Part shown: piece by piece, positions 1 through 64,000 of the stretch
How positions within the stretch are numbered: the first letter of the stretch is position 1
Layout of the letters: the number at the start of each line of letters is the position of its first letter
The notes under the pieces: model-generated
What the model was told of the DNA's origin: nothing
Databases searched by the model: none
Seen by the model: only the letters and a program-made list of their open reading frames with translations
Translations under genes and position numbers: made by a program
DNA from: a virus
DNA length: 64,000 nt
Strand: one strand, 5' to 3'
Virus record (IMG/VR): IMGVR_UViG_3300049846_002130
Location: 1-64,000 of that record

Positions 1-595
1 CCTGGAGGTCAGCCCCCTGGAGGTAGGCGTCCCGAAGGTAGGCATCTTGGAGGTTGACATCTTGGAGGTTGGCATTCTGAAGGTAGGCCCACCGGAGGTA
101 GGCCCTCTGGAGGTTAGCCCCCCAGAGATCAGTTCTCTGGAGGATGGCCCACCGGAGGTCAGCCCCCTGGAGGTAGGCGTCCCGAAGGTAGGCATCTTGG
201 AGGTTGACATCTTGGAGGTTGGCATTCTGAAGGTAGGCCCACCGGAGGTAGGCCCTCTGGAGGTTAGCCCCCCAGAGGTTAGCTTCCTGGAGGATGGCCC
301 ACCGGAGGTCAGCTCTCTGGAGATTGGTTCTCTGGAGGTTGGCCCCCTGGAGGTTAGCCCCCCAGAGGTTAACTTCCTGGAGGTTGGCCCCCTGGAGGTT
401 GGCCCCCTGAAGGTCAGCCCCCTGGAGGTAGGCCCCCTGAAGGTCAGCTCCCTGGAGGTCAGCCCCCCGAAGGTTGGCTCTCTGAGGCACAACACTTTCT
501 TCAGCCGCCCCGGCTTCGAAACCCTGGTTTCGAAGCCAGGCTTGATGGGGCCCATACCAAGGAAAGCGAGCCATGAGGTTGTTATGATTAGTCAT
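1..595 (-). CDS. Pentapeptide-repeat protein A (3' end beyond the window)
   Basis: Reading leftward from ATG at 595, the N-terminus MTNHNNLMARFPWYGPHQAW is followed after about 45 residues by an unbroken run of A(D/N/Y)LQG-type pentapeptides, which is still open at base 1. Pentapeptide-repeat proteins fold as a right-handed quadrilateral beta-helix; some (MfpA, Qnr) mimic DNA and bind gyrase, but nothing here shows the target. The start is supported by AAAAAGGAGAA directly upstream. The N-terminal block is shared with the proteins at 608-1060 and 13860-14252, so the three are paralogues. The repeat run contains a recent 150-bp internal duplication. Family assignment is secure; function is unknown. 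Confidence 0.9.
   Translation of the reverse strand, partial: MTNHNNLMARFPWYGPHQAWLRNQGFEAGAAEESVVPQRANLRGADLQGADLQGAYLQGADLQGANLQGANLQEVNLWGANLQGANLQRTNLQRADLRWAILQEANLWGANLQRAYLRWAYLQNANLQDVNLQDAYLRDAYLQGADLRWAILQRTDLWGANLQRAYLRWAYLQNANLQDVNLQDAYLRDAYLQGADLQ
4..277. repeat. 150-bp direct duplication inside the pentapeptide array
   Basis: Bases 4-127 recur without a mismatch at 154-277, an offset of exactly 150 bp, or ten pentapeptide units. The flanking units diverge. The perfect match against otherwise degenerate repeats indicates a recent in-frame unit expansion by recombination or slippage. Confidence 0.9.
512..537 (-). repeat. TTCGAA double-palindrome element, copy 1
   Basis: Two 12-bp near-palindromes with TTCGAA cores are separated by 2 bp, inside the N-terminal coding block of pentapeptide protein A. 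Further copies lie at 977-1002 and 14169-14194 in the paralogues. They encode part of LRSQGFEA but are also symmetric at the DNA level. Confidence 0.7.
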
Positions 596-607
596 ATGTT
601 CTCCTTT

Positions 608-1060
608 TTAAGTTACTACACCGATGGCCCCCTGGAGGTAGGCATCCCGGAGGTTAGCCCCTTCGAGGTTGGCCCCCCGAAGGTCAGCCCACCGGAGGTC
701 AGCCCCCTGGAGGTCAGCCCCCTGGAGGTAAGCTCCACGGAGGTAGGCCCACCGGAGGTCAGCCCCCCGGAGGTAAGCGTCCTGGAGGTTGGCCCCCTGG
801 AAGTCGGCATCCTGGAGGTAAGCGTTCTGGAGGTTGGCCCCCTGGAAGTCGGCGTCCTGGAGGTGGGCTCCCTGGAGGTTGGCCCACCGGAGGTCAGCCC
901 CCCGGAGGTTAGCTCCCCAGAGGTTAGCTCCCTGGAGGTTGGCCTGTTGAGGCACGACGTCCTCTCCGACAGGACCGGCTTCGAAGCCTTGGCTTCGAAG
1001 CCAAGCTTGGTGGGGTCCGTACCAGGGATACCTAGCTGAAATAGCAGCATGATCAACCAT
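608..1060 (-). CDS. Pentapeptide-repeat protein B
   Basis: A complete 150-aa protein. Residues 1-40 (MVDHAAISARYPWYGPHQAW, then LRSQGFEA) match the N-terminal block of paralogues A and C. Residues from about 40 to 143 are roughly twenty pentapeptides of the type ANLQG, ADLRW and AYLQD, ending in GAIGVVT. AAAGGAGG lies just upstream of the ATG. It follows a 61-aa ORF whose stop overlaps this start, so it is probably co-transcribed with the small-gene run to its right. It would form a rod-like beta-helix. A DNA-mimic or superinfection role is speculation. Confidence 0.9.
   Translation of the reverse strand: MVDHAAISARYPWYGPHQAWLRSQGFEAGPVGEDVVPQQANLQGANLWGANLRGADLRWANLQGAHLQDADFQGANLQNAYLQDADFQGANLQDAYLRGADLRWAYLRGAYLQGADLQGADLRWADLRGANLEGANLRDAYLQGAIGVVT
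977..1002 (-). repeat. TTCGAA double-palindrome element, copy 2
   Basis: GGCTTCGAAGCC occurs twice, separated by TT, and each copy is a perfect 12-bp palindrome. It lies within pentapeptide protein B at the same place as copies 1 and 3. Confidence 0.75.
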
Positions 1061-1238
1061 AATTGCCTCCTTTAAAAATAGTTACAATTTTCTGTTCTTG
1101 AGCTCTTGTAATAAATACTATAGGCATATTGTAAGTCTTTATAAGATACAGAGCGTCTCGAAATGCAGCCTTTAAGTACGGGTACTTCATGCACCTCATA
1201 AAGCTCCAACCACCAATATCATCCCAATGAACGTACAT
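1053..1238 (-). CDS. Small hypothetical protein, 61 aa
   Basis: No family is recognised. The protein begins MYVHWDDIGGWSFMRCMKYP, has a mixed alpha/beta look and no membrane segment. The ATG is preceded by a moderate AGGAAA box. Its end, AAT TAT GGT TGA, overlaps the ATG of pentapeptide protein B by 8 bp, the tight packing seen throughout this leftward run. It was accepted as real because of that coupling and the AT-rich coding style of its neighbours. Confidence 0.6.
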   Translation of the reverse strand: MYVHWDDIGGWSFMRCMKYPYLKAAFRDALYLIKTYNMPIVFITRAQEQKIVTIFKGGNYG

Positions 1239-1246
1239 TTAGTTTC

Positions 1247-1567
1247 CTAAAACAAAATGAAGTCCTTCTTACAAGCTAAATCGGAGGCATTATCAATAAT
1301 CTTACACAAATCTGCGTTGAGTAGATAAAACCACTCCCATGCATCATTAAGATTCCCACACTTTGGAGTTAAAACTTGGCCAACCCACCTAATACAAAAG
1401 GCCTTATAGTCCCAAGTTCCAATATGTTTATTGTTCTTATAGGAACGAGAATCAACAAGATAAATCTTGTTTTGGTCGATACGAAACTCTAAAGAAGCTT
1501 CATAGCCACCTCCCTTATAAGTTGTTGTATAGGTGTTATCGTTCTTAATAAGATTATATTCACTCAT
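1247..1567 (-). CDS. Hypothetical protein, 106 aa
   Basis: The chosen start is the ATG overlapping the stop of the upstream gene (GATGAGTGA), giving MSEYNLIKNDNTYTTTYKGG; an earlier in-frame ATG at 1585 lies deep inside that gene. The N-terminal half has alternating beta-type segments (YTTTYKGGGYEASLEF, KIYLVDSRSY), and the C-terminal half is helical and Trp-rich. No family is recognised. It is a member of the leftward small-gene operon. Confidence 0.65.
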   Translation of the reverse strand: MSEYNLIKNDNTYTTTYKGGGYEASLEFRIDQNKIYLVDSRSYKNNKHIGTWDYKAFCIRWVGQVLTPKCGNLNDAWEWFYLLNADLCKIIDNASDLACKKDFILF

Positions 1568-1778
1568 CCGCTTCAATCTCCGCAATTAAAGTAGTTACTT
1601 CGTAAGCTGTTAACACTGGTGTTGTTTTAAGATAGTCTTTAACCTTAGTAAGAATCCTATCTACTCTACGATATTCACTGTAGAGTTCTGCTAATACACC
1701 AGCCTCAGCTAGCATATCTGCTTCTTCTAAATGTTGACCAACAACTTGTAGTTCTTGGTCTTGGTACTCTGACCACAT
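1560..1778 (-). CDS. Small acidic helical protein, 72 aa
   Basis: MWSEYQDQELQVVGQHLEEA opens a largely helical, acidic protein ending IAEIEADE, compatible with a short coiled coil. The start overlaps the stop of the upstream gene (TAATG), and its own end overlaps the next start, so translation is probably coupled. Function unknown. Confidence 0.65.
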   Translation of the reverse strand: MWSEYQDQELQVVGQHLEEADMLAEAGVLAELYSEYRRVDRILTKVKDYLKTTPVLTAYEVTTLIAEIEADE

Positions 1779-2017
1779 TAGATGTTACTCAAACGTAAGC
1801 AACAATGAATAGCTTTACCAAGCTGATGAATAAAGAAGTCTTGCTCCTGCTTATTAGCCTGCTTATACCACTTTGTGTATCGATTAATATTTAATACAGT
1901 ATCAAGCTTAAGTGTATTAAGGAGTGCCTGGCCTTCAAACGATTCTTGCCCGGTAATCAAAGCAAGCCTAAGGTAGTTTAGTAACCTGTGCCAATAAAAA
2001 TACTCAAAGGAAGTCAT
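1778..2017 (-). CDS. Small helical protein, 79 aa
   Basis: MTSFEYFYWHRLLNYLRLAL begins an all-helical protein with two vicinal cysteines (HCCLRL) near the end. AAGGAG sits 6 bp before the ATG. It overlaps the next gene by one base. No family is recognised. Confidence 0.65.
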   Translation of the reverse strand: MTSFEYFYWHRLLNYLRLALITGQESFEGQALLNTLKLDTVLNINRYTKWYKQANKQEQDFFIHQLGKAIHCCLRLSNI

Positions 2018-2026
2018 GTTGGCTCC

Positions 2027-2230
2027 TTAGTCAGGACAAACTAGCTTAAAGTTTTGATCATTAGGACCATCCCATAAGATCCCTGTAATAGCATAGAGAT
2101 CATCATAGTCTGAAGAAGTGGTAGTCACTATGCCTTCATATGGTGAATGCTCATGAGTCTTGGGCCCAATAGTTAATACCATACCGATATATTCATAGCT
2201 CTTGCCATCATCATCAGTAAAGAAAAGCAT
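2027..2230 (-). CDS. VCPD-tail small protein 1, 67 aa
   Basis: The chosen ATG has GAGG 5 bp upstream and gives MLFFTDDDGKSYEYIGMVLT; a longer TTG-initiated reading frame exists. The protein ends KLVCPD, the same C-terminus as the proteins at 4061-4207, 4217-4390 and 5093-5266; 7401-7565 ends AVCPD. The N-terminal pattern (hydrophobic residues, G, Y, Y/I-G, two aliphatics) also resembles those proteins. It looks like a small beta-rich domain. Function unknown. Confidence 0.65.
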   Translation of the reverse strand: MLFFTDDDGKSYEYIGMVLTIGPKTHEHSPYEGIVTTTSSDYDDLYAITGILWDGPNDQNFKLVCPD

Positions 2231-2336
2231 TGGGTCCTCGCTCATAGTTCCAGATATCTGCAAGAATCCACTCTTCAAGCTCAGTCAGTAAAACAACTAC
2301 TGGACCACTAGGTGTCCATACAGCCCAACAGGTCAT
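2214..2336 (-). CDS. Micro-ORF, 40 aa
   Basis: ATG at 2336 has a strong AAAGGAGATAAC upstream. The product begins MTCWAVWTPSGPVVVLLTEL and ends ERGPNAFLY. It overlaps the start of the VCPD protein at 2230, whose Shine-Dalgarno lies inside this gene. The strong ribosome-binding site and exact packing argue for a real gene despite its size. Confidence 0.5.
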   Translation of the reverse strand: MTCWAVWTPSGPVVVLLTELEEWILADIWNYERGPNAFLY

Positions 2337-2347
2337 TGTTATCTCCT

Positions 2348-2506
2348 TTAATGACTAACTAAACTAGAAATTAAGTAGCCTATGCCCATTCCACCAATAA
2401 TAAAAGCCCAAGCATCTCTATCATCATAAGGTGCGCACTTCATTGGGTTTCTAAATGTAAGTAAAACAAATACTGCTATACCAAGAAGACCCGGGATTAT
2501 TGCCAT
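2348..2506 (-). CDS. Small two-helix membrane protein, 52 aa
   Basis: The protein has two hydrophobic segments, about residues 2-18 (AIIPGLLGIAVFVLLTF) and 34-50 (AFIIGGMGIGYLISSLV), joined by a charged loop. Holins and antiholins can look like this, but no lysis genes sit beside it, so that role is not claimed. The start overlaps the end of the upstream gene by 10 bp with GGGAAACCAG before the ATG. Confidence 0.55.
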   Translation of the reverse strand: MAIIPGLLGIAVFVLLTFRNPMKCAPYDDRDAWAFIIGGMGIGYLISSLVSH

Positions 2507-2745
2507 CTGGTTTCCCAGCAATCTCTTGTAATCGAGATAAAGTCTTGTAACTCTTCTTCAGTAAGATTTCTTGCTAGCCAAGCTAACAGTAACGTACAGT
2601 TATGAGAACTTTCGTTAGTCAAAAACGGACGTAAGTTAATAATTCGGTCCTTATAAAACTCTGGATTAAATCCAATGGCAATTAAGTTAAAGCACTTAGC
2701 AACTTCTGTATAGAGCTGAAGCTCAATTGATGTAAAGTCTAACAT
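2497..2745 (-). CDS. Hypothetical helical protein, 82 aa
   Basis: It begins MLDFTSIELQLYTEVAKCFN and ends ITRDCWETRWQ, and is predominantly helical with no membrane segment. The start overlaps the stop of the preceding 45-aa ORF (ATGTTAG). No family is recognised. Confidence 0.6.
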   Translation of the reverse strand: MLDFTSIELQLYTEVAKCFNLIAIGFNPEFYKDRIINLRPFLTNESSHNCTLLLAWLARNLTEEELQDFISITRDCWETRWQ

Positions 2746-2876
2746 TTGTCCATCCAGATATTAAGCCAATCAGGTGTCCACGCACATGGAATGCCAGGTC
2801 TTAACATCCAGGGAATAAAGACCTCGGGAACCTCTTGTTCTTGCATGCGAAAACCAAGATCACAATATGGATTCAC
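2739..2876 (-). CDS. Micro-ORF with GTG start, 45 aa
   Basis: GTG at 2876 overlaps the TGA of the upstream gene (AAGTGAATC), and the stop overlaps the next ATG. The product begins VNPYCDLGFRMQEQEVPEVF and ends WMDKC; it is rich in Pro and Trp. It fills an otherwise empty gap between two genes in the expected overlapping arrangement, which is the main support. Confidence 0.5.
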   Translation of the reverse strand: MNPYCDLGFRMQEQEVPEVFIPWMLRPGIPCAWTPDWLNIWMDKC

Positions 2877-3157
2877 TTGAGTTCTCGCATCAATACACCA
2901 GGTTCATCAATCCATACCTGAGTATCATCAGAACCAGGTGAGTAAACTGGGATAGTAGCCTCTACCGGCACTTGAACTAAAACATAGCCAGCTGGAACAT
3001 CAAGAAGCCGACGAATATAAGCAGCATCTGCAATCCGCTGCTCATAAGGTCTGTCGGCACTAATATTTGTAGAACAAACAACCCAAGTAGTGTCCTTATC
3101 AGAATCATAAGCACAAACATCTGTCTCATCAGTACCAAGATGATAGGTAATAGGCAT
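2873..3157 (-). CDS. Hypothetical protein, 94 aa
   Basis: The chosen start has AGGAG 6 bp before the ATG and gives MPITYHLGTDETDVCAYDSD. The protein looks like an acidic alpha/beta domain with a helical stretch (EQRIADAAYIRRLL) and a beta C-terminal half. No family is recognised. It overlaps the upstream gene by 29 bp. Confidence 0.65.
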   Translation of the reverse strand: MPITYHLGTDETDVCAYDSDKDTTWVVCSTNISADRPYEQRIADAAYIRRLLDVPAGYVLVQVPVEATIPVYSPGSDDTQVWIDEPGVLMRELK

Positions 3158-3350
3158 AGTAGCTCCTAGTAGTCTCATCAACAACAGAGCCGTCAGGCAC
3201 TAAGTTAATAAGCTTCTTTAGCTGCCTTCGCGCCCGCTTTCTAACCAAGTGCTTAACTGCTTTAGGATTATCAAACAAATGAATTGTTGGACTATCCATT
3301 AATGTGTAATCTACACCTGGTTTCAGTCCAGCTTTCTTAAAATCATCCAT
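3129..3350 (-). CDS. Small basic protein, 73 aa
   Basis: The chosen ATG at 3350 overlaps the stop of the upstream membrane-protein gene (TAATG). An alternative ATG at 3410 would add 20 residues but has no clear ribosome-binding site. The centre is strongly basic (HLVRKRARRQLKKL), compatible with nucleic-acid binding. Function unknown. Confidence 0.55.
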   Translation of the reverse strand: MDDFKKAGLKPGVDYTLMDSPTIHLFDNPKAVKHLVRKRARRQLKKLINLVPDGSVVDETTRSYYAYYLSSWY

Positions 3351-3592
3351 TAGAAGTTCTTGATTAAATATTGATGAATTTGCACTACAATCGTAGTTAT
3401 TATCAGCCATATACTACTGGCAATTAACGGATAACGTATATACCATTGGTAATTATTAAAAACTTGTGGCATAGAATAAATTATATCAACAGTAAGTAGA
3501 CCTACTGGAACACTTAATATGGTTAGTATTTTTAATATTACTGGTAACCTATTTATATCTAACCACCAATACTTATCTGGTTGCTGCATCAT
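3350..3592 (-). CDS. Two-helix membrane protein, 80 aa
   Basis: Two hydrophobic helices, around residues 16-39 (LPVILKILTILSVPVGLLTV) and 55-71 (YPLIASSIWLIITTIVV), suggest an inner-membrane protein. ATG ATG lies inside the end of the upstream gene, preceded by AGAGAAT. No family is recognised; a host-membrane or superinfection-related role would be a guess. Confidence 0.6.
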   Translation of the reverse strand: MMQQPDKYWWLDINRLPVILKILTILSVPVGLLTVDIIYSMPQVFNNYQWYIRYPLIASSIWLIITTIVVQIHQYLIKNF

Positions 3593-3938
3593 ATTCTCTT
3601 TCTATTCTAAGTAAGTCAGTGTAGAACCGTTCATCTAGTTCTCTACCTGCTTGAAACTGAATAACCCATGCTTGATTTTCAGACATGATTAACCTATCAG
3701 CATGATACTGAGTAGCTATCTCGCGTCTACGAGTATGAAAGGCATCAGTCACAACTGCCCTATCAGCCAGATACTTGCTAATGGCTTGCTGAATATCTTG
3801 CTTAGGAGGTTCAATAATTATAGGAATATCTTCTGCTTGTAGTGGTAGCTCGCGGGGTGATTCAAACATTACAACACCTACTAGCCACATAAGAATAGCT
3901 ACTATAACTATGGTAATAATTAACATACTAAGCCCCAT
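3573..3938 (-). CDS. N-terminally anchored coiled-coil-like protein, 121 aa
   Basis: Residues 4-24 (SMLIITIVIVAILMWLVGVV) form one membrane segment. The rest is a soluble helical domain rich in Glu, Arg and Gln, with a proline-containing linker (PIIIEPPKQ). The layout resembles spanin-like or membrane-tethered phage proteins, but no lysis partner is visible. The ATG overlaps an upstream ORF that carries an in-frame TGA. Confidence 0.6.
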   Translation of the reverse strand: MGLSMLIITIVIVAILMWLVGVVMFESPRELPLQAEDIPIIIEPPKQDIQQAISKYLADRAVVTDAFHTRRREIATQYHADRLIMSENQAWVIQFQAGRELDERFYTDLLRIEREYDAATR

Positions 3939-4053
3939 CTAAACAATATCTACTAAGCTTCTGTAGCTCAGTAAGTAGTCATTGCTGTTCTTCAGGAGTT
4001 GCATCCTTATCAATAGCTCCTATTTCTCTTCCTATTCCATATGTATTATTCAT
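3928..4053 (-). pseudogene. Small ORF interrupted by one in-frame TGA
   Basis: From ATG 4053 (AGGAGTAAT upstream) the frame encodes 24 residues, MNNTYGIGREIGAIDKDATP then EEQQ, then TGA at 3981-3979. It continues open for 16 codons (LLTELQKLSRYCLDGA) to a TAG that overlaps the next gene's ATG by 11 bp. That overlap is the normal spacing in this run, so the original gene probably ended at the TAG and the TGA is a nonsense change or is read through. The short 24-aa product alone is possible. Confidence 0.5.
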
Positions 4054-4060
4054 ATTACTC

Positions 4061-4207
4061 CTAATCTGGACAAACCAGATTTGTATCAGTGCTTAGCCAG
4101 TACATGAAGTATCTGCCTGGCTGATCCTGTATATAAACGGTATCATGACAATTGTATATAACACTGGGTACTGCATGCCCATAGTACCGTCCGTATTTAA
4201 ATAGCAC
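4061..4207 (-). CDS. VCPD-tail small protein 2, 48 aa
   Basis: GTG at 4207 with AGGAG 4 bp upstream gives MLFKYGRYYGHAVPSVIYNC and ends TNLVCPD. The N-terminal motif (F/K-x-G-x-YYGH-A/V-V) matches its neighbours at 4217-4390 and 5093-5266. It is a short, probably beta-rich single domain. Function unknown. Confidence 0.65.
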   Translation of the reverse strand: MLFKYGRYYGHAVPSVIYNCHDTVYIQDQPGRYFMYWLSTDTNLVCPD

Positions 4208-4216
4208 GCTTCTCCT

Positions 4217-4390
4217 TTAGTCTGGACAAACTAACTTACAAAAGCCATTAACAATTCTCATTTCTGAGTAAGTGTTAAACATTGAACTACGGGTATTCAC
4301 TACCTGAATACAAACCCAATCAGGCAATGTATTCCACATGATGTTGTTGGTTACTACATGACCATAGTACTGGCCCTTAAAGAATACCAT
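4217..4390 (-). CDS. VCPD-tail small protein 3, 57 aa
   Basis: It begins MVFFKGQYYGHVVTNNIMWN and ends NGFCKLVCPD. It is closely related to the protein at 5093-5266 (shared FFK-x-x-YYGHVVTNNIMWNTL and NTRSSMFNTYSE), so the two genes are a recent duplication separated by unrelated genes. AAGGAG lies upstream of the ATG. Function unknown. Confidence 0.75.
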   Translation of the reverse strand: MVFFKGQYYGHVVTNNIMWNTLPDWVCIQVVNTRSSMFNTYSEMRIVNGFCKLVCPD

Positions 4391-4417
4391 TACTTCTCCT
4401 TATACAGAGTAGGCTGA

Positions 4418-4525
4418 TTACTGGGGCTCCGCGCGCCCTTTGAAGAGACTCTTCAATACACTTATCAAAAAAAATTCACGCTTGGTTTGACGCTTCCACT
4501 GAGCACGCTGATTGTGTCGAGCCAT
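4418..4525 (-). CDS. Micro-ORF, basic, 35 aa
   Basis: ATG 4525 has TTGGAGTAAC upstream. The product begins MARHNQRAQWKRQTKREFFL and is strongly basic in its first half. It follows the metalloprotease gene directly. It could be a small nucleic-acid-binding peptide or non-functional; the support is the ribosome-binding site and spacing only. Confidence 0.4.
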   Translation of the reverse strand: MARHNQRAQWKRQTKREFFLISVLKSLFKGRAEPQ

Positions 4526-4527
4526 TG

Positions 4528-4893
4528 TTACTCCAATGGAATAGGAATAATTCCTGGTGGGCCACTTGGGGCCATTAAGCCACTTTCTGAATGCTCTAAT
4601 CCAAAGCAATGACCTAGTTCATGAGCTAGCGTACTAGTATCATACTTATATTGTAATAGTACTATGCAGTCAGTACCGTCAGGTACTGTGTAACCTAAAA
4701 TATTGGGAGGCAATGCATGTGGTGTCCATACCACTAGCACCTGCCCCCGCGCATTCTGATTACTAGTCTTATGGGCAGACCAACTATTAGCAGCTAGCTG
4801 AATAGTAAGTGAATCAATACTTACTGATTCAATCTGCTTATAACTACTAGCTGGATAATCTCTATAGAATATGGCGAGAAATAAGCAGAACAT
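4528..4893 (-). CDS. Minimal metzincin-like zinc metalloprotease, 121 aa
   Basis: Residues 91-101 read HELGHCFGLEH, the extended zinc site HExxHxxGxxH of metzincins (matrixin/astacin clan), and M107 in SGLMAP fits the Met-turn. E92 would be the catalytic base and H91, H95 and H101 the zinc ligands. At 121 residues it is shorter than typical catalytic domains of about 160. The N-terminus (MFCLFLAIF) is hydrophobic and could be a short export or membrane signal. The start has AGGAG before the ATG. Substrate unknown; a role in host envelope proteins or virion processing is only inferred. Confidence 0.75.
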   Translation of the reverse strand: MFCLFLAIFYRDYPASSYKQIESVSIDSLTIQLAANSWSAHKTSNQNARGQVLVVWTPHALPPNILGYTVPDGTDCIVLLQYKYDTSTLAHELGHCFGLEHSESGLMAPSGPPGIIPIPLE

Positions 4894-4900
4894 GTTGCTC

Positions 4901-5083
4901 CTACTCTGTGTGTCTAATCTTAGTAACCTGACGCCGCATAGGTAGTTCATCATCTCGCCACTGGCATTCAATGATAATAGCCTTGCGTGCAATTTCTTCA
5001 GCTTCAAAAACATCCTTGGCTTCTACTTCAATAGTAGCCAAACGCCTAGTAGTCTCAACTACTTGTACTTGATACTTATGCAT
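4901..5083 (-). CDS. DpnD/PcfM-like small protein, 60 aa
   Basis: MHKYQVQVVETTRRLATIEV followed by EAKDVFEAEEIARK matches the pattern of the short DpnD/PcfM-like domain found in plasmid and phage proteins (beta strand, ETx, V-EA, then a helix EAEEIA). AGGAGCACC lies upstream of the ATG. The molecular role of the domain is not established. Assigned by motif resemblance only. Confidence 0.55.
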   Translation of the reverse strand: MHKYQVQVVETTRRLATIEVEAKDVFEAEEIARKAIIIECQWRDDELPMRRQVTKIRHTE

Positions 5084-5092
5084 GTGGTGCTC

Positions 5093-5266
5093 CTAATCTG
5101 GACATACTAATCTACAAAAGCCATTAACTACTCTAAACTCAGAGTAAGTATTAAACATTGAGCTACGAGTATTTAGTACATGAATATATGCCCAATCAAG
5201 TAATGTATTCCACATAATGTTATTGGTTACTACGTGACCATAGTACTTGTTCTTAAAGAATACCAT
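5093..5266 (-). CDS. VCPD-tail small protein 4, 57 aa
   Basis: The start with GGAGAAGAC upstream gives MVFFKNKYYGHVVTNNIMWN and the end is GFCRLVCPD. It is the closest paralogue of the protein at 4217-4390. It is the first gene of the leftward AT-rich run, so its promoter should lie in 5267-5400. Function unknown. Confidence 0.75.
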   Translation of the reverse strand: MVFFKNKYYGHVVTNNIMWNTLLDWAYIHVLNTRSSMFNTYSEFRVVNGFCRLVCPD

Positions 5267-5375
5267 GTCTTCTCCGGGCGAAATCAATACTTTACAAGTA
5301 TTCCAATTATTACGTCTACAACATATTGTAAATTAATATTCTCTATAAGCTAAGTACTAGCCTATATGAGGAGTT

Positions 5376-5463
5376 GAGAGCTAATGATTAGTACCCTGTT
5401 GAGCAGGATTACTACTACTGGCTCTAAAATCAAGCTTGCAGGCCCCTAACGGGGCCTATTTTT
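5376..5463 (+). ncRNA. Candidate small structured RNA ending in a terminator
   Basis: This intergenic stretch can fold with an outer AGAGC/GCTCT stem and an inner TAGTA...TACTA / CCTG...CAGG hairpin around TTGAG, followed by the GGCCCC-TAAC-GGGGCC terminator. No known RNA family is recognised. The remainder of 5267-5514 shows only AT-rich sequence that should hold divergent promoters. Confidence 0.3.
5441..5463 (+). terminator. Rho-independent terminator
   Basis: GGCCCC TAAC GGGGCC followed by TATTTTT. A second hairpin with the same CCCC-TAAC-GGGG core lies at 5855-5868, so the two bracket the HNH gene. Confidence 0.7.
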
Positions 5464-5490
5464 AATTTATGGTTTTGAAGGATGTTGTGC

Positions 5491-5496
5491 TATACT
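5491..5496 (+). promoter_or_regulatory. Possible extended -10 of the HNH gene
   Basis: TGCTATACT (extended TGN plus TATACT) lies 19 bp before the GTG start. No good -35 hexamer is seen at 17 bp. Confidence 0.3.
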
Positions 5497-5514
5497 TGTA
5501 CTAAAGGAGTAAGT

Positions 5515-5820
5515 GTGGCCACTAGTGAGTATAGGGGAAGTCCTGCTGGACGCTACAGCAAGTATAAGGAGAAAGCCAAATGTAGAGACCTCAGCTTTGA
5601 CCTTACCTTTGAACAATTTATGGATTACTGGCAACAATCTTGTACATATTGTGGAGCTTCAATCTTAACTATTGGTTTAGATTGAATGGACTCTACTAAG
5701 GGATATACCTTAGATAATATTCTCTCCTGTTGTACTCAATGTAATCGTATGAAAAGTAACCTTTCAACAAAACAATTTTTAGATTGTGTTAAAAGGATTT
5801 ACGAAAACTCTTGTTCTTGA
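5515..5820 (+). pseudogene. HNH endonuclease interrupted by an in-frame TGA
   Basis: AAAGGAG 6 bp upstream supports the GTG start at 5515. The frame encodes a stand-alone HNH domain: CTYCGAS, then GLD, then TGA (codon 57), then MDSTKGYTLDNILSCCTQCN, then RMKSNL and a helical end, stopping at 5820. The family normally reads GLDR(I/M)D, so the TGA replaces the arginine and is one C-to-T step from CGA. Both halves are otherwise intact, so inactivation looks recent unless the codon is read through. Stand-alone phage HNH genes are usually mobile homing nucleases. Confidence 0.75.
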
Positions 5821-5830
5821 AACCTTCTTA

Positions 5831-5848
5831 TTCCTTTGTCTAAAGGAA
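5831..5848 (+). other. Short palindromic hairpin
   Basis: TTCCTTT GTCT AAAGGAA lies directly after the HNH frame and before the second CCCC-TAAC-GGGG hairpin. Confidence 0.4.
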
Positions 5849-5854
5849 AGTGTT

Positions 5855-5868
5855 GCCCCTAACGGGGC
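5855..5868 (+). terminator. GC hairpin after the HNH gene
   Basis: GCCCC TAAC GGGGC repeats the core of the terminator at 5441-5456. It lacks a strong U-run, so termination may be weak. Confidence 0.5.
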
Positions 5869-5882
5869 CCGCCTTGTGTCTT

Positions 5883-5913
5883 ACTTCACTTAAATGCGAT
5901 ACTTAAGTGAAGT
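5883..5913 (+). promoter_or_regulatory. 11-bp inverted repeat before the HTH gene
   Basis: ACTTCACTTAA and TTAAGTGAAGT flank a 9-bp spacer and end 2 bp before the GGAG of the next gene. It could be an operator for the adjacent HTH protein, or an RNA hairpin that controls access to its ribosome-binding site. Confidence 0.6.
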
Positions 5914-5924
5914 AGGAGTAGAAC

Positions 5925-6152
5925 ATGAGACGACAATTTAAAAAGAGTCCGAAGCGTCATCAGCTCGGAGTACATTTGCGCTCCGTCAGGCGCACTATTA
6001 CAACACAGGAACTTGCTGATGCTTACGGGGTTAGCACTCGTACTATCAAGACTTGGTTCTCTACAGGTAAGTTAGTTTTTACTGGTAACCTGTTTGAGGA
6101 CTTAAAGATGTTGGAGACCCTTCGACAGGATCCCCAACACCCTAGTACGTGA
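5925..6152 (+). CDS. Small helix-turn-helix DNA-binding protein, 75 aa
   Basis: Residues 26-50 (TTQELADAYGVSTRTIKTWF) form a clear helix-turn-helix of the MerR/excisionase type, in which the second helix carries STRTIKTWF. The N-terminus is basic (MRRQFKKSPKRHQLG). GTAGGAG precedes the ATG. An 11-bp perfect inverted repeat immediately upstream suggests autoregulation. It is one of the few rightward genes in the left arm and its end overlaps a leftward gene by 11 bp. It may regulate the divergent small-gene operons; that is inference. Confidence 0.7.
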   Translation: MRRQFKKSPKRHQLGVHLRSVRRTITTQELADAYGVSTRTIKTWFSTGKLVFTGNLFEDLKMLETLRQDPQHPST

Positions 6153-6312
6153 TCCTGGTGTAGCCACACTTGGTACACTTGAGACCTTGTGTAAAGCAAC
6201 CAGGTAATGAGCTGTTGATGCAGGCTCCTCGTGGGAGGATACCTTTCATGAGGGCGATATGGCCTGCTGGTACTAAGACCAGTCCAGGTTTCATGTTGTG
6301 TTCACATTGCAT
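6142..6312 (-). CDS. Small zinc-ribbon-like protein, 56 aa
   Basis: It begins MQCEHNMKPGLVLVPAGHIA and ends CFTQGLKCTKCGYTRITY. The CTKCG knuckle near the end and C3/H5 at the start can form a zinc ribbon. GTGAGG precedes the ATG. It is the last gene of the 7.7-6.1 kb leftward run. Likely structural or nucleic-acid-binding; the exact role is unknown. Confidence 0.6.
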   Translation of the reverse strand: MQCEHNMKPGLVLVPAGHIALMKGILPRGACINSSLPGCFTQGLKCTKCGYTRITY

Positions 6313-6319
6313 TGTTGCC

Positions 6320-6523
6320 TCACATGTTGGTGTAAGCGGCGTAGGCGAGGCCGCCACAGAGAGTGACCAGCATGGCGATGAACCAGTTGGCCACGATCCA
6401 GTTGGCGGCGCTGAAGTACGGGTCGTTGTCGATGAGGTTGAGTAGCCCTGCGCAGAGCCCGTAGATGTTCATCATCCCCAGGAACACTGCTGGTACTCCG
6501 AAGAGTACGACGATGAAGATCAT
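6320..6523 (-). CDS. Two-helix membrane protein, 67 aa
   Basis: MIFIVVLFGVPAVFLGMMNI begins the first membrane helix, and a second covers about residues 45-64 (WFIAMLVTLCGGLAYAAYT). The ATG overlaps the stop of the upstream 47-aa gene (TGATG), so translation is coupled. Together the two encode adjacent tiny membrane proteins. Confidence 0.6.
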   Translation of the reverse strand: MIFIVVLFGVPAVFLGMMNIYGLCAGLLNLIDNDPYFSAANWIVANWFIAMLVTLCGGLAYAAYTNM

Positions 6524-6666
6524 CACAGCACCCCGCTGGCAACACCGATGCAGTAGAGCAGGTACACCAGCACGGCACACCCGATGGCACCAAAGAACAG
6601 GGTGATGCTGACGATCATCAGCTCGATGACACTCACGCCCTGCTCGTCACGAAGGAACTTGATCAT
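6523..6666 (-). CDS. Prepilin-like small membrane protein, 47 aa
   Basis: GAGGAGAGAGC precedes the ATG. The N-terminus MIKFLRDEQGVSVIELMIVS resembles type IV prepilin leaders: a short charged leader, then G, then a hydrophobic run with Glu at position 5 after the Gly. It continues with a long hydrophobic helix to the end (VLVYLLYCIGVASGVL). The whole product is one or two membrane helices with no pilin head domain. The resemblance may be accidental. Confidence 0.5.
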   Translation of the reverse strand: MIKFLRDEQGVSVIELMIVSITLFFGAIGCAVLVYLLYCIGVASGVL

Positions 6667-6931
6667 GCTCTCTCCTCGGCCAGTGGGCCTCCAGCCACTC
6701 GAACGCAGCTGGAATCTTGTTGTTGTCGTAGAAGCAGTCGTACGGCTTGTCGGAAGTGAAGTTGCGAGCCAAGCTCGGCTGACACAGAGAAGCCAGGTTC
6801 ACCAACGCCTGTCCGTCTCGCCACCCCATGCTCCTGAACCAGTGATGGAATTTGTTGGTCCAGTAGAAGTGTACGAACTCCAGGTAGGAACACCCTACGA
6901 GCTTCCCTGCGATGTCACGTAGGTTCTTCAT
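6647..6931 (-). CDS. Hypothetical protein, 94 aa
   Basis: The start with AGGAGCAAC before the ATG gives MKNLRDIAGKLVGCSYLEFV. The protein is helical and rich in Trp, Phe and His (HFYWTNKFHHWF), without membrane segments. It overlaps the next gene by 20 bp. No family is recognised. Confidence 0.6.
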   Translation of the reverse strand: MKNLRDIAGKLVGCSYLEFVHFYWTNKFHHWFRSMGWRDGQALVNLASLCQPSLARNFTSDKPYDCFYDNNKIPAAFEWLEAHWPRREHDQVPS

Positions 6932-6938
6932 GTTGCTC

Positions 6939-7148
6939 CTAGTCGTGGACACTCAGAACGCCTTGGATGAACGCCCTGGTAGCCAACACCAGATCCTCGG
7001 TATTGGCGTTGAGCTTGATGATCACGCAGTTCACACCGGGCTTGACATCCGGCCAGAGCTGCACTTCTCCTTCTGCTACCACGAGGATTCCCTTGGCTTC
7101 CACCACAGGAGTCTCTGGGACAGGGAGTTCTTGACACACTGGGTTCAT
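6939..7148 (-). CDS. Hypothetical protein, 69 aa
   Basis: MNPVCQELPVPETPVVEAKG is a Pro-rich start followed by a beta-rich section (ILVVAEGEVQLW, CVIIKL) and a C-terminal helix. GGAAGG precedes the ATG. The start overlaps the end of the upstream gene by 4 bp. Confidence 0.6.
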   Translation of the reverse strand: MNPVCQELPVPETPVVEAKGILVVAEGEVQLWPDVKPGVNCVIIKLNANTEDLVLATRAFIQGVLSVHD

Positions 7149-7393
7149 GGGCGACCTTCCTGCTTGCGCTTTTCACGAGCGCTCTTGCTACACCACTCCA
7201 TGTCGAGCTTGATCTGCTCGTTGGTACGATTGGTGCTGATGTCGATCATGCAGTAGTCTGGACCACCCAGGTCCTGCATGACGAACGCTTTCTTGCTTGG
7301 GCTGTAGACGGTTGGGCAGCTGTAGTGAATGTAGAGCATACACCCACCACAACAGAGGAGTAACAACACTACGAAGCCAATGTTGTTCTTCAT
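7145..7393 (-). CDS. N-terminally anchored Cys-rich protein, 82 aa
   Basis: MKNNIGFVVLLLLCCGGCML is a membrane anchor or signal with a lipobox-like LCCGGC region. The rest is soluble and ends in a basic tail (REKRKQEGRP). The ATG lies 7 bp after the stop of a VCPD-tail gene and has only a weak AAAGAC box, so coupled translation is likely. It could be a lipoprotein. Confidence 0.55.
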   Translation of the reverse strand: MKNNIGFVVLLLLCCGGCMLYIHYSCPTVYSPSKKAFVMQDLGGPDYCMIDISTNRTNEQIKLDMEWCSKSAREKRKQEGRP

Positions 7394-7400
7394 GGCGTCT

Positions 7401-7565
7401 TTAATCTGGGCACACTGCTTTGTAGCAGTGGTCATAGGCGTCAAGGTTGATGTGAGTGCGGACCCCACACCATGAGATGATTACTGTGTTGCTTCTGGGG
7501 TAGAAGGTTATGATGGTCCCAATGTATCGGTCTTTGGGTGTCCACCCTTCGATAGTGAGAATCAT
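7401..7565 (-). CDS. VCPD-tail small protein 5, 54 aa
   Basis: The start with AGGAGGAAAC before the ATG gives MILTIEGWTPKDRYIGTIIT; the end is HCYKAVCPD. It is the GC-richer member of the VCPD-tail set and keeps the G...YxG plus aliphatic pattern of the others. Its presence in this block links the AT-rich and GC-rich parts of the left arm. Function unknown. Confidence 0.65.
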   Translation of the reverse strand: MILTIEGWTPKDRYIGTIITFYPRSNTVIISWCGVRTHINLDAYDHCYKAVCPD

Positions 7566-7573
7566 GTTTCCTC

Positions 7574-7723
7574 CTAGATGTACACGACGTGCTGGGGGCT
7601 GATCATGAACAGCACCTTGGGGTTTGTCCACGAAGCCAGTACAGCCTGGCCTCGAATGATGTGCGTCAGGTAGCCCAATCGATGAGCATGGGCGGGGGCG
7701 CTACCATGGACCTTGATGAGCAT
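7574..7723 (-). CDS. Micro-ORF, 49 aa
   Basis: GCGAGGTGCAG precedes ATG 7723. The product begins MLIKVHGSAPAHAHRLGYLT and ends SPQHVVYI, and looks like a small alpha/beta fold. It is the first gene of the 7.7-6.1 kb leftward run. The 217 bp upstream, to the tRNA, hold no gene I can support. Confidence 0.5.
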   Translation of the reverse strand: MLIKVHGSAPAHAHRLGYLTHIIRGQAVLASWTNPKVLFMISPQHVVYI

Positions 7724-7940
7724 TCTGCACCTCGCTGCTTCTGTGTGGGTTTGGAGGCTTTTACCAATGCTTTACAGACCCCCGTGTTTTTTGCAAAACG
7801 TAGAGGTTTGTTGAGCACCAGTATGGGTTTGGGAGTAGGGAGTGTGGGCTTGAACCACCAACAGGTGTGACTATTTGCATTTTGTCACTTTTGTTGTTAG
7901 CCTGGGTAATGCACTACCCGTTCATGCTCCCCGTGAAGAA

Positions 7941-8022
7941 TGCGCCCTCCCGGACTCGAACCGGGACTCCTTTCGGAATTTGATTTTAAATCAAACGCGG
8001 CTACCAATTACGCCAAGGGCAC
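7941..8022 (-). tRNA. tRNA-Leu (UAA)
   Basis: The leftward strand folds as a class II tRNA. It has a 7-bp acceptor (GTGCCCT with AGGGCGC), a D-arm with GGTAGC, an anticodon arm TTTGA-TTTAAAA-TCAAA giving anticodon TAA, a long variable arm (TTCCGAAAGGAG) and a T-arm CCCGG-TTCGAGT-CCGGG. CCA is not encoded. UUA is a frequent codon in AT-rich genes such as those of the right arm. Confidence 0.93.
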
Positions 8023-8031
8023 AGAGAAAGT

Positions 8032-8061
8032 TTGCTATTTAGTTATATTTCCTGATATAGT
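8032..8061 (+). promoter_or_regulatory. Possible promoter of the second HNH gene
   Basis: TTGCTA and TATAGT are separated by 18 bp and lie about 33 bp before the ATG, on the strand opposite the tRNA. Confidence 0.4.
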
Positions 8062-8093
8062 TAGGTTACCAATTTCGACAGAGGAGGAAAATT

Positions 8094-8588
8094 ATGATAG
8101 CCGAAGACTACTACTCAAGACGGGACATGGCGAGGAGATTACTGGGTGGGATTTGTGTGAGGTGTGGGACGGAGCAAGACTTGGAGTTTGATCATATTGA
8201 TCCGATGTTAAAGACTCATAGTGTTAATAAACTACTAGCTTCTGGATCAACAAAGTTGTTGAATGAGCTTGCTAAGTGCCAGCTTCTTTGTAAGGCTTGT
8301 CATTTAGCTAAGACAGTTGCTGAAAAAGAACCCTTTACTCATGGGACCATGTATGGGTGGATGAGACGTAAGTGTGGATGTACTGTTTGCTCAGGGGCGA
8401 AGAGAGCTTGGTATGATCTTCGAAATGAGAAACGTCGAGGACTTGGTACTGTTGTTAAGGGAGCTTATTCTAAAGATCCTGTTCATGGTACTAGTGCTAA
8501 GTATTCTCGTGGTTGTCGTTGCAGTGAATGTCGTGCAGCTAATGCTGATAAAGAACGTAAACGTAAGAAATCTAAGGCGATTATATAG
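8094..8588 (+). CDS. HNH endonuclease with C-terminal zinc modules, 164 aa
   Basis: Residues 21-37 (CVRCGTEQDLEFDHIDP), followed by KCQLLCKACHLAKT, form a complete HNH/zinc nuclease core. Two C-terminal modules, each starting HGT and containing C-x-C...C (HGTMYGWMRRKCGCTVC and HGTSAKYSRGCRCSEC), resemble zinc fingers often attached to HNH proteins in actinobacteriophages. The tail is basic. GAGGAGG precedes the ATG. It lies between a leftward tRNA and a strong terminator and is oriented against its neighbours, as expected for a mobile homing-type nuclease. Confidence 0.88.
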   Translation: MIAEDYYSRRDMARRLLGGICVRCGTEQDLEFDHIDPMLKTHSVNKLLASGSTKLLNELAKCQLLCKACHLAKTVAEKEPFTHGTMYGWMRRKCGCTVCSGAKRAWYDLRNEKRRGLGTVVKGAYSKDPVHGTSAKYSRGCRCSECRAANADKERKRKKSKAII

Positions 8589-8617
8589 CCCCTGGCCTTG
8601 GGAACCAGGGGCTATAT
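8583..8617 (+). terminator. Terminator after the HNH gene
   Basis: A 13-bp stem (ATATAGCCCCTGG with CCAGGGGCTATAT), 9-nt loop, then a moderately T-rich tail. The HNH stop codon lies in the left arm of the stem. It may act in both directions. Confidence 0.7.
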
Positions 8618-8645
8618 CTCTTATTTGACTTGTTGGCCTGGTTGT

Positions 8646-9110
8646 TTAGACCGGGACCTCGGGATCTGCGTCGGCATCCACCACACCGGCTTCCGTGGTG
8701 GTGGTGGTGGGAACCGTCCCACCCTTGAGCTTCGCGAGCGCCTCGAGCGCTTCCGCGAGCGGCACACCGGCCCCCAACATGGTCTTGAGGTACTCGGGGC
8801 CTGGGTCGACCACCGTGGTGGCTCCGGCCTCCGGAGGCGTCAAGAGCAGATGGAAGTACGACCTCCACACCGTGCTCTCGCTTCCCGGGATGGGTGGGTT
8901 GGAGGCCTTGAAGACCTCCTCGAACTCGTTGACCGGGAAGTTGGCGCCCTTGAGCTTTGCGTAGGCGTCCTTCATGACCTCGAACTTGGCGGCGTCCGTG
9001 GTGGAGGCCAGTAGGTCGCGGGCGATGCCCACGCTGATCTGACCATTCCGACGCGCGGTGACCTCGAACTTGGCTCCGAGGATCTTCTTGACACTGGCAA
9101 CGTTGAACAT
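8646..9110 (-). CDS. Hypothetical protein, 154 aa
   Basis: AAAGGAGAGTAC before the ATG supports the start MFNVASVKKILGAKFEVTAR. The N-terminal half is basic alpha/beta. A central helical part (EYLKTMLGAGVPLAEALEAL) is followed by a low-complexity end with TTTTTE and acidic residues. No family is recognised. It is the last gene of a leftward run beginning at 10707. Confidence 0.65.
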   Translation of the reverse strand: MFNVASVKKILGAKFEVTARRNGQISVGIARDLLASTTDAAKFEVMKDAYAKLKGANFPVNEFEEVFKASNPPIPGSESTVWRSYFHLLLTPPEAGATTVVDPGPEYLKTMLGAGVPLAEALEALAKLKGGTVPTTTTTEAGVVDADADPEVPV

Positions 9111-9127
9111 GTACTCTCCTTTGGATG

Positions 9128-9397
9128 TTATCCGGAACACTCGGCTGCGTCAGCAGCCGACAGCGCCTCACGCCACTTCACCACTCGCTTTCGCAAATCC
9201 CCAATGAAGAAGCCGGTCACGGCTTGATGTGCCAGCGTCACCGAGCCCTCAGCCAGTAGACCAAGGGCAACGAACAACGCAATGGGAATCACGAAGAACC
9301 AGAAGAAGGTCTCGAGTAGGTCGAGAATTGGGGTGAGCAGGATGATGGTAAGCACCACCGCGGCACTGACCACCACCTGAGTGACAGTCCACCTCAT
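9128..9397 (-). CDS. Two-helix membrane protein, 89 aa
   Basis: AGGAGGCAGC before the ATG gives MRWTVTQVVVSAAVVLTIIL. Two membrane helices at about residues 5-25 and 30-48 are followed by a cytoplasmic-looking helical tail rich in charged residues. The start overlaps the upstream stop (ATGA). Its 3' end contains a 16-bp hairpin sequence that recurs at 13763-13778. Confidence 0.65.
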   Translation of the reverse strand: MRWTVTQVVVSAAVVLTIILLTPILDLLETFFWFFVIPIALFVALGLLAEGSVTLAHQAVTGFFIGDLRKRVVKWREALSAADAAECSG

Positions 9398-9708
9398 GCT
9401 GCCTCCTGCTCGACAAACAGGGCAGCGATTCGCTCCTGGATGTCCACAGCCTCGTTGAGCGTCTGAACGTACAATACGTTCTGGGCTGCGAACGCACTGG
9501 AGAGGGGATGGTGGCTGTTCTTGCTGTCTCGCAGAGCACATGCCCTGCTTAGGGTCGAGGCGAGCTTCTTCCGCAAGCTCTTGAGGCGAGCTGCGTCGTC
9601 ATTGTCTCGCTTCTTCCGAGCTTCTGGGCTTGGGATCTTCTCGAACCGGTCAGGCCACGCTCCATTGGGGTGCGGGGACTTGAACCGGTACCAGGGGGCT
9701 TCTTCCAT
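9394..9708 (-). CDS. Basic coiled-coil-like protein, 104 aa
   Basis: AAGGAGGTAAT precedes the ATG. The protein starts MEEAPWYRFKSPHPNGAWPD and continues with a basic helical region (ARKKRDNDDAARLKSLRKKL) and a second helix. No family is recognised. Its leader contains a predicted three-way-junction RNA at 9753-9837. Confidence 0.65.
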   Translation of the reverse strand: MEEAPWYRFKSPHPNGAWPDRFEKIPSPEARKKRDNDDAARLKSLRKKLASTLSRACALRDSKNSHHPLSSAFAAQNVLYVQTLNEAVDIQERIAALFVEQEAA

Positions 9709-9752
9709 ATTACCTCCTTGACAACAGCGCTGTCAGGCGCTTGTTATGGGCT

Positions 9753-9837
9753 AGACTATAGGAAAGCTATCATTAAGGCTCTGTTAGCTATTACATGCTG
9801 GCTGCAATATGAGCCACCATGCCAAAACCTATAGTCT
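9753..9837 (-). ncRNA. Candidate three-way-junction leader RNA
   Basis: A perfect 10-bp closing stem (AGACTATAGG with CCTATAGTCT) encloses two hairpins on the leftward strand: CATG..GGCT-loop-AGCC..CATG, and AGCTA-loop-TAGCT. It ends about 45 nt before the start codon at 9708. A closed three-way junction in a 5' leader resembles riboswitch or cis-regulatory architecture, but no known class is recognised. Confidence 0.5.
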
Positions 9838-9839
9838 GC

Positions 9840-10103
9840 CTAGATGCCCATCACCCAGTAGGAGCCGTTCGCTTCACGGGGCATTGCGCGTCCCTGCGCG
9901 GCAAGCTCTTCCCAGATTGCTCTGGCCTTTGCCTGCCTGTCTGCTTCCAACTTCGCTGTGGTGCCGGCAATTCCCTTGACCTTGTCTCGGGATTCGCGCC
10001 CGTTCTGCGAGCCCTTACGGCCCACCATCTTTCGCTGCTCCTTGGTGTAGGAGCGATATGGGACGCCCGCTCCCTCACCCTTGCGTGCCTTTACTCCTGC
10101 CAT
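9840..10103 (-). CDS. Basic hypothetical protein, 87 aa
   Basis: GTAGGAGGTACC before the ATG gives MAGVKARKGEGAGVPYRSYT. The first half is very basic and Gly-rich (RKMVGRKGSQNGRESRDK), the second half helical (AKARAIWEELAAQG). It is compatible with nucleic-acid binding. No family is recognised. Confidence 0.65.
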   Translation of the reverse strand: MAGVKARKGEGAGVPYRSYTKEQRKMVGRKGSQNGRESRDKVKGIAGTTAKLEADRQAKARAIWEELAAQGRAMPREANGSYWVMGI

Positions 10104-10111
10104 GGTACCTC

Positions 10112-10399
10112 CTACTTGCCAGCCATGAGCTTGCACCAGGCTTCACGTCCGAGTCCACCAGGCCTGTGAGTCGGACCCTTGTGGGCCGTGGTGCTCTTGG
10201 CAGCTGGTGCCTGCTGCATCTTTCGCCGAGCCTTGTTGGCCTCGTACTCGGGCTTGGTATACCGAGATGTGGCGAACGGTGTGGGCTTGGGGTCGTACTT
10301 GGTCAACCCCGGGTCACCCCGGAAGACCTTGCGCTTGATGACATGGGGCTTGAGCCCCTTGGCCTCTGCCCTCTTGGCCGGGTTGATGACGCAGCCCAT
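10112..10399 (-). CDS. Basic hypothetical protein, 95 aa
   Basis: Of two consecutive ATGs, the second is better spaced to AAGGAGG. The protein begins MGCVINPAKRAEAKGLKPHV and is basic and Pro/Lys-rich throughout, with a probably disordered C-terminus (KSTTAHKGPTHRPGG). Its start overlaps the upstream gene. Confidence 0.6.
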   Translation of the reverse strand: MGCVINPAKRAEAKGLKPHVIKRKVFRGDPGLTKYDPKPTPFATSRYTKPEYEANKARRKMQQAPAAKSTTAHKGPTHRPGGLGREAWCKLMAGK

Positions 10400-10707
10400 C
10401 ATTCCTCCTTCGTGTGGATGGTGATTCGGGTGTTGTTGGGCCCGAACTTGTAGAACACCGGACTTCCCTTCTCCCAGAAGGGATAGTCTTCTGGCAGGGC
10501 GACAGGTAGGGTGTCGGCCAGGGCCCAGGCAACCAACCTGTTCTTGGTGATGTCACGGAGGGCCACCTCCTTGACGATGTCCCGACGCTCCCGGAATTCC
10601 AGGCCCTGAATGGGAACCTGGTAGGTTCCCAGAATTTTGCCACTGTGGAAGATGCTGATGTCCAGCACATTGGTGGTGTGCTGGTACTTTCCCAGTACGT
10701 AGTACAT
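10399..10707 (-). CDS. Hypothetical protein, 102 aa
   Basis: MYYVLGKYQHTTNVLDISIF opens a beta-rich protein with a short helix (LVAWALADTL). AAGGAAAGACC precedes the ATG. The leader between the polymerase terminator and this gene contains a GTAGC-CTGAA-GCTAC hairpin. No family is recognised. Confidence 0.65.
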   Translation of the reverse strand: MYYVLGKYQHTTNVLDISIFHSGKILGTYQVPIQGLEFRERRDIVKEVALRDITKNRLVAWALADTLPVALPEDYPFWEKGSPVFYKFGPNNTRITIHTKEE

Positions 10708-10801
10708 GGTCTTTCCTTGTTTGAGTTAGTAGCTTCAGGCTACCTCTGGGTTGGTCGCTCGTCTCCAGTCTTTTGCGCCAGTTCAGGCAGGCGAATAAAG
10801 A

Positions 10802-10829
10802 GAGGAGGCGGGCGAAGCCCAACCTCCTC
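10802..10829 (-). terminator. Terminator of the 966-aa RNA polymerase gene
   Basis: On the leftward strand GAGGAGG..GGGC TTC GCCC..CCTCCTC is followed by TCTTTATT. A second hairpin (CCGGACC gtca GGTCCGG) covers 10832-10849 at the stop codon. Confidence 0.7.
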
Positions 10830-10839
10830 AACCGGACCG

Positions 10840-13740
10840 TCAGGTCCGGTTCAGTGACCTTGTCAGTGACGAAAGCCACTGGCTTTCTGCTGACGCCTTG
10901 CGGGTTCTGATGGTGTTGACCACTTCGGAGGTCAACTTGGCCATGCAGTCAGGGCAATCCCAGAGTGGGATTCCTTGATCGTTGGCGTCCTTGATTTCCA
11001 GTTGGTGCTGGCTGCTTTTGGACACAATCCACGTCAGCTTCTGCGTGGGGTCTGGGTCCTTGAGAGCCATGTCGACACATCGTTGGAGTCGTTGCTCCCG
11101 ATGGAGAAACTGACACTCGTAGGTGTGTTCGATTCCCAGAATCTCCATGATGGGAGAGCCTGGGTAGCACACTGCCCGGAATGCATTGTTCAGGTTGGGC
11201 CTGAAGCTTTCGCTTGTCTCAGAGGTCTCGTGCTCCCAGATTTCGACGAGAGCAGTGATGCGCTCGCTTTCCGGAAGCTGAGCAAGGAACAGCTGAAGCT
11301 CTTCTTCGAGCTTCTGCTGTGCCCCAAGTACCTGGTTTGCCCTACGCTCTTCGTTGGCGGAGAGCGATGAGAGCGCATCGTTGTACTTGCCAAGACCACA
11401 CTTGGCTCGAAGGCCTTGTTGGTACTTGGTGTGATTGACAACGATATGTGGTACTACCACGCCCTTTGCTGCCAACACAAGCCTCAACAGTGGGTTGAGG
11501 TCAATGTTGGTCTTGCTCTGGAACTGAGGCTCTTCCTCTTCCCAGAGCTTGAAGCAGTGGCGTGCAGCGATGTGCACGAGGTTCTCATGTTCGCTGACGG
11601 GTGGCAAGAACCACTCATCAACGTTCACTCGTTGACCTCGGCGTCTCCACCACAGAGGGTCCAGGGCCTTCATCTTCCCATCGTCCTGAGCTGCACAGCA
11701 GCCGGCTGCGATGAGTCGACCATCCACCCACTCTTTCAGTCTCTTCATGGGGATCTCTCCCCCTTCGAGCTGATCGGAGGTGTAGCGGATGGTGAAGTGC
11801 CACCCATCTTCACGCTGCTCCCAATTCGTTGGGTCAGCAGCCTTTTCGATGTTGGACCACTCTGGTACTCGCTTCTGACGGTCAATGCACTCCTGAATCG
11901 CGATGCTCAGCGCACGAGCACCGTTCAGGTCACCGACTGCCAGAAGCCGCGACCGCCACACGGTACACCGACCCACTGGGCCACGATGATCGTAGCGCAG
12001 GTACTCCAGGCCCTCTGGAGTATTGGTCATCAACGGACCACCATTCTTGGCAGTCAGTTCCACACCTTTTGGTTCGATGTGGAAGATGTCGTTGTCGTTC
12101 CGGTAGCTGAACAGCTCCAGAATGTCTGGGCTGTCACTGACGCCCAGAATATCTCCGTCATCGTCACCCTGCATCTTGATCGTCAAGTCTGCAGGGTTCA
12201 TGATGATTTGGAATGGAGGCAGCTCATCGTTTACCAGATGATGAGCTTTGGGCTTGATGGTCTTCATGACTACCAGACCCTGAGGCAGAATCATTGGAAA
12301 CCTGAATGCTGCCACCTGCTTGCCGGGTCGCATGCCTGCAACCACACAGTGGCCAGCAGGCACAGTGGCGTCCAGACGAGCAACGTAGCTCCTGAACTTA
12401 CCACCTCCGCCCTGTTCCGTTCTTCCCAGGGTTCTGGCGAGACGGTCCTTGACCGCCTCTGCCACTCTGGGAATGTCCATCGGGGACACTGCGTGGCCCT
12501 CGGAACGAATCACGTTCACGAAGTCCACGATGCCTTTGATGGTGGTGTCACGCCTGGCGATTTGATTCACCAGGCCATCAAGGCCCTTGGCGAACAGTTT
12601 ACCCATGGCCTTGTCGACCATGTTGCGTACGACCTCTGCCGTACGACCGTTCACCTGGATATTCTCCAGCATTTCGAAGCTGCCGGAGATCCGCCGCGGA
12701 CGGTCCCATGCCTGCAGGATGCCGACGTAGCAGCCTCCCACAGCCTTGACCCTGTTGTCGGCCCGACGCTGCTTTGCCTCGGGCTTCCAGCGGCCCTTGA
12801 TTTGCGTCCAGTCGAGTACGATGCCCTCGACCTTGTCGGACGGGAAGATCGTGCCCTTGGCGAATAGCCCACTCTCGGGCTGCAAGAGCCGGAACTGGCA
12901 GGGCACAGCTCCGTACTTGGCTACGAATGCAGCCATCTCAGGACAGGTTGGGTTGTAGATGCCCGACCCGTCTGTTTTCAAGTCCACACCCTCCGCGTCA
13001 CGCAGAGTGGTGAACGTGACATTGGCGTTCTCGATGAAGCCCTCGGGGAGCACCGGGGCATTGAGGCCATGACAGTACGCAGACATGTCGATGGCCTTCG
13101 GGAATGCCTTGAGCAACAACTTGTAGGCTGGGTGGTCCATGTTCCAGCCCAGACGCTCACCGGAGACAGCGATGTGGAGGCTGTTCAGCTCCGCAAGGCC
13201 GCCCTTGAAGGTTTCGCGCCCCTCTTCGTCCTCTCGCTTGTCGATGGTCGACAAGATGTTCATCGCTACGGCAGAGGACTGCTGACCGTGCAGAACCCCG
13301 CTGATGAGAGCAAGGAGCCCAAAGCTCCGCAGCTCTCGATCGTAGCGCCACCGACACCGCTCCTCGTTGAGTCGGTAGAAGGTGTACACTGGCTCACGGA
13401 TGTACGTGAGCCGATTTGCTGTCCGCTTCTCGAAGCGCACCAGGCGCTCTTGAAGCCTCTTGATGTCTTTGGTGGCCAAGGTCTCGTATGCCAAGGTCAC
13501 CAAGTCTTCGGCAAATACTTCGGCCAGCTCACTGAATCCCATGGACGTGAACACATCCACGAGGTCCTCGATCTTGGTCAGGGGCTTCGTTTGCACCCTG
13601 GCCACGTAGTCGCCCAGCATGTCGCCGGGCAACTCCTCCTCCGTCCCCCGAGGCTCGTCGAGAGTGATGGAGTTCAGAAACTCCAGAACCCTCCGCTCCT
13701 CGTTGCGGATCTCGAAGTTCTCAACACTGAGGTTGTTCAT
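10840..13740 (-). CDS. Putative single-subunit DxDGD RNA polymerase, 966 aa
   Basis: Residues 526-530 (in MQGDDDGDILGV) match the DxDGD metal-binding motif of the beta'-type double-psi beta-barrel shared by cellular RNA polymerases, QDE-1-like RdRPs and phage YonO-type enzymes. Upstream, FRFPMILPQGLVV resembles the Arg-x-Pro strand that precedes this motif, and LFAKGT (K295-G296) is placed like the catalytic Lys-Gly of the other barrel. One chain carrying both barrels indicates a single-subunit polymerase. AGGAGGTCC before ATG 13740 fixes the start; a 1014-aa frame upstream has no such site. It lies outside the virion block, so it is probably made after infection. Confidence 0.8.
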   Translation of the reverse strand: MNNLSVENFEIRNEERRVLEFLNSITLDEPRGTEEELPGDMLGDYVARVQTKPLTKIEDLVDVFTSMGFSELAEVFAEDLVTLAYETLATKDIKRLQERLVRFEKRTANRLTYIREPVYTFYRLNEERCRWRYDRELRSFGLLALISGVLHGQQSSAVAMNILSTIDKREDEEGRETFKGGLAELNSLHIAVSGERLGWNMDHPAYKLLLKAFPKAIDMSAYCHGLNAPVLPEGFIENANVTFTTLRDAEGVDLKTDGSGIYNPTCPEMAAFVAKYGAVPCQFRLLQPESGLFAKGTIFPSDKVEGIVLDWTQIKGRWKPEAKQRRADNRVKAVGGCYVGILQAWDRPRRISGSFEMLENIQVNGRTAEVVRNMVDKAMGKLFAKGLDGLVNQIARRDTTIKGIVDFVNVIRSEGHAVSPMDIPRVAEAVKDRLARTLGRTEQGGGGKFRSYVARLDATVPAGHCVVAGMRPGKQVAAFRFPMILPQGLVVMKTIKPKAHHLVNDELPPFQIIMNPADLTIKMQGDDDGDILGVSDSPDILELFSYRNDNDIFHIEPKGVELTAKNGGPLMTNTPEGLEYLRYDHRGPVGRCTVWRSRLLAVGDLNGARALSIAIQECIDRQKRVPEWSNIEKAADPTNWEQREDGWHFTIRYTSDQLEGGEIPMKRLKEWVDGRLIAAGCCAAQDDGKMKALDPLWWRRRGQRVNVDEWFLPPVSEHENLVHIAARHCFKLWEEEEPQFQSKTNIDLNPLLRLVLAAKGVVVPHIVVNHTKYQQGLRAKCGLGKYNDALSSLSANEERRANQVLGAQQKLEEELQLFLAQLPESERITALVEIWEHETSETSESFRPNLNNAFRAVCYPGSPIMEILGIEHTYECQFLHREQRLQRCVDMALKDPDPTQKLTWIVSKSSQHQLEIKDANDQGIPLWDCPDCMAKLTSEVVNTIRTRKASAESQWLSSLTRSLNRT

Positions 13741-13762
13741 GGACCTCCTAAAGCTTAGCATT

Positions 13763-13778
13763 GGCTGCGTCAGCAGCC
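13763..13778 (-). promoter_or_regulatory. Leader hairpin of the polymerase gene
   Basis: GGCTGC and GCAGCC around GTCA form a hairpin right after a TTTTTTATGG motif and before the AGGAGG of the polymerase gene. The same 16 bases occur at 9143-9158. Confidence 0.5.
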
Positions 13779-13787
13779 ATAAAAAAG

Positions 13788-13810
13788 GGAAGGCCACAAT
13801 AGGGCCTTCC
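13788..13810 (-). terminator. Terminator of pentapeptide gene C
   Basis: On the leftward strand GGAAGGCC..GGCCTTCC is followed by CTTTTTTATGG. The T-run merges into the TTATGG motif that starts the next unit. Confidence 0.75.
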
Positions 13811-13859
13811 GGATTCAAGACAGAACCTTGATGGTCTATCCTATCACTAACTTTCTTTC

Positions 13860-14252
13860 TTAGCCGTCGATGCCGATGGCCCACCGGAGCTTAGCCCCCT
13901 GGAGGTAAGCCCCACGGAGGTTGGCCCCCTGGAGATTGGCCCCCCAAAGGTCAGCCTCCCGAAGGTCAGCCCACCGGAGGTCAGCCCCCTGGAGGTCAGC
14001 CCCCTGGAGGTCAGCCTCCTGGAGGTAAACCCACTGGAGGTCAGCCCCCCAGAGGTCAGCCTCCCGGAGGTTAGCCCCCCGGAGGTCAGCCCACTGGAGG
14101 TCAGCCCCCCGGAGGTCAGCCCGCCGGAGGTCAGCCCTCTGGGGCACGACACTCTCTTCAACAGCATGGGCTTCGAAGCCCTGGCTTCGAAGCCAAGCTT
14201 GGTGAGGCCCGTACCAAGGGAAGCGGGCCATGAGCTCAGTGTGGTTGGTCAT
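13860..14252 (-). CDS. Pentapeptide-repeat protein C, 130 aa
   Basis: GGAGGCAAG before ATG 14252 gives MTNHTELMARFPWYGPHQAW, almost identical at the N-terminus to paralogue A. Residues from about 42 onward are roughly 17 pentapeptides (ADLRG, ADLQW, ANLRE), ending KLRWAIGIDG. Unlike A and B it is a single-gene unit with its own terminators, between the polymerase gene and small genes. Same beta-helix family; target unknown. Confidence 0.9.
   Translation of the reverse strand: MTNHTELMARFPWYGPHQAWLRSQGFEAHAVEESVVPQRADLRRADLRGADLQWADLRGANLREADLWGADLQWVYLQEADLQGADLQGADLRWADLREADLWGANLQGANLRGAYLQGAKLRWAIGIDG
14169..14194 (-). repeat. TTCGAA double-palindrome element, copy 3
   Basis: GGCTTCGAAGCC twice, separated by CT, inside pentapeptide protein C at the same place as copies 1 and 2. 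Confidence 0.75.
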
Positions 14253-14293
14253 CTTGCCTCCGGAGCGCTTGCTCTGGGTCGCTCCAAAACAAA

Positions 14294-14311
14294 GGGGGCC
14301 GTCAGGCCCCC
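14294..14311 (-). terminator. Terminator between 14317 gene and pentapeptide gene C
   Basis: Leftward GGGGGCC TGAC GGCCCCC, then TTTGTTTT. It is followed by a second hairpin (GGAGCG..CGCTCC) before the Shine-Dalgarno of gene C. Confidence 0.75.
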
Positions 14312-14316
14312 GCGCA

Positions 14317-14493
14317 TCAGAACTCAAACTCATCGGGAAATGTTTCTTCCACATCTCCCAAGTACACCAGACAAAGAATATTCTCTGTCAGATATGCAAT
14401 GCGGAGGGCTTCCGCATTGTCGGCCATGAGTCCCAGCTCGAAGGCAGCATCTGCTACCTCGAACCAGAACTCCACCTCATCATGAAGAGCCAT
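14317..14493 (-). CDS. Small acidic helical protein, 58 aa
   Basis: AAAGGAGGAACC before the ATG gives MALHDEVEFWFEVADAAFEL. The protein is acidic and entirely helical, ending ETFPDEFEF. An in-frame ATG at 14625 exists, but the added sequence looks non-coding. The 191 bp upstream (14494-14684) hold a leader with short inverted repeats (GTGGTA..TACCAC, CTCAAG-T-CTTGAG) and no gene I can support. Confidence 0.65.
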   Translation of the reverse strand: MALHDEVEFWFEVADAAFELGLMADNAEALRIAYLTENILCLVYLGDVEETFPDEFEF

Positions 14494-14652
14494 GGTTCCT
14501 CCTTTGGCTTTAAAAGGGTGGGAGCCTTCTGTGCTCAAGTCTTGAGTCTCTGCGGAGTGAGCCTGCCTGAAGGTGGTTTGCGGAGTCGTGGTATCCCTTG
14601 GGTCTTTACCACTTAAGTCTTCCAATCACAAATTAAAGGTTCAATAAAAGAA

Positions 14653-14673
14653 GGGCAGTTTATACTCTTGCCC
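14653..14673 (-). terminator. Terminator plus CTTTTATTG junction
   Basis: Leftward GGGCA..TGCCC is followed by TTCTTTTATTG, the start of the long leader of the 14317-14493 gene. Confidence 0.6.
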
Positions 14674-14684
14674 AGGAGTCTATG

Positions 14685-15065
14685 CTAGTTGTTGTGCACC
14701 ACGAGCTTGATGACCCACGGAAGCAGGTTAAGCTCGTTGCCATCGATGGTGAAGGAGTTGTAGCAGGACTCCTCCAGCTTCTGCTTGCACCTCTCCAGCA
14801 GGAACTCGTAGGTATTCCGATCGTCGTAGCGGTACGGCCAGATGGCGTACATCGGATTGCTGTGCCGAGGCTTCCACTCCTCGTAGGTCAGGATGTGACG
14901 GTAGTACGTCGTGACCTTGATGGTCTCGTCCTCGATCTCGATCTGAACGTCCTGTCCAGGTCCACTCCTGCTACGATCCTTCAGGTAGCCATGGAAGGTG
15001 GTGGTCCCGCTGGTCTCCCAGATGAAGGCCCCCACCACGAACTCCACCCACTGCGCGTACGTCAT
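14685..15065 (-). CDS. Hypothetical protein, 126 aa
   Basis: AAGGAGAGAC before the ATG gives MTYAQWVEFVVGAFIWETSG. The protein is mixed alpha/beta, rich in Tyr and Trp, and has no membrane helix. It is flanked on both sides by terminators and leader hairpins, so it is an independent unit. No family is recognised. Confidence 0.65.
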   Translation of the reverse strand: MTYAQWVEFVVGAFIWETSGTTTFHGYLKDRSRSGPGQDVQIEIEDETIKVTTYYRHILTYEEWKPRHSNPMYAIWPYRYDDRNTYEFLLERCKQKLEESCYNSFTIDGNELNLLPWVIKLVVHNN

Positions 15066-15072
15066 TGTCTCT

Positions 15073-15124
15073 CCTTGTTGGTCACCATGACCATAAAAGA
15101 AGGGGTAGTTTATCCACATACCCC
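15073..15124 (-). terminator. Terminator plus CTTTTATGG leader cassette
   Basis: Leftward GGGGTA..TACCCC (15102-15124), then TTCTTTTATGG, then the leader hairpin GGTCA-TGG-TGACC, then the Shine-Dalgarno of the 14685-15065 gene. Confidence 0.65.
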
Positions 15125-15135
15125 AGGTGGTTGGA

Positions 15136-15387
15136 CTAGAACGGGATGTCGTCGTCGTTCAGGCTGTCCACGAACATACGGATTTCCTCGGCCTCCTGTG
15201 CGGTCATCGGCTGTTCGTTCCTGCTCTTCCACTCCTGGTCCACACACCAGTCCTCGTACAGGCGCTGGTAGTGCTGAGCCTTCTGGTGAAGATCCAGATG
15301 CTGCTCCATCGGAACACTCTTGTCGAACGAAGCGTCGAACATCTGCCACCAGAAGTCAGCCAGGTCACGCGGATTCAGCTCACGCAT
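15136..15387 (-). CDS. Hypothetical helical protein, 83 aa
   Basis: MRELNPRDLADFWWQMFDAS begins a helical, charged protein ending DSLNDDDIPF. GGGAG precedes the ATG, within CACTATAGGGAG. It is an independent unit between two terminators. No family is recognised. Confidence 0.65.
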   Translation of the reverse strand: MRELNPRDLADFWWQMFDASFDKSVPMEQHLDLHQKAQHYQRLYEDWCVDQEWKSRNEQPMTAQEAEEIRMFVDSLNDDDIPF

Positions 15388-15399
15388 TGTAGCTCCCTA

Positions 15400-15461
15400 T
15401 AGTGCTGTGTGCACCATAAAAGAAAGGGGAATACCTAGGTATTGGACCTAGTGCTATTCCC
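15400..15461 (-). terminator. Terminator plus CTTTTATGG leader cassette
   Basis: A long leftward hairpin, GGGAATA..CTAGGT-loop-ACCTAG..TATTCCC (15427-15461), then CTTTCTTTTATGG and the leader hairpin GTGC-ACACA-GCAC. Confidence 0.7.
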
Positions 15462-15471
15462 TACCAGCTAA

Positions 15472-16011
15472 TCAGTCGATACGACGCAGGTGCAGGTGGT
15501 CGTTCCGGAAGAACGCCTCCCACTTGATGGACCTGCGGCCCAAGGCCACGCTCCTGAGCTTGGCCAAGAACTCCTGACACTCCCCCCTATGGGAGATGTA
15601 GAAGCTCTTGTCGAACCACACGGCGAACTCCTCACGTTCCCGGGTCTGAGTGTGGTTGTTGCACTTGAGGTGCTCCCAGAGGGGATTGATGGGCTTGATG
15701 CCCAGCATGTCCAGCAACATGTTCACGTCGCAGTCGTACTCGGGTTCGACCTCCTCACCCGGGAGCTTGGGCATGCCCGACTCCAGGTCCGTGGTCTCGT
15801 TGGTGGACTTGGGCTTCTGGTAGAACGCCAGGGCCTCCTTGCACTGCTCCAGATCCTGGGTGATGCACTCCACCTTCTCCTGGAGCTTGGGCAGGAACGC
15901 CATGATGTCGTGCTCCATCTTCTCCTTGGTCACCCCCTGGTAGTCGATGGCCTTGCTCTCCACGATGGACGCAAGGACGTTGATGATCGCCAGGGTGTCG
16001 TTCTTGGTCAT
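15472..16011 (-). CDS. Hypothetical coiled-coil protein, 179 aa
   Basis: AAGGAGAGAGC before the ATG gives MTKNDTLAIINVLASIVESK. Residues about 25-75 are a predicted coiled coil (FLPKLQEKVECITQDLEQCK). An acidic linker is followed by a C-terminal mixed domain rich in His and Arg (SHRGECQEF, NDHLHLRRID). No family is recognised. It is the largest of the single-gene units of this block apart from the polymerase. Confidence 0.65.
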   Translation of the reverse strand: MTKNDTLAIINVLASIVESKAIDYQGVTKEKMEHDIMAFLPKLQEKVECITQDLEQCKEALAFYQKPKSTNETTDLESGMPKLPGEEVEPEYDCDVNMLLDMLGIKPINPLWEHLKCNNHTQTREREEFAVWFDKSFYISHRGECQEFLAKLRSVALGRRSIKWEAFFRNDHLHLRRID

Positions 16012-16019
16012 GCTCTCTC

Positions 16020-16110
16020 CTTAGACCTATCGGGTCTTTGTTTTGGCTCTCACCTTATTGTGAGGCCATAAAAAGGAAAGAGAAAGAAAAGGGTAGGGGT
16101 TGGACCTACC
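16020..16110 (-). terminator. Terminator plus TTTTTATGG leader cassette
   Basis: Leftward GGTAGG..CCTACC (16092-16110) is followed by a pyrimidine tract and CCTTTTTATGG, then leader hairpins CTCAC-AATAAG-GTGAG and AGACC-CGATA-GGTCT. Confidence 0.65.
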
Positions 16111-16124
16111 AATTTCTTCCGGCT

Positions 16125-16340
16125 TTAGCGGTATCCCATGTAGTAGCAGATCCGCACCATGGCCTCCTCTGGGCCGACGAGCCGGAGGAGCACCCTCCAT
16201 GCTTCATCGGCCTCCCTCTCGGCCTCGGCGTATTCAGCGATCCACTCGGGATCGTCGCACGATACCGAGGGCCACGGGGCCCTGTTCTGGTCCGCCACGA
16301 GACGGGCCAAACGCGAAACCTCACTGCCGATGGTCTTCAT
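16125..16340 (-). CDS. Hypothetical helical protein, 71 aa
   Basis: MKTIGSEVSRLARLVADQNR begins a helical protein with an acidic middle (WIAEYAEAEREADEAW) and ends MVRICYYMGYR. AAAGGAGAGAAC precedes the ATG. Independent unit; function unknown. Confidence 0.65.
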   Translation of the reverse strand: MKTIGSEVSRLARLVADQNRAPWPSVSCDDPEWIAEYAEAEREADEAWRVLLRLVGPEEAMVRICYYMGYR

Positions 16341-16354
16341 GTTCTCTCCTTTAT

Positions 16355-16396
16355 GGCAGGTAGTTCTGCCGTAAAAGAAAAAGGGGCCAGGCCCCC
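16355..16396 (-). terminator. Terminator plus CTTTTACGG leader cassette
   Basis: Leftward GGGG-CCTGG-CCCC, then TTTTTCTTTTACGG and the leader hairpin GGCAG-AACTAC-CTGCC. Confidence 0.65.
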
Positions 16397-16401
16397 GTCT
16401 C

Positions 16402-16542
16402 TCAGGTTTTGATCATGTTGTCCATGATCATCAACAACAGCCCATAGAGGGCTGCCAGTGCGCTCAGGAACAACGTTCCCATGTCGGGTGCATTGGTGAT
16501 GACGGCCAGTGAGACGATCGTACAAATGAACCCGATACGCAT
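16402..16542 (-). CDS. Tiny membrane protein, 46 aa
   Basis: TTGGAGGCAAC precedes ATG 16542. The product begins MRIGFICTIVSLAVITNAPD and has a second hydrophobic helix (LFLSALAALYGLLLMIM). Two short membrane helices with a four-residue turn. It has its own terminator and leader hairpin, like its neighbours, which supports a real gene. Confidence 0.6.
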   Translation of the reverse strand: MRIGFICTIVSLAVITNAPDMGTLFLSALAALYGLLLMIMDNMIKT

Positions 16543-16557
16543 GTTGCCTCCAATCTT

Positions 16558-16635
16558 TGGTCTTGCTTCGTTGCCAGACCATAAAAGAGAGAAAAGAAAA
16601 GGGGACTACTCAGGTATTGGACCTGATGCTAATCC
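16558..16635 (-). terminator. Terminator plus CTTTTATGG leader cassette
   Basis: Leftward hairpin with CAGGT-CCAAT-ACCTG inside GGGA..TCCC (16602-16635), a pyrimidine tract, CTCTTTTATGG, then GGTCT..AGACC. Confidence 0.65.
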
Positions 16636-16642
16636 CTTCGCA

Positions 16643-16894
16643 CTAGTTCTCGTCCGGCAGCTCGATCTCGCCCGGGAACTCCTGGGCCCAGGCGGCCCAG
16701 CTCGTGTACGTCTCGTTGCCTTCCTCGTCCACCTCCGGATACCCGGTGAGGATAAGCAGGAATCCTCCCTCCCGTCCGATGATCGGGCCCGCCGGGTACT
16801 GCTCCTCTCCGATCAACACCTCCCCATCGCCCTCGGGCAGCCGGCTCGCGATCCGAGGGGAGAATGCCGACGGGGCGATGATCATCTTGAACAT
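16643..16894 (-). CDS. Hypothetical acidic protein, 83 aa
   Basis: AAGGAGAAGAC precedes the ATG; the protein begins MFKMIIAPSAFSPRIASRLP. It is beta-rich with an acidic end (EFPGEIELPDEN). Independent unit between terminators. No family is recognised. Confidence 0.65.
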   Translation of the reverse strand: MFKMIIAPSAFSPRIASRLPEGDGEVLIGEEQYPAGPIIGREGGFLLILTGYPEVDEEGNETYTSWAAWAQEFPGEIELPDEN

Positions 16895-16905
16895 GTCTTC
16901 TCCTT

Positions 16906-16963
16906 AATGCCTTAGGGAAGTTATCTAAGGCCATAAAAGAAAGGGGTAGTTATACTCCACCCC
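16906..16963 (-). terminator. Terminator plus CTTTTATGG leader cassette
   Basis: Leftward GGGGT..ACCCC, then CTTTCTTTTATGG and the leader hairpin GCCTTAG-loop-CTAAGGC. Confidence 0.65.
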
Positions 16964-16979
16964 CAGGAGTCAGACTTGA

Positions 16980-17435
16980 CTAGCTTTCGAGGCTAGCCAA
17001 GTCTCCCTGCCAGAAGAACAAGCTGGCGAGCCCGTCCTCCTCCACCTCCCGCTCGTTGTTCAGCTCATCGCAGAGCTGGTCGAGTGCGAGGGTTTCCTCG
17101 ACGATCTGGGCTGCCTTATCCATCTCGGACCAGAAGACCACCATGGCCCCATGGAGAGCGTTGATGCTAAACGCATGCTCCTCGCACACCTCCACTTCGA
17201 AGGCCGGGTCAATCTGGTCGAACCAGATCTCGGTCATGAGTTCCTCGCCCCAGAACACCATGTCCTCGGGGATCTCGAATACGTGGACCAGGTCAGCCTG
17301 CTCCTCCTCGTGGTACACGATCTGGACGCTCTCGGCACAGACCGGGTGGAGAGCGATGATGTCCTCGAAGGTCACGATGGCCCCGACGACGATGACGACG
17401 AGGAGGAACAACGACACCAGGGTGATGGCGAGCAT
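16980..17435 (-). CDS. Membrane-anchored acidic protein, 151 aa
   Basis: TTGGAGCTAAC before the ATG gives MLAITLVSLFLLVVIVVGAI, a single N-terminal membrane helix. The rest is strongly acidic and alpha/beta (YHEEEQADLVHVFEIPEDMV), ending FFWQGDLASLES. The upstream leader is the roughly 700-nt hairpin array, so either this gene has an exceptional 5' UTR or the array is a separate RNA. Function unknown. Confidence 0.65.
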   Translation of the reverse strand: MLAITLVSLFLLVVIVVGAIVTFEDIIALHPVCAESVQIVYHEEEQADLVHVFEIPEDMVFWGEELMTEIWFDQIDPAFEVEVCEEHAFSINALHGAMVVFWSEMDKAAQIVEETLALDQLCDELNNEREVEEDGLASLFFWQGDLASLES

Positions 17436-17445
17436 GTTAGCTCCA

Positions 17446-18149
17446 AGCCTACTAGGTGTAGGCTGTTGTTGGTTGGTAGACTTAGAAACTAAGTCTGGTA
17501 GGTGGACTGGGACCACCACGGCCTAAGGTTCTGTGATTGTCCTTTTAGACCTTAAGGTCTGCCCATGGATATCGGGTTTGGCTAGTGGGTTGGTCTTACT
17601 GTCATGCCACGAGTATAGCCAGACTCGTTTGCACCAGATCCAGGTGCTTGGTTGACTTACTCAGTAAGTCAGAGGGTGTGTGTTATCCGCGTACACCAAG
17701 CGGGATGGTATGTTGTACTACAAGCACATGCTGGTAGTAGTGTAGGTCCCCACCTAGGTACCGTTCCCTATAGGGTGATGTCCCCTATGGTAGGTAGTAC
17801 CATGCCTAGGCTACTTGTCGTAGTGCCAACGCTAGGTGCCCCTAGAAGTCCTATGTCTCTTTACCGCATAGGAGATCGGTTGTTTCCATGGCGCATATAC
17901 CTAGTACGTATAGTGTACCCATCGTGGGCACCTATACGGGCTACTAGGTAGGCTACCTGGGGGATGTACCCCTTGCCTTCGTGTGGTGGACTCCACACTA
18001 GTATGCTGCCCAGCATACACCCGTATACACCCGCAGGCGTATACTTCTGCTACACGGTTAATACTTGCTTAAGCAAGTATTAACCTACTACATATCCAGT
18101 GATTGCTCTTCCCAGGTATGTAGGGACATGGTCATATCGCTATGACCAT
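17446..18149 (-). ncRNA. Non-coding array of about 22 consecutive hairpins
   Basis: About 700 bp carry no convincing ORF but almost continuous local inverted repeats, each a different sequence. Examples are 17446-17464 (AGCCTAC/GTAGGCT), 17478-17496 (AGACTTAG/CTAAGTCT), 17653-17671 (TGACTTAC/GTAAGTCA), 17716-17739, 17832-17845, 17849-17873, 17907-17938, 17981-17998 (GTGTGG/CCACAC), 18001-18018 (GTATGCTG/CAGCATAC), 18023-18044, 18056-18085 and 18128-18149. On the leftward strand it begins directly at a CTTTTATGG motif, like the coding units around it. A long structured RNA, a replication origin or a packaging site are all possible. Confidence 0.7.
18056..18085. repeat. 30-bp perfect palindrome
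   Basis: GGTTAATACTTGCTT is followed directly by its exact reverse complement, with no spacer. It is the longest perfect palindrome noticed in the window and lies within the hairpin array. Confidence 0.85.
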
Positions 18150-18158
18150 AAAAGAAAA

Positions 18159-18174
18159 GGGGGCCGAAGCCCCG
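18159..18174 (-). terminator. Terminator before the hairpin array
   Basis: Leftward GGGGC-TTCG-GCCCC, then CCTTTTCTTTTATGG. The ATGG is the start of the 9-bp hairpin at 18128-18149. Confidence 0.75.
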
Positions 18175-18178
18175 ATCA

Positions 18179-18277
18179 TCAGGCGATGCGCCCGATGATC
18201 AACCCAATACCGAATCCCACCATCGTCATGGCAATGATGGCAATGCAAGAAGCACACATAAGGATGATGATGCCCAT
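18179..18277 (-). CDS. Tiny hydrophobic protein, 32 aa
   Basis: CGGAGGTTAAC precedes ATG 18277. The product begins MGIIILMCASCIAIIAMTMV and continues GFGIGLIIGRIA: one or two membrane passes. It has a terminator on each side, and the Shine-Dalgarno follows CTTTTACGG directly without a leader hairpin. Confidence 0.5.
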   Translation of the reverse strand: MGIIILMCASCIAIIAMTMVGFGIGLIIGRIA

Positions 18278-18300
18278 GTTAACCTCCGTAAAAGAAAAGG

Positions 18301-18327
18301 GGGCTATATCTCCTATGGATATAGCCC
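18301..18327 (-). terminator. Terminator plus CTTTTACGG junction
   Basis: Leftward GGGCTATAT..ATATAGCCC, then CCTTTTCTTTTACGGAGG. Confidence 0.7.
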
Positions 18328-18338
18328 ACTAGTAGGTG

Positions 18339-18488
18339 TTAGTAGTCCTTGATAAGACTACCGAGCACCCACTCCTCGCCATCGATACCCTCGTTATTGA
18401 GAGCATGGAGATAGCGCACGAACATCCTCGTACACACGCTTCCCTTACGGTAGGCGTTAACGAGAACGAACAGAGCGGTGGTACGCAT
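18339..18488 (-). CDS. Small hypothetical protein, 49 aa
   Basis: TTGGAGGTACC before the ATG gives MRTTALFVLVNAYRKGSVCT. It is a helical protein ending EEWVLGSLIKDY. Its leader has a GATGC-ATTCA-GCATC hairpin after CTTTTTATGACC. It is the first supported leftward gene next to the divergence point. No family is recognised. Confidence 0.55.
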   Translation of the reverse strand: MRTTALFVLVNAYRKGSVCTRMFVRYLHALNNEGIDGEEWVLGSLIKDY

Positions 18489-18769
18489 GGTACCTCCAAG
18501 ACATGTAGATGCTGAATGCATCATACAGAGGTCATAAAAAGAAAGAATAAAATAAAAAGAGGGGTCAATACTTTAGGCCGGTGGGCTCCGAACTCCGGAT
18601 TGGATAACCATGATATATCTACCTGGTCCACAAAATTATATATATAATATATTACATAATCCATAGCCACATATTGCTTATATCTATACCAACTACACCG
18701 ATGCTCCAGCTTAATCTGCACTATCTTCTACTTGCACTTGCACTATGTTATACTTTTTACGGAGACTGC
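18489..18769. promoter_or_regulatory. Divergent intergenic region between left and right arms
   Basis: About 280 bp separate the last leftward gene from the first rightward one. It contains the CTTTTTATGA motif on the left strand and an AT-rich tract around 18640-18660 (ATATATATAATATATT). Just before the first rightward gene TATACT lies 17 bp after a weak TTCTAC. Both arms should be started here, but no promoter can be fixed by eye. Confidence 0.4.
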
Positions 18770-19045
18770 ATGACCAAACCCCAGTTACTACGCTATAGCA
18801 TGGCACTCAATCAACATCGCAATGCACTTGCCACCACCTTGAACTCTCTTAGTTCTGTACCAGAGTTACAGTTCTCTGTGTTGGTGAAGTCGAGCCCAAA
18901 AGGACTTGACTGTACCTACGCCAACAAACTACATGCATTTCACTTACTTGATCCTCATAAAGAATTGCCAATATTACGAAAACTTGTTGAACAAACAACC
19001 TCCATGATAGAAGCACTAGAGCGAGAAGTAAATGAATCAGCTTGA
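18770..19045 (+). CDS. Hypothetical helical protein, 91 aa
   Basis: The ATG at 18770 with ACGGAG upstream gives MTKPQLLRYSMALNQHRNAL. It is an all-helical protein (LRKLVEQTTSMIEALEREVN at the end). An in-frame ATG at 18674 would add a hydrophobic stretch that overlaps the promoter-like region. It is the first gene of the rightward morphogenesis operon and overlaps the small-terminase-like gene. Confidence 0.6.
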   Translation: MTKPQLLRYSMALNQHRNALATTLNSLSSVPELQFSVLVKSSPKGLDCTYANKLHAFHLLDPHKELPILRKLVEQTTSMIEALEREVNESA

Positions 19046-19751
19046 GCAACGTCAAGAACAGTATGTTCGAGAGCTACTTGAATCACAGCCAACTAAATAT
19101 GAACGGTGGTTTAATAAACTAAATAAGACCAAACAAGAGCGGGTGGTAAAGAAAAGCTCTTCTATTCGCCACGGCCTTACGCATATAGCGCCCCTACAGT
19201 GTCTTGGTCCAACTAAATGTCCGTTCTTTAACGCCTGTCCTATTCCCGAGGACCCCGATAGGCCGGGGCCAAATTCTGATTATCCAATCAACATGCCTTG
19301 TGTGTTAGAAAGTAATTATGTAGCTCAAAGAGTTGTAGACTATATGAAACAACTACAGGTTGATCCTCAGGACCCAATAGAGATGAGCCTTATTAATGAA
19401 CTGGCTATGATGGATTTGATGAAGAATCGTGCTGTGTTAGTTATGTCTAATGGTGACTCTCTTGGTCAGGGACGGGATTTGTTAGCAGTAGATGAGTTTG
19501 TAGATGCCGAGGGCAATACCAGGCACTCTATAAGGTCCCATCCAGCAGTAGATATACTAGATAAACTAGAACGTAGAAGGACCAAGCTACTTGATAAGTT
19601 CTTGGCAACAAGGGAATCTAAGGTACGTATAGTAGGTAGTCTAGAGGGCCAGTCTGCTCTTCAGCTAGAGATACAGAAGTTAACAGCATTTATTACCCAA
19701 CTACAGGCCAAGCCTCTTGAACTGGAGCTTATAAATGAAGACCTCGACTAG
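19032..19751 (+). CDS. Putative terminase small subunit, 239 aa
   Basis: Residues 50-95 contain a Cys cluster (CLGPTKCPFFNACPIPEDPD, then CVLE), probably a metal site. The C-terminal helix (DILDKLERRRTKLLDKFLAT, then RESKVRI) resembles the end of P27-type small terminase subunits. The position, four genes before the large terminase and at the head of the packaging block, fits. It could instead be another DNA-binding protein. Confidence 0.5.
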   Translation: MNQLEQRQEQYVRELLESQPTKYERWFNKLNKTKQERVVKKSSSIRHGLTHIAPLQCLGPTKCPFFNACPIPEDPDRPGPNSDYPINMPCVLESNYVAQRVVDYMKQLQVDPQDPIEMSLINELAMMDLMKNRAVLVMSNGDSLGQGRDLLAVDEFVDAEGNTRHSIRSHPAVDILDKLERRRTKLLDKFLATRESKVRIVGSLEGQSALQLEIQKLTAFITQLQAKPLELELINEDLD

Positions 19752-20094
19752 CCGTGGGAGCCCCCGCCGCTCCAGTAATTACAGATCCACAAAGGTAAAG
19801 CCACAGGCACCTAAGCCAAAGGTAGAGCCGGTAGCTGTGCCTAAGCGAAAGGCTGTGCCATTGCCTGGTGCAGCTACTGGCGATACTGGTTCGCTACTTG
19901 CTGCTGCCCTTAAGGCCAAGGTGAGGTTGTTAAAGCATCTGCTAGATGTTGTTGGTAATCCAGTAAGTGTTAGTGTAGAGGTACACGATGACCAATGGGT
20001 ACTGCTTGTTCATGGGCCTAGGCCACCAATGAAGTACTTTGATGACTATAAGGTCTTTTGGGCTCGTAGCAAGGTATTAGCTGGACAAAAATAA
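19735..20094 (+). CDS. Basic Pro-rich hypothetical protein, 119 aa
   Basis: The first 50 residues are basic and Pro-rich, probably disordered (STKVKPQAPKPKVEPVAVPK). A folded C-terminal part follows (LLKHLLDVVGNPVSVSVEVH). Overlaps of 17 bp and one base with its neighbours show operon coupling. Function unknown. Confidence 0.65.
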   Translation: MKTSTSRGSPRRSSNYRSTKVKPQAPKPKVEPVAVPKRKAVPLPGAATGDTGSLLAAALKAKVRLLKHLLDVVGNPVSVSVEVHDDQWVLLVHGPRPPMKYFDDYKVFWARSKVLAGQK

Positions 20095-23078
20095 TGCATA
20101 GCTTGGCTCAAAACTCGGTCATTCTGGACACGGAGACACTCGGACTTTCTAGAGGTGAGGGTCTACACGAGGTAGCTGTATATGATCTGGCTACCAACCA
20201 AGCACATGAGCTACTACTTACTCCCAATAGAGTGGTTGTGCAGGCAAAGACTAAGCAAGAGCATACTAGATTAGCTACCAGTGCATTAGACGAACATAAG
20301 CTAGAGAGAGCTAAAAAGTGGCTTAGTATAATCAGGCGCAACCTGATCAGCGAAGGCCAAGAGGTACCGTATAATAAGTTACTGTCGGTACTAAAGAGTA
20401 CAAAGCCATGGCTTTACGAGGCGTTGCAAAACCATCCACATCTACTTGGCAAGCCAGATGTTTCTGCAGATGAGCGAGCAAAGGCCTTGGGTTTGGTTAA
20501 GCTAAGTACCAGGACTATTGAGCCACATGAACTTTCAGCTGCTCTTAAACCTTTGGTTGCAGGCAAGACCATCTGGGGTGCCAACGTAGCATTCGATGCC
20601 AAGGCTCTTGGTGCAGTATTTGGTGGTGCTGCCGCTGCTGGCCATGTGCAAGACTTTAAAACCATGTTAGAAACTCATGGGCCTACTACCGATCCACTTT
20701 ACGTTACCGGCGTAGAGGTTAATAGGGCCAGAGCACTAGCTCAGGAGTCAGGAGACTGGACTGGAGTATGGAAGGCCTATAAGGCAAATGCGCCCAAAGC
20801 AGGGGAGACTGCAGTAAGAGATATACAGGATGTACTGCGGGCTATGATGAGCTATGGCAAAAAGCTCGGGCTTGTTCAGGCAGATGATGTCTACTGGGGT
20901 ACGGGTCTAGATGTCGTTTATAGGCTTATGGGTTCGGTGCATGACAAGAACTACCTTACTCACAAGGAAGCGCATAGAGCCGTAGAAGATTCAGTAAAAC
21001 ACAGTCGCTATATCTTAGAGCGGGCCCTGACCTGGACTGAGGCGCTAGAGAGTGTATTTGATGGTCAGAATGTTGGTCACGATCTGGTAAAGATGGCTAA
21101 GAGTAAGCAGGGGGCCCTATATGAGGTAGCTGCGTACTTCAATAAGTTACAGGTACTCAAACCAGAGCTACTCAGGTCTTCGTTGGTACAACGTATCGGG
21201 CGTGGGGCTGTCGATATAGTTGAGCAACAGGCTACGTGGCAACGAAATGGTATAGAGGCCACTAGGCTGTTGACTCAAACAACGCCTAGTGGTAAGCAGG
21301 TACAGGTACCAGTCAATATGAGCAAGCGGGTACGTCTTGGCTCGCTAGATGAACTAGGTGCATTTCTTACAGCTGAAAATCGATATGGCCAGGATCCTAC
21401 TGAACTTATAGAGCAGTTCAAGGGCCTGATCTCCTCTGGCACCTCAGCGCAAAAGAAGCAAGCAATAGCACAGCTACTACATACGGAAACATCAGGAGCT
21501 ATAGATAAGGCTATAGCTAAGCACATGCAGGTACTGGAGTCTAATGTTGTAGAACCGGGGCTTAGGTCTATCAGGGCCTCTCAGATGACCAAACAGCTGT
21601 CAACGTTGCCAATGCCCAAGATGGCTTCAGTCGCAGCTATGGCTGGGGTTAGTTTAGCAGCAGTATCAATAGTTGGTAGACTGTGGCAAGAGCAGGGTCG
21701 CCAAAGACAAACTCCTGGTAACCCATCGGTAGTTTCTTACAACTATCAACAGTGGTTAGCTCATCAACAAGAGTTCTATGACATGGATTCAGGAGACCAT
21801 GAGAATGGACTGCTGGCTCAGATGCGTCATCGCTCAACAGACTTTGGTTCCCCTTATCAAGGACCTGTTGGTTCCAGCATGGTGTTCCATGATCAGCAGC
21901 TGCTAGAAGAGCGGGAAAAGTGGTTACGGGCGCAGTATGGTGTACGTCACTTTGATCCAGAGGTTGGGCTTTTTGGTATCAACAGTGTGTTCAATCGTGC
22001 ACGACATCTAGGTTATAGGTATCTGCCAGGTGGCGAGTCTGTTAAGGACGGCTATGCGGGCTTAAGAGGCCGAAACCTGATGAGTGTAAATCTTGGACAG
22101 GGTAATTGGCGAATCTCTGTTCAAGATGCTGATACTGTTGTTGTCAAGAAGGCTGGAATTAGAGGTCGTATAGCAGATTTGTTTGGTATGAATGCTGGCT
22201 ATAGTTTTCGTTTAGCTGGTATTGACGCTCCAGAAACAGAACATGGTGGGCGCCGAGGTGGAGCACAGCCCCATGCAGAGCAGTCTATTCAAGGCCTTAA
22301 GGCCATGTTGGCACAGGCTGGTAGCCTTCAACTTGTTTTTGACCCTATGCAAACAACCTATGGTCGTGGCCTAGGTGTTCTTGTATCTGACAAGGGCAAC
22401 ATTAACTACGAGCTAGTTAGAAGAGGTTTAACTGGACACCTCCCATTCGGTAAGTCAGATGAGGCTATGATCGACTATCGGGCACTAAAATCTATGGAAA
22501 CACGAGCTGCCACCGCTCATCGGGGTATGTGGGCCCAGCCTTTTTGGCAAGCTATGTATGATGTGAGTGCAGCAAGTGGCAGTCGACCAACGTTCAACAC
22601 CCTTACACAGTCAGATAAGATTGTGCAAAACATAAGTACTATGGATACTGTGGCGTTAATGGAGCAGGCGCAAGCACAGGGAATGTATAGCACCGCCATG
22701 GCTTTAGAAGCATCTAGGATTGGTAAGTTCTCTCATCAGGGAGTAGATAATGTTAGGCCAGCGGTAACTGGCTCCAGTACAGCATTTTATAACTCTTATC
22801 TACATGAGGCACTAGTTGATACCAGTCAGTGGATGAAGACACATGGTAGTGGTAATAAGCCGAATCCTGTTAGTCGAAGGAATAACTATGGTAAGTTAGA
22901 TAAGGCTCTTGTTATTGATAGTATGGGCAACACAACTTCTTCTTGGAGTAGAAGGAGATATAATGCTATGAATCAGTATGGGCCAGACTTAGATCGTAAG
23001 TATAAGATGATGCTTGAGCAACAGCAAATTAACAACACGTTATTTGATTCACAAATTAACCACCATAGGATGCAATAA
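20094..23078 (+). CDS. DnaQ-type 3'-5' exonuclease fused to a staphylococcal-nuclease domain, 994 aa
   Basis: The N-terminal part has all DEDDh exonuclease motifs: D12-T-E14 (VILDTETLGL), D168 (NVAFD) and H294...D299 (HRAVED). Around residues 510-531 is a hydrophobic Ala/Gly-rich segment (ASVAAMAGVSLAAVSIVG). Residues about 670-830 form a staphylococcal-nuclease domain: D680 in DADTVVV, FRLAGIDAPE with D711 and E714, and R758 in YGRGLG, matching the catalytic Asp/Arg/Asp/Glu/Arg set. The fusion of the two nucleases in one chain next to TerL is unusual. It may process packaged DNA, or be ejected to degrade host DNA; the sequence does not decide. Confidence 0.85.
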   Translation: MHSLAQNSVILDTETLGLSRGEGLHEVAVYDLATNQAHELLLTPNRVVVQAKTKQEHTRLATSALDEHKLERAKKWLSIIRRNLISEGQEVPYNKLLSVLKSTKPWLYEALQNHPHLLGKPDVSADERAKALGLVKLSTRTIEPHELSAALKPLVAGKTIWGANVAFDAKALGAVFGGAAAAGHVQDFKTMLETHGPTTDPLYVTGVEVNRARALAQESGDWTGVWKAYKANAPKAGETAVRDIQDVLRAMMSYGKKLGLVQADDVYWGTGLDVVYRLMGSVHDKNYLTHKEAHRAVEDSVKHSRYILERALTWTEALESVFDGQNVGHDLVKMAKSKQGALYEVAAYFNKLQVLKPELLRSSLVQRIGRGAVDIVEQQATWQRNGIEATRLLTQTTPSGKQVQVPVNMSKRVRLGSLDELGAFLTAENRYGQDPTELIEQFKGLISSGTSAQKKQAIAQLLHTETSGAIDKAIAKHMQVLESNVVEPGLRSIRASQMTKQLSTLPMPKMASVAAMAGVSLAAVSIVGRLWQEQGRQRQTPGNPSVVSYNYQQWLAHQQEFYDMDSGDHENGLLAQMRHRSTDFGSPYQGPVGSSMVFHDQQLLEEREKWLRAQYGVRHFDPEVGLFGINSVFNRARHLGYRYLPGGESVKDGYAGLRGRNLMSVNLGQGNWRISVQDADTVVVKKAGIRGRIADLFGMNAGYSFRLAGIDAPETEHGGRRGGAQPHAEQSIQGLKAMLAQAGSLQLVFDPMQTTYGRGLGVLVSDKGNINYELVRRGLTGHLPFGKSDEAMIDYRALKSMETRAATAHRGMWAQPFWQAMYDVSAASGSRPTFNTLTQSDKIVQNISTMDTVALMEQAQAQGMYSTAMALEASRIGKFSHQGVDNVRPAVTGSSTAFYNSYLHEALVDTSQWMKTHGSGNKPNPVSRRNNYGKLDKALVIDSMGNTTSSWSRRRYNAMNQYGPDLDRKYKMMLEQQQINNTLFDSQINHHRMQ

Positions 23079-23950
23079 TGAATTCATTTATAAGGCGAGC
23101 TGTTGGCAATAGTATGGAAGATATGCAGATTGGGCTTTTGCAGTCTATCGGTGGTGATTTACTTCGTCGCGAACCAGATGGTACAGTTGTTAGCTCTTTG
23201 TTTGGTTTTGAGGTTCCAGTAAAGCCCGGTGTGGGTATTGGTAAGGGCTCTTATACTGGGGCCGGTGGTAAGCTTGGAATGGGACTGGGAGCTGCTGCTC
23301 TGGGTGGAACTGTATGGGATGCTTATCATGGTTATCAAGATCGAGGGTTAGTCGGGGCTGGTAGAGCCATAGCACTTAATGTGGCTCTTAATGCTGCGCT
23401 AGCTAAGCATGGTCACACTATCGAGAATATAGCGGGGGTCGCAACCTATAATCCAGGTAGATTTATTACCGCCACGCAATTAGCTAAACTTGGTAAGGTG
23501 GGTAAGGTAGCTGGTAATGCTGCCAACCTTACAGACTTCTTATTGAGAGGCCTATGGGGTAGTGCTATTGGTGAAGGTGTAGCTGGAGCTTTAGGTGGAG
23601 GTTTATTTAGCACCCCCTTTGGTATGGCTGGATCTTCCATTGGCGCCCGTATAGGTCTAAGGGGAACGGTAGCCATGATGGGTGTTGGAGCTGTGGTTGG
23701 GACCGGATACTTGGCTGCTAAGGCTGGAGCCTCGGTACTTAAAGCTGGATACAGGCATACGCAAACAAAGAAGATGATAAATACAGATGGTGATATGAGT
23801 TCGTTCATGACGCAGAATGCATTTACTCAAAGAGCTAGGGCCGTCGCTGCAATAAGTAAGTCGCATATGAACGCTCGCTCGGCGCTCGGACAAGAGGCGA
23901 GTTTTTTGTCGATGCCTTCGCGTAACTATCACTCTAATTACAGGATGTAG
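23078..23950 (+). CDS. Gly-rich membrane-segment protein, 290 aa
   Basis: Long Gly/Ala-rich hydrophobic stretches (LGMGLGAAALGGTVWDAYHG; GAVVGTGYLAAKAGASVLKA) give several potential membrane or glycine-zipper segments. The C-terminus is polar. It shares this style with the proteins at 26167, 45886 and 54901. It sits between the nuclease fusion and TerL and may be virion cargo that contacts membranes during DNA entry. No family is recognised. Confidence 0.65.
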   Translation: MNSFIRRAVGNSMEDMQIGLLQSIGGDLLRREPDGTVVSSLFGFEVPVKPGVGIGKGSYTGAGGKLGMGLGAAALGGTVWDAYHGYQDRGLVGAGRAIALNVALNAALAKHGHTIENIAGVATYNPGRFITATQLAKLGKVGKVAGNAANLTDFLLRGLWGSAIGEGVAGALGGGLFSTPFGMAGSSIGARIGLRGTVAMMGVGAVVGTGYLAAKAGASVLKAGYRHTQTKKMINTDGDMSSFMTQNAFTQRARAVAAISKSHMNARSALGQEASFLSMPSRNYHSNYRM

Positions 23951-23953
23951 TAA

Positions 23954-26179
23954 ATGAATGCGCAGTTAGAAGAGCAAATAAAGAGTAAGCTATTTACAGC
24001 CAACGAATATGGCTATGTACATAGAGATCTAGATGCTGAATTAGATGCATCAGAAATTGATTATCTGGTAAAAGAGTATGGAATAGAAACGACTTATTCT
24101 TATAGTGGTGACACTCAAGTTCCCTTAAGGCCAATGTGTATTAACTGTAAGGCCAGCCATATCTTCAAATACAAGGATCATCCCAACACAACTACAAATC
24201 ATGGCTTTGAGATAGATTGTAAAGGGGTGCCAAGAGCTTTGCCACCGGGGACTGCACAACTAATTGATAAGTATGCTACAGAAAATGCAGTAGATAGAGA
24301 GAAAGCAAAGAAGATTATTTCTGCAACCATTGATCCTGTAGCTTGGTTTGAGTTGATGTTTAACTTTAATGTTGAGGGCCCAGATGGCGAGAAGGAAGAG
24401 GTTCGCTCATATCAAAAGGAAGAGCTACGGTGCACGGCAAAGAGAAGAGCACTAAGATGGGGACGTCGATCTGGTAAAACCTTTATTGCTTGTGCCATGT
24501 TGCTTTACTCTATTTTTAATAGAAAGTATTTAGATGGTTTTGATGAGCGAGGTGAGCCTAAGTATAGGGGGCCGGTTATTCTGGTAGCAACACCATTTCA
24601 GTCCCAGCTTGTAAACGTGTTTGAGCAGTTAGAGAAACTACTTAACAAGCAGATCTCTTTACGTGAACAGGTTACTACTGGTACAGCTGGTAACCTTTAT
24701 GTTCAGAGTCCATTCTTTAGGATGGAGTTTTCTAATGGTGGAAAGATCTACGGGTTTGTGACCGGTGTAGAGATCAAGCAAGATGGTAGTGCTGGTGGCA
24801 GTATCCGTGGTCAGAGCGGCGACATAGTTTATATTGACGAAATGGATATGATTCCAGAAGATATTATTAAAAAGGTTATCATACCCATTCTATTTACTCA
24901 TAAGCATACAGAATTTATAGTTAGTAGTACGCCTATTGGTAAGGCTGGCGAGTTTGCTAAATTCTGCAACGAAAGCCCCCGTTACCGTGAATCATACTTT
25001 CCGAGTACATGTTTGCCTTTCTGGGAAGATGTAAAGAAAGAACTTAGTGATGTAGATCCAAAAGACGACGGGTTTATCTCCGAATACATGGCTGGCTTTA
25101 TTGAAAGTTCGAGCGGGGTATTCAAGAGCCTGTATGTATATGATGCAATGAGAGACTATGTGTATGCAGATGCTAGGTTAGATAATGCTAACTGGTGGCG
25201 AAATTTTGCTTCTGTCCCGAATCGTTCTGATCTTGTACACATAATTGGTATCGACTGGAATAAAAATGCGGGCTCTGAGTTTGTTGTGGTGTCCTATCAT
25301 CCACCAAGTAATCAATATTGGATTTCTGAAGCTACGAATATTACAGCTAACTCGTTCTCATCGCTTAGCTTCAAAGATGAGGTTAAGAGACTAAATTATG
25401 TTTGGCAGCCGGCATATATATATGCTGACGAAGGATATGGCCATACAATTATCGAAGATCTTCTTTATGAATCACAACAGGTGTTACTCAAGGGACCAAA
25501 GACATTACTAGAACAACAGTTGGCTAAGCTTTCTACCAGGTTGAAGAGTTTTAACTTTTCTCAAAGGGTTGAGTTAAAAAATCCCTTTGACGGTACGGCT
25601 ATAGAAAGAACAGGCAAAGAGTTCTTAGTTGAGAATGCTGTTAGGGTATTTGAATCCGGGAACCTAAGAATACCTGTATCTGATAATGTGTTAAGAAAAC
25701 AATTGACCAACTACGTGGTGCTTCGTAGGCACCCCTCTAATAATCGTCCAGTATACGGTATGAAGTCTGAGAGTGTTGGCGACCATAGACTGGATGCCTT
25801 TATGTTGGCTCTTGGTGGTATATTCTTAGAGCTAAATCCACTATATTCTCGTAACTTTTGGCAAGGAAAGAATAACTTTAGGCAAATGGTTAGGACACCG
25901 TTGTCAGAAGAAAATCTTAGTGAGCAGCAATTCAATAATTATAGAATTCTGTCAAAGAAGCTTGGGGGCACTTCAGATCTTAATAGTCGAACCAGATCGG
26001 AAATCCCACAAAGTAAAGCCACCCAAAATGTTTATGAGACTTTTATAAGACAGGCAAATCACAATACGTATGACCCAGAAAAAACTAGACCTTCTAAATC
26101 GATACCTGTTAGTCCTGTAGCTAAAATAGGTATAATCAACAGGCAACGAATTAAACGGGGTGTCCCATGGCAAACTTAG
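23954..26179 (+). CDS. terL: Terminase large subunit, 741 aa
   Basis: ATPase motifs are clear: Walker A GRRSGKT near residue 171 and Walker B VYIDEMD near 293, with a coupling STP motif in FIVSSTPIGKAGEF. The nuclease domain has its first Asp in IIGIDWNK (about 435), an acidic YADEGYGH segment (about 490) and GDHRLDAF (about 610). It packages DNA into the prohead through the portal. The N-terminus adds about 140 residues with a few cysteines (RPMCINCKASHIF), longer than a minimal TerL. Confidence 0.95.
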   Translation: MNAQLEEQIKSKLFTANEYGYVHRDLDAELDASEIDYLVKEYGIETTYSYSGDTQVPLRPMCINCKASHIFKYKDHPNTTTNHGFEIDCKGVPRALPPGTAQLIDKYATENAVDREKAKKIISATIDPVAWFELMFNFNVEGPDGEKEEVRSYQKEELRCTAKRRALRWGRRSGKTFIACAMLLYSIFNRKYLDGFDERGEPKYRGPVILVATPFQSQLVNVFEQLEKLLNKQISLREQVTTGTAGNLYVQSPFFRMEFSNGGKIYGFVTGVEIKQDGSAGGSIRGQSGDIVYIDEMDMIPEDIIKKVIIPILFTHKHTEFIVSSTPIGKAGEFAKFCNESPRYRESYFPSTCLPFWEDVKKELSDVDPKDDGFISEYMAGFIESSSGVFKSLYVYDAMRDYVYADARLDNANWWRNFASVPNRSDLVHIIGIDWNKNAGSEFVVVSYHPPSNQYWISEATNITANSFSSLSFKDEVKRLNYVWQPAYIYADEGYGHTIIEDLLYESQQVLLKGPKTLLEQQLAKLSTRLKSFNFSQRVELKNPFDGTAIERTGKEFLVENAVRVFESGNLRIPVSDNVLRKQLTNYVVLRRHPSNNRPVYGMKSESVGDHRLDAFMLALGGIFLELNPLYSRNFWQGKNNFRQMVRTPLSEENLSEQQFNNYRILSKKLGGTSDLNSRTRSEIPQSKATQNVYETFIRQANHNTYDPEKTRPSKSIPVSPVAKIGIINRQRIKRGVPWQT

Positions 26180-26991
26180 CTAGTAGAGCACTTAGGTTGG
26201 CTGACCCAATGGCAGGTGTCATACCCTTTTCATCAAAACTTGGTATGGCAATATCTAGCGTAGCTGGCAATCAGCAGGCAGCTGGGCGCTCTGTAAGAGG
26301 GGCTATTGATGTGTTGCCAAGTCGCCCAGCAAGCCCTTCATTATTAGCCCGTGCAGGGCGAAGTGGTGCTAAGCAACCTCCGGTTCTTCCATCACAGCTA
26401 ACCCCAGCGAACTCTACAGCTTTGCCTCGTTCGTCACGACTGATGGGACGCCCTCGGCCTCAGACTCCTGCACGAATTGCCATGGGTGGGGCAGCTTTGC
26501 CTTTTTCTCCTCCCCCAATTGCTACACCGGCTCCAAGTGGTCTAGCTTATAAAAGAAACATGGGACCGCTCAATATGCCAAGACCTAGTATTGGAAAGCC
26601 AATTAGTGCAGCTGGGGTTCCTACCCTAGGTGCTAATTCTGGATTAGGATCTATCGCTTTGGCTGGGGCTCTTGGTGGAATAATTGGTGGATATTCTAGT
26701 GGTGATATGTGGGGGGCAGCTAAAGGTGCATTTGGTGGTGCTTTTTTGGGAGCGATAGCTGGTGGTGGCATTCCATATGCGTATAAGTATGGAGCAGATA
26801 TGGCTTTGTCTGTTAAGGGAGTTAGTCAGTATAGTGATAGTATTGTTCGGGTCGGACAAACTTTAAATACTGCAGATTCACGTAGAGCTTTATTTGCTGC
26901 TGGTGGTATGCTTGGTGGCGTTGCTTTTGGTGGCAGTCGTAATAGTCGGAGAGGGTTCAATAAGGATCGCGGGTCACGAATAGGGAGATAG
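26167..26991 (+). CDS. Gly-zipper membrane-segment protein, 274 aa
   Basis: The first 140 residues are Pro/Ser/Arg-rich and probably disordered. Residues about 155-205 are a Gly/Ala-rich hydrophobic region (IALAGALGGIIGGYSSGDMW; GGAFLGAIAGGG) with glycine-zipper spacing, and another short one is near the end. The tail is basic (RNSRRGFNKDRGSRIGR). Probably a minor virion or ejection protein. No family is recognised. Confidence 0.6.
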   Translation: MANLASRALRLADPMAGVIPFSSKLGMAISSVAGNQQAAGRSVRGAIDVLPSRPASPSLLARAGRSGAKQPPVLPSQLTPANSTALPRSSRLMGRPRPQTPARIAMGGAALPFSPPPIATPAPSGLAYKRNMGPLNMPRPSIGKPISAAGVPTLGANSGLGSIALAGALGGIIGGYSSGDMWGAAKGAFGGAFLGAIAGGGIPYAYKYGADMALSVKGVSQYSDSIVRVGQTLNTADSRRALFAAGGMLGGVAFGGSRNSRRGFNKDRGSRIGR

Positions 26992-26993
26992 AG

Positions 26994-27428
26994 ATGGGTC
27001 TTGGACTTTATAACTCAGATCAAGAATTGTTTACGGGTTCTCAAAAATTCAGACCCGTAATTGATGGCAATCTGGGTGGGACACACGAAGAAAAGATTTA
27101 TATAAGAAACGACAGTGTTACCCAGTATTTTATTGGCATTACTCTAGCGCTAATAAGTACTGCTTATGATGGTGTAGGAGAGAATGGCTATTCTGGAATA
27201 GGATTTAAGTTTATAAGTGGGGAGCGGCGCCCAACAGAGGCCGAATGGGATGAAGCCGTATCTGGAGCAACAATAACTATACCAGATATTGGTACAGTAG
27301 ATGCTGCTGACACCTATACATACTATCCTGTTTGGGTAAGAGTTTATGTTCCCGGTAATACAGACGCATCTGTAATTGAGAACTTTATTCTTAGACTCTA
27401 TTACTTTCCCAAGATAGTGGGGGCCTAG
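26994..27428 (+). CDS. Putative virion protein, 144 aa
   Basis: MGLGLYNSDQELFTGSQKFR opens a beta-rich protein (QYFIGITLALISTA, YYPVWVRVYVPG) with the look of a head or decoration protein. It starts 3 bp after the previous stop, with GGGAGATAGAG before the ATG. It lies between TerL and portal. Exact role unknown. Confidence 0.6.
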   Translation: MGLGLYNSDQELFTGSQKFRPVIDGNLGGTHEEKIYIRNDSVTQYFIGITLALISTAYDGVGENGYSGIGFKFISGERRPTEAEWDEAVSGATITIPDIGTVDAADTYTYYPVWVRVYVPGNTDASVIENFILRLYYFPKIVGA

Positions 27429-27949
27429 TGGGCACTATAGATACGGTTAAGAGAGAAAAGCTTAACTATCGTCTACTAACCAGTAACTATCCTTCTGATT
27501 TGGTCCCCCAAATTCTTGATATGCCGTCTTCTCTTGATCCCGAGGATATTGTTGCAACACCTAGCTCCAAACAAGCTTCTAGAGAAGTAGATACTAAGAT
27601 CACAAGAGGTGTTAATCCCAATGATATTCCCGTGCCCCTTACAGAGGCACAAGCAGCAGCTGCTGACTTAAGAATTAAAACTGCTCTTGCAAATATTGGT
27701 GTGGCTAGACAAAAAATAAAGGACCTAAGACTAGAATTAGATAAAAAGATTAAAGATCTTAATAATGAATCTACTTCCTTTTCTATAGATATTAAGGGCA
27801 AACCAAGATTGGTTCGTGCTATAAAGAAGCTCTGGGGAGAAAAGAAAACCGAGATTACTTTTGATATGTATAAGGAATTGCTAGAAGCAAAGCAGATTCT
27901 TGAAAAACAAGAGGTAAAGAATTTCTCTTCGGGTAAGATTAAGAGGTAG
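27428..27949 (+). CDS. Coiled-coil protein, 173 aa
   Basis: GTG start overlapping the previous TAG by one base. Residues about 75-125 are Lys/Glu/Leu-rich coiled coil (ARQKIKDLRLELDKKIKDLN). The C-terminus is basic (KNFSSGKIKR). It could be a small internal head or scaffolding-type protein; no family is recognised. Confidence 0.6.
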   Translation: MGTIDTVKREKLNYRLLTSNYPSDLVPQILDMPSSLDPEDIVATPSSKQASREVDTKITRGVNPNDIPVPLTEAQAAAADLRIKTALANIGVARQKIKDLRLELDKKIKDLNNESTSFSIDIKGKPRLVRAIKKLWGEKKTEITFDMYKELLEAKQILEKQEVKNFSSGKIKR

Positions 27950-27951
27950 TT

Positions 27952-28245
27952 ATGGGATTTTTAGAACGTGGAATCAAAGGTGATGAAACCGATACCTCTG
28001 CAGATCTTGAAGAGCAGTACGAGCGACTCTTTCCGAAGATTGGCCGAGACTTCGTTTATCGTGAAGATCTTGAAGGTCTTCTAACTAAGATTATCCAAAT
28101 ACTTGATCCAACAGGTGTATTTGGTTTGTCTTTGGATGATTCTGCTGCAAAGAGTAAAGCTCATGAGTACAAAAGAGTTTTAGATAAGGGAAAAGATGGA
28201 ACTAAGATTTATAATGATCTTATTAAGCTAGATGAGGATGAATAA
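27952..28245 (+). CDS. Small acidic protein, 97 aa
   Basis: MGFLERGIKGDETDTSADLE starts a helical acidic protein ending LIKLDEDE. It overlaps the next gene by one base. Position between TerL and portal suggests a minor head or packaging role; nothing more can be said. Confidence 0.6.
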   Translation: MGFLERGIKGDETDTSADLEEQYERLFPKIGRDFVYREDLEGLLTKIIQILDPTGVFGLSLDDSAAKSKAHEYKRVLDKGKDGTKIYNDLIKLDEDE

Positions 28246-29738
28246 TGTCTATTGATATAAGTGATCCCCTAGCTTATGAATACGTTTCGATGCTGGTTGG
28301 AGAGTATGAAGAATCTGCTTTAAGTGGTGGTAATCGCTCTGGTGTTATGGCTGTTATGTATGGTTCAACCTATACTCCAGAGCATGTTTTGGACGCTCAG
28401 GAAAGTTCTTTGTCTAGGGTAGATAAAACTCGTGAGTTCCTTTCTGGTAAGGGACAGGGAATTACGCTAGTTGATCAAGATGTAGACATGATGGAGCTTT
28501 TTGGTGGAGACGATACTGCATTTGCTAACTATATAGAAGAATGTTTAAACTGCAATCTTAGACTGCAGTTTGACTGGCAACTAAAGCCCTTCAATCTACT
28601 TGGACCAATAGAAGATTTCTTAAAAGATTTGCTAGCTAGTATTGACAGACTTAAAGCTAGATTAGATCCATGGAAGAATCTTGAAGAGATTTGCAATTTA
28701 TTAAATGCGCTAAAGCCATTTTGTCCACAAGATTTGATATTGCTTTTGATGTCTCTAAAGATGCTGTTAAAGAAATATCTGCTTAATGTTCTTCAGATTA
28801 AAATAGATTGGACTACATTGCTTGGCCCCTTATTAAAGGCACTGTTACAGGCCATTACAGATCTACTAGATAATCTATTTGCACTAATTGCAGCTCCAAT
28901 TGACTGTGCTCTTTCTGGCCTAAAGTTATCAAATGACCTGTATAAGCAAACACTTTCATTTATTAACGAAGTAAAGAATGCTGGCTCTCAGATAGGTGCT
29001 TCTTTTGAACAACTAAAATCAGAAGGAACAGATAGTGTTTTTAATGAAGACCTTAGTGGAATCCTCTATAAGGAAGCAGAGTGGGTGCCTCCGCATCAAG
29101 ATGCCGATCAAAACTACGAGGCATTACCTGGCCTTAAAGACCCTGAAGTAGGATATCTTGATGTCGATACTAGAGTTGATGGCAAGCCAGACTCTACTAA
29201 CAGTTTAGATATTCCTGCTGGATTTGTGTTAACCACAGATATGACTGTTCTTGATGGCCTCAAAGATCCTACTTTTATTAACAGTACACCTATTGATAAG
29301 ATAATTCTTCCAATCCAAGAAGCCCTTGCTTGGATTAAGGAGCTTTATCGTAATTTTGTTGGGGCTCTTGAGAGCCTTGCTTCTTTGTGTTCTGGAAGCA
29401 TTAGCGTCAACTTTGATAATCTTGGGGTTCTTCTATTCATTCTTGATATGATTAGCTTAATAATGATGATTATTAAGCTTTTAAAGACTAATAAGAATAT
29501 CAGTGATTGGTGTTCGCTCTTAGAAGACAATCCAGAAATACTTGAAAGTCAGCTTCGAAGTAAGTATGGTTCTAAGGTTAGTGTTACCAGTAATCCTACT
29601 GATAGTAAGGAGTTGCTTATTAGACAAGGTCCAGATATAGTTGGTGTGGTTAAAACTTGTGCGAACTCTCGCTCAAATGAAAATAGCGATCTCATTAACC
29701 AATGGATTAAACAACTTGATCAACGAGGGCTTGCGTAA
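28245..29738 (+). CDS. Large hypothetical virion protein, 497 aa
   Basis: Residues about 110-250 are very Leu/Ile-rich helices with paired cysteines (CNLLNALKPFCPQDLILLLM; LLGPLLKALLQAITDLLDNL), and another hydrophobic helix occurs near 395-415 (VLLFILDMISLIMMIIKLL). The C-terminal 80 residues form a small alpha/beta domain. It directly precedes and overlaps the portal gene. It may be a membrane-interacting virion protein. No family is recognised. Confidence 0.6.
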   Translation: MSIDISDPLAYEYVSMLVGEYEESALSGGNRSGVMAVMYGSTYTPEHVLDAQESSLSRVDKTREFLSGKGQGITLVDQDVDMMELFGGDDTAFANYIEECLNCNLRLQFDWQLKPFNLLGPIEDFLKDLLASIDRLKARLDPWKNLEEICNLLNALKPFCPQDLILLLMSLKMLLKKYLLNVLQIKIDWTTLLGPLLKALLQAITDLLDNLFALIAAPIDCALSGLKLSNDLYKQTLSFINEVKNAGSQIGASFEQLKSEGTDSVFNEDLSGILYKEAEWVPPHQDADQNYEALPGLKDPEVGYLDVDTRVDGKPDSTNSLDIPAGFVLTTDMTVLDGLKDPTFINSTPIDKIILPIQEALAWIKELYRNFVGALESLASLCSGSISVNFDNLGVLLFILDMISLIMMIIKLLKTNKNISDWCSLLEDNPEILESQLRSKYGSKVSVTSNPTDSKELLIRQGPDIVGVVKTCANSRSNENSDLINQWIKQLDQRGLA

Positions 29739-31501
29739 TGTTAGCTGACTTATTGAATTATGTATTGGAGAAAAGAATTCCAGTTGAAGATGCTCCTACT
29801 AAAAACAGGAATAGTGTCCCAGCTGTTAAAGCAACGAGTTCATCATCCAAGCTAAAAAGAATTATTCCAAAAGTACTTACTTATGATAAGCCTAGAATGA
29901 CAGCAGATTGGATCAAGCCTGAGTATGATTTTACTGCTCTACAGGTTGCTCAGCAAGCGGACTCAATTTTACTGAGAAGTATCAAGAAAAAGATTGATCG
30001 ACTTTTAGTTGCTGGGTTTGAATTTGTAAGTACCAACAATGAGGAAGCGCTTTCATATATCAAGAGACGTATCTCCGAAATAGAGATTGTTTCCAACACT
30101 CCGTTTGAACTTCTTATTTCACAAACAGCAGAAGATTTATGTCGGCAAAAGAATGCTTTGTGGGTAAAAAGTAGAAGCCAAGATTCATCTAGTGGAAAGT
30201 CTAGAATAGATTTAGATGGTAAGACTCTTATACCTGTTGCGGCCTATACACTGGTTCCTTTTGGAACAGTAGAGTTTAAGCCTAATAAATGGGGTGGTAT
30301 TAAGAAGTTCCGGCAGGTTTTGCCAGATGGAGATACAAGAGAATATTTCCCAGCGGATGTCGTTTATTTTTATGCTGATAAGAAAGCTGGGTTTTTGGCT
30401 GGAACTCCTGATCTTTTACCAGCACTAGATGATATAGCTCTTCTTCGTCGGATTGAAGAGAATATTGAAGACCTTGTAGAAACGTCACTCTTTCCTGTTT
30501 ACCATTTTAAAATTGGTAACAATGATATGCCAGAACGAGTTAGTCCTGAAGGAAAGTTTGAATCTGAGATATTAGAGCGAAAGATTAAATATATGGATCC
30601 TGGCGGCGTGATTGTTTCTGACCACCGACTAGAGATAGAGGCCATTGGTTCTGAAGGGAAGGCTTTAAATATTGAAGCATATACAGCTTATTTCTTAGAT
30701 CGGGCGACTATTGCTGCGGGAACTACCAAGATTGACCTTGGTGTTGGTGGTGATGCTAATAAGAGTACAGCCAATACACTTTCCAAGACCACAATACTTG
30801 ATGTTGAAGCTATCCAGAGAATTCTAAAAATTTTCATTGAGTTTTATGTTATCCGAGAGCTTCTATTTGAAGGTGGGTTTAATCCACTTAATGAAGAAGA
30901 TATGGTACATATACGATTTGGGGTTATTGACAAGGATGAGCGACTAGCTTATGAAAATGCACAGGTGCAGGCTGTGACCAATAACCTTATTACTGTTAAT
31001 GAGGGTCGCAAGAATATCGGCTATGCCCCTTATGCAGAATCAGATATGGAGACTACTTATTATAAGTTATTCGAAGAGCCAGCTATTTTGGCAAAGAGTA
31101 TGGTAGCTGGTAGTGCAGCTGGCCAAGCTCTGTCTGGAATGAGTCAGTCTAATGTTACTCCTGAGCATGTTGCTTCTGAAAAGCAACATGCCATTAAGCT
31201 TGGAAAACAAAGTGCCCGATCTACGGGCCGACCGACTTCATCTAAATCTGGTGGAGCTGTAGCTAATCGTGCTAAACCAGCCAACCAGCATGGTTCTCGA
31301 CCAGCCCCAAAACTAAATCGTGATATTGGCTTGAGTATAGCTGGGGAACTTGTTAACATCTCCTTAGATTTTGAGCCTACTACTAAACAACTATTAGAGT
31401 GGGTTCAGGTTGTTGAAGATAGAGTCACTCTAATCAACAATCCAAATATTGCTGTGCAAACCATTGCAAACAACTTATTATATAGGCTTATAAATGAGTA
31501 A
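29738..31501 (+). CDS. Portal protein, 587 aa
   Basis: Features of the phage portal superfamily are visible: a clip/stem-like region (ALDDIALLRRIEENIEDLVE), a long helix-turn-strand core with APxG-like YMDPGGVIV, and the crown-helix region GGDANKSTANTLSKTTILDV, which precedes the final helices (QRILKIFIEFYVIRELLFEG). The length is usual for portals. The ring would sit at the DNA-entry vertex and bind TerL. It lies directly before the protease/scaffold gene, as expected. Confidence 0.85.
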   Translation: MLADLLNYVLEKRIPVEDAPTKNRNSVPAVKATSSSSKLKRIIPKVLTYDKPRMTADWIKPEYDFTALQVAQQADSILLRSIKKKIDRLLVAGFEFVSTNNEEALSYIKRRISEIEIVSNTPFELLISQTAEDLCRQKNALWVKSRSQDSSSGKSRIDLDGKTLIPVAAYTLVPFGTVEFKPNKWGGIKKFRQVLPDGDTREYFPADVVYFYADKKAGFLAGTPDLLPALDDIALLRRIEENIEDLVETSLFPVYHFKIGNNDMPERVSPEGKFESEILERKIKYMDPGGVIVSDHRLEIEAIGSEGKALNIEAYTAYFLDRATIAAGTTKIDLGVGGDANKSTANTLSKTTILDVEAIQRILKIFIEFYVIRELLFEGGFNPLNEEDMVHIRFGVIDKDERLAYENAQVQAVTNNLITVNEGRKNIGYAPYAESDMETTYYKLFEEPAILAKSMVAGSAAGQALSGMSQSNVTPEHVASEKQHAIKLGKQSARSTGRPTSSKSGGAVANRAKPANQHGSRPAPKLNRDIGLSIAGELVNISLDFEPTTKQLLEWVQVVEDRVTLINNPNIAVQTIANNLLYRLINE

Positions 31502-33512
31502 GGTTAAAGAGTTAAATATAAAGAACTTTGTTACTGTAGATCTTCAAGATGCTAAGGAAAAGCTTGCTGGCAAAGATAAGCTCCGCCCACTTCTTGTTGA
31601 CCTAGAATTTAGTGCAAGTGGCAAGGTAATTAATCGTCGAATTTATCCTCCTGCTGGACATAAGGCTGGACTAGATAGCTGGCTTAAGCCATATCCGAAA
31701 CCAGTTTTGGTTCATCATGACTCCTCTAAAGATCCTATTGGTAGAGTTCACTCTATTAGATGGGAAGATACTGAGGATAAGGCACTTGCTTTTCTTGGTG
31801 GAGATTTGGGGGCGCTGGCAGAAATTAAGCGTGCTTTTGCAACAAATGATGCTAAAGTAATTAGCAAAACATTAAAGAGATACAATGCCTTAAGTGATAA
31901 ATGGCCAGGTCTCGGTCGGTTAGTCGGAAAGGTTAAGATCGTTGATCTTGAAGCGGTACAAAAGTTCTTAGATGAAAGATACTTAACCTTTTCTGCTGGC
32001 CAGAGTACAGATCAATGGGTATGTATGAGTTGTGGTAATGACTGGCAAGCTGGTGCTATCTGCGACCATCGCCCAGGTGAAAAAGATGAAGACGGAAACA
32101 CTGTTTTGTTCCTTTGTGGCAATATGCACGGAAAAGAAATTTCTGTAGAGCATGAACCAGCAAACGATACGAGTGTTGTTCTAAATATGGAATTTCAAGA
32201 TAATGATGGTAATGATGCGCAGATAGTATTAAATCTTACTGATGCTACAGAACCAGTAACAAAACTAGAAGTTAACTTTGAATTGGAGTCAGATATGAAT
32301 CTTAATGATCTAGCTATTCTAGAGATTAAGACTGTTATTGAGCTGCTTTCTGATGATGCTAAACTTCAAGAGTTTAAAGATGCCTTAAGTGGAGACTCTG
32401 CTTTTGAGGTATCTTGGCTTATTAAGATGCATGATGCTCTTCACAGTCAATATGATTATGAGCTTAAGTGGAGAGATCCTAAAGACCTAAGTGTCCCTGT
32501 TGGAGTATTCAAACTTCACGGACTACTACATGATCTCGCTATGGAGAAAAATTTTCGGGATGCGGTATCTAATGGTCAATTAGACTTTTATGGACCCGAT
32601 GGGACTAAGTCTGAAGAGTATCTAATTAAGATGCCTAGTGAGCAAACTGAAGATAAGTTTGACGAAGATAGTTTAGTCTCAAAGATAGTTGATCGGCTAA
32701 AATCTGAGGTGATTGGTGCGAAAGAAGAAGAAAAAGATGAAGTCGAGGTACTAGATGAGGAGTGTCCATCTGTAGAAGATGAAGATATTGATTGGGTTCT
32801 GATGGATCTTGCTCTTGATACTGAGGTTGGAGATGCAAAACTTTCCACAGAGAAAAGAAATGATTTGCCCAAGGGAAGTTTTTGTGGTCCAGATAGATCC
32901 TTTCCTGTACCAGACTGCGCTCATGTAACAGCTGCTCGTCGTTTGGTTGGCAGAGCCAAACTTACTGCTGATCAAAAGGCAAAAGTACTAGCCTGTGTTA
33001 ACAAAAAAGCAAAGAGCCTTGGGTGTGATTCTGAAGACTCTTCTGCGACTCCCGCTATTAAAGATTGCGAGTGTAAAGATTATGATAAGGTAGTTGCCGA
33101 TCATAATAATTTAAAGAATGATTATACCAAGGCACTTCAAGATATTGAGCAACTAACGGCACACTTAAATGCTTTTGGTAAGGCCCTTGCTCAAAAAGTT
33201 GAGCCATCTAAAAATATAGATGGAATAAAACTTGACGAATTGCTTGATTGGTTTAGTAATATTGTGGTATCTGACAATACTATAGAGAGTAAAGAGGAAG
33301 AAGTTCTTGAGCATCCTGCAAAAGAACTAAAGCCTCTAGACGATTCAAAACCACAAAAGAAGTCTTTGGACACTCTGGGTGGTTACGAAAAGAGAGTAGT
33401 AAGTTTCTATCGTAGAATACAACAAGACGAAAGTGCAGCAATTGCCGATAGGTATTTAGCTCAATGTCGTCAGTACCTACCAGATAATTTTAATCCAGAA
33501 GATTATGAGTAA
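31494..33512 (+). CDS. Prohead protease fused to scaffold-like region, 672 aa
   Basis: The N-terminal 220 residues resemble capsid maturation proteases: VHHD with a candidate catalytic His, YLTFSAGQSTD with a candidate Ser, a Cys/His knuckle (WVCMSCGNDW...CDH) and ISVEHEPAND. Residues 230-440 are acidic, typical of scaffold (KEEEKDEVEVLDEECPSVED). Near residue 455 is a small domain (FCGPDRSFPVPDCAHVTAAR) seen in other phage head proteins. The end is a coiled coil and a conserved-looking C-terminus. Known systems cleave such fusions to shape the capsid. The catalytic residues are my inference. Confidence 0.75.
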   Translation: MSKVKELNIKNFVTVDLQDAKEKLAGKDKLRPLLVDLEFSASGKVINRRIYPPAGHKAGLDSWLKPYPKPVLVHHDSSKDPIGRVHSIRWEDTEDKALAFLGGDLGALAEIKRAFATNDAKVISKTLKRYNALSDKWPGLGRLVGKVKIVDLEAVQKFLDERYLTFSAGQSTDQWVCMSCGNDWQAGAICDHRPGEKDEDGNTVLFLCGNMHGKEISVEHEPANDTSVVLNMEFQDNDGNDAQIVLNLTDATEPVTKLEVNFELESDMNLNDLAILEIKTVIELLSDDAKLQEFKDALSGDSAFEVSWLIKMHDALHSQYDYELKWRDPKDLSVPVGVFKLHGLLHDLAMEKNFRDAVSNGQLDFYGPDGTKSEEYLIKMPSEQTEDKFDEDSLVSKIVDRLKSEVIGAKEEEKDEVEVLDEECPSVEDEDIDWVLMDLALDTEVGDAKLSTEKRNDLPKGSFCGPDRSFPVPDCAHVTAARRLVGRAKLTADQKAKVLACVNKKAKSLGCDSEDSSATPAIKDCECKDYDKVVADHNNLKNDYTKALQDIEQLTAHLNAFGKALAQKVEPSKNIDGIKLDELLDWFSNIVVSDNTIESKEEEVLEHPAKELKPLDDSKPQKKSLDTLGGYEKRVVSFYRRIQQDESAAIADRYLAQCRQYLPDNFNPEDYE

Positions 33513-33524
33513 AAGGAGTAATTA

Positions 33525-34895
33525 ATGGCTCAAACTAGATATTCGGCCCAATTTAAAGTTCGGGAAGATATCCTTGATAGCATTACCCCTCTTAACATGG
33601 TCCAGGATGACGCTCAGCGTCCATCTGGACCATGGAGAGTAGCTGCATGGCTGCCAGTTCAGTTTACTAAGAGCAATACTAGTGCTGGTACTGATGCGTT
33701 TGTTATCTCGGCTTTCAAACCCGTTGCTTTTAGCACAGAGGGCCACGTTGTTCCAGCAGGTATGCGTACTGCACTTGGTGGAAATTCTTCGTCTGGCGTT
33801 TTTGCCGGTGATGTTCTGACATACACATCTGATGATGTTTCCTATGGTGTTATTGACCTTACAACTGGCGAGGCCGTAACAGCTCCCATTGCATATAGCG
33901 GTGAGGAAGTTTGTGATGCGCTAATAACTCGTGGACTTGTTCTAGAGTCTGATGCTACTGGTGCTGGTGCTACTGTTCCCGTTGCTGCAGACGCGGATGT
34001 CAACAAAGTAATCGATCTCTTTGTATCGGAAGCAATAGGGTTTGTTCTACAGGATGTTTATGTTTGGTCGGGTCGTCCAGAAGATGGTGATCAGGTCTTC
34101 TTAAACTACAGTATGCAAGATCGCATTATGTTCTACACTGAAGGTCAGTTGCGTCTTCCACAGCGTGTGGCGGGAAGTACCTCTAGCGATAGCTTTACTG
34201 TAGCTACACTAGATGGTGGTGGCTCTACTGTGTTCGCAGCTGGATCGATGATTGCAGCTGGTGAATACTGGGATGCATCAAACTTTACACAGCTAACACG
34301 TTATTCGGCGGTAGATTCTGCTGTTGATGTAGTCGCATTAGGTCTAGCACAGCGGCCAGTTGCCAAGATTACAGATCGTACACCAATGAGCTGCAATCGT
34401 TCTGGTGTGTTGGTTCGTGAACGGTCTAGCGTAACAGCGGTTACCAAAGAAGGTGACTTCTTCCTTGACGCTGAAGTTGGAGTATTGTTCCTACATCAGG
34501 ATACTTGGGATACCCTCGTTGCCCTAGGTGTTGTTGCTACAACATTTACATATAAGTACTACACTGATACTGGTCTTGCTACCGGTCAACGGTTCCCTCA
34601 CTTTGATGGTCCTTGCCGTCCTGGTGACTTCGTAACCGTAGATGCTCAGAGTAACTTTACAAAAGCGAGCAGTGCTGTAGTCAGTGCTGGTCTATCCTGT
34701 GGACGCGTTCTAGAGGTTCGTACAGAGCCATATGCAAATATGGACCTTGTTAAGAGTGCCTGGACCCAGACTGGGTTTAGCAAAACTTCTAAGATGCCCG
34801 GTTCAGCTACAAAAGGCTTTAGCGATCTCATTACTCTAAGTGATGAAGTAGTTGCTGACAAAGTAGTTGTAATTAACTTCAAGGCCCCTCACTAA
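33525..34895 (+). CDS. Head structural protein, 456 aa
   Basis: AAAGGAGTAATTA precedes the ATG. The protein is Thr/Val/Gly-rich and beta-dominated, without membrane helices. It lies between protease/scaffold and the major capsid gene and, like the capsid gene, has a strong ribosome-binding site, suggesting high expression. A decoration or second capsid-lattice protein is the best guess. No family is recognised with certainty. Confidence 0.65.
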   Translation: MAQTRYSAQFKVREDILDSITPLNMVQDDAQRPSGPWRVAAWLPVQFTKSNTSAGTDAFVISAFKPVAFSTEGHVVPAGMRTALGGNSSSGVFAGDVLTYTSDDVSYGVIDLTTGEAVTAPIAYSGEEVCDALITRGLVLESDATGAGATVPVAADADVNKVIDLFVSEAIGFVLQDVYVWSGRPEDGDQVFLNYSMQDRIMFYTEGQLRLPQRVAGSTSSDSFTVATLDGGGSTVFAAGSMIAAGEYWDASNFTQLTRYSAVDSAVDVVALGLAQRPVAKITDRTPMSCNRSGVLVRERSSVTAVTKEGDFFLDAEVGVLFLHQDTWDTLVALGVVATTFTYKYYTDTGLATGQRFPHFDGPCRPGDFVTVDAQSNFTKASSAVVSAGLSCGRVLEVRTEPYANMDLVKSAWTQTGFSKTSKMPGSATKGFSDLITLSDEVVADKVVVINFKAPH

Positions 34896-34913
34896 AAAAG
34901 GAGATTCTAAAAA

Positions 34914-36224
34914 ATGTTTAATCTTAAATTAGTAGATGGCCAAGAATTTCCACTTCCTACAGATGAGAAGAAAGCTAGTAAGGCTTTAGCTCATGCTCTT
35001 TTGAATAAGGGTCGCGTTCCCGGTGCTGAGGTTTCTCTAGACTGGAAAGATTTTGCAAATAAAGTCTTTACAAGAGATACAGTTTCCGCATCGCATCTTC
35101 GCCCCCTTCTTCAGGTTTCTACCCAGGAGGCTATGAGAGAGCCGCTAGAGCCAATTCAGGTTCTAACTGGACTCTTTAATAGAGTTGCTGTTCAGGGTAT
35201 GGAAGTTCGAGTAATTCAAGGCGCTATTGGTGCAGCACTTTATGCTGATGATATTCCAGAAGCTGGTACATATCCTCAGGGCAATATTCAGGTTGGTGGC
35301 GGCATGCAGACTGCTGCTATCGGTAAGGCAGGTCTTCAGGTCTCCTTTACTGCTGAAGCTCTAAAGTACTGCACATGGGATATAATGAGCCTAAACCTTC
35401 GCTATATGAGAGATGCCCTTGTTCGTCACAAGGAGCGGAAGGCCTCTGCTATTCTTCGTGAGCTAGGAACCGAACTATTCAATAACACTTCTCCCAGCAC
35501 AAGCCTTTTTGGTACCTGTACTGGTCGTGGTTTGGATATGGCGGCTAATGGTTCTGCTACAGCTGATGATATCTTCCGTGCTGCCTCTCACATGGCAGAG
35601 GAAGGTTTCTGGCCAGATCTTTTGATCGTTCATCCTCAGACTGCATTTATGTGGCTACAAGACCCAGTTCTTCGTAACCTCTTTATGGTTGGTCAAGGTA
35701 GTGAGTGGTTTAATAGATGGCAGGGTGTTATCGGTCCAACCGATCCATGGAGCAATGGTTCTATGGGTATCTCTGGTCCTTCGCATGGTAATGCGATTAC
35801 ACCTGTTGGTGCTGTCTCTGGTGGCACTCCCAATGGTATTGCTGGTCGTGAATGGGGTATGAACTCTACTCCAACAATGCCAGGCTACTTTGGTTGGCCA
35901 ATGAGAGTAGTAGCATCTCCATTGATGCCTTACGATGTTGAAAGCGGGCTAACAGATATCTTCCTCGCTTCCAGTGGTAACATTGGTATTCTAATGCAGG
36001 AAGAGGACCCTGTTACAGCTAGCTGGACACAAGAAAGCAATGATGTTGTATACACAAAGATTATGGAGCGTTATGCATTCCATATTGGTAACGAAGGTCA
36101 GGCAGTCGGTCTAATCAAGAATGTACCTGCTCGGTCTCGTAACTACTGGGATGGTACAATTACTGCCCAGACTCTTGGTATTACTTCTGAAATTGATCAG
36201 ACAGTTGCTGTACCTGGTCTCTAA
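34914..36224 (+). CDS. Major capsid protein, HK97 fold, 436 aa
   Basis: AAGGAGA precedes the ATG. The order is typical of HK97-type capsid proteins: a charged N-terminal arm, an E-loop-like Gly-rich region (PEAGTYPQGNIQVGGGMQTA), a spine helix (YMRDALVRHKERKASAILRE) and a P-domain/A-domain end (DLLIVHPQTAFMWLQDPVLR). It is followed by a strong terminator, as usual for the most expressed late gene. It assembles the icosahedral shell around the scaffold. Confidence 0.85.
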   Translation: MFNLKLVDGQEFPLPTDEKKASKALAHALLNKGRVPGAEVSLDWKDFANKVFTRDTVSASHLRPLLQVSTQEAMREPLEPIQVLTGLFNRVAVQGMEVRVIQGAIGAALYADDIPEAGTYPQGNIQVGGGMQTAAIGKAGLQVSFTAEALKYCTWDIMSLNLRYMRDALVRHKERKASAILRELGTELFNNTSPSTSLFGTCTGRGLDMAANGSATADDIFRAASHMAEEGFWPDLLIVHPQTAFMWLQDPVLRNLFMVGQGSEWFNRWQGVIGPTDPWSNGSMGISGPSHGNAITPVGAVSGGTPNGIAGREWGMNSTPTMPGYFGWPMRVVASPLMPYDVESGLTDIFLASSGNIGILMQEEDPVTASWTQESNDVVYTKIMERYAFHIGNEGQAVGLIKNVPARSRNYWDGTITAQTLGITSEIDQTVAVPGL

Positions 36225-36243
36225 GCTAAGTAAGTAAATCTTT

Positions 36244-36279
36244 AAGGGGGCCCGACTATTAAGTTGTGGCCCCCTTTTT
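36244..36279 (+). terminator. Terminator after the major capsid gene
   Basis: AAGGGGGCC and GGCCCCCTT form a 9-bp stem followed by a T-run. Confidence 0.85.
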
Positions 36280-36301
36280 GTATTATAGGTTAGGAGACAG
36301 A

Positions 36302-36487
36302 ATGAGTTGGTTCGTATTTGATGACTCGATATCTAAAGAAAATATAAATGATTTTGAATTAGAGCCAGAAGGCGGATTAATTTTTCGAGATATCAAGGTT
36401 GAGGAAGAGTTCTCTATTATCTTTTTAAAGCTTGAGGATGAACAACAAGATGGCAGCTCCGACACTACTAAGCACGTACCCAGCTGA
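36302..36487 (+). CDS. Small acidic protein, 61 aa
   Basis: TTAGGAGACAG before ATG 36302 gives MSWFVFDDSISKENINDFEL. The protein is acidic with a beta-type core (SIIFLKLEDE). Its last 50 bp overlap the start of the next gene in another frame. It may be a small virion or chaperone protein. Confidence 0.6.
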   Translation: MSWFVFDDSISKENINDFELEPEGGLIFRDIKVEEEFSIIFLKLEDEQQDGSSDTTKHVPS

Positions 36488-37577
36488 TGGAGACTCTGGC
36501 ATTCCTACCGGCACCCCTATTGTTTTACAGTTTGATCGGGGTGTTGATTTACTTAGTATTAAAGACTATATAGTTCTATATGGCCCTGATTTTGATCAGA
36601 CCAGTGGAGCTGATAGTGTTTTATTTGTAGATCAAGATACCGGAGATAACCCGTTTTTCCTTCGCTCTCCCGGATTTAAAGGTCTTGTTGATATCAGAAT
36701 TATAGCAGAGTATCTAGATTTAGATACCCAAACTGTTGTTAATCAAGTCATTACTAGCGAGGTTGATGAGACTAGCTATGGGGCTGCTGGGATAGGACAT
36801 AAGATTTCAATCTTACCGGTAACTGGATTGTTTGCTCCTGATACCACTTATGTTTTGCATATTCTTGGTGATCCAGATTCTCAAGGAACTGGTGTTAGTT
36901 CAAGAACAGTCTTCGATGTTGTTCCTAATGGTGGAAATCTTTCGGATACCGGAAAGGTATATATTGATGGTTCCTATACTGGTCCAGACGTAGACACTCT
37001 TAATATTCAAATAACTACTGCTGGTGATATTGGTATAGCTAAGTATAAGTATTGGTTTACTTCTGAGGGGGAGCCAAGTTCAGTTTATGATAAGTTAACA
37101 AATCGGAGAAACCGATCACTATCTAAAGGGCTACAGGTTCGATTTGGTGGTGAAGGTTTTGCTTTGGGAGATACATTTGAGATCAATGTTGAGCCCGCGC
37201 AAAGACTAGCAACTAATACTCAAGTAACCTTTACTACCAATGACGGTAGTTATACTGCTGCTCCAAGTAGCCCAAGTACACCAGCTACAAGTGAGCCTCC
37301 AAGTACAGTACTTCCTCCCGCACCAGGAGAAGAGACTACAAGCAGCCGGCTTCAGATAGAGGAGATGATACCTGCTGATGGTGCCTTTAATGTCTCAACA
37401 AATACCAGACAAATTATTGTTATTTTTAGCGAGCCATTAGATTCATCAACTGTAAGTGGACAAAGTATTAGATTGTGGAGGTATCCAGTTTTGGGTTATT
37501 TTGAAGGTGAAAATGAACCAGTTGAGTTACAGAAAAAAGTTACTGTTAGTAGCAATATCTTAACTATTGATTTCTAG
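36438..37577 (+). CDS. Ig-like (Big_5-type) virion protein, about 379 aa
   Basis: Two copies of a bacterial Ig-like domain are visible, each starting with a (S/I)P-DG motif: LSTYPADGDSGIPTGTPIVL at the N-terminus and EMIPADGAFNVSTNTRQIIV near residue 310, linked by a Ser/Thr/Pro-rich stretch. The start is uncertain (ATG 36438 or 36450; a TTG at 36432 is less likely). Such domains decorate phage heads and tails and bind weakly to surface glycans. It is placed with the head-tail connector genes. Confidence 0.7.
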   Translation: MNNKMAAPTLLSTYPADGDSGIPTGTPIVLQFDRGVDLLSIKDYIVLYGPDFDQTSGADSVLFVDQDTGDNPFFLRSPGFKGLVDIRIIAEYLDLDTQTVVNQVITSEVDETSYGAAGIGHKISILPVTGLFAPDTTYVLHILGDPDSQGTGVSSRTVFDVVPNGGNLSDTGKVYIDGSYTGPDVDTLNIQITTAGDIGIAKYKYWFTSEGEPSSVYDKLTNRRNRSLSKGLQVRFGGEGFALGDTFEINVEPAQRLATNTQVTFTTNDGSYTAAPSSPSTPATSEPPSTVLPPAPGEETTSSRLQIEEMIPADGAFNVSTNTRQIIVIFSEPLDSSTVSGQSIRLWRYPVLGYFEGENEPVELQKKVTVSSNILTIDF

Positions 37578-37588
37578 GAGATTAAGCA

Positions 37589-38650
37589 ATGGCTTACTAT
37601 GGGCGATATGGAACCTTAGATGGTAATACCGTAACTCTAAGGGCAGTATTTACTGATGATACTGGAGCATTCGTTACTCCTAGTTCTCCGGTAGTCTATA
37701 TTTATGACTCTACTGTAGACTCAGATCTTATTGATCAGGAGGCTGAAGCTTCTACTTTTACTTCTGCTTATGCAGGCCCCCTCACACCAACTCAGATGGC
37801 GCTTGGACTATACCAACTACAATACGATATCCCAGTTGATGCTGAGGCTGGCACCTGGCATGATGTTTGGGTCGGGTCTATAAATAGTACAACAGAATAC
37901 TCAATCTTAAATTTCTCTGTTATTAATGGAGCTATTCCAAGTGAACAAAAGATTGTAGAAAATGACTTTGTCATTGTTGAGTTTGATGAGACTGTTGCTA
38001 GTTATACTGGATTGACTCTTGGAGAGGATATTCAGATGGGGTTTACCACCAGACTAACTCCCTACTATGCATCTATCGATCTTGTTCGTATGGAAGTTGG
38101 CCCCTGGATAGATTTTATTCCAGATATTACACTGGCAATGATGATTCACTGGGCCAGTAAAGAAGCCGATTTTACAGTTTGCAAATCCCCAAATGATTCC
38201 GAAAGATTAAGATTTGCTCTTGCTAAGTTTGTAATCTTTGATACTGCTTTAAGAACATTGTTCTTACCTGGAGCCAGTAACTATCAGCCAACTGCGGGCT
38301 CTGGAGCCACAAAGTGGCTTGGAGATCTTCGTATTGTTGCTGGTGCTGGAAGTCAGCTAGCTAAAACAGCAAGTGGTATAGATATGGAGACTATTGGACA
38401 TATGCGCAAAGAGCGTAGCGAGTGGTTCCGGGTTATTAATGCTGGTGCAAATATTACTTACGGGCAATCTTATGGTTATTCTACTCCTGTAAAAGGTGAG
38501 TGGAATCCAGATAAAAGGCTTACTGGAAGGCTTTGGCTGGACCCTGATTGCTATACATATAGTAAGCCTGGTATTAATACGAAGGTATTACCATATGGTT
38601 CGAAGAAGGGTAAATTCTATTATCAAAATAGATCTACAATGGTAGGGTAG
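37589..38650 (+). CDS. Putative head-tail connector protein with N-terminal beta domain, 353 aa
   Basis: The first 115 residues form a beta domain (NTVTLRAVFTDDTGAFVTPS). The middle is helical, with Trp-rich WIDFIPDITLAMMIHWASKE, resembling alpha-helical adaptor proteins. TAGGAGATTAAGC precedes the ATG. It follows the capsid and Ig-like genes and precedes two neck-like genes, which supports a connector role without proving it. Confidence 0.55.
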   Translation: MAYYGRYGTLDGNTVTLRAVFTDDTGAFVTPSSPVVYIYDSTVDSDLIDQEAEASTFTSAYAGPLTPTQMALGLYQLQYDIPVDAEAGTWHDVWVGSINSTTEYSILNFSVINGAIPSEQKIVENDFVIVEFDETVASYTGLTLGEDIQMGFTTRLTPYYASIDLVRMEVGPWIDFIPDITLAMMIHWASKEADFTVCKSPNDSERLRFALAKFVIFDTALRTLFLPGASNYQPTAGSGATKWLGDLRIVAGAGSQLAKTASGIDMETIGHMRKERSEWFRVINAGANITYGQSYGYSTPVKGEWNPDKRLTGRLWLDPDCYTYSKPGINTKVLPYGSKKGKFYYQNRSTMVG

Positions 38651-38652
38651 TT

Positions 38653-39282
38653 ATGTTTCAGAGCAAGCGGTCTTTATTCCCAACAACTACTAATGATCCT
38701 GGTCGACTATGGCAGCAACCTTATTCACAAGCAGGGGGTAACTCTCCCAGCACCCCTACTAGTGCAGAGATAGATCTTCGTGCGGAACTAGATGAGTTAT
38801 TCTTTGGATATAAAAGTGGGATTCGGCATGGCTATCCATGTTTAATTAGACACCTTCGCCGCGATGCTAATAACAAGCCCATTGCTTGCACATGCTTGAA
38901 TTCTTTAACCAGAGAGGCTGATCCTGATTGTAGTTACTGTTATGGGGAAGGATATCTTTTTGATGAAGAGTGGCATTGGACCTACAGTACCTATGGTGGA
39001 GCTGATGGTGGATTAATTAATCGTAATACTTGGATGCCTCCTGGAGCGGTAAGGGTAGACTTTAAGGTTTTCTACTTTCGCTACGATACGTCTATCTTTT
39101 ATGGGGATAAGGTAGTTGAGGTAAAGATGGACGAAGAAGGAAATATCTTACAGCCAGTAGTTCGTTCAATTATCTATAGTCCACAGACAATTAATAAATT
39201 AAGAGCAGACAATTCTCGTATAGAGTTTATTACTGTATACTGTAGAGAAGAGTCTGCACTGAGGCTAGATGATGTCGATTAG
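38653..39282 (+). CDS. Putative neck protein with Cys cluster, 209 aa
   Basis: Residues about 75-100 carry CTCLNSLTREADPDCSYCYG, a four-Cys cluster likely to bind zinc. The second half is beta-rich (VRVDFKVFYFRYDTSIFYGD). Phage stopper/neck proteins with similar Cys-x-Cys...Cys-x-x-Cys-x-G arrangements occur in myoviruses. Assigned by position and motif. Confidence 0.6.
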   Translation: MFQSKRSLFPTTTNDPGRLWQQPYSQAGGNSPSTPTSAEIDLRAELDELFFGYKSGIRHGYPCLIRHLRRDANNKPIACTCLNSLTREADPDCSYCYGEGYLFDEEWHWTYSTYGGADGGLINRNTWMPPGAVRVDFKVFYFRYDTSIFYGDKVVEVKMDEEGNILQPVVRSIIYSPQTINKLRADNSRIEFITVYCREESALRLDDVD

Positions 39283-40021
39283 AGAAGACTCTGTTCTTAG
39301 TGAAAGTGTCCGACCAGATCTACTCGAAGAGGTAGATAATAACTTTTTAGTTGCTATCGCAGACGGTGGTAGCTTCAATTTTATTGAAGCTAGTGAGCTT
39401 AGTGATCCGTACTCCTTAGACATTAGCAGATATATTCCAAACCCACCAATTACTTATGAGGGATTTATAGACTTAGCTACACAGGTTATTGAGAATGCTC
39501 AGGAGCGAGCACAGATAAAGGTAGCTGAGCGTATAAAACTTGTCAAAGAATTTAACCCTGAGCAGTTTGGTGAGGGAGATGAGGTAGTTACTGTTAAACT
39601 TATGAATCGTGCACCGGCAAAAATGAGTGCAGATGGGACTAAGTTTAAGACCTCTACCTTTCGTCCTTATGATCAATTAATGGACCCTCGTTATCCTAAT
39701 AAGGTTCTTGAGATTCAGTCTCGTCCGCTAGATCATAAAGTTCAGTTTGCAGTGTGGGCTAAAACATCTACCCTTGCTGATGCTAGGGCATTATGGCTAG
39801 AAAGACTTTTTATTCAGGAAACTTGGGTTTTCAAAAGTAAAGGTGCTAGTCTATTTCTCTGGGAAGATAGAAGCACAGATACATTCTGGCAACATGCTGG
39901 AGCTAGACTTCAGCAAAGAATTCTAAACTTCAAAGTAAGACTTCATGAATATCTTGTAGTTTTACATCCAACAATCAAACAGTTTAAACTTCAAATATCT
40001 AATAACATTAATTCCGATTAG
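39269..40021 (+). CDS. Putative tail-completion protein, 250 aa
   Basis: GAGG stands just before two consecutive ATGs that overlap the previous gene. The C-terminal half (VQFAVWAKTSTLADARALWL...HEYLVVLHPTIKQFKLQI) is a mixed alpha/beta domain like those of tail-terminator/completion proteins. It lies directly before the sheath gene, where such a protein is expected. Confidence 0.55.
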   Translation: MMSIREDSVLSESVRPDLLEEVDNNFLVAIADGGSFNFIEASELSDPYSLDISRYIPNPPITYEGFIDLATQVIENAQERAQIKVAERIKLVKEFNPEQFGEGDEVVTVKLMNRAPAKMSADGTKFKTSTFRPYDQLMDPRYPNKVLEIQSRPLDHKVQFAVWAKTSTLADARALWLERLFIQETWVFKSKGASLFLWEDRSTDTFWQHAGARLQQRILNFKVRLHEYLVVLHPTIKQFKLQISNNINSD

Positions 40022-40030
40022 GAGGAATAA

Positions 40031-42346
40031 ATGCTTTTTAAAAATTCTCCTGGAGTACCAGCTGCATATTTAGATGGCAATCTAAAGCAAGTCGGTACAA
40101 CTACCCAGCCAAAGATTCTTGTCTTGGGTTCCGGTACTAGTGGTATTTCATACGATGTGTATGATGTAACCAGTGCTGGTGCAGCCGAGAAAGAATTCGG
40201 AGCAAGTACCGAGCTTGCAAAAGGCATGCACGAGCTTCTAGGGCAGGATGCTAACAATATCTCTTTAATGAGAATTGGTGGCAAACAGGGTAGTTTTGTC
40301 TTTACTGACTCGGGTGCCAAAACATTAACAATTGTTCCAGAGAGTAGAGATAATACTATTCTTGATAGCTATGCTCTAATTATAGAGACAGTTGATGATG
40401 AGAATAGATATCTTATCTGGGATATCGATAATGAAGAGTGGGTTTTCGACAGTCTAGAAATTTTCTGTCTAAATGGTGATACTTTATCTGTAGTAGATAC
40501 GGGTATTGATCTATTTACCATTGGTGACAAGACCGCACCAAGAGATGCAATCTCTCTTGGAGATGTACTTAGTGGTGACTTTACTCCTGCTGGAGTAGCT
40601 ACTGTAACCTCTGTGGTTAAAGTAGATGGCACAGACGGTACATCTATGACTCTAGTTGAAAGATATGCCGCACTATCTCATGCTTATTTTAATCTAGACT
40701 ACGAGGATGCCGATATGGTTGTAGCCAAAGGTGTCTATGTAGATGATCAAAATAAAGCTGATGGTGACACCGCAGATTACTTTAAGGGTGTCCCACCTGT
40801 TGGTAGTACAATCGATACTCTTGGCTATGTTTGGCAGTATGTCCATCAGGGCAAGGTCTACACATACTTTGTGGACCGTTCAGACTTTTTCTCTGCTGTA
40901 GATGCAGCTGCGACTGTTACTGTCAATACAAACTTAACAGTCACCGCAGATAAGACAGGTACTGGCGGGAATAAGATTTATGTCCAGATCAATGCTGCTG
41001 GGGCGGCTGGTCCAACTGTAACTATAAGTGAACCAGCTGTCGATCAGCTTAAGATTCTAGTTACTGATGATGGTACAAGTACAACCTCTGCAGCGGTAAC
41101 AGCAATCAATGCTGCCCTTGCTCTCTACACAACAAATACAGGTGTTCTTGCTAGCACCCTAGCTACAGCATCTGGTGGATCGGGTACCTTCCTTGTTACC
41201 GTAGCTTCGACTCCTCTTGCTGGGGGAACTGGTGGCCACGTTCTTACTCACGAAGATCTGACTGGAGATGATATTCCTTCTGTGGTTAGCACTGCTTTTG
41301 CAGCCGGATCTGATAGCCAGCTACGTGAGGTTAATTTTGGACATCAGCTTGCTACATTCCTACATCAGGCATCTACTACCTGGAAGTCGATGCAGGGAAG
41401 CATTTCTGTAAAGGCTCCAACAGACTTTAGCCGCACTGGTATCGCTTCTTGGGTTGGCGTTCCTCCTGTTGAGACAGCCTTTGGTTCTGATCTCGGTATT
41501 GACGCTCCCGCTGATAATGGTACTGGGTTATTCAGTATTAAGCTTATGACAGGCCTATCTGTTTCTTCGAACGGATACCGCTCTGCAATGCTAGAAGATG
41601 CTACCTCTACAGATTCTTATCTGTATGGTGGATTCATTGCTACTACTGGAGCTTCTCTACCAAATGGCGTGGAAGAATATGCCTATGGTGTTGATGATGG
41701 AGATGAGCTTTTGGACGAAGGGGGTCAGCCAGTAGATATTGGTAAACACCTTTGGGTTACTATAGATTGGCCAATTCATCGGAATGCCTTTAATGGTAGT
41801 ACTCAGTATCGTGGGTCGATTGAGACAGTTATGCTTGGTAGACTTGCTACTGTTCCAATTAATGAAGAGCCTATTGGTCAAGATTTTCCTCTAAAGAAAA
41901 TTACTTCTCTCCCAAGAATACATAGTTCTCAACGTGATTCGCTTTCTAAGTTTAGGTTCGCAAACCTAAGGTTTGAAGATGGGGTTGGCTATGTCTTTAA
42001 TACAGTTAAGACTGCCGCCCATAAAGTAGATAGTGACTATACCCGTGGTTCTACTATTCGGTGCAGCAATAGAATGCTTACTGGATTGCGTACAATAGGG
42101 AAGGCCTATATTGGTAAACCATTTAGTCCAACTCGGCTTGCGGCACTTCAATCAGAAGTTGATAAGTATATTGCTGCAGAAAGAAGCAATGGAATACACG
42201 AGGGTGCTGGGGCTCGGTTAAGTTACACAAGAGCTGGTAAAATTCTTGGAAATCTAGATATACTCTTCCAGATGGTACCGCCCTTTACTGTTGAGCGAAT
42301 CACAACCAAACTTTCGCTAGCAGCTGATGAAACTGAGTTAACATAA
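40031..42346 (+). CDS. Contractile tail sheath protein, 771 aa
   Basis: TAGGAGGAATAA precedes the ATG. The N-terminus (SPGVPAAYLDGNLKQVGTTT) and C-terminus (RTIGKAYIGKPFSPTRLAAL...ERITTKLSLAADE) match sheath proteins, whose conserved C-terminal domain forms the contractile mesh. An inserted Ala/Thr-rich beta region (about residues 295-420) is typical of larger sheaths. Its presence shows a myovirus tail. Confidence 0.9.
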   Translation: MLFKNSPGVPAAYLDGNLKQVGTTTQPKILVLGSGTSGISYDVYDVTSAGAAEKEFGASTELAKGMHELLGQDANNISLMRIGGKQGSFVFTDSGAKTLTIVPESRDNTILDSYALIIETVDDENRYLIWDIDNEEWVFDSLEIFCLNGDTLSVVDTGIDLFTIGDKTAPRDAISLGDVLSGDFTPAGVATVTSVVKVDGTDGTSMTLVERYAALSHAYFNLDYEDADMVVAKGVYVDDQNKADGDTADYFKGVPPVGSTIDTLGYVWQYVHQGKVYTYFVDRSDFFSAVDAAATVTVNTNLTVTADKTGTGGNKIYVQINAAGAAGPTVTISEPAVDQLKILVTDDGTSTTSAAVTAINAALALYTTNTGVLASTLATASGGSGTFLVTVASTPLAGGTGGHVLTHEDLTGDDIPSVVSTAFAAGSDSQLREVNFGHQLATFLHQASTTWKSMQGSISVKAPTDFSRTGIASWVGVPPVETAFGSDLGIDAPADNGTGLFSIKLMTGLSVSSNGYRSAMLEDATSTDSYLYGGFIATTGASLPNGVEEYAYGVDDGDELLDEGGQPVDIGKHLWVTIDWPIHRNAFNGSTQYRGSIETVMLGRLATVPINEEPIGQDFPLKKITSLPRIHSSQRDSLSKFRFANLRFEDGVGYVFNTVKTAAHKVDSDYTRGSTIRCSNRMLTGLRTIGKAYIGKPFSPTRLAALQSEVDKYIAAERSNGIHEGAGARLSYTRAGKILGNLDILFQMVPPFTVERITTKLSLAADETELT

Positions 42347-42362
42347 GGAGTGAGATAAGAAA

Positions 42363-42992
42363 ATGGCTACATCTTCTGTAGAACTTAGTAGACAATTCAC
42401 TAGCTTTTCTGGGGTCGACTGTAGAGTAGTCATCGCCGGCGAAACCATTGCTTCTATTCAAGCTCTTTCTTACGCAGTTCAGCGCGAGAAGGGACCTGTT
42501 TATGTAATGGGCCACGTTGATCCTAGAAGCTTTAGTAGAGGTAAGCGTGGTATTGCTGGTACTATGATTACCCTTATGCTTGATAGACATCCTCTATATA
42601 CAGAGCCATTCGTTAGCATGCAGTTTCTTGCTGATAATGATGAGCTTATTGCTCGTAATGGTAATATTCAGGATGCAACAAATACTGTCGATCTAGAGAC
42701 AGTTGGTCCGACCAACTTCTTTGCTGGCGACATTAGTGATAACTACACAGTTACTAGTGCATGGTATTTTGATCAGTTGCCTCCAATGGACTTTGTTGTT
42801 GTTGCTGCTAATGAATATGGGCAGGCTGCAACAATGAGAATATATGGTGGTGAAATTCTTAATGAGGGCTCCGGCTTTAGTGTTGATGATATGGTTATCG
42901 AAAACCAAACAACCTACATAGCTTTAACCTTACTTCCTTGGCAGAAGCTTGGGGAATGGGATTTGGGGTCGGGACTATTTACTGCTGCTTAA
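42363..42992 (+). CDS. Tail tube protein, 209 aa
   Basis: It follows the sheath directly, the usual place of the tube gene. Residues about 35-80 (LSYAVQREKGPVYVMGHVDP...RGKRGIAGTMITLML) form a beta-hairpin core, and the second half has YGGEILNEGSGFSVDDMVIE. Both blocks recur in the next two genes. It would stack as hexamers inside the sheath. Confidence 0.75.
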   Translation: MATSSVELSRQFTSFSGVDCRVVIAGETIASIQALSYAVQREKGPVYVMGHVDPRSFSRGKRGIAGTMITLMLDRHPLYTEPFVSMQFLADNDELIARNGNIQDATNTVDLETVGPTNFFAGDISDNYTVTSAWYFDQLPPMDFVVVAANEYGQAATMRIYGGEILNEGSGFSVDDMVIENQTTYIALTLLPWQKLGEWDLGSGLFTAA

Positions 42993-43011
42993 GTCTCCGA
43001 GTAGCAGTTCT

Positions 43012-43043
43012 AAGGGAGGTGGACTTTTGTTTCCACCTCCCTT
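43012..43043 (+). terminator. Terminator after the tube gene
   Basis: A 12-bp stem (AAGGGAGGTGGA with TCCACCTCCCTT) and 8-nt loop are followed by TATACTTTATGG, which resembles the CTTTTATGG junction of the leftward units. Confidence 0.75.
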
Positions 43044-43066
43044 TATACTTTATGGGTGAGAATTAA

Positions 43067-43939
43067 ATGGCACTTTTTTCAACTAGTCCACAACCAATAG
43101 GATCCTCAGCATACTATGGTAAGTACTCTTATAGTGGTGCTGATGTTCGTGCATATGGATACTTTCCAGGGCATGGTGAACTAATTTCCTGGTTAGATTC
43201 AATGCACACTATTAGTTATTCCATCCATGAATCAAAGGGAGATGCTAGATCTTTTGGATTTCGTGGGGTTAAGGGGTTTACTAGAGGGATCCGTTTAATA
43301 GCGGGTTCCTTAATAATGGTTGTCGTCCAAGACAACCCCTTTTCTCCCTTAATGAACCAACTTCAAGAGCTTGGTCGACCAACACCTGGGTGGAGCTTTG
43401 ATAGAGATATCAATGGGGTGGGTAGAGCTTTAAATGAACTGGACTTTACAAGACGGATAACAACCTCATTGCCACCTTTTAATATTTTGCTTCAACTTGC
43501 AGGAGAGGTTAATAACTGGCAAATCTTTAAAGAGGAGAAACCGTTTGCAACTGAAGAAGCTAATCAGCAATTTGGTTCTAACAATATTTCGACAAAGACA
43601 GTTGTTGATGGTGCAGCTGTATTGCTTACGGGTATTGATATTGTTGATGAAGGTACAGTAGTTTCTGTGAATGATGCTTATATGGAAGTTAGTTATACCT
43701 TTAAAGCTCTTGACTGCAAGCCTATTAGTTTGCAGCAATTTATTAATAATGGTATTAGAGAGCCATTGGCAGAACAGGATCCCGCTGCTCTTGCAGATAT
43801 TGAGTTAGCTGCAGAGTTGTGGAGACTGGAAAATCCAGGACGCGCTCCTGGTCCACTAGAGATACCTGATCCATTTGTCCGTACAAGTCCGATAGAGGCC
43901 ACCGCTATACTATACCCAGAACCTGAACCCAAAGAGTAA
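43067..43939 (+). CDS. Tube-like tail protein, second paralogue, 290 aa
   Basis: It shares the two tube blocks: MHTISYSIHESKGDARSFGF...RGIRLIAGSLIMVVV and LTGIDIVDEGTVVSVNDAYM. The C-terminus is Pro/Glu-rich. Its larger size and position suggest a baseplate-proximal tube initiator or tail-terminator-like tube protein, rather than the main tube. Confidence 0.6.
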   Translation: MALFSTSPQPIGSSAYYGKYSYSGADVRAYGYFPGHGELISWLDSMHTISYSIHESKGDARSFGFRGVKGFTRGIRLIAGSLIMVVVQDNPFSPLMNQLQELGRPTPGWSFDRDINGVGRALNELDFTRRITTSLPPFNILLQLAGEVNNWQIFKEEKPFATEEANQQFGSNNISTKTVVDGAAVLLTGIDIVDEGTVVSVNDAYMEVSYTFKALDCKPISLQQFINNGIREPLAEQDPAALADIELAAELWRLENPGRAPGPLEIPDPFVRTSPIEATAILYPEPEPKE

Positions 43940-43943
43940 ATTA

Positions 43944-44669
43944 ATGCCAACTGACTATGGTTACGAATATTTTTGTGGCGCCAACATTCTTCTTGAAATT
44001 GAAAGTATGCCAATTTTAGAGTGTGCTGGACTAAGTTATAGCTTGAATGAAAGTAAACGTCCTTTATATGGTTATAGTAGTCGACATTTTGATGCTGTTT
44101 CTGCCGGACAGGTTCTTATTTCTGGAACTATATTAATCAACTATGTTAGTCACAATTATTTATTTCAAGCTATTAAAATGGGTCTTTCTAGAAATACTGC
44201 CCCAACCTCTCCTACACTATCTGCTCAATCTAATGAGTTAAGAGACTTTTTGAATAATCCAGATCAAACAGATGCTGCTCTTCAGGAGTTTTTACAAGAT
44301 CCCAATAATGCTAGTTTATTGCCACCTGCTCTTAAAGAAAAACATTATGATCTATTTAAGGTCCAACCACCAGAACAATTAATGTTGAATCCTCATGATA
44401 GTTATGGTGGCTTGGATATAAAGATTTCTTTTGGTAATAGAGCACCTGAAAATCTTTATAGTGGTTCCACTGGGTATACAATTAATGATGTTCACTTTAC
44501 TGGTAGGTGTATGCAGATAACTGTTAGCGAAGATGCTATAGTAGAGGAGTATCCATTCTTTGCTAGGAATATAAGTCAAAGAGCGGTGCCCTATAGGGCT
44601 TTATATACTCCGGTCTATACCGTTAGTGGTATCGAGACCCAGACAACAATCGTTAAAGGAGACCAATAA
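43944..44669 (+). CDS. Tube-like tail protein, third paralogue, 241 aa
   Basis: CAGLSYSLNESKRPLYGYSS...AGQVLISGTILINYV and the later STGYTINDVHFTGRCMQITV correspond to the two blocks of the previous two proteins, with lower similarity and a helical insert (about 95-130). Probably a further specialised tube or baseplate ring. It overlaps the next gene (TAATG). Confidence 0.55.
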   Translation: MPTDYGYEYFCGANILLEIESMPILECAGLSYSLNESKRPLYGYSSRHFDAVSAGQVLISGTILINYVSHNYLFQAIKMGLSRNTAPTSPTLSAQSNELRDFLNNPDQTDAALQEFLQDPNNASLLPPALKEKHYDLFKVQPPEQLMLNPHDSYGGLDIKISFGNRAPENLYSGSTGYTINDVHFTGRCMQITVSEDAIVEEYPFFARNISQRAVPYRALYTPVYTVSGIETQTTIVKGDQ

Positions 44670-45187
44670 TGCACAATCATGAAGAGGTACTTTTTTCATT
44701 AGATCAAGAGTTAGAAAAAGAACTAGAAACCTTAGACAAAGTAGTTGAAGAGCAAGCTCCCGCTCCTGCTCCCTCAATCGAGGACAGTATGAGAGATGAG
44801 ATCCTTAGACATTTACAGCAACATCCCAAGGCCCCATCTGAATCAGATATTAAAGGCTGGAAGGCCAAGTATGGAGAGTCTGGTATACAAGTAAGTGCTT
44901 TCGACTCAGAGAATGTGTTTGTTTACACCCACTTAACTTTAGCACAATGGGAAAAAATTGATGCGCTTCGTAAGAAGATGGCTACTACATCTGGAGCTGA
45001 ACAAGATGCTACTGAAAAGCGAGTTCGTGAAGCTGTGTTAAAGGGTTGTGTTCTTTGGCCTAAGTTAGATGAACAATTCTTTCAAACATGTCGAGCAGGG
45101 CTTCCTACAACTTTGTTTGATTTAGTTATGATTAATAGCTATTTCTTGACTCCACAACAGGCATTAACTTTAACTACAAAGTTATAA
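44669..45187 (+). CDS. Putative tail assembly chaperone 1, 172 aa
   Basis: An acidic N-terminus with an Ala/Pro stretch precedes a domain with KGWKAKYGESGIQVSAFDSE and a helical end (RVREAVLKGCVLWPKLDEQF). This order (place in genome, small acidic helical protein between tube and tape measure) is typical of tail chaperones. The following gene starts one base after its stop, so the usual frameshift fusion is not evident. Confidence 0.55.
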   Translation: MHNHEEVLFSLDQELEKELETLDKVVEEQAPAPAPSIEDSMRDEILRHLQQHPKAPSESDIKGWKAKYGESGIQVSAFDSENVFVYTHLTLAQWEKIDALRKKMATTSGAEQDATEKRVREAVLKGCVLWPKLDEQFFQTCRAGLPTTLFDLVMINSYFLTPQQALTLTTKL

Positions 45188-45188
45188 G

Positions 45189-45869
45189 ATGGTTGAGATA
45201 TCTACTCTCTTAAAGCATGAGGATCTGTTCTTAACAGAGTTTCCTAATGGAACTAGTTTCTATTGGAGACTACTCTCTTTAAGAGAGTATTATCTTTTTA
45301 AAACTCTGCTTAATAGTGATCCCTATGCTTTTGATATTTATATGCAAATATTTAAGCAGGCGGTCCTATTAGAGGCTGAGTTAATCAACCCAAGGCTACC
45401 CCTGGGATATTTTGTTAGCGTTGCTAAAGCAATAATGTATCTATCTGGTGATGGTTCTCAGGAGACATTACAAGATGAAGTGGTGCTAGCTAAACAGCTC
45501 TACCCTAGTAATTCAATAGATGAGATTATGAAGGGAAGGATCTATACTGCTTTCCCTACCTATACTCCTAAAGATTTAATGAATATGAGTCGTTCACAAA
45601 TAATACGACTCTTTGCTCAGGCCGAGAATGTTCTAGCTACACGCATACAAGGTTTCCAGCCTGTAGATTTTTCTCAAGTAAAGTACAAGGATGATAATTC
45701 TTCTAGGACTTCTGAAACTCCTATCTCAATAGATTTTGATCAAGATGCGGCCCTACAAAGACAACAGCTTCATCCATGGGAGGCTTTTGAGGAGCCCAGT
45801 GAGAGTCCCGTTGGTATTAGTAGATCTGTGGCCCGAAAGCTGGATGCTAGAAGAAATCTTCAGTCATAA
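45189..45869 (+). CDS. Putative tail assembly chaperone 2, 226 aa
   Basis: MVEISTLLKHEDLFLTEFPN...FYWRLLSLREYYLFKTLL begins like gene-26/baseplate-chaperone-type phage proteins and is mostly helical, with a charged, probably disordered C-terminus. It lies between chaperone 1 and the tape-measure candidate. The role is inferred from position. Confidence 0.5.
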   Translation: MVEISTLLKHEDLFLTEFPNGTSFYWRLLSLREYYLFKTLLNSDPYAFDIYMQIFKQAVLLEAELINPRLPLGYFVSVAKAIMYLSGDGSQETLQDEVVLAKQLYPSNSIDEIMKGRIYTAFPTYTPKDLMNMSRSQIIRLFAQAENVLATRIQGFQPVDFSQVKYKDDNSSRTSETPISIDFDQDAALQRQQLHPWEAFEEPSESPVGISRSVARKLDARRNLQS

Positions 45870-45885
45870 TAATATAGGAGGGTAA

Positions 45886-48800
45886 ATGTTCGAACCATAT
45901 GGCTCGATGGTTTGGAGTAATCAGCCTACTCAGCCCTCTGAAAATCGTCCTAATCGGTATCTAAATTTAGGCTTAGCATCTGTTGCTATGGGTGGTGCTT
46001 TTGCTTATGGCTTACACTCACGTCCTGACGATACTCGGCCGATAGATGCTCTTATTAGTGTAGCTAGGAATGTAGGCAATCTTACACCTTATCAGATTGG
46101 GAATACTTTTCGTGTTCCTGAGTTCTTAAGTCCCTTTGCTTCTCCTAAGTATCACAGACTTACTGCAAAGGGTGGGCAGTATACTCATACTTGGGATGCT
46201 GCTAGTCTATCTAATTCTAGTACCTATAGTTACCTTAAAGAATTAACTGGACTATCTGATAGCCAATTACATTCTTTTGGTATAGGTTCTAGATCATCTA
46301 AAGCTAATTTAGTATTCAAGAAAGATGCTACTGCTGTTCATGGACAGCTATATAGTGTCTTAAACGGTAAGGAGAGCCTGCTTCGTTCCAATGTTATGCT
46401 TATGCAGTATACTGGTGAGCGGAATGAAGTTCTAACATCACTAGGTAAGGCTCCTGAGTTTACTCCTGTTAATAAAGCGATCAAGTCTGTTTTTGCTGCT
46501 ATGGATATGTGGCGGTATAAGGACTTTAAAGAAGGCAATGTCTTGCTTTCTGGGAAGAACAGACCGTCGTTAATACCTGTGCCTGGTATTGAAGCCAGTT
46601 ATTCTGGCACAACATATCTTAGGTCTATTGGTGCTTTTCAAATGGAGAGGTTTAACCATCTACTGGGTAATATTGGTGGTGAACTATTTGGCTCTTCACT
46701 TGATAAAGTTTTTAAGCGGATACTGGGTACGGGAGTTGGAGTGGCTTCTGGGCCAGCTTCGAGTATGTTCTTTCGATTTGGTGGTAAGGCTGCTCTAGCT
46801 GGAGCAATAGGTATTGGAGCAGTAGCAGAGACAGATTGGATTAGGCGTAGGTTTGGAACTCCGGGACATATGATTGCAAGCACAGCAATTGCTGGTGGGC
46901 TTGGAGTGTTAGCTACTAGGGCTGGGTTTAAAGGTAAGACTGGGGCATTAATCGCTGGGGGAGCTTTTATTGGCCAAATGCTTTTACCTGGGTTTAATAA
47001 AGGTGTCGTGCCAGGACTTGCTACGTCGTATACTAATCTTCAGCTAGCAAGAGCCAGTAGCTTAAATCCCTTTAATTATTATCGTAGAACGGTAGAGGGT
47101 TTCTTACCCGGTATTAGTGGATTTGGTGTAGCAGCTGGTATTGGTATTGCTATGGCGACAGCTCCACATCTAAAGATTCCTGGTACAGGCAGACGAGTGC
47201 CTCAAATTCTTTTAGATCAACTTGGTCGCACTACTCTTGGGTTTAAACCAAAGACTCTCAGTGGTCTTTCTGTTGAAGTCCCCAAAACAGTACGTGATAT
47301 TTTTTGGGACAAAATGATGTCTCATGGTCTTCAAGAACTAAATGGTCCTAAGTTTGCAAAGATATATCAGCAGTATGCTGCTAATGGCCACTACTCTACC
47401 ATGAGTATGAGAAATAGGTTAATGAGAGAATTCTATACTCAACGACCAGTTGAAGAAACGAGTCGAGCTATGGAGCATCTCTTTGCTGCTGCAGAAACAG
47501 AGTATGACGAGTTAGCAAAAAGAAATCCGATTAATCACCATATGGTTGATGAGCTAACAGCTATTGCTACTAGATATTCTGGTAAAGGTGACTTTATATC
47601 TCGTGCCACAATGCAGGCAGAGGGTTTGGTTAGCCAGCTTAAGCATAGCTTTTTTGGAGCTGTACTTCACGAAGAAAGTACAGCTAAAGCCATGGCTTCC
47701 CTTGGGTTCAAATCTCCTCTTGGCTCTTTCGGATTATTGTTTGCAGCTGGAGCAACTGCCTTTGGTATAGCAAGTGGTGGTCTCTTGGGTTCAATGCGAA
47801 CAAAAGAAGAGCTTGAAGATATTTATTCTGGCAGACAACTTGTTGAAGTTAAGAAGGGTAGATTTTGGGAAGCGGGTGGTACCCCGTGGGAAGGTGGACT
47901 AACTTCTCAGTTAAGGCCTCATTGGTATCCAATAATGATGTCTCGGGCTCAACAAGCCGGAACATGGGGATCTGATGAAGACAATCTAGATCCTATTAGC
48001 AAGTGGGCTCTTTCTAATTTTACATATGAGCTAGAAAGAAGAAACTATTATGATCGACCCTATCCCATTAGTGGGGCAGCTTTTGCTAATGTTCCTATCA
48101 TTGGAGGACTATTAAGTTCTACGATTGGACGATTAATTAAGCCTCCAAAGATTATGCATGCTAATGAGTGGGCTCGTATGGGGGCTGGGGGTGCAGAGTA
48201 TGCTTCTTTGTATGAGGGTTGGAAGCGTGAACCATCATATGCAATGGGCGCATCTATGCCTGGTATACCTATAAGTCCATATAGTGCAGCACATGCTTTG
48301 AGTCAAGTTAACTATCAGGCTCAAGAGTTAGCAGGTTTGACTGGGTGGGTTGGCTCTCTAATTCAGGAGGGTTTAACCGGTAAACCATATTGGCATGGGG
48401 ACTCACCTGTCTTGGCAGATGCTTCGATACTCTCTAGTGCCAGAAGGACATTATGGGATGCACAGTTGGGCGGTATGGGTCCTTTAGGTGAAATAATTCG
48501 ACGGGTTCTTCCAAGCTATCCAAAAGATGTTGAGAGAACCAATCCCCTACTAAACACGATGCCCAGCTGGCTACCAGATCAATTTGCATATGGTGACCCA
48601 TATGCGCAGATCCCATATGGAGAGGCTGTTTTACCAGGACCTGGTTATGCAGCTTTACATCCAGAACTTAGAGGCGTAAGCCCAGAAGATTATCCCTTGT
48701 TACACAGATATAATATTCTGTCGCAGGTATCACCTTTAAGTAAAGAATTTAGAAGTACAAAAGATAAGGTCTATCGAGCACGAGCTGCTGGTTTATTAAC

Positions 48801-49905
48801 TTCTGAACAAGAAGCATATGTAGATAGATTGGATTATCTAACTAATAAGCGGTGGGCTGGATATGTTGATCAAGAGTTTGATCCAAATGCTATTCGTCTT
48901 CCTGGAAGTTCTTTTATTGCGGAGGGCAAGAGAGAAATCTTTAAGATGGCTAGGAAGGGTTTGGGGCCATTAGAATATCTAACACCATTCCGTCCACTAC
49001 AAAAACTTCTTGGCGATAGAGATCCAATTGAACAGTATGAATATGAAAGACTATATGGTAGCTCTGTTGCTTTCTGGGACAAACCATTTAGAGATTTCTT
49101 AAGACCAGCTATGTACTCCTTAGCTAACTATATGGGTTTTAGTGGTAAGCCCATATGGAGGCATGATGCTGATGCGACTAATGAACTATTTGATAAGGCA
49201 GAGTTTTACAAATGGATGTCTCTTGCAGAGCAGGCAGCAGCTCAAGGAGATACTCGAGATAAAATTCGATATGAGTATTTAGCAAGTAATACTCGTATGG
49301 GGGTAAACCCATACGGCAACCCATTAAGTATATACTGGTCTCTTCCTAATGAAGACCGAACTTATTTTAGTGCTTTTGCAACAGCAACTGGTAAGGACCG
49401 AGAACGTATTTTACAGATGGTTCCGGCAGACCAGGTACACCTTTATAAAGCTATGTGGTCTAGAGAAGATGCTGAAGATCCTAGTTTATGGACTGGGCTT
49501 AATACATCTCCCGACCAACAATACTTGTTTTCACAATACAATCAGTTAGATCGGAGTCAGTTGCCCGCCGATGATTGGATAGGCTATAACCAAGATGTCG
49601 ATATGCGGGACATCAAAGTTAGGTATGTTAATCAACAAGGTAAGGAGCTGCGTGACTTTGGTTTATGGGAGCAGGAACTTAAAAAAGCATATTCTCAACC
49701 ATACCTAGAAGGTTCTGAAACAGCAATTAGTTCTACGGAAATCAAAAGAGGCTGGTTAATGCATAGTATGAATAAGGTTTTTGATACTAGCGATATAAGC
49801 TTAATTAGTGGTAGTTCTCGCTATGGCACGATGGATTTAAATTATAATGATGATCGCCAAGTAGATATCGATAGGGCATTATTAGGGCAAATGAATGGCT
49901 ACTGA
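45886..49905 (+). CDS. Tape-measure or ejection protein candidate, 1339 aa
   Basis: AGGAGGGTAA precedes the ATG. The protein has an N-terminal membrane-like segment (LNLGLASVAMGGAFAYGL, about 26-43), further Gly/Ala-rich hydrophobic parts near 300 and 620 (LLFAAGATAFGIASGGLLG), and a long polar C-terminal half rich in Tyr, Trp and Pro. Position after the chaperones fits a tape measure, but there is no long coiled coil. It overlaps the polymerase gene by 11 bp, so it may instead travel with that polymerase as ejected cargo. Confidence 0.55.
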   Translation: MFEPYGSMVWSNQPTQPSENRPNRYLNLGLASVAMGGAFAYGLHSRPDDTRPIDALISVARNVGNLTPYQIGNTFRVPEFLSPFASPKYHRLTAKGGQYTHTWDAASLSNSSTYSYLKELTGLSDSQLHSFGIGSRSSKANLVFKKDATAVHGQLYSVLNGKESLLRSNVMLMQYTGERNEVLTSLGKAPEFTPVNKAIKSVFAAMDMWRYKDFKEGNVLLSGKNRPSLIPVPGIEASYSGTTYLRSIGAFQMERFNHLLGNIGGELFGSSLDKVFKRILGTGVGVASGPASSMFFRFGGKAALAGAIGIGAVAETDWIRRRFGTPGHMIASTAIAGGLGVLATRAGFKGKTGALIAGGAFIGQMLLPGFNKGVVPGLATSYTNLQLARASSLNPFNYYRRTVEGFLPGISGFGVAAGIGIAMATAPHLKIPGTGRRVPQILLDQLGRTTLGFKPKTLSGLSVEVPKTVRDIFWDKMMSHGLQELNGPKFAKIYQQYAANGHYSTMSMRNRLMREFYTQRPVEETSRAMEHLFAAAETEYDELAKRNPINHHMVDELTAIATRYSGKGDFISRATMQAEGLVSQLKHSFFGAVLHEESTAKAMASLGFKSPLGSFGLLFAAGATAFGIASGGLLGSMRTKEELEDIYSGRQLVEVKKGRFWEAGGTPWEGGLTSQLRPHWYPIMMSRAQQAGTWGSDEDNLDPISKWALSNFTYELERRNYYDRPYPISGAAFANVPIIGGLLSSTIGRLIKPPKIMHANEWARMGAGGAEYASLYEGWKREPSYAMGASMPGIPISPYSAAHALSQVNYQAQELAGLTGWVGSLIQEGLTGKPYWHGDSPVLADASILSSARRTLWDAQLGGMGPLGEIIRRVLPSYPKDVERTNPLLNTMPSWLPDQFAYGDPYAQIPYGEAVLPGPGYAALHPELRGVSPEDYPLLHRYNILSQVSPLSKEFRSTKDKVYRARAAGLLTSEQEAYVDRLDYLTNKRWAGYVDQEFDPNAIRLPGSSFIAEGKREIFKMARKGLGPLEYLTPFRPLQKLLGDRDPIEQYEYERLYGSSVAFWDKPFRDFLRPAMYSLANYMGFSGKPIWRHDADATNELFDKAEFYKWMSLAEQAAAQGDTRDKIRYEYLASNTRMGVNPYGNPLSIYWSLPNEDRTYFSAFATATGKDRERILQMVPADQVHLYKAMWSREDAEDPSLWTGLNTSPDQQYLFSQYNQLDRSQLPADDWIGYNQDVDMRDIKVRYVNQQGKELRDFGLWEQELKKAYSQPYLEGSETAISSTEIKRGWLMHSMNKVFDTSDISLISGSSRYGTMDLNYNDDRQVDIDRALLGQMNGY

Positions 49906-52900
49906 ATCTTTAGAGAACCAGGGTAATCCATACGGAAATATTATTAAAACAGCTATTGGTTTAGCTCCCTTAGCTGTAGGAGGCTATATTGCTTTCAATA
50001 AAATTAAAGGTAATACAGCTCTAAACCCAGCTATACCTTTGGGGGTTGGAGGTTCCGGTAATCTTATTTCGGTTGCATCTGAACTTGGTAAAGAAATTAA
50101 AGTTAATGTTGGGAAATCTAGAGCTGCAGATCTATCTCGTATAGATAAAGTTTCTAAAGAAATAATGAAAGCTGATGGACTAAAAAAGTTGTTCTCCACA
50201 GTAGAAGAACAGCGAGTTCTTGTCCAAAGTCTACTAGATACACTTTCAGATCCCACTAGTGGTGTAAGCCAAGATGTGCTTCTCTCTTACAGAGAGAAGC
50301 TTTTAAACTTAGCTACCAATGCACCAGATTCTGACGATATGAGGGAGTCCATAAAGGCTGTTGTTAAGGCTATTGATACCCAAGGGACTGATAATGCTAA
50401 GGTTCGGTTAGCTAAGAATCTTAGAGAATATAAGAAATTAGGACCAAGCTTAGTCCCACCGGGACAGGCATTAACTCCTGAGCGAGGCTATATTGATCTT
50501 AACTTTTCTGGTCTTAAAGGTCATGTGTCTGATTCGAATACATACAAAGCTATTAAGAGAAGATATAAGGCATTAGAGAATGCCTTAGGTGGTGGAGGTA
50601 GGCAACGTATTCAACTAGTTGGTAAAGAGTTTGATGGAGCCTTTTCTGTATACGCTCGTGTTTCAACAGGTAGTAGGTTTACTGCAACAGTACCCCTTCA
50701 TGTTGGTACTAGTACTTCAGGGGTTAGAGGGTTGTTCTTAAATGAAGGTATGACCACTGGCTATGCAGCACCTAGACAGTTTTTAAGCGCACAAAAACTT
50801 CATAGTCTCGGACCTGGGTTAAAGGCCGGTGCCGGGACTGCTGAAGTTGCTATGGAAGATGTGTTCTTAAATGAATTCGTTTCTCGCTTAAAAAATGTTA
50901 ATGGCAGGACTATGCTTGAAAATACAAATGCATATGGGGCTTGGCAGCGACAGTTTTTAACTGTTATGCCAAGAGGGGCATATTCTGCTGATCGTTCAGG
51001 CCATTTACTAGGTACCATAGCTCAGGCTCAAAATTATGCAACTGTTGTTGGTTGGCAAGGTCTTGGTAAAGAAGCTCAATATGACATTATGACTAGATTA
51101 GGTGCTGCTGCTGGTTATGAGGCCAATGCACCTGGCTACCAGATGATTGTTCGGGGTATTGATGATGAAACTATTGGCCGAATGGGTATGGCTAGTGGGA
51201 GCGCATTGCATTCTTTAATGCCATCTCAGTCAGCTGATAGATTTTACTTTCCAGTAGAATCTCGTATTGAGCAGATGATTGGTCGGACAGCACAGTTTGT
51301 AGACGATAAGCCTATGAGAATGGGAAGAGGAGGAGTTTTTTCTGCTGGAGCTATGCATGCTGGTGGATTAAGTGCCACCAATATGGTCGGTCAAAATATC
51401 GAATGGGCGAATAATTTGACAGGAGCAACTAATAAGGCTGTCGTTATGGTCTTTAACAAAGACAATCCAATCTATAAAACTATGGAGGGTAGTGGTGCTG
51501 CACTCTATGCTGGTAGAGATAAAGTTGTAGACTTTATCTCTAAACCAGTCCTAGACCCCACGGCGACAAAACAAATGAGTAGCAAACTATTTCAGCATCT
51601 AACTACTACTTATAAGCCAGGTGAAGAGTTTACTATCTCTAGGGAAATGCTAAAGGAGCATGGAGCCTTTCTTGGATTTAGTGGTAATGGCCCCCAGCAT
51701 CTACGGCTAGATCCCCGAACCGATAGTATGCAGGCTATCTATAATGTCACTGAAACAAATGGTAAAAGAAATATTAACTTTATGATTAAGCATCAGCGAG
51801 ATATGGAGACATGGAAAGCATTTTCTCTTTCCCATAAAGGTATGTTACAGCAGATTGGAGGGCGGCGATTTATTCAGCACCTTGAAGATCTTGGTTTGTC
51901 AAAAGCCCGTCGTCAGTCTCTTGGTATACCAACAAGACATACTGTTATAGCTACACCAGATATGCTCAAGAAGGGAGCTGGATTATTAGACCTTCAAATG
52001 TCTGGTGCTTATGCTATGGTAACTGGTGATACTAATTATTTGTCTAGTATTCGTAAAGCTGGTATGGCCTTTGGTCAAGGTCTAGACGATTCTCGATTAG
52101 CTAGAACATTTGGTGGAGTAACAAGTCTACTCTCTAAGCAATTTCAAGCAGGAAAAGTTTCTGCTGAAGATATTGGTTTGGTGCTTTCTGGGGCTTGGTT
52201 TATGGGGGACAAGCATAAACGTTTTGGACTGACTCAAGATCTTCAGAAAGGTTTGATAGAGAAGCATTTTGGTAATGATTCTGGACAGGTGCTAGCTGCG
52301 ATACAGAAAGGTGTTGGTCTGTCACCAACTTCTATGGTACAGGGCATGGGGCCTGGAGACTATGGATTGGGAAGAGGTTCAATAGAGCCAAGATTTCTTC
52401 AAATGCTTCAGCAACAGTTACAGAATATGGGTATGACATCTGTACAGTCAGCTAAAGTATTAGCTGATATATATGGTCGAAAGCTTGGCGGAGCCAATGC
52501 TATAAAAGCTTCACAGGGAATGATGAAGTTCTTAGAGAGTGTTGGTGGACATCAAGGCCTAGCAACTGGTATCGAGCAACTTGTTAAAGGTGTTCCTGAA
52601 TATACACTTGCCGATCTAGGAAAAATAACCTCACAGGATTTTGCTAACTTCTTATCTGAACATAAGAATGGCTTTACTCTTAATCTAACTTCTGGTGTTG
52701 ATAGTGTCGCAAAGTCTGCAATTGCGGCAGCTGCTACCGATGTACTTGGACAGGGAAATGTTTATTTTCCTGGCTTGGAAATGACCGAAGCAATGAGAGA
52801 TGTCTTTATCAAAAATTCTGGTGAGATGGATACTGTTGTTCATGGCGAGTGGATGCGGAACTCAGAGAATTTCTTAAAGTCTATTCATGGTATTAGTACC

Positions 52901-54901
52901 CAGACTGTTGGAGCTTCTGATGCAGCTCGTGGAGCGATTGAGGGATTTGTTAAGCGAGGCAGAAAGATGGCGGCTGATACTATCCACAATATCCATCGTG
53001 GGAAGATTCGTGGCATGCAGGCAATGATAGCCGCTCCATTTGCTCTTGAATCTAATGTTGGTTTTGCTAAATCTTCACAGTTTAAGTTTGCTCGCAATAT
53101 TATGAGAAAGACTCGTGGCCAAGCTGTATTCTTTGACTCTACAGCTTTTATTAGTCAGCTTGCTGACTACATGGGCACCAAAGATGGTAATGTCGGTCAT
53201 GCTGCCCGCCAGGCTGAAATGTTTTTCTTGAGCCCAGAACTAGCTATGTCTAGTGGAAAGATGGGCAAGGTTAAGGGATTGGCACAAATTGGTCAGCGCC
53301 ACCCGACAGCATCTCTTGGTAATATATTTGTTACTCAAGTTTATCGAGATCCTAGAGAATTGGGAAAGAGTAACGATTATCTTAATACCTTTCTTGAGAC
53401 AGAGGTTGGTAAAGGATGGGCGGCCAAAAAGATTCGTCGATTCAAAGATCTAGAACAGCTAAGTGCTGGTAAGCGTCGGGCCTTTTTCACTGACTTTGTT
53501 AGAGAAATTGATTCGTTTGCTCCAGAGGGTGGGGGCATTGCATATCTTCCTGTAGCTAAAGCAAAAGTAAATCTTATTGGTGCCAATGAGCCATCTATGA
53601 ATGTTGATATAGGATTTTCTGCTGCAGCCATTGGTGACTTCGACGGAGATACATTTATGTTCACCCCTGTAAATAGTGATACAGGTAAGTTACTTCTTGG
53701 GCGAATGGGCAAGAAGTCTATGGACGAATGGGCTGCTAGTAATGCACTGTACAAGATTAAATCAGAACTCTTTACGAAGGAAGCCAAGGCAGGGTTAGAT
53801 AGACAAGCAGGGTCTGTAGTAGATATTGATGAGGCTATCAAGCAGGGGCTACTAAAAGAACAGGCAGCTAAGGCTGCTGTTGGAAGTCTAGATACTAGAC
53901 TTAATAAACTTAGGTTATCCTTGGTTGATATGCACCTTTCAGGACAAGCTAGCAGAGATCAGGTTTCTGAAGCATTGAGCTTACTAAAGGTCTTACAAGA
54001 GCACACAACTATTAAGGGTAAAAAGCTTCCTGTTTACAAACCATTTGCAGAAAGTTTAACAGCTGCCGTAGATAGAGTATTCGATTCTGGTGACTGGGGT
54101 TCGTTTGAACGAGTGCTCAATGAAGATATTTTTAAAGGAAGCCAACTACTTGAAGGCGGAGTTACTATAGATAGTGTAAGTTCTGATGGGTTTGGCTTTT
54201 TCGGTCGCGGAGTTCAAAAGCAACAAGTAAGTCTTGCGCAGACAGTGGCTACGATGAAGCAAGCTGTTAGTCGATCGCAGGTAACTGGTATAGCTAATGC
54301 CCCATCAGCAAACTGGATGGTAAAAGGTTTAGCTTCACAAGACCCAGTAGAAGCTGAGCGAATGATGACGCTAATGACTAGTGGGCAGCTTCAAGCTACA
54401 GCTACTTTGATGTCAGCTACGGAGGATGCTGGCCAGATAACAAAGACAGCTCTTGCTCGGGGCCAGTCTATATTACAAAATATAGGCCATTATATTTCTG
54501 GTTTAGACAATAAGACTACGGGTATTATTGCTGGAGGTATATTGGCGGCAACTGCCACGATGGCAATGATTGGTAATAGAGGGTATAGTAGTCAAGCTCT
54601 TACAATGCCTGGAGAGATTGCTGGTAACGATATAGATAAACAAATTTCTAGCGGACAGCTTTTGGGGCCGCCGCGAAAGAATTATCCTACAGCAACCCCA
54701 CAACAAATTGGAACCACCTATGTACAAGGTAGAAGTACATATTCGGTTCGTGGTATTTTACATGGAATTGGTGACGTAGCTAACGCAACTAACTATCTAA
54801 GTACTATTAGTGGTGGGAATATGAGAGGCTCTGTAAGTATCAATGATAATCGTAGACCCATCAGTGGCAGTTATGTAGATCGTTTCTTTGGAGTATACTA
54901 G
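49895..54901 (+). CDS. Putative virion RNA polymerase (fused beta/beta'-type barrels), 1668 aa
   Basis: D1248-F-D1250-G-D1252 (in AIGDFDGDTFMF) is the metal-binding DFDGD of the beta'-type barrel, preceded by RHPTASLGNIFVTQV, which resembles the R-x-P strand of that family. Residues 640-655 (KAFSLSHKGMLQQIGG, K648-G649) resemble the catalytic Lys-Gly loop of the beta-type barrel, and NKAVVMVFNKDNP lies upstream as in beta. Both barrels are in one chain, as in crAss-like phage gp66 polymerases, which are virion proteins. Hydrophobic segments near residues 17-36 and 1541-1562 are unusual for a polymerase. The place among tail genes suggests packaging and injection. Confidence 0.8.
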   Translation: MATESLENQGNPYGNIIKTAIGLAPLAVGGYIAFNKIKGNTALNPAIPLGVGGSGNLISVASELGKEIKVNVGKSRAADLSRIDKVSKEIMKADGLKKLFSTVEEQRVLVQSLLDTLSDPTSGVSQDVLLSYREKLLNLATNAPDSDDMRESIKAVVKAIDTQGTDNAKVRLAKNLREYKKLGPSLVPPGQALTPERGYIDLNFSGLKGHVSDSNTYKAIKRRYKALENALGGGGRQRIQLVGKEFDGAFSVYARVSTGSRFTATVPLHVGTSTSGVRGLFLNEGMTTGYAAPRQFLSAQKLHSLGPGLKAGAGTAEVAMEDVFLNEFVSRLKNVNGRTMLENTNAYGAWQRQFLTVMPRGAYSADRSGHLLGTIAQAQNYATVVGWQGLGKEAQYDIMTRLGAAAGYEANAPGYQMIVRGIDDETIGRMGMASGSALHSLMPSQSADRFYFPVESRIEQMIGRTAQFVDDKPMRMGRGGVFSAGAMHAGGLSATNMVGQNIEWANNLTGATNKAVVMVFNKDNPIYKTMEGSGAALYAGRDKVVDFISKPVLDPTATKQMSSKLFQHLTTTYKPGEEFTISREMLKEHGAFLGFSGNGPQHLRLDPRTDSMQAIYNVTETNGKRNINFMIKHQRDMETWKAFSLSHKGMLQQIGGRRFIQHLEDLGLSKARRQSLGIPTRHTVIATPDMLKKGAGLLDLQMSGAYAMVTGDTNYLSSIRKAGMAFGQGLDDSRLARTFGGVTSLLSKQFQAGKVSAEDIGLVLSGAWFMGDKHKRFGLTQDLQKGLIEKHFGNDSGQVLAAIQKGVGLSPTSMVQGMGPGDYGLGRGSIEPRFLQMLQQQLQNMGMTSVQSAKVLADIYGRKLGGANAIKASQGMMKFLESVGGHQGLATGIEQLVKGVPEYTLADLGKITSQDFANFLSEHKNGFTLNLTSGVDSVAKSAIAAAATDVLGQGNVYFPGLEMTEAMRDVFIKNSGEMDTVVHGEWMRNSENFLKSIHGISTQTVGASDAARGAIEGFVKRGRKMAADTIHNIHRGKIRGMQAMIAAPFALESNVGFAKSSQFKFARNIMRKTRGQAVFFDSTAFISQLADYMGTKDGNVGHAARQAEMFFLSPELAMSSGKMGKVKGLAQIGQRHPTASLGNIFVTQVYRDPRELGKSNDYLNTFLETEVGKGWAAKKIRRFKDLEQLSAGKRRAFFTDFVREIDSFAPEGGGIAYLPVAKAKVNLIGANEPSMNVDIGFSAAAIGDFDGDTFMFTPVNSDTGKLLLGRMGKKSMDEWAASNALYKIKSELFTKEAKAGLDRQAGSVVDIDEAIKQGLLKEQAAKAAVGSLDTRLNKLRLSLVDMHLSGQASRDQVSEALSLLKVLQEHTTIKGKKLPVYKPFAESLTAAVDRVFDSGDWGSFERVLNEDIFKGSQLLEGGVTIDSVSSDGFGFFGRGVQKQQVSLAQTVATMKQAVSRSQVTGIANAPSANWMVKGLASQDPVEAERMMTLMTSGQLQATATLMSATEDAGQITKTALARGQSILQNIGHYISGLDNKTTGIIAGGILAATATMAMIGNRGYSSQALTMPGEIAGNDIDKQISSGQLLGPPRKNYPTATPQQIGTTYVQGRSTYSVRGILHGIGDVANATNYLSTISGGNMRGSVSINDNRRPISGSYVDRFFGVY

Positions 54902-57900
54902 TGACAATTAGTGTAAGGTCCCCCACTGATATTGGTGGTAAGAATGTCTTTGTTCTTAATGATATAGATCTTAATATTCCTCCCACACAGATAGAGGTTC
55001 GAAATGAAAACCTTATCTATCAGTACAAGACTTTAAGAACAAAGGTAAGCACTAAGGTACCTACTGGACATGGGCAGGCTGTTATTACAGCCCGCATACC
55101 TTTTACTCCCAGTACACTATTAGACCTACATAGATTAATAGTTCAGTTTAGATATAGCCCGTTCTTTTATCTAGATAACAGATATGTAAGAGAGACATTG
55201 GTACCAGATTGGCCATGGTCTCAAAACATGGCTGTAACAATTACTGGACTTAATGTTTCTAGTATGCCCGGCAGTTCAGATACACTTGTAGCTGATCTTG
55301 ATATGTTGTGGTTTAATTACTTCCCGTATCTTCACAACTTCTACTTTAGGGAAGATTGGCAGACGAATTGGATTCGAGATGAAAAGAATCCGGCAAAGTC
55401 TCATACCTTTTCAGTAGGCTGGACCTTAGATAAAGATAGCTATAAGCGGAACCATGCTCCTTCTATCTTGGCTTCTCGTGATTTCGAAGAAACATCTAAT
55501 GCTTTGGTAAGTTCTGATATCTATACTGCTAAGAAGCCAACCTGGAGCATCTCTGAAGGTAGTTATAAGTCTAGTACTAATAGGACTATCTTTGAGATGG
55601 AAGCAGCTCATCCTGGTATAGAGTTTGATCTGCTGCCAGTTCCAGGCAATATGCAGCCAGCCCGTATAGTTACTCAACCAAGAAATAGTTATATCTTTGT
55701 TAGATTTATGAATCTCTTACAAAGAGATTCATTATTTAAGAATTTTGGTATCGACGTCGATCAGGATTTGCGAGATTACGAGCGTAACCATAACCTAACT
55801 GGACTCTGGGATAGATTCTTTTCTATAGGTAAAGATCTTGAAGGTAATCCATTTGTAGCTGGTTTACATAGTATTTCTGTACCACTAGAGTTGAGAAATA
55901 AATGGATTTCTCAAATGCGTCAGTTCAATCATAGAATTAAATTTCTTTACAATGGTTATAAAGAGATACGATTACCGCAAAAGTTTGTAGAGGCTACTCA
56001 AAATAGACGTAACAATGCTGTTATTAGCCTTGCTCAAAGGGCTAGCTATTGGTCTAAGTATGGTACGGGTAACTACATCCCCACCGTTCAAGATGATCCT
56101 GTTACCACCGTTCTTGTAGGAAGGCCAGCAAGGATTACAGACGTGTTTGGTTCGACTGGCAGCGTAAATGGCAAGCCTAGGCCTAGACCACATGGTGGCT
56201 TGGATATTGGTGTCCCAGTAACCACCCCTCTATATGCTCCTATAAATGGAACTATTTCCAGTGTTAAAACCAGTGCTGATGGATCTGGTGGAAGGCAAAT
56301 AGTACTAAGGGGAGACGATGGGAGTATGTGGTGGTTCTTACACTTGGAATTAATTCAGGCTGGTAAGAATCAGTCTGTCCAGGCTGGCCAGCGAATTGGG
56401 TTTACTGGTGCGACAGGGGAAGGTATTAGTGGCCCGCACCTTCATGTAGAATACATTGCTCCTGGGTCTAGTACAAAGTCAGATCCGTATTTAGTCCTTC
56501 AACGTATTTATGAGAGTCAGCAATATGGCTTACAGACTCAGTCTGAAGATATTTATGAGTTCTTACCAAATACAGAACAACAATCAACAGCACAAGAAGA
56601 TTTTATTAATGCAGCTAAGTATGAAGCTCAGGCTGCATTAAAGGCGACTGATGAGGAGGCGGAGGCCCTAGTTGAACTCTTTCAGCTTCTAAGTGAAGAG
56701 GGCTGGTACTTTTACGATAAAGATTCAAGTGTTACAAATGTTTGGCAGAAGACAATTGTTTTAGATATAAATCATTCTGGTTTAGACCGAGTAACTGGAA
56801 TAGCTCAAGAGCCCGAAGTGTTTAGACAGGCCGGCATTATCTGTACAGCTATTAATGGTAGTATCTCACATATTGTATCAAAGATACCTATTCTTTCTCA
56901 TGAATGGCCTACCCATCAGCATCTTGGCTCAATTGAGCCTAAGTATGAGCTAGAGTTTATGGTACTAGATGACCAAACCGATCTTGAAGGCATCGGCTCT
57001 ATGGCACAACTTGTTCAGGGAATGCGTAGTGTGGCCCAGTCTAATAGCCGTAAGTTTCGGCCCATTATTGATGGTCACTGCATTGCTACAGACACTTTTA
57101 TCACAAGGTTACTTGGTACATATCAAAATAATGATCTAAAGGTCTTGGAAGCTCTTAATGAAATTGCAGATATAGACCTAAAGAAAAAGACAGTTATTAG
57201 TAGCTCCTACTCTGGAACAGTAGATGGAAATCCTGGTCTTAGTGTAATTAATTACACTTTAGAAGAAACAAATCCTTATGAGCCAGAGAAGCTTTTTAGT
57301 ACTGCCCCATCTCTACAAGATAAAGAAACCAGTAGAAAGCAGGTGCTGCAAAAGATCTACGACCTAGATGTCGTTGCACAGTATAAGCCCATTGTTGTTG
57401 GATTGTTTGTTGGCTCAAAGATTAATCCGAACTTGATAGATCCAAGATCTGATTCCTTTGGAAAGTTTCTTCTAAAAAAGAATCCCGCAGAGAACTTTAA
57501 TCAACCATACTTATATGTTGATACTGTATCTGATGAGCGACTTGCTGAGAATATTATTGTCTTCCCTTATGGTAGTCCTTCAGAGTTAGATTGGTTGAAT
57601 ACACTTGGTATAGATTATGATGATACAAGTTGGGGTCAAGGATGGGCCTCTATACCAAGCACCTATTTAGACACGGCTAGTACTCAATCTAATTATCAGC
57701 TTCCTGGATATGTTGCTGGTATGTCTGGTTATGCTTACGTAGCACCAGATGATATTACATTACCACCATTAGAGGAATCAGTTAGCTATAACCTCCTCGA
57801 TATGGCCAAGATAAATAATAATTCTGATATCGACTTTGCAGCTTTTCAAAGATTTGCTGATTACTATGTTGCTATAAAGCAAACCTTGGAAACAGGCGAA

Positions 57901-60900
57901 CGTATTATGGCAGAGGCAGAAGCTGGAGGCCTTACCAAAGAGTTTATTAGCAGCTTCCTTTATGATCTTCCTATTAAGAACAATATGTGGAAGATTTGGG
58001 AAATGTTTTTAGAAGAGTTTGTTCAAGAGCGAGCACTCTATCCAGACTCTACTGTTAAGGCCGGTGCTTTAGAGCAATTACATGAAAACTCTGCTTGGCC
58101 CTATGTAGGTAAAGCAACTTGGGCAGACCCTGTCCCCGAACAATATCGACCAGCACTAAGAACAAATATCCAAACTACACTCATTCAACATGGGTGGAAT
58201 ATTCTTGGTTATTTAGATGAACCACTAATTAAGGCTGGTTATAATGTTGGAGCGGCACTTAGTAGCTCTATAGATCTTGCCACCTATCAAAGAGAAAAAA
58301 GAAAAACTGCTATTAGCAGATTGGTAAATTACTATCTTTGGACTTTGCCCATAAGTTTTTCTTTGCCTGACTGGGTCAAAGCAACATATGGCACTTATAT
58401 TGGTGAAGTGATTAGCAGTGATAACTTAGATTCTCCTTCTGCTACTGCGCCAGCACTACGTTCTACGTATCAATCATTTTTTGACAATGCAGATAGCTGT
58501 GGAAATATAACCCAGAACTATTTCTCTGCTACACCTGAGCCTGTCTGGGTTGTAACTAATGAATCTATTGGACAGAGAGGTGGGGTACTAGGTCACAACC
58601 TAGATAGTCTTTTGGCACCAGCTACAACACAAGCCGATATATTTTTACAGGGTCCCTATTATCTATTTGGTTCTAGTAGGAAAATAGACACTTATAAATA
58701 TGCTGACAGTCTAGTTAGTAAACCTTTGCAACTTACTGGAACAGAAGAGTTTTTAAGACCTTATCAGCAGATAGGCAATACTCCTGGTAGTCCATTTGTG
58801 TACCACACCGACCAAGCTACCGAGCAACAAAAGGCTTACTATCTTAAAAATATTTTTGCTACTTTTGCAGATGGTATTCTTGCTGACTATGCTGTATTAA
58901 AAATAATAGGACTTGAAAGCTTAATGTTTCTGGATCCTGCCGCCATCGAAGGTAAGGAATGCTATCCAGATATAGATTTGCCAGCTCACCCCTACTATGG
59001 AAGCACTAAACTAGTTTCTCCTGACTTTTTTATGTGGAACATATACGAAGATGCAGATGCTTTAAATATAGAGCAGCAAGAAAAGATTCAGGTTCAGGTT
59101 GATGCTGTAATTCTTAACTCTTATCAGAGTATGAAGCGTTTGGAACAGGGAGATACTTTTGATACAAATTCAGATACAGTCTTATCTGAAAATAGTATTA
59201 ATAGTGACTTTAAGATAGATACTAAGCTTTCTGCTGAAGGTACTGATGGCAATGCACAGAACGGTGTAAGTACCACACCGTTCTATCCGGTCCAAGCAGC
59301 TGCGAAAGATACAGAAGATTGGGTGAGTGCTTTAACCCAAGCCAAGGGTGGATCGGGAAATATTAGACAAATTGGTAATGGTATTAGACCAATAGGTTTT
59401 AATAGTAGCAAGAAAGATTACTATAGTACGAAGCCTTCTGATTTTCTTCATGGGCTTCGAGTATCAAATGCTGAAAGTGTATTTGGTGGTGGACAGACTG
59501 GATTCCAATATCCAGCTAGACTTAGTAATGAACAGTATGCTCAGCTTAAGGTAGAGTTTGAAGCAACAACTCAGATGTTTGGTTCTGTTGAAGGTTATAT
59601 GAATCAACAGCTTAACGAAACAAACTTCCCAACAGTAGCTAGTGAACTAACAGGTACAAGCCTAGAGCGGCCTTTTGAAATAGCTCATACATTCGATATC
59701 AAGTCTTTACAAAAGTTAAGCAAAGATAGTGCCAAGGATCTAATATCTCATAAGATGACTCTTCGTGGAGCATTTCCAACATATAAGCTTTTCTTTATTG
59801 AAGAAGATGAATTCGAAACTAGGTTTATCAACTTTGATGATTTTTATAGCTATAATGCTGTAAAGAGTTTTTCTGTTGTTTTGAGCCGGAAGATACCAGC
59901 TGATACTGCAATTATTTCTTTACAGAACGTTCAAGGTTCTCTTGATGGAACACGAAGAAGTACTGTTACTGATCTAGATTACTTTTCTGGTGACACTGTT
60001 AAGAAAAAACTCCAAGCCAATGGTGATACTGATGCTAGTTTATTGTCTGGAGAGCCAGTAACAACTGGTACTAGTTCAGAGCAGCCTTTCTCTGCTGTAG
60101 TGCTTAGACCGGGGTTAAATGTTCAGTTACGAGCTGGCTACTCTAATGATCCTGATAATCTTCATGTTCTTTTGAGTGGAAGAATTGTTGATGTTACATA
60201 TAACCAAACTGGTGACCTTGCAGAAATAATGGTTCAAAGTTTTGGAACAGAGCTTGCTCAAGTCCTAAAGGGAACTTCTAGAGACTCTAATATAGTCACC
60301 TACACCACAACACATCAGTTACTGGCGTCTATGATGTTGGAGCCAGAGGTTACCCACTTCGGTAGATGGGAGTTCGGACAAACTTACTTTATTGGTGAAG
60401 CTAAAGATCATAAATTAGATTTCGTAGATTACTCTAGAGCTGGCTATCTTGGAAGATTTAAGAATACAGAAGGTATAACTCGTTGGATAATTGACCATCC
60501 AAAGACTGTGTTGGCTATAGGCGTTGGTGTAACAGCTTTGAGCTTTTTGCCCTTGGGCGCGGTAGGTAAAGTTCTCGGGAAGAGTAAGATAGGAAGGTCT
60601 TTGTTTGGAGTGGGTGGTAATACAGCTCTTTGGGAGTCTGGCTATCGTGCAATTTGGGGTGGTGCGCCCCAGGGAGTAGTAACTGGTGCCGAGGCTATCT
60701 CGCAGGGTGTGGCTAGAACAGGTCTTGCTAGAGCTATAGATCAAAGCCTTGATAAACTCGGTGCTGCTGCTGTTAAAGCAGCAGCCGATGCTCCAGAGAT
60801 GGCCTTGCTTGTAGCTCAAAGAACTGCAGCAACTAAAGGAGAAATTGTTGGCAAGCTTTTAGCAGGTCAAGCTGATGATGCAATTGCTATTGCGGCCAGC

Positions 60901-63261
60901 ACAGAGAAATATTTGCAAGGTCTTGCGTTTAAGTCTAGGTGGATGACTAAGCCATGGGTAAGTGCTGGTGAAGCTGGTTTTATTTCTGCTATTGGTTCCA
61001 AACCATTTACGACAGGGTTAAATGTTTTTCTAGGCACACAAGCCAAACTAATCGCAGCCGGTATTGCAGCTGGAGCCGCTCTTGATATAGGGAGTCTAAT
61101 TAGTGATTGGTATGGCCCAGGGTTAATTGGACGGTGGGTCAAGAACTTCTTTGGTCGTAAACAAGCTACAATGTTCCTGACTCCACAAGATGATAACTTG
61201 TTTCCACCACATCCAAAAGACTATATGAATCTAGACCAAGGTATTGCCGAGACTGTATTTAAATTTACCACTCGTAGTTTAGGTGCAATTGGATTCAGTG
61301 ATCCGGATGCATTTGATAATGCCTATCGAATGGTTTTCCCAGATTCATTGTTAAGTAAGAAGGCGTCGCCAGCAGCCTATAGGTATCAACCAGTTACAAG
61401 TACGATCTGGGATATTTTTGAAGAGATGAGTATACGTCACCCAGGCTGGATCTTTGGAACTAGACCTTATGGCAATGCATTTAGATACACAATGTTCTTT
61501 GGATTACCAGCCCAAAGATACTGGGCTCGGCCCGCTACAAATGGCTTTATATATAGAGCTAATCAGCTACGAAAGGTTCTTGATGATAGTAACAACCTTA
61601 TGATTAGTGAAGCTCAGTTCAAACAGCTTTATGGCGAGACTGTTTTAAATGAAATACTTTTGAATCTTGAAGCAAATTCAGTAGCTCCAATAGATTCTAA
61701 TATGTCTGTTGATCTCTCACTTGTCGAAGAAGTAGAACGTATTCGTAGAGAACAAATATTTGGGTCCTATGCAATCAAGGAATATCTCAGAGCACTAGAG
61801 GTTCGATTTGAACCGTTTCGCCGCTATCACTTACTTACTAGTGATAGAGATATTGTTTGGAATGGAATTATGGGTACAGAAAATGCTGTATCGAATGCTG
61901 TAGATGTTACTTATTTCGCAGATGAAAATATTAAAGACATCTATGATTTTGGTGCTGTTGTTCAAACTGCAGTGTTCAAAGCTCATGCTTTTATTCCAGA
62001 AGACCAACTACGTATAGCTCCTGTGCGCTGGCCCAACTGTAAAGGCTATGCGTTGGCTATGCGCTATGGTATGGGTGAGCTTTTAGCGCGAATCAAAGAC
62101 ATGTATCGTGGGGAGATTATTCTTAGAGGTAACCCTAGAATCCGTCCTTGGGATATAGCTATTCTTGTAGATAACTACAACGATATGGTTGGCCCTGTTG
62201 AGATTGAACAAGTTGTTCATACCTTTAGCCACGAGACAGGATTTATTACAGAAATTAAACCTTCGGCTGTTGCATTTGCTAATGAGATTAGTGGTTGGCC
62301 TCTTATTGAGGGCATGAAATTATTTGCTATGGCTATCGAGGATATTCACAGTAGATACCAGGGGCTCTCAGCTAGTACTGCAGATCGAGGCTTAGGTGAT
62401 CCTGGGATTCTTAGTGCTATTGCAAACCAAATAGCTACTGCTGGCAGCTTGCCTAGAGATACCTTAATAGCAGCTACTGATAATATTGAAGAGAGTATTA
62501 CGGGCCGGTCTATTTCGGATCACCACTCTAAACTTGACTCATTCTTAAAAGAAAAGTATAGCCGTATCTTTGGTACTCAGGGCGCTACTGTTAAGAGTGT
62601 CTTCGGGGACACAGCCCCTCCAAACCTGAATATGTTAGATGGTATGGGAACGGACATCTTCCAAGATCTTGGAATTGGTGTCGGTATTGCTGGAAGTGTC
62701 TTGGCACTTGGAGGAGCTGTAGCAACATTTAGTCAACTTGAAGCTACAGCTGCAGCCGCAACAAATGCTACCGGTCTGTTACAAACAATAAAGGCAGCTA
62801 AAGCAGCACCAGGAACTGTAGCAAAGGCTTTTATTAAAAATCCGTATGGCTTAGCTGCTGTTGCTGCTACTGTTGCTGCTGGGGCTGCTGCGGTAGCCGG
62901 ATTTGGTTCTGCTGTAGCTGTCAGTAAGATGGGGCTTCCTTCTATTGGTTGGCTAATGGGCTCTAGTGTATTGTTCCTACAATGTTTAAGAACTGATGCA
63001 ATAATGTTAGTACCTTTAATTAAAGGTGGAACTCCTATAGTTGCTGGGCTAGCTACAAATGATCCTGCTATGATTTGGAAAACTTTTAGAGGTCGGATTG
63101 AAAGAGTTGCTCAGGAAACTATTAAAGGTACGACCGATATGCTTACTTTGTACAGTCGGTATGGTTCGGCTCTTTGGGAGCAAGCAAAAAATGATGGGAT
63201 TTGGGACACAGATGCCCCACCCAACCTAACTGGTGAGCAGCAGGGGATAGTGTCTCAATGA
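54901..63261 (+). CDS. Giant baseplate hub / M23 endopeptidase protein, 2786 aa
   Basis: GTG start overlapping the previous TAG. Residues 420-540 form an M23 lytic endopeptidase: H431-GGL-D435 and H513-L-H515, the zinc ligands, in HGGLDIGVPVTTPLYAPI and GPHLHVEY. Regions near 1725-1780 (RPGLNVQLRAGYSNDPDNLH...LSGRIVDVTYN) and 2395-2450 (NPRIRPWDIAILVDNYNDMV) resemble tail-hub domains. Gly/Ala-rich membrane-like stretches occur near 1865-1890 and 2590-2690. The chain seems to combine peptidoglycan cutting, hub structure and membrane insertion. Confidence 0.8.
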   Translation: MTISVRSPTDIGGKNVFVLNDIDLNIPPTQIEVRNENLIYQYKTLRTKVSTKVPTGHGQAVITARIPFTPSTLLDLHRLIVQFRYSPFFYLDNRYVRETLVPDWPWSQNMAVTITGLNVSSMPGSSDTLVADLDMLWFNYFPYLHNFYFREDWQTNWIRDEKNPAKSHTFSVGWTLDKDSYKRNHAPSILASRDFEETSNALVSSDIYTAKKPTWSISEGSYKSSTNRTIFEMEAAHPGIEFDLLPVPGNMQPARIVTQPRNSYIFVRFMNLLQRDSLFKNFGIDVDQDLRDYERNHNLTGLWDRFFSIGKDLEGNPFVAGLHSISVPLELRNKWISQMRQFNHRIKFLYNGYKEIRLPQKFVEATQNRRNNAVISLAQRASYWSKYGTGNYIPTVQDDPVTTVLVGRPARITDVFGSTGSVNGKPRPRPHGGLDIGVPVTTPLYAPINGTISSVKTSADGSGGRQIVLRGDDGSMWWFLHLELIQAGKNQSVQAGQRIGFTGATGEGISGPHLHVEYIAPGSSTKSDPYLVLQRIYESQQYGLQTQSEDIYEFLPNTEQQSTAQEDFINAAKYEAQAALKATDEEAEALVELFQLLSEEGWYFYDKDSSVTNVWQKTIVLDINHSGLDRVTGIAQEPEVFRQAGIICTAINGSISHIVSKIPILSHEWPTHQHLGSIEPKYELEFMVLDDQTDLEGIGSMAQLVQGMRSVAQSNSRKFRPIIDGHCIATDTFITRLLGTYQNNDLKVLEALNEIADIDLKKKTVISSSYSGTVDGNPGLSVINYTLEETNPYEPEKLFSTAPSLQDKETSRKQVLQKIYDLDVVAQYKPIVVGLFVGSKINPNLIDPRSDSFGKFLLKKNPAENFNQPYLYVDTVSDERLAENIIVFPYGSPSELDWLNTLGIDYDDTSWGQGWASIPSTYLDTASTQSNYQLPGYVAGMSGYAYVAPDDITLPPLEESVSYNLLDMAKINNNSDIDFAAFQRFADYYVAIKQTLETGERIMAEAEAGGLTKEFISSFLYDLPIKNNMWKIWEMFLEEFVQERALYPDSTVKAGALEQLHENSAWPYVGKATWADPVPEQYRPALRTNIQTTLIQHGWNILGYLDEPLIKAGYNVGAALSSSIDLATYQREKRKTAISRLVNYYLWTLPISFSLPDWVKATYGTYIGEVISSDNLDSPSATAPALRSTYQSFFDNADSCGNITQNYFSATPEPVWVVTNESIGQRGGVLGHNLDSLLAPATTQADIFLQGPYYLFGSSRKIDTYKYADSLVSKPLQLTGTEEFLRPYQQIGNTPGSPFVYHTDQATEQQKAYYLKNIFATFADGILADYAVLKIIGLESLMFLDPAAIEGKECYPDIDLPAHPYYGSTKLVSPDFFMWNIYEDADALNIEQQEKIQVQVDAVILNSYQSMKRLEQGDTFDTNSDTVLSENSINSDFKIDTKLSAEGTDGNAQNGVSTTPFYPVQAAAKDTEDWVSALTQAKGGSGNIRQIGNGIRPIGFNSSKKDYYSTKPSDFLHGLRVSNAESVFGGGQTGFQYPARLSNEQYAQLKVEFEATTQMFGSVEGYMNQQLNETNFPTVASELTGTSLERPFEIAHTFDIKSLQKLSKDSAKDLISHKMTLRGAFPTYKLFFIEEDEFETRFINFDDFYSYNAVKSFSVVLSRKIPADTAIISLQNVQGSLDGTRRSTVTDLDYFSGDTVKKKLQANGDTDASLLSGEPVTTGTSSEQPFSAVVLRPGLNVQLRAGYSNDPDNLHVLLSGRIVDVTYNQTGDLAEIMVQSFGTELAQVLKGTSRDSNIVTYTTTHQLLASMMLEPEVTHFGRWEFGQTYFIGEAKDHKLDFVDYSRAGYLGRFKNTEGITRWIIDHPKTVLAIGVGVTALSFLPLGAVGKVLGKSKIGRSLFGVGGNTALWESGYRAIWGGAPQGVVTGAEAISQGVARTGLARAIDQSLDKLGAAAVKAAADAPEMALLVAQRTAATKGEIVGKLLAGQADDAIAIAASTEKYLQGLAFKSRWMTKPWVSAGEAGFISAIGSKPFTTGLNVFLGTQAKLIAAGIAAGAALDIGSLISDWYGPGLIGRWVKNFFGRKQATMFLTPQDDNLFPPHPKDYMNLDQGIAETVFKFTTRSLGAIGFSDPDAFDNAYRMVFPDSLLSKKASPAAYRYQPVTSTIWDIFEEMSIRHPGWIFGTRPYGNAFRYTMFFGLPAQRYWARPATNGFIYRANQLRKVLDDSNNLMISEAQFKQLYGETVLNEILLNLEANSVAPIDSNMSVDLSLVEEVERIRREQIFGSYAIKEYLRALEVRFEPFRRYHLLTSDRDIVWNGIMGTENAVSNAVDVTYFADENIKDIYDFGAVVQTAVFKAHAFIPEDQLRIAPVRWPNCKGYALAMRYGMGELLARIKDMYRGEIILRGNPRIRPWDIAILVDNYNDMVGPVEIEQVVHTFSHETGFITEIKPSAVAFANEISGWPLIEGMKLFAMAIEDIHSRYQGLSASTADRGLGDPGILSAIANQIATAGSLPRDTLIAATDNIEESITGRSISDHHSKLDSFLKEKYSRIFGTQGATVKSVFGDTAPPNLNMLDGMGTDIFQDLGIGVGIAGSVLALGGAVATFSQLEATAAAATNATGLLQTIKAAKAAPGTVAKAFIKNPYGLAAVAATVAAGAAAVAGFGSAVAVSKMGLPSIGWLMGSSVLFLQCLRTDAIMLVPLIKGGTPIVAGLATNDPAMIWKTFRGRIERVAQETIKGTTDMLTLYSRYGSALWEQAKNDGIWDTDAPPNLTGEQQGIVSQ

Positions 63262-63680
63262 TGATTCCAAATAGTAAGTGGCAGCGTAGCCAACAATCCG
63301 TAGAGCGCCAACGGTTTAAGCCAGGTGCGGGTGAGAGACATGTAGCCATTGGACTCCTTCTAGAGGTTTGGGATCGAGAAAAGTTAGCCTTAACAGACCC
63401 TCCAGAAGATTTATTAACCAGAATACAGCTTTCCCCGGGTATACTATTTGGCCTTGTTCAAGTTGGGCAGACTCAAATGTATTTGGGTTTTAATGATACT
63501 GAAGATCTTGTGTATTTAGTTTACGGAAATCATTCTCAGCTTGAGGGTAGAAAGGTTAGAATAGAATACGAAAACACCAGTATTGAAAATGGTAGAATCT
63601 TTTTGCATAAGGTTATTGAACAACCACACTTAAATCTTGATACGGATCTAAAAATTCTTGATATTGGGGGAATTATTTAA
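63258..63680 (+). CDS. Putative baseplate protein, 140 aa
   Basis: ATGATG overlaps the stop of the giant gene. The protein is beta-rich in its second half (MYLGFNDTEDLVYLVYGNHS; RKVRIEYENTSIENGRIFLH), compatible with an OB-like or spike-adjacent fold. Assigned to the baseplate by position only. Confidence 0.55.
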   Translation: MMIPNSKWQRSQQSVERQRFKPGAGERHVAIGLLLEVWDREKLALTDPPEDLLTRIQLSPGILFGLVQVGQTQMYLGFNDTEDLVYLVYGNHSQLEGRKVRIEYENTSIENGRIFLHKVIEQPHLNLDTDLKILDIGGII

Positions 63681-64000
63681 TGGTAAGACCAAGTAAGACA
63701 CTGAGATTGAATTACTGGAAACTAGATCCAACTATGGCAGCTAATATTCAGATCTTGGGCAAGCCTGCTGAGGTAAAGCTGTCTTCTAGTGATAAAACAT
63801 TTTTATCTGTTAGGCAAAGTGGAATCACTCTCAGCCCCGGTATAGGAAACAATATTAACCTTCAAGCCTTACCTCAAAATCTAAGATATGGTGGCATGTT
63901 AAGTGATCTTCCGTTTCCCTTAAGTATCTTGCCAACAACTCCCTTTACGCCTTTCCCTAAACAAATATTTAATCCACCTCTAGCTAAGATAGTTCCCTTT
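63680..64000 (+). CDS. Putative baseplate protein, N-terminal 107 aa (continues beyond the window)
   Basis: ATG 63680 overlaps the previous TAA. The open frame begins MVRPSKTLRLNYWKLDPTMA and runs to the last base without a stop. It contains a Pro/Phe-rich stretch near the edge (LPTTPFTPFPKQIFNPPLAK). No family is recognised from the visible part. Confidence 0.6.
   Translation, partial: MVRPSKTLRLNYWKLDPTMAANIQILGKPAEVKLSSSDKTFLSVRQSGITLSPGIGNNINLQALPQNLRYGGMLSDLPFPLSILPTTPFTPFPKQIFNPPLAKIVPF

Follow-up and report, generated by a model that had tools for sequence, protein, structure and literature searches.

A 700-nt hairpin array in a large phage genome as a probable gene for a large structured RNA

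Results

Gene surroundings of the hairpin array

The stretch of DNA analysed here, called the window, comprises 64,000 nucleotides of a 183,528-bp virus record that encodes a terminase (IMG/VR: IMGVR_UViG_3300049846_002130, positions 1 to 64,000). The genes to the right of about 18.6 kb run rightward and include 19032, 23078, the terminase and the gene of a 994-aa protein with an SNase domain; the GC-skew minimum is located there. To the left of this point lies a block of short leftward units, the third of which contains an array of hairpins. Both the GC-skew minimum and the divergent junction are found no more than about 1 kb from the array, and the terminase 6 kb from it. The only tRNA of the window is found at 7940, 9.4 kb from the array. 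The features of the locus are as follows.

18575-18596, leftward strand: conserved element at the head of the block, present in a single copy; contains GAGCCCACCGGCCT
18179-18277, leftward strand: preceding single-gene unit, encoding a 32-aa membrane peptide (MGIIILMCASC...)
18160-18173, leftward strand: terminator of the preceding unit, GGGGCTTCGGCCCC and a T tract; the array begins directly after it
17446-18150, leftward strand: hairpin array, a putative structured RNA of about 700 nt with about 20 local hairpins (from fold, stem counts and syntenic arrays in relatives)
18127-18150, leftward strand: first hairpin of the array unit, immediately following the CTTTTATGG junction; stem of 10 bp and a GNRA-type loop, GCGA
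18056-18085, leftward strand: perfect 30-nt palindrome with 15-bp arms
17890-17957, leftward strand: compound hairpin of 28 pairs, the longest in the array (from the fold)
17485-17584, leftward strand: conserved 3' domain with GGACAAU motif and helices, homologous by covariance model R1 to the array 3' ends of L096, L102, L095 and L105
17446-17464, leftward strand: last hairpin of the array, directly 5' of the ribosome-binding site of the next gene
16980-17435, leftward strand: gene in the unit of the array, 151 aa, acidic, with an N-terminal membrane segment; no relatives found
16942-16964, leftward strand: terminator closing the unit of array and gene

Between 14.5 and 18.9 kb the leftward strand is organised in single-gene units consisting of a terminator, a C/T-rich tract ending in TTTTATGG, a 5' hairpin, a ribosome-binding site and a short gene. 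Terminator-like sites are enriched in this region (10 versus 3.0 expected), the strongest ones being on the leftward strand, and matches to sigma-70-type promoters in the leftward block are no commoner than in shuffles. The junction CTTTTATGG at 18147 recurs at 15092, 15415, 16580 and 16932, in agreement with a first-pass annotation of the window, according to which the array shares its junction with the single-gene units. At its other end the array leads into the ribosome-binding site of gene 17435-16980 with no terminator in between, so that the hairpins would form the initial 700 nt of a transcription unit that extends beyond them.

The element at 18575-18596 is composed, on the leftward strand, of an A-rich tract, ACCAGGT, GAGCCCACC and then G/C and T. 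It occupies the same place in 24 relatives and has one exact copy in the 183-kb genome. Its interpretation as an RNA hairpin was dropped, as no consensus fold was obtained; the element is a candidate promoter, origin or packaging site.

The first 30,000 nt of the window are of mosaic composition, with a GC content of about 0.51-0.59 in the leftward block (6-18 kb) and about 0.37-0.49 elsewhere after the first kilobase. The block also encodes a leftward protein of 1014 aa (10840-13884), which is 23-28% conserved in relatives and contains GDDDGD, a motif that recalls two-barrel RNA polymerases. Assignment as an RNA polymerase was abandoned, since Pfam, PHROG and PDB gave no support and the AlphaFold prediction, with a mean pLDDT of 39, could not be used.

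Inverted repeats and folding of the array

A count of non-overlapping perfect stems (at least 6 bp, loop of at most 15) revealed 14 stems between 17446 and 18149, compared with 3.0 +/- 1.6 (maximum 8) in 200 dinucleotide shuffles. Stems cover 30% of the array, whereas the mean of the window is 7.5%, and this is the highest value among all 700-bp segments of the 64 kb. The first-pass annotation had described near-continuous inverted repeats, not copied from one another and reflecting repeated selection for local pairing, and these numbers bear it out. Instead of the roughly 22 hairpins counted there, the local fold of the leftward strand contains 20; the palindrome with 15-bp arms is present as described, and so is the frequent CTAG, which occurs 9 times in the 704 bp of the array and 260 times in 64 kb, an approximately threefold enrichment.

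The folding energy of the array is below that of shuffled sequence on both strands (z of -6.8 leftward and -5.3 rightward). The raw energy is lower on the rightward strand (-291 versus -277 leftward). Single-strand folding of the window thus gives no decision between the strands, and the strand assignment rests on the relatives described below. Leftward transcription from the shared junction, as proposed earlier, remains probable on this basis, with the strand taken from the relatives and not from the fold of the window.

The longest open reading frame within the array encodes 99 aa (17652-17951, rightward, TTG start) and none spans it. The inside reading frames matched nothing in PHROG, nor anything among phages by tblastn; a protein-coding interpretation was therefore dropped, consistent with the earlier claim that no supportable reading frame is present. 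Rfam covariance models, those for ROOL, GOLLD and OLE included, gave nothing relevant for the array at the gathering score or at E values up to 5, which fits the statement that it belongs to no recognised family. A blastn search with the array among 50,697 phage records revealed no match.

Syntenic arrays in related phages

About 60 related contigs were retrieved from IMG/VR by means of the terminase and the 19032 protein. Their terminases are mostly 43-52% identical to that of the window and the gene order is the same. Upstream of the 19032 gene most of these relatives have long stretches on the leftward strand with many hairpins and few ORFs. In many of them a hairpin array 600-1400 nt long, likewise poor in ORFs, precedes the 19032-20094-23078-terminase cluster within the same leftward block (L096, L102, L068, L072, L099/L006, L098/L055, L103, L106, L105, L057, L095 and others). 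Comparison of the window array with these arrays by blastn and nhmmer detected no nucleotide similarity, and a covariance model was needed. A 300-nt 'array' in L044/L090 was discarded, as a 59-aa reading frame with a Shine-Dalgarno sequence covers most of it. L066 11219-11737 (about 175.2-175.7 kb of the record) is another gap rich in hairpins, about 500 bp long and free of ORFs, in the same genome. The search for a host found one MAG contig only.

The array is located 5' of a gene in L096, L102, L105, L098, L072, L068 and the window. An N-terminal membrane segment is predicted in 7 of 10 genes behind arrays and in 27% of 165 leftward ORFs, an excess that is only suggestive because it was counted once the pattern had been noticed. 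The proteins encoded downstream of the arrays are not recognisably homologous to one another.

This arrangement raises the question of a giant cis-acting 5' leader, whose hairpins would serve only to control the stability, translation or transcription read-through of gene 17435-16980. As would be expected of a leader, the array in the window, L096, L102, L105 and L098 passes directly into a ribosome-binding site followed by an ATG, and in most relatives no terminator separates array and gene; the only leftward T-tract terminators in the window flank array and gene together, and a 5' hairpin also begins other units of the block. In L006/L099, however, the array is located between the junction and a terminator of its own and has no ORF of at least 25 aa with an ATG behind a Shine-Dalgarno sequence, so that it stands alone there. 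Moreover, usual leaders are far shorter than 700-1400 nt, and the downstream proteins lack recognisable homology although the 3' domain of the RNA is homologous (see below). We consider a cis-acting leader possible but rather unlikely.

Leftward transcripts of L077, L079 and L092 fold far below shuffled sequence, in their coding parts too (z down to -12.5), as though RNA structure were selected over the entire block. As the leftward mRNAs of these phages are unusually structured throughout, the hairpin density of the array may in part reflect the block in general. Taken to its end, this would make the array a by-product: the block would select structured, RNase-resistant transcripts generally, and the array would be decayed or spacer sequence with no function of its own. 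The strongly negative fold z of coding leftward units agrees with such a scenario, but the array of L103/L106 is conserved as much as or more than the neighbouring genes, and the 3' motifs of arrays are conserved over distant phages. We therefore give very little credence to the by-product explanation.

Conservation of RNA structure on the leftward strand

The 19 arrays compared contain 127 hairpins with a four-base loop closed by 4 bp. GNRA and UUCG tetraloops were found 29 times on the leftward and 2 times on the rightward strand; terminators, in which UUCG is common as well, are part of some of the stretches. The leftward fold z is stronger than the rightward one in 17 of the 19. The closest pair of arrays, L103 and L106, shows 78-91% nucleotide identity in 100-nt blocks, compared with 44-86% in the flanking blocks. 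In the consensus fold of this pair none of the 134 base pairs is lost, and the changes number 6 two-sided and 13 one-sided; by strand, the consensus reaches -149 kcal/mol leftward versus -132 kcal/mol rightward, with 6 versus 3 two-sided changes. The consensus has long-range helices, so that the RNA would be more than a string of independent hairpins. Folding two sequences together inherently favours compatible pairs, so that independent evidence has to come from the homology of the 3' domain.

The same observations bear on a role of the hairpins at the DNA level, as replication origin, packaging site or antirestriction cruciforms. The position of the array near the GC-skew minimum, the divergent junction and the terminase, its perfect palindromes and the CTAG enrichment would suit such a role. 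Tetraloops with a 29 to 2 strand preference and substitutions that preserve G.U pairs would, in contrast, be meaningless in double-stranded DNA, and the single-copy element at 18575-18596 is a better candidate for a DNA site. The replication origin or packaging site suggested by the first-pass annotation is thus not supported as the role of the hairpins, and a DNA-level element appears highly improbable.

The conserved 3' domain

The arrays of L096 and L102 have about 90 nt in common at their 3' ends, and L095 shares part of this stretch. In the alignment of the three sequences 95% of the pair cells are standard pairs (at most 49% when slid), with two-sided changes at 7 of 22 pairs of a structure that was named after the alignment had been read. 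A covariance model (R1) built from these three sequences, without the window, was searched over 651 kb. Its best outside match is the 3' end of the window array (17485-17584, leftward), with a modest score of 13.9 bits and an E value of 0.34; with the search restricted to the locus the E value is 0.00072. The next match (13.2 bits, E value 0.53) lies in L104/L105 at 5159-5291, before the gene that follows the array. The motif GUGGGGUGAGAUGCCCACAU is almost unchanged in L105, whereas the window keeps GGACAAU and one helix but not the GUGAGA loop. A second covariance model (R2) found no further members.

In the five-sequence alignment of window, L096, L102, L095 and L105, which was fitted to the structure, two-sided changes occur at 12 of 22 pairs. 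The domain is conserved in all five on the leftward strand before the next gene. Sequence comparison of the 5' 600 nt of the window array gave no match, and only the 3' domain is homologous. Covariation is seen both in this domain and in the L103/L106 pair, with 2 to 5 sequences per alignment and correspondingly limited statistical power. Comparison across the relatives shows, at the level of sequence, selection for RNA structure on the leftward strand and homology of the 3' domain of the window to the array RNAs of the relatives.

A repeated module with an AAGGA loop

A hairpin module with a conserved UGNAAGGA-type loop (R3) is repeated within the arrays of L103 (44 and 98), L106 (148 and 204) and L105 (about 5376 and about 5614) and is found once in L081 (191), always on the leftward strand. 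The module shows 5 two-sided changes, and the copies in L105 and L081 lie inside arrays as well. AAGGA occurs 8 times in loops, compared with 1.5 expected. In the window R3 had no credible match, and the window array has no AAGGA-loop hairpin.

The UGNAAGGA-loop module is a possible binding site for a protein or for the anti-Shine-Dalgarno sequence. The array RNA could accordingly be imagined as a sponge or decoy whose loops titrate a host RNA-binding protein or nuclease, in the manner of CsrB/RsmZ, or the ribosomal anti-Shine-Dalgarno. A decoy or antirestriction RNA was likewise listed as a possible role in the first-pass annotation. The enrichment of AAGGA in loops and the repetition of the module in three relatives fit this idea, but the absence of the module from the window and most other arrays means that it cannot be the general function. 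We retain a CsrA sponge for the subset with the module only; as an explanation of the array it is improbable.

Discussion

We propose that the array is probably the gene for a large structured RNA that forms the leftward 5' 700 nt of a short unit encoding a membrane-anchored protein and that probably acts in trans. The array would be transcribed leftward together with the acidic membrane-anchored protein 17435-16980, and the RNA would fold into a string of hairpins (closed by long-range helices in relatives), conserved in its 3' domain and fast-changing in its 5' part. It would most likely work in trans, as a scaffold of RNA or RNP in early or middle infection, and may be tied to the membrane through the co-transcribed protein. 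The ability of the array to occur on its own, and its conservation as RNA next to unrelated downstream proteins, make action in trans likelier than a cis leader. What is said here of the transcription of the array RNA, its timing, its action in trans and its protein partner is inferred.

A more speculative extension of the proposed RNA gene, which we regard as unlikely, is a new giant RNA of 700-1400 nt in an uncultured clade of large phages, a quickly evolving hairpin string whose 3' domain is conserved and that assembles with the co-transcribed membrane protein into an RNA-only or membrane-anchored particle early in infection.

To our knowledge, very few RNAs of this size and degree of structure exist outside ribosomes and introns, and no function is known for those of phages, GOLLD and ROOL. 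If real, the family would be a further one, unrelated to these two and kept by many related phages in one place, where it is linked to a gene for a membrane protein or in some cases stands by itself; large structured RNA would then be a recurrent phage tool. The sequences, the covariance model and the natural variants provide material for testing what large phage RNAs do.

Comparison with known large RNAs

CsrB and RsmZ sponge RNAs are strings of hairpins with GGA-type loops. The AAGGA loop repeated in the arrays of some relatives resembles them; the many ANGGA-type loops along such RNAs are, however, not seen in the window array, and among the arrays AAGGA-loop hairpins are confined to L103, L106, L105 and L081.

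ICP1, a large lytic phage without tRNAs, has a gap of about 1 kb without ORFs, and an ORF-less RNA of about 800 nt is its most abundant transcript (PMC7567579). Compared by description, the array is likewise an ORF-less stretch of similar size in a large phage, but the gap of ICP1 adjoins the lysis cluster, whereas the array is found among short leftward genes, close to the head of their block.

OLE RNA is about 600 nt long and is genetically and functionally paired with the membrane protein OapA (PMC10898510, PMC9723947). OLE is found in bacterial chromosomes, the array has no match to it in Rfam, and the protein encoded beside the array is small and has a single membrane segment; the apparent coupling of arrays to a gene for a membrane protein (7 of 10 versus 27%, the downstream proteins being mutually unrelated) is reminiscent of the OLE/OapA pair.

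ROOL is a phage-borne RNA of about 600-660 nt with many helices and unknown function, and GOLLD is a large (often >800 nt), ornate RNA encoded by phages and prophages, whose 3' region is conserved and whose 5' region is less so (PMC12286853). The array differs from both in having no Rfam match; its genomic setting is not that of ROOL, its hairpins are mostly local, unlike GOLLD, and it is not at a tRNA island, where GOLLD is frequently found. The earlier suggestion of a large ornate RNA of the ROOL/GOLLD kind thus holds for style and not for membership. With ROOL the array shares a phage-borne location, similar size and many helices, and with GOLLD a large, phage-encoded RNA with a conserved 3' part and a variable 5' part. 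The best reading of the sequences is therefore a new family of large phage RNA that resembles GOLLD and ROOL in size and style.
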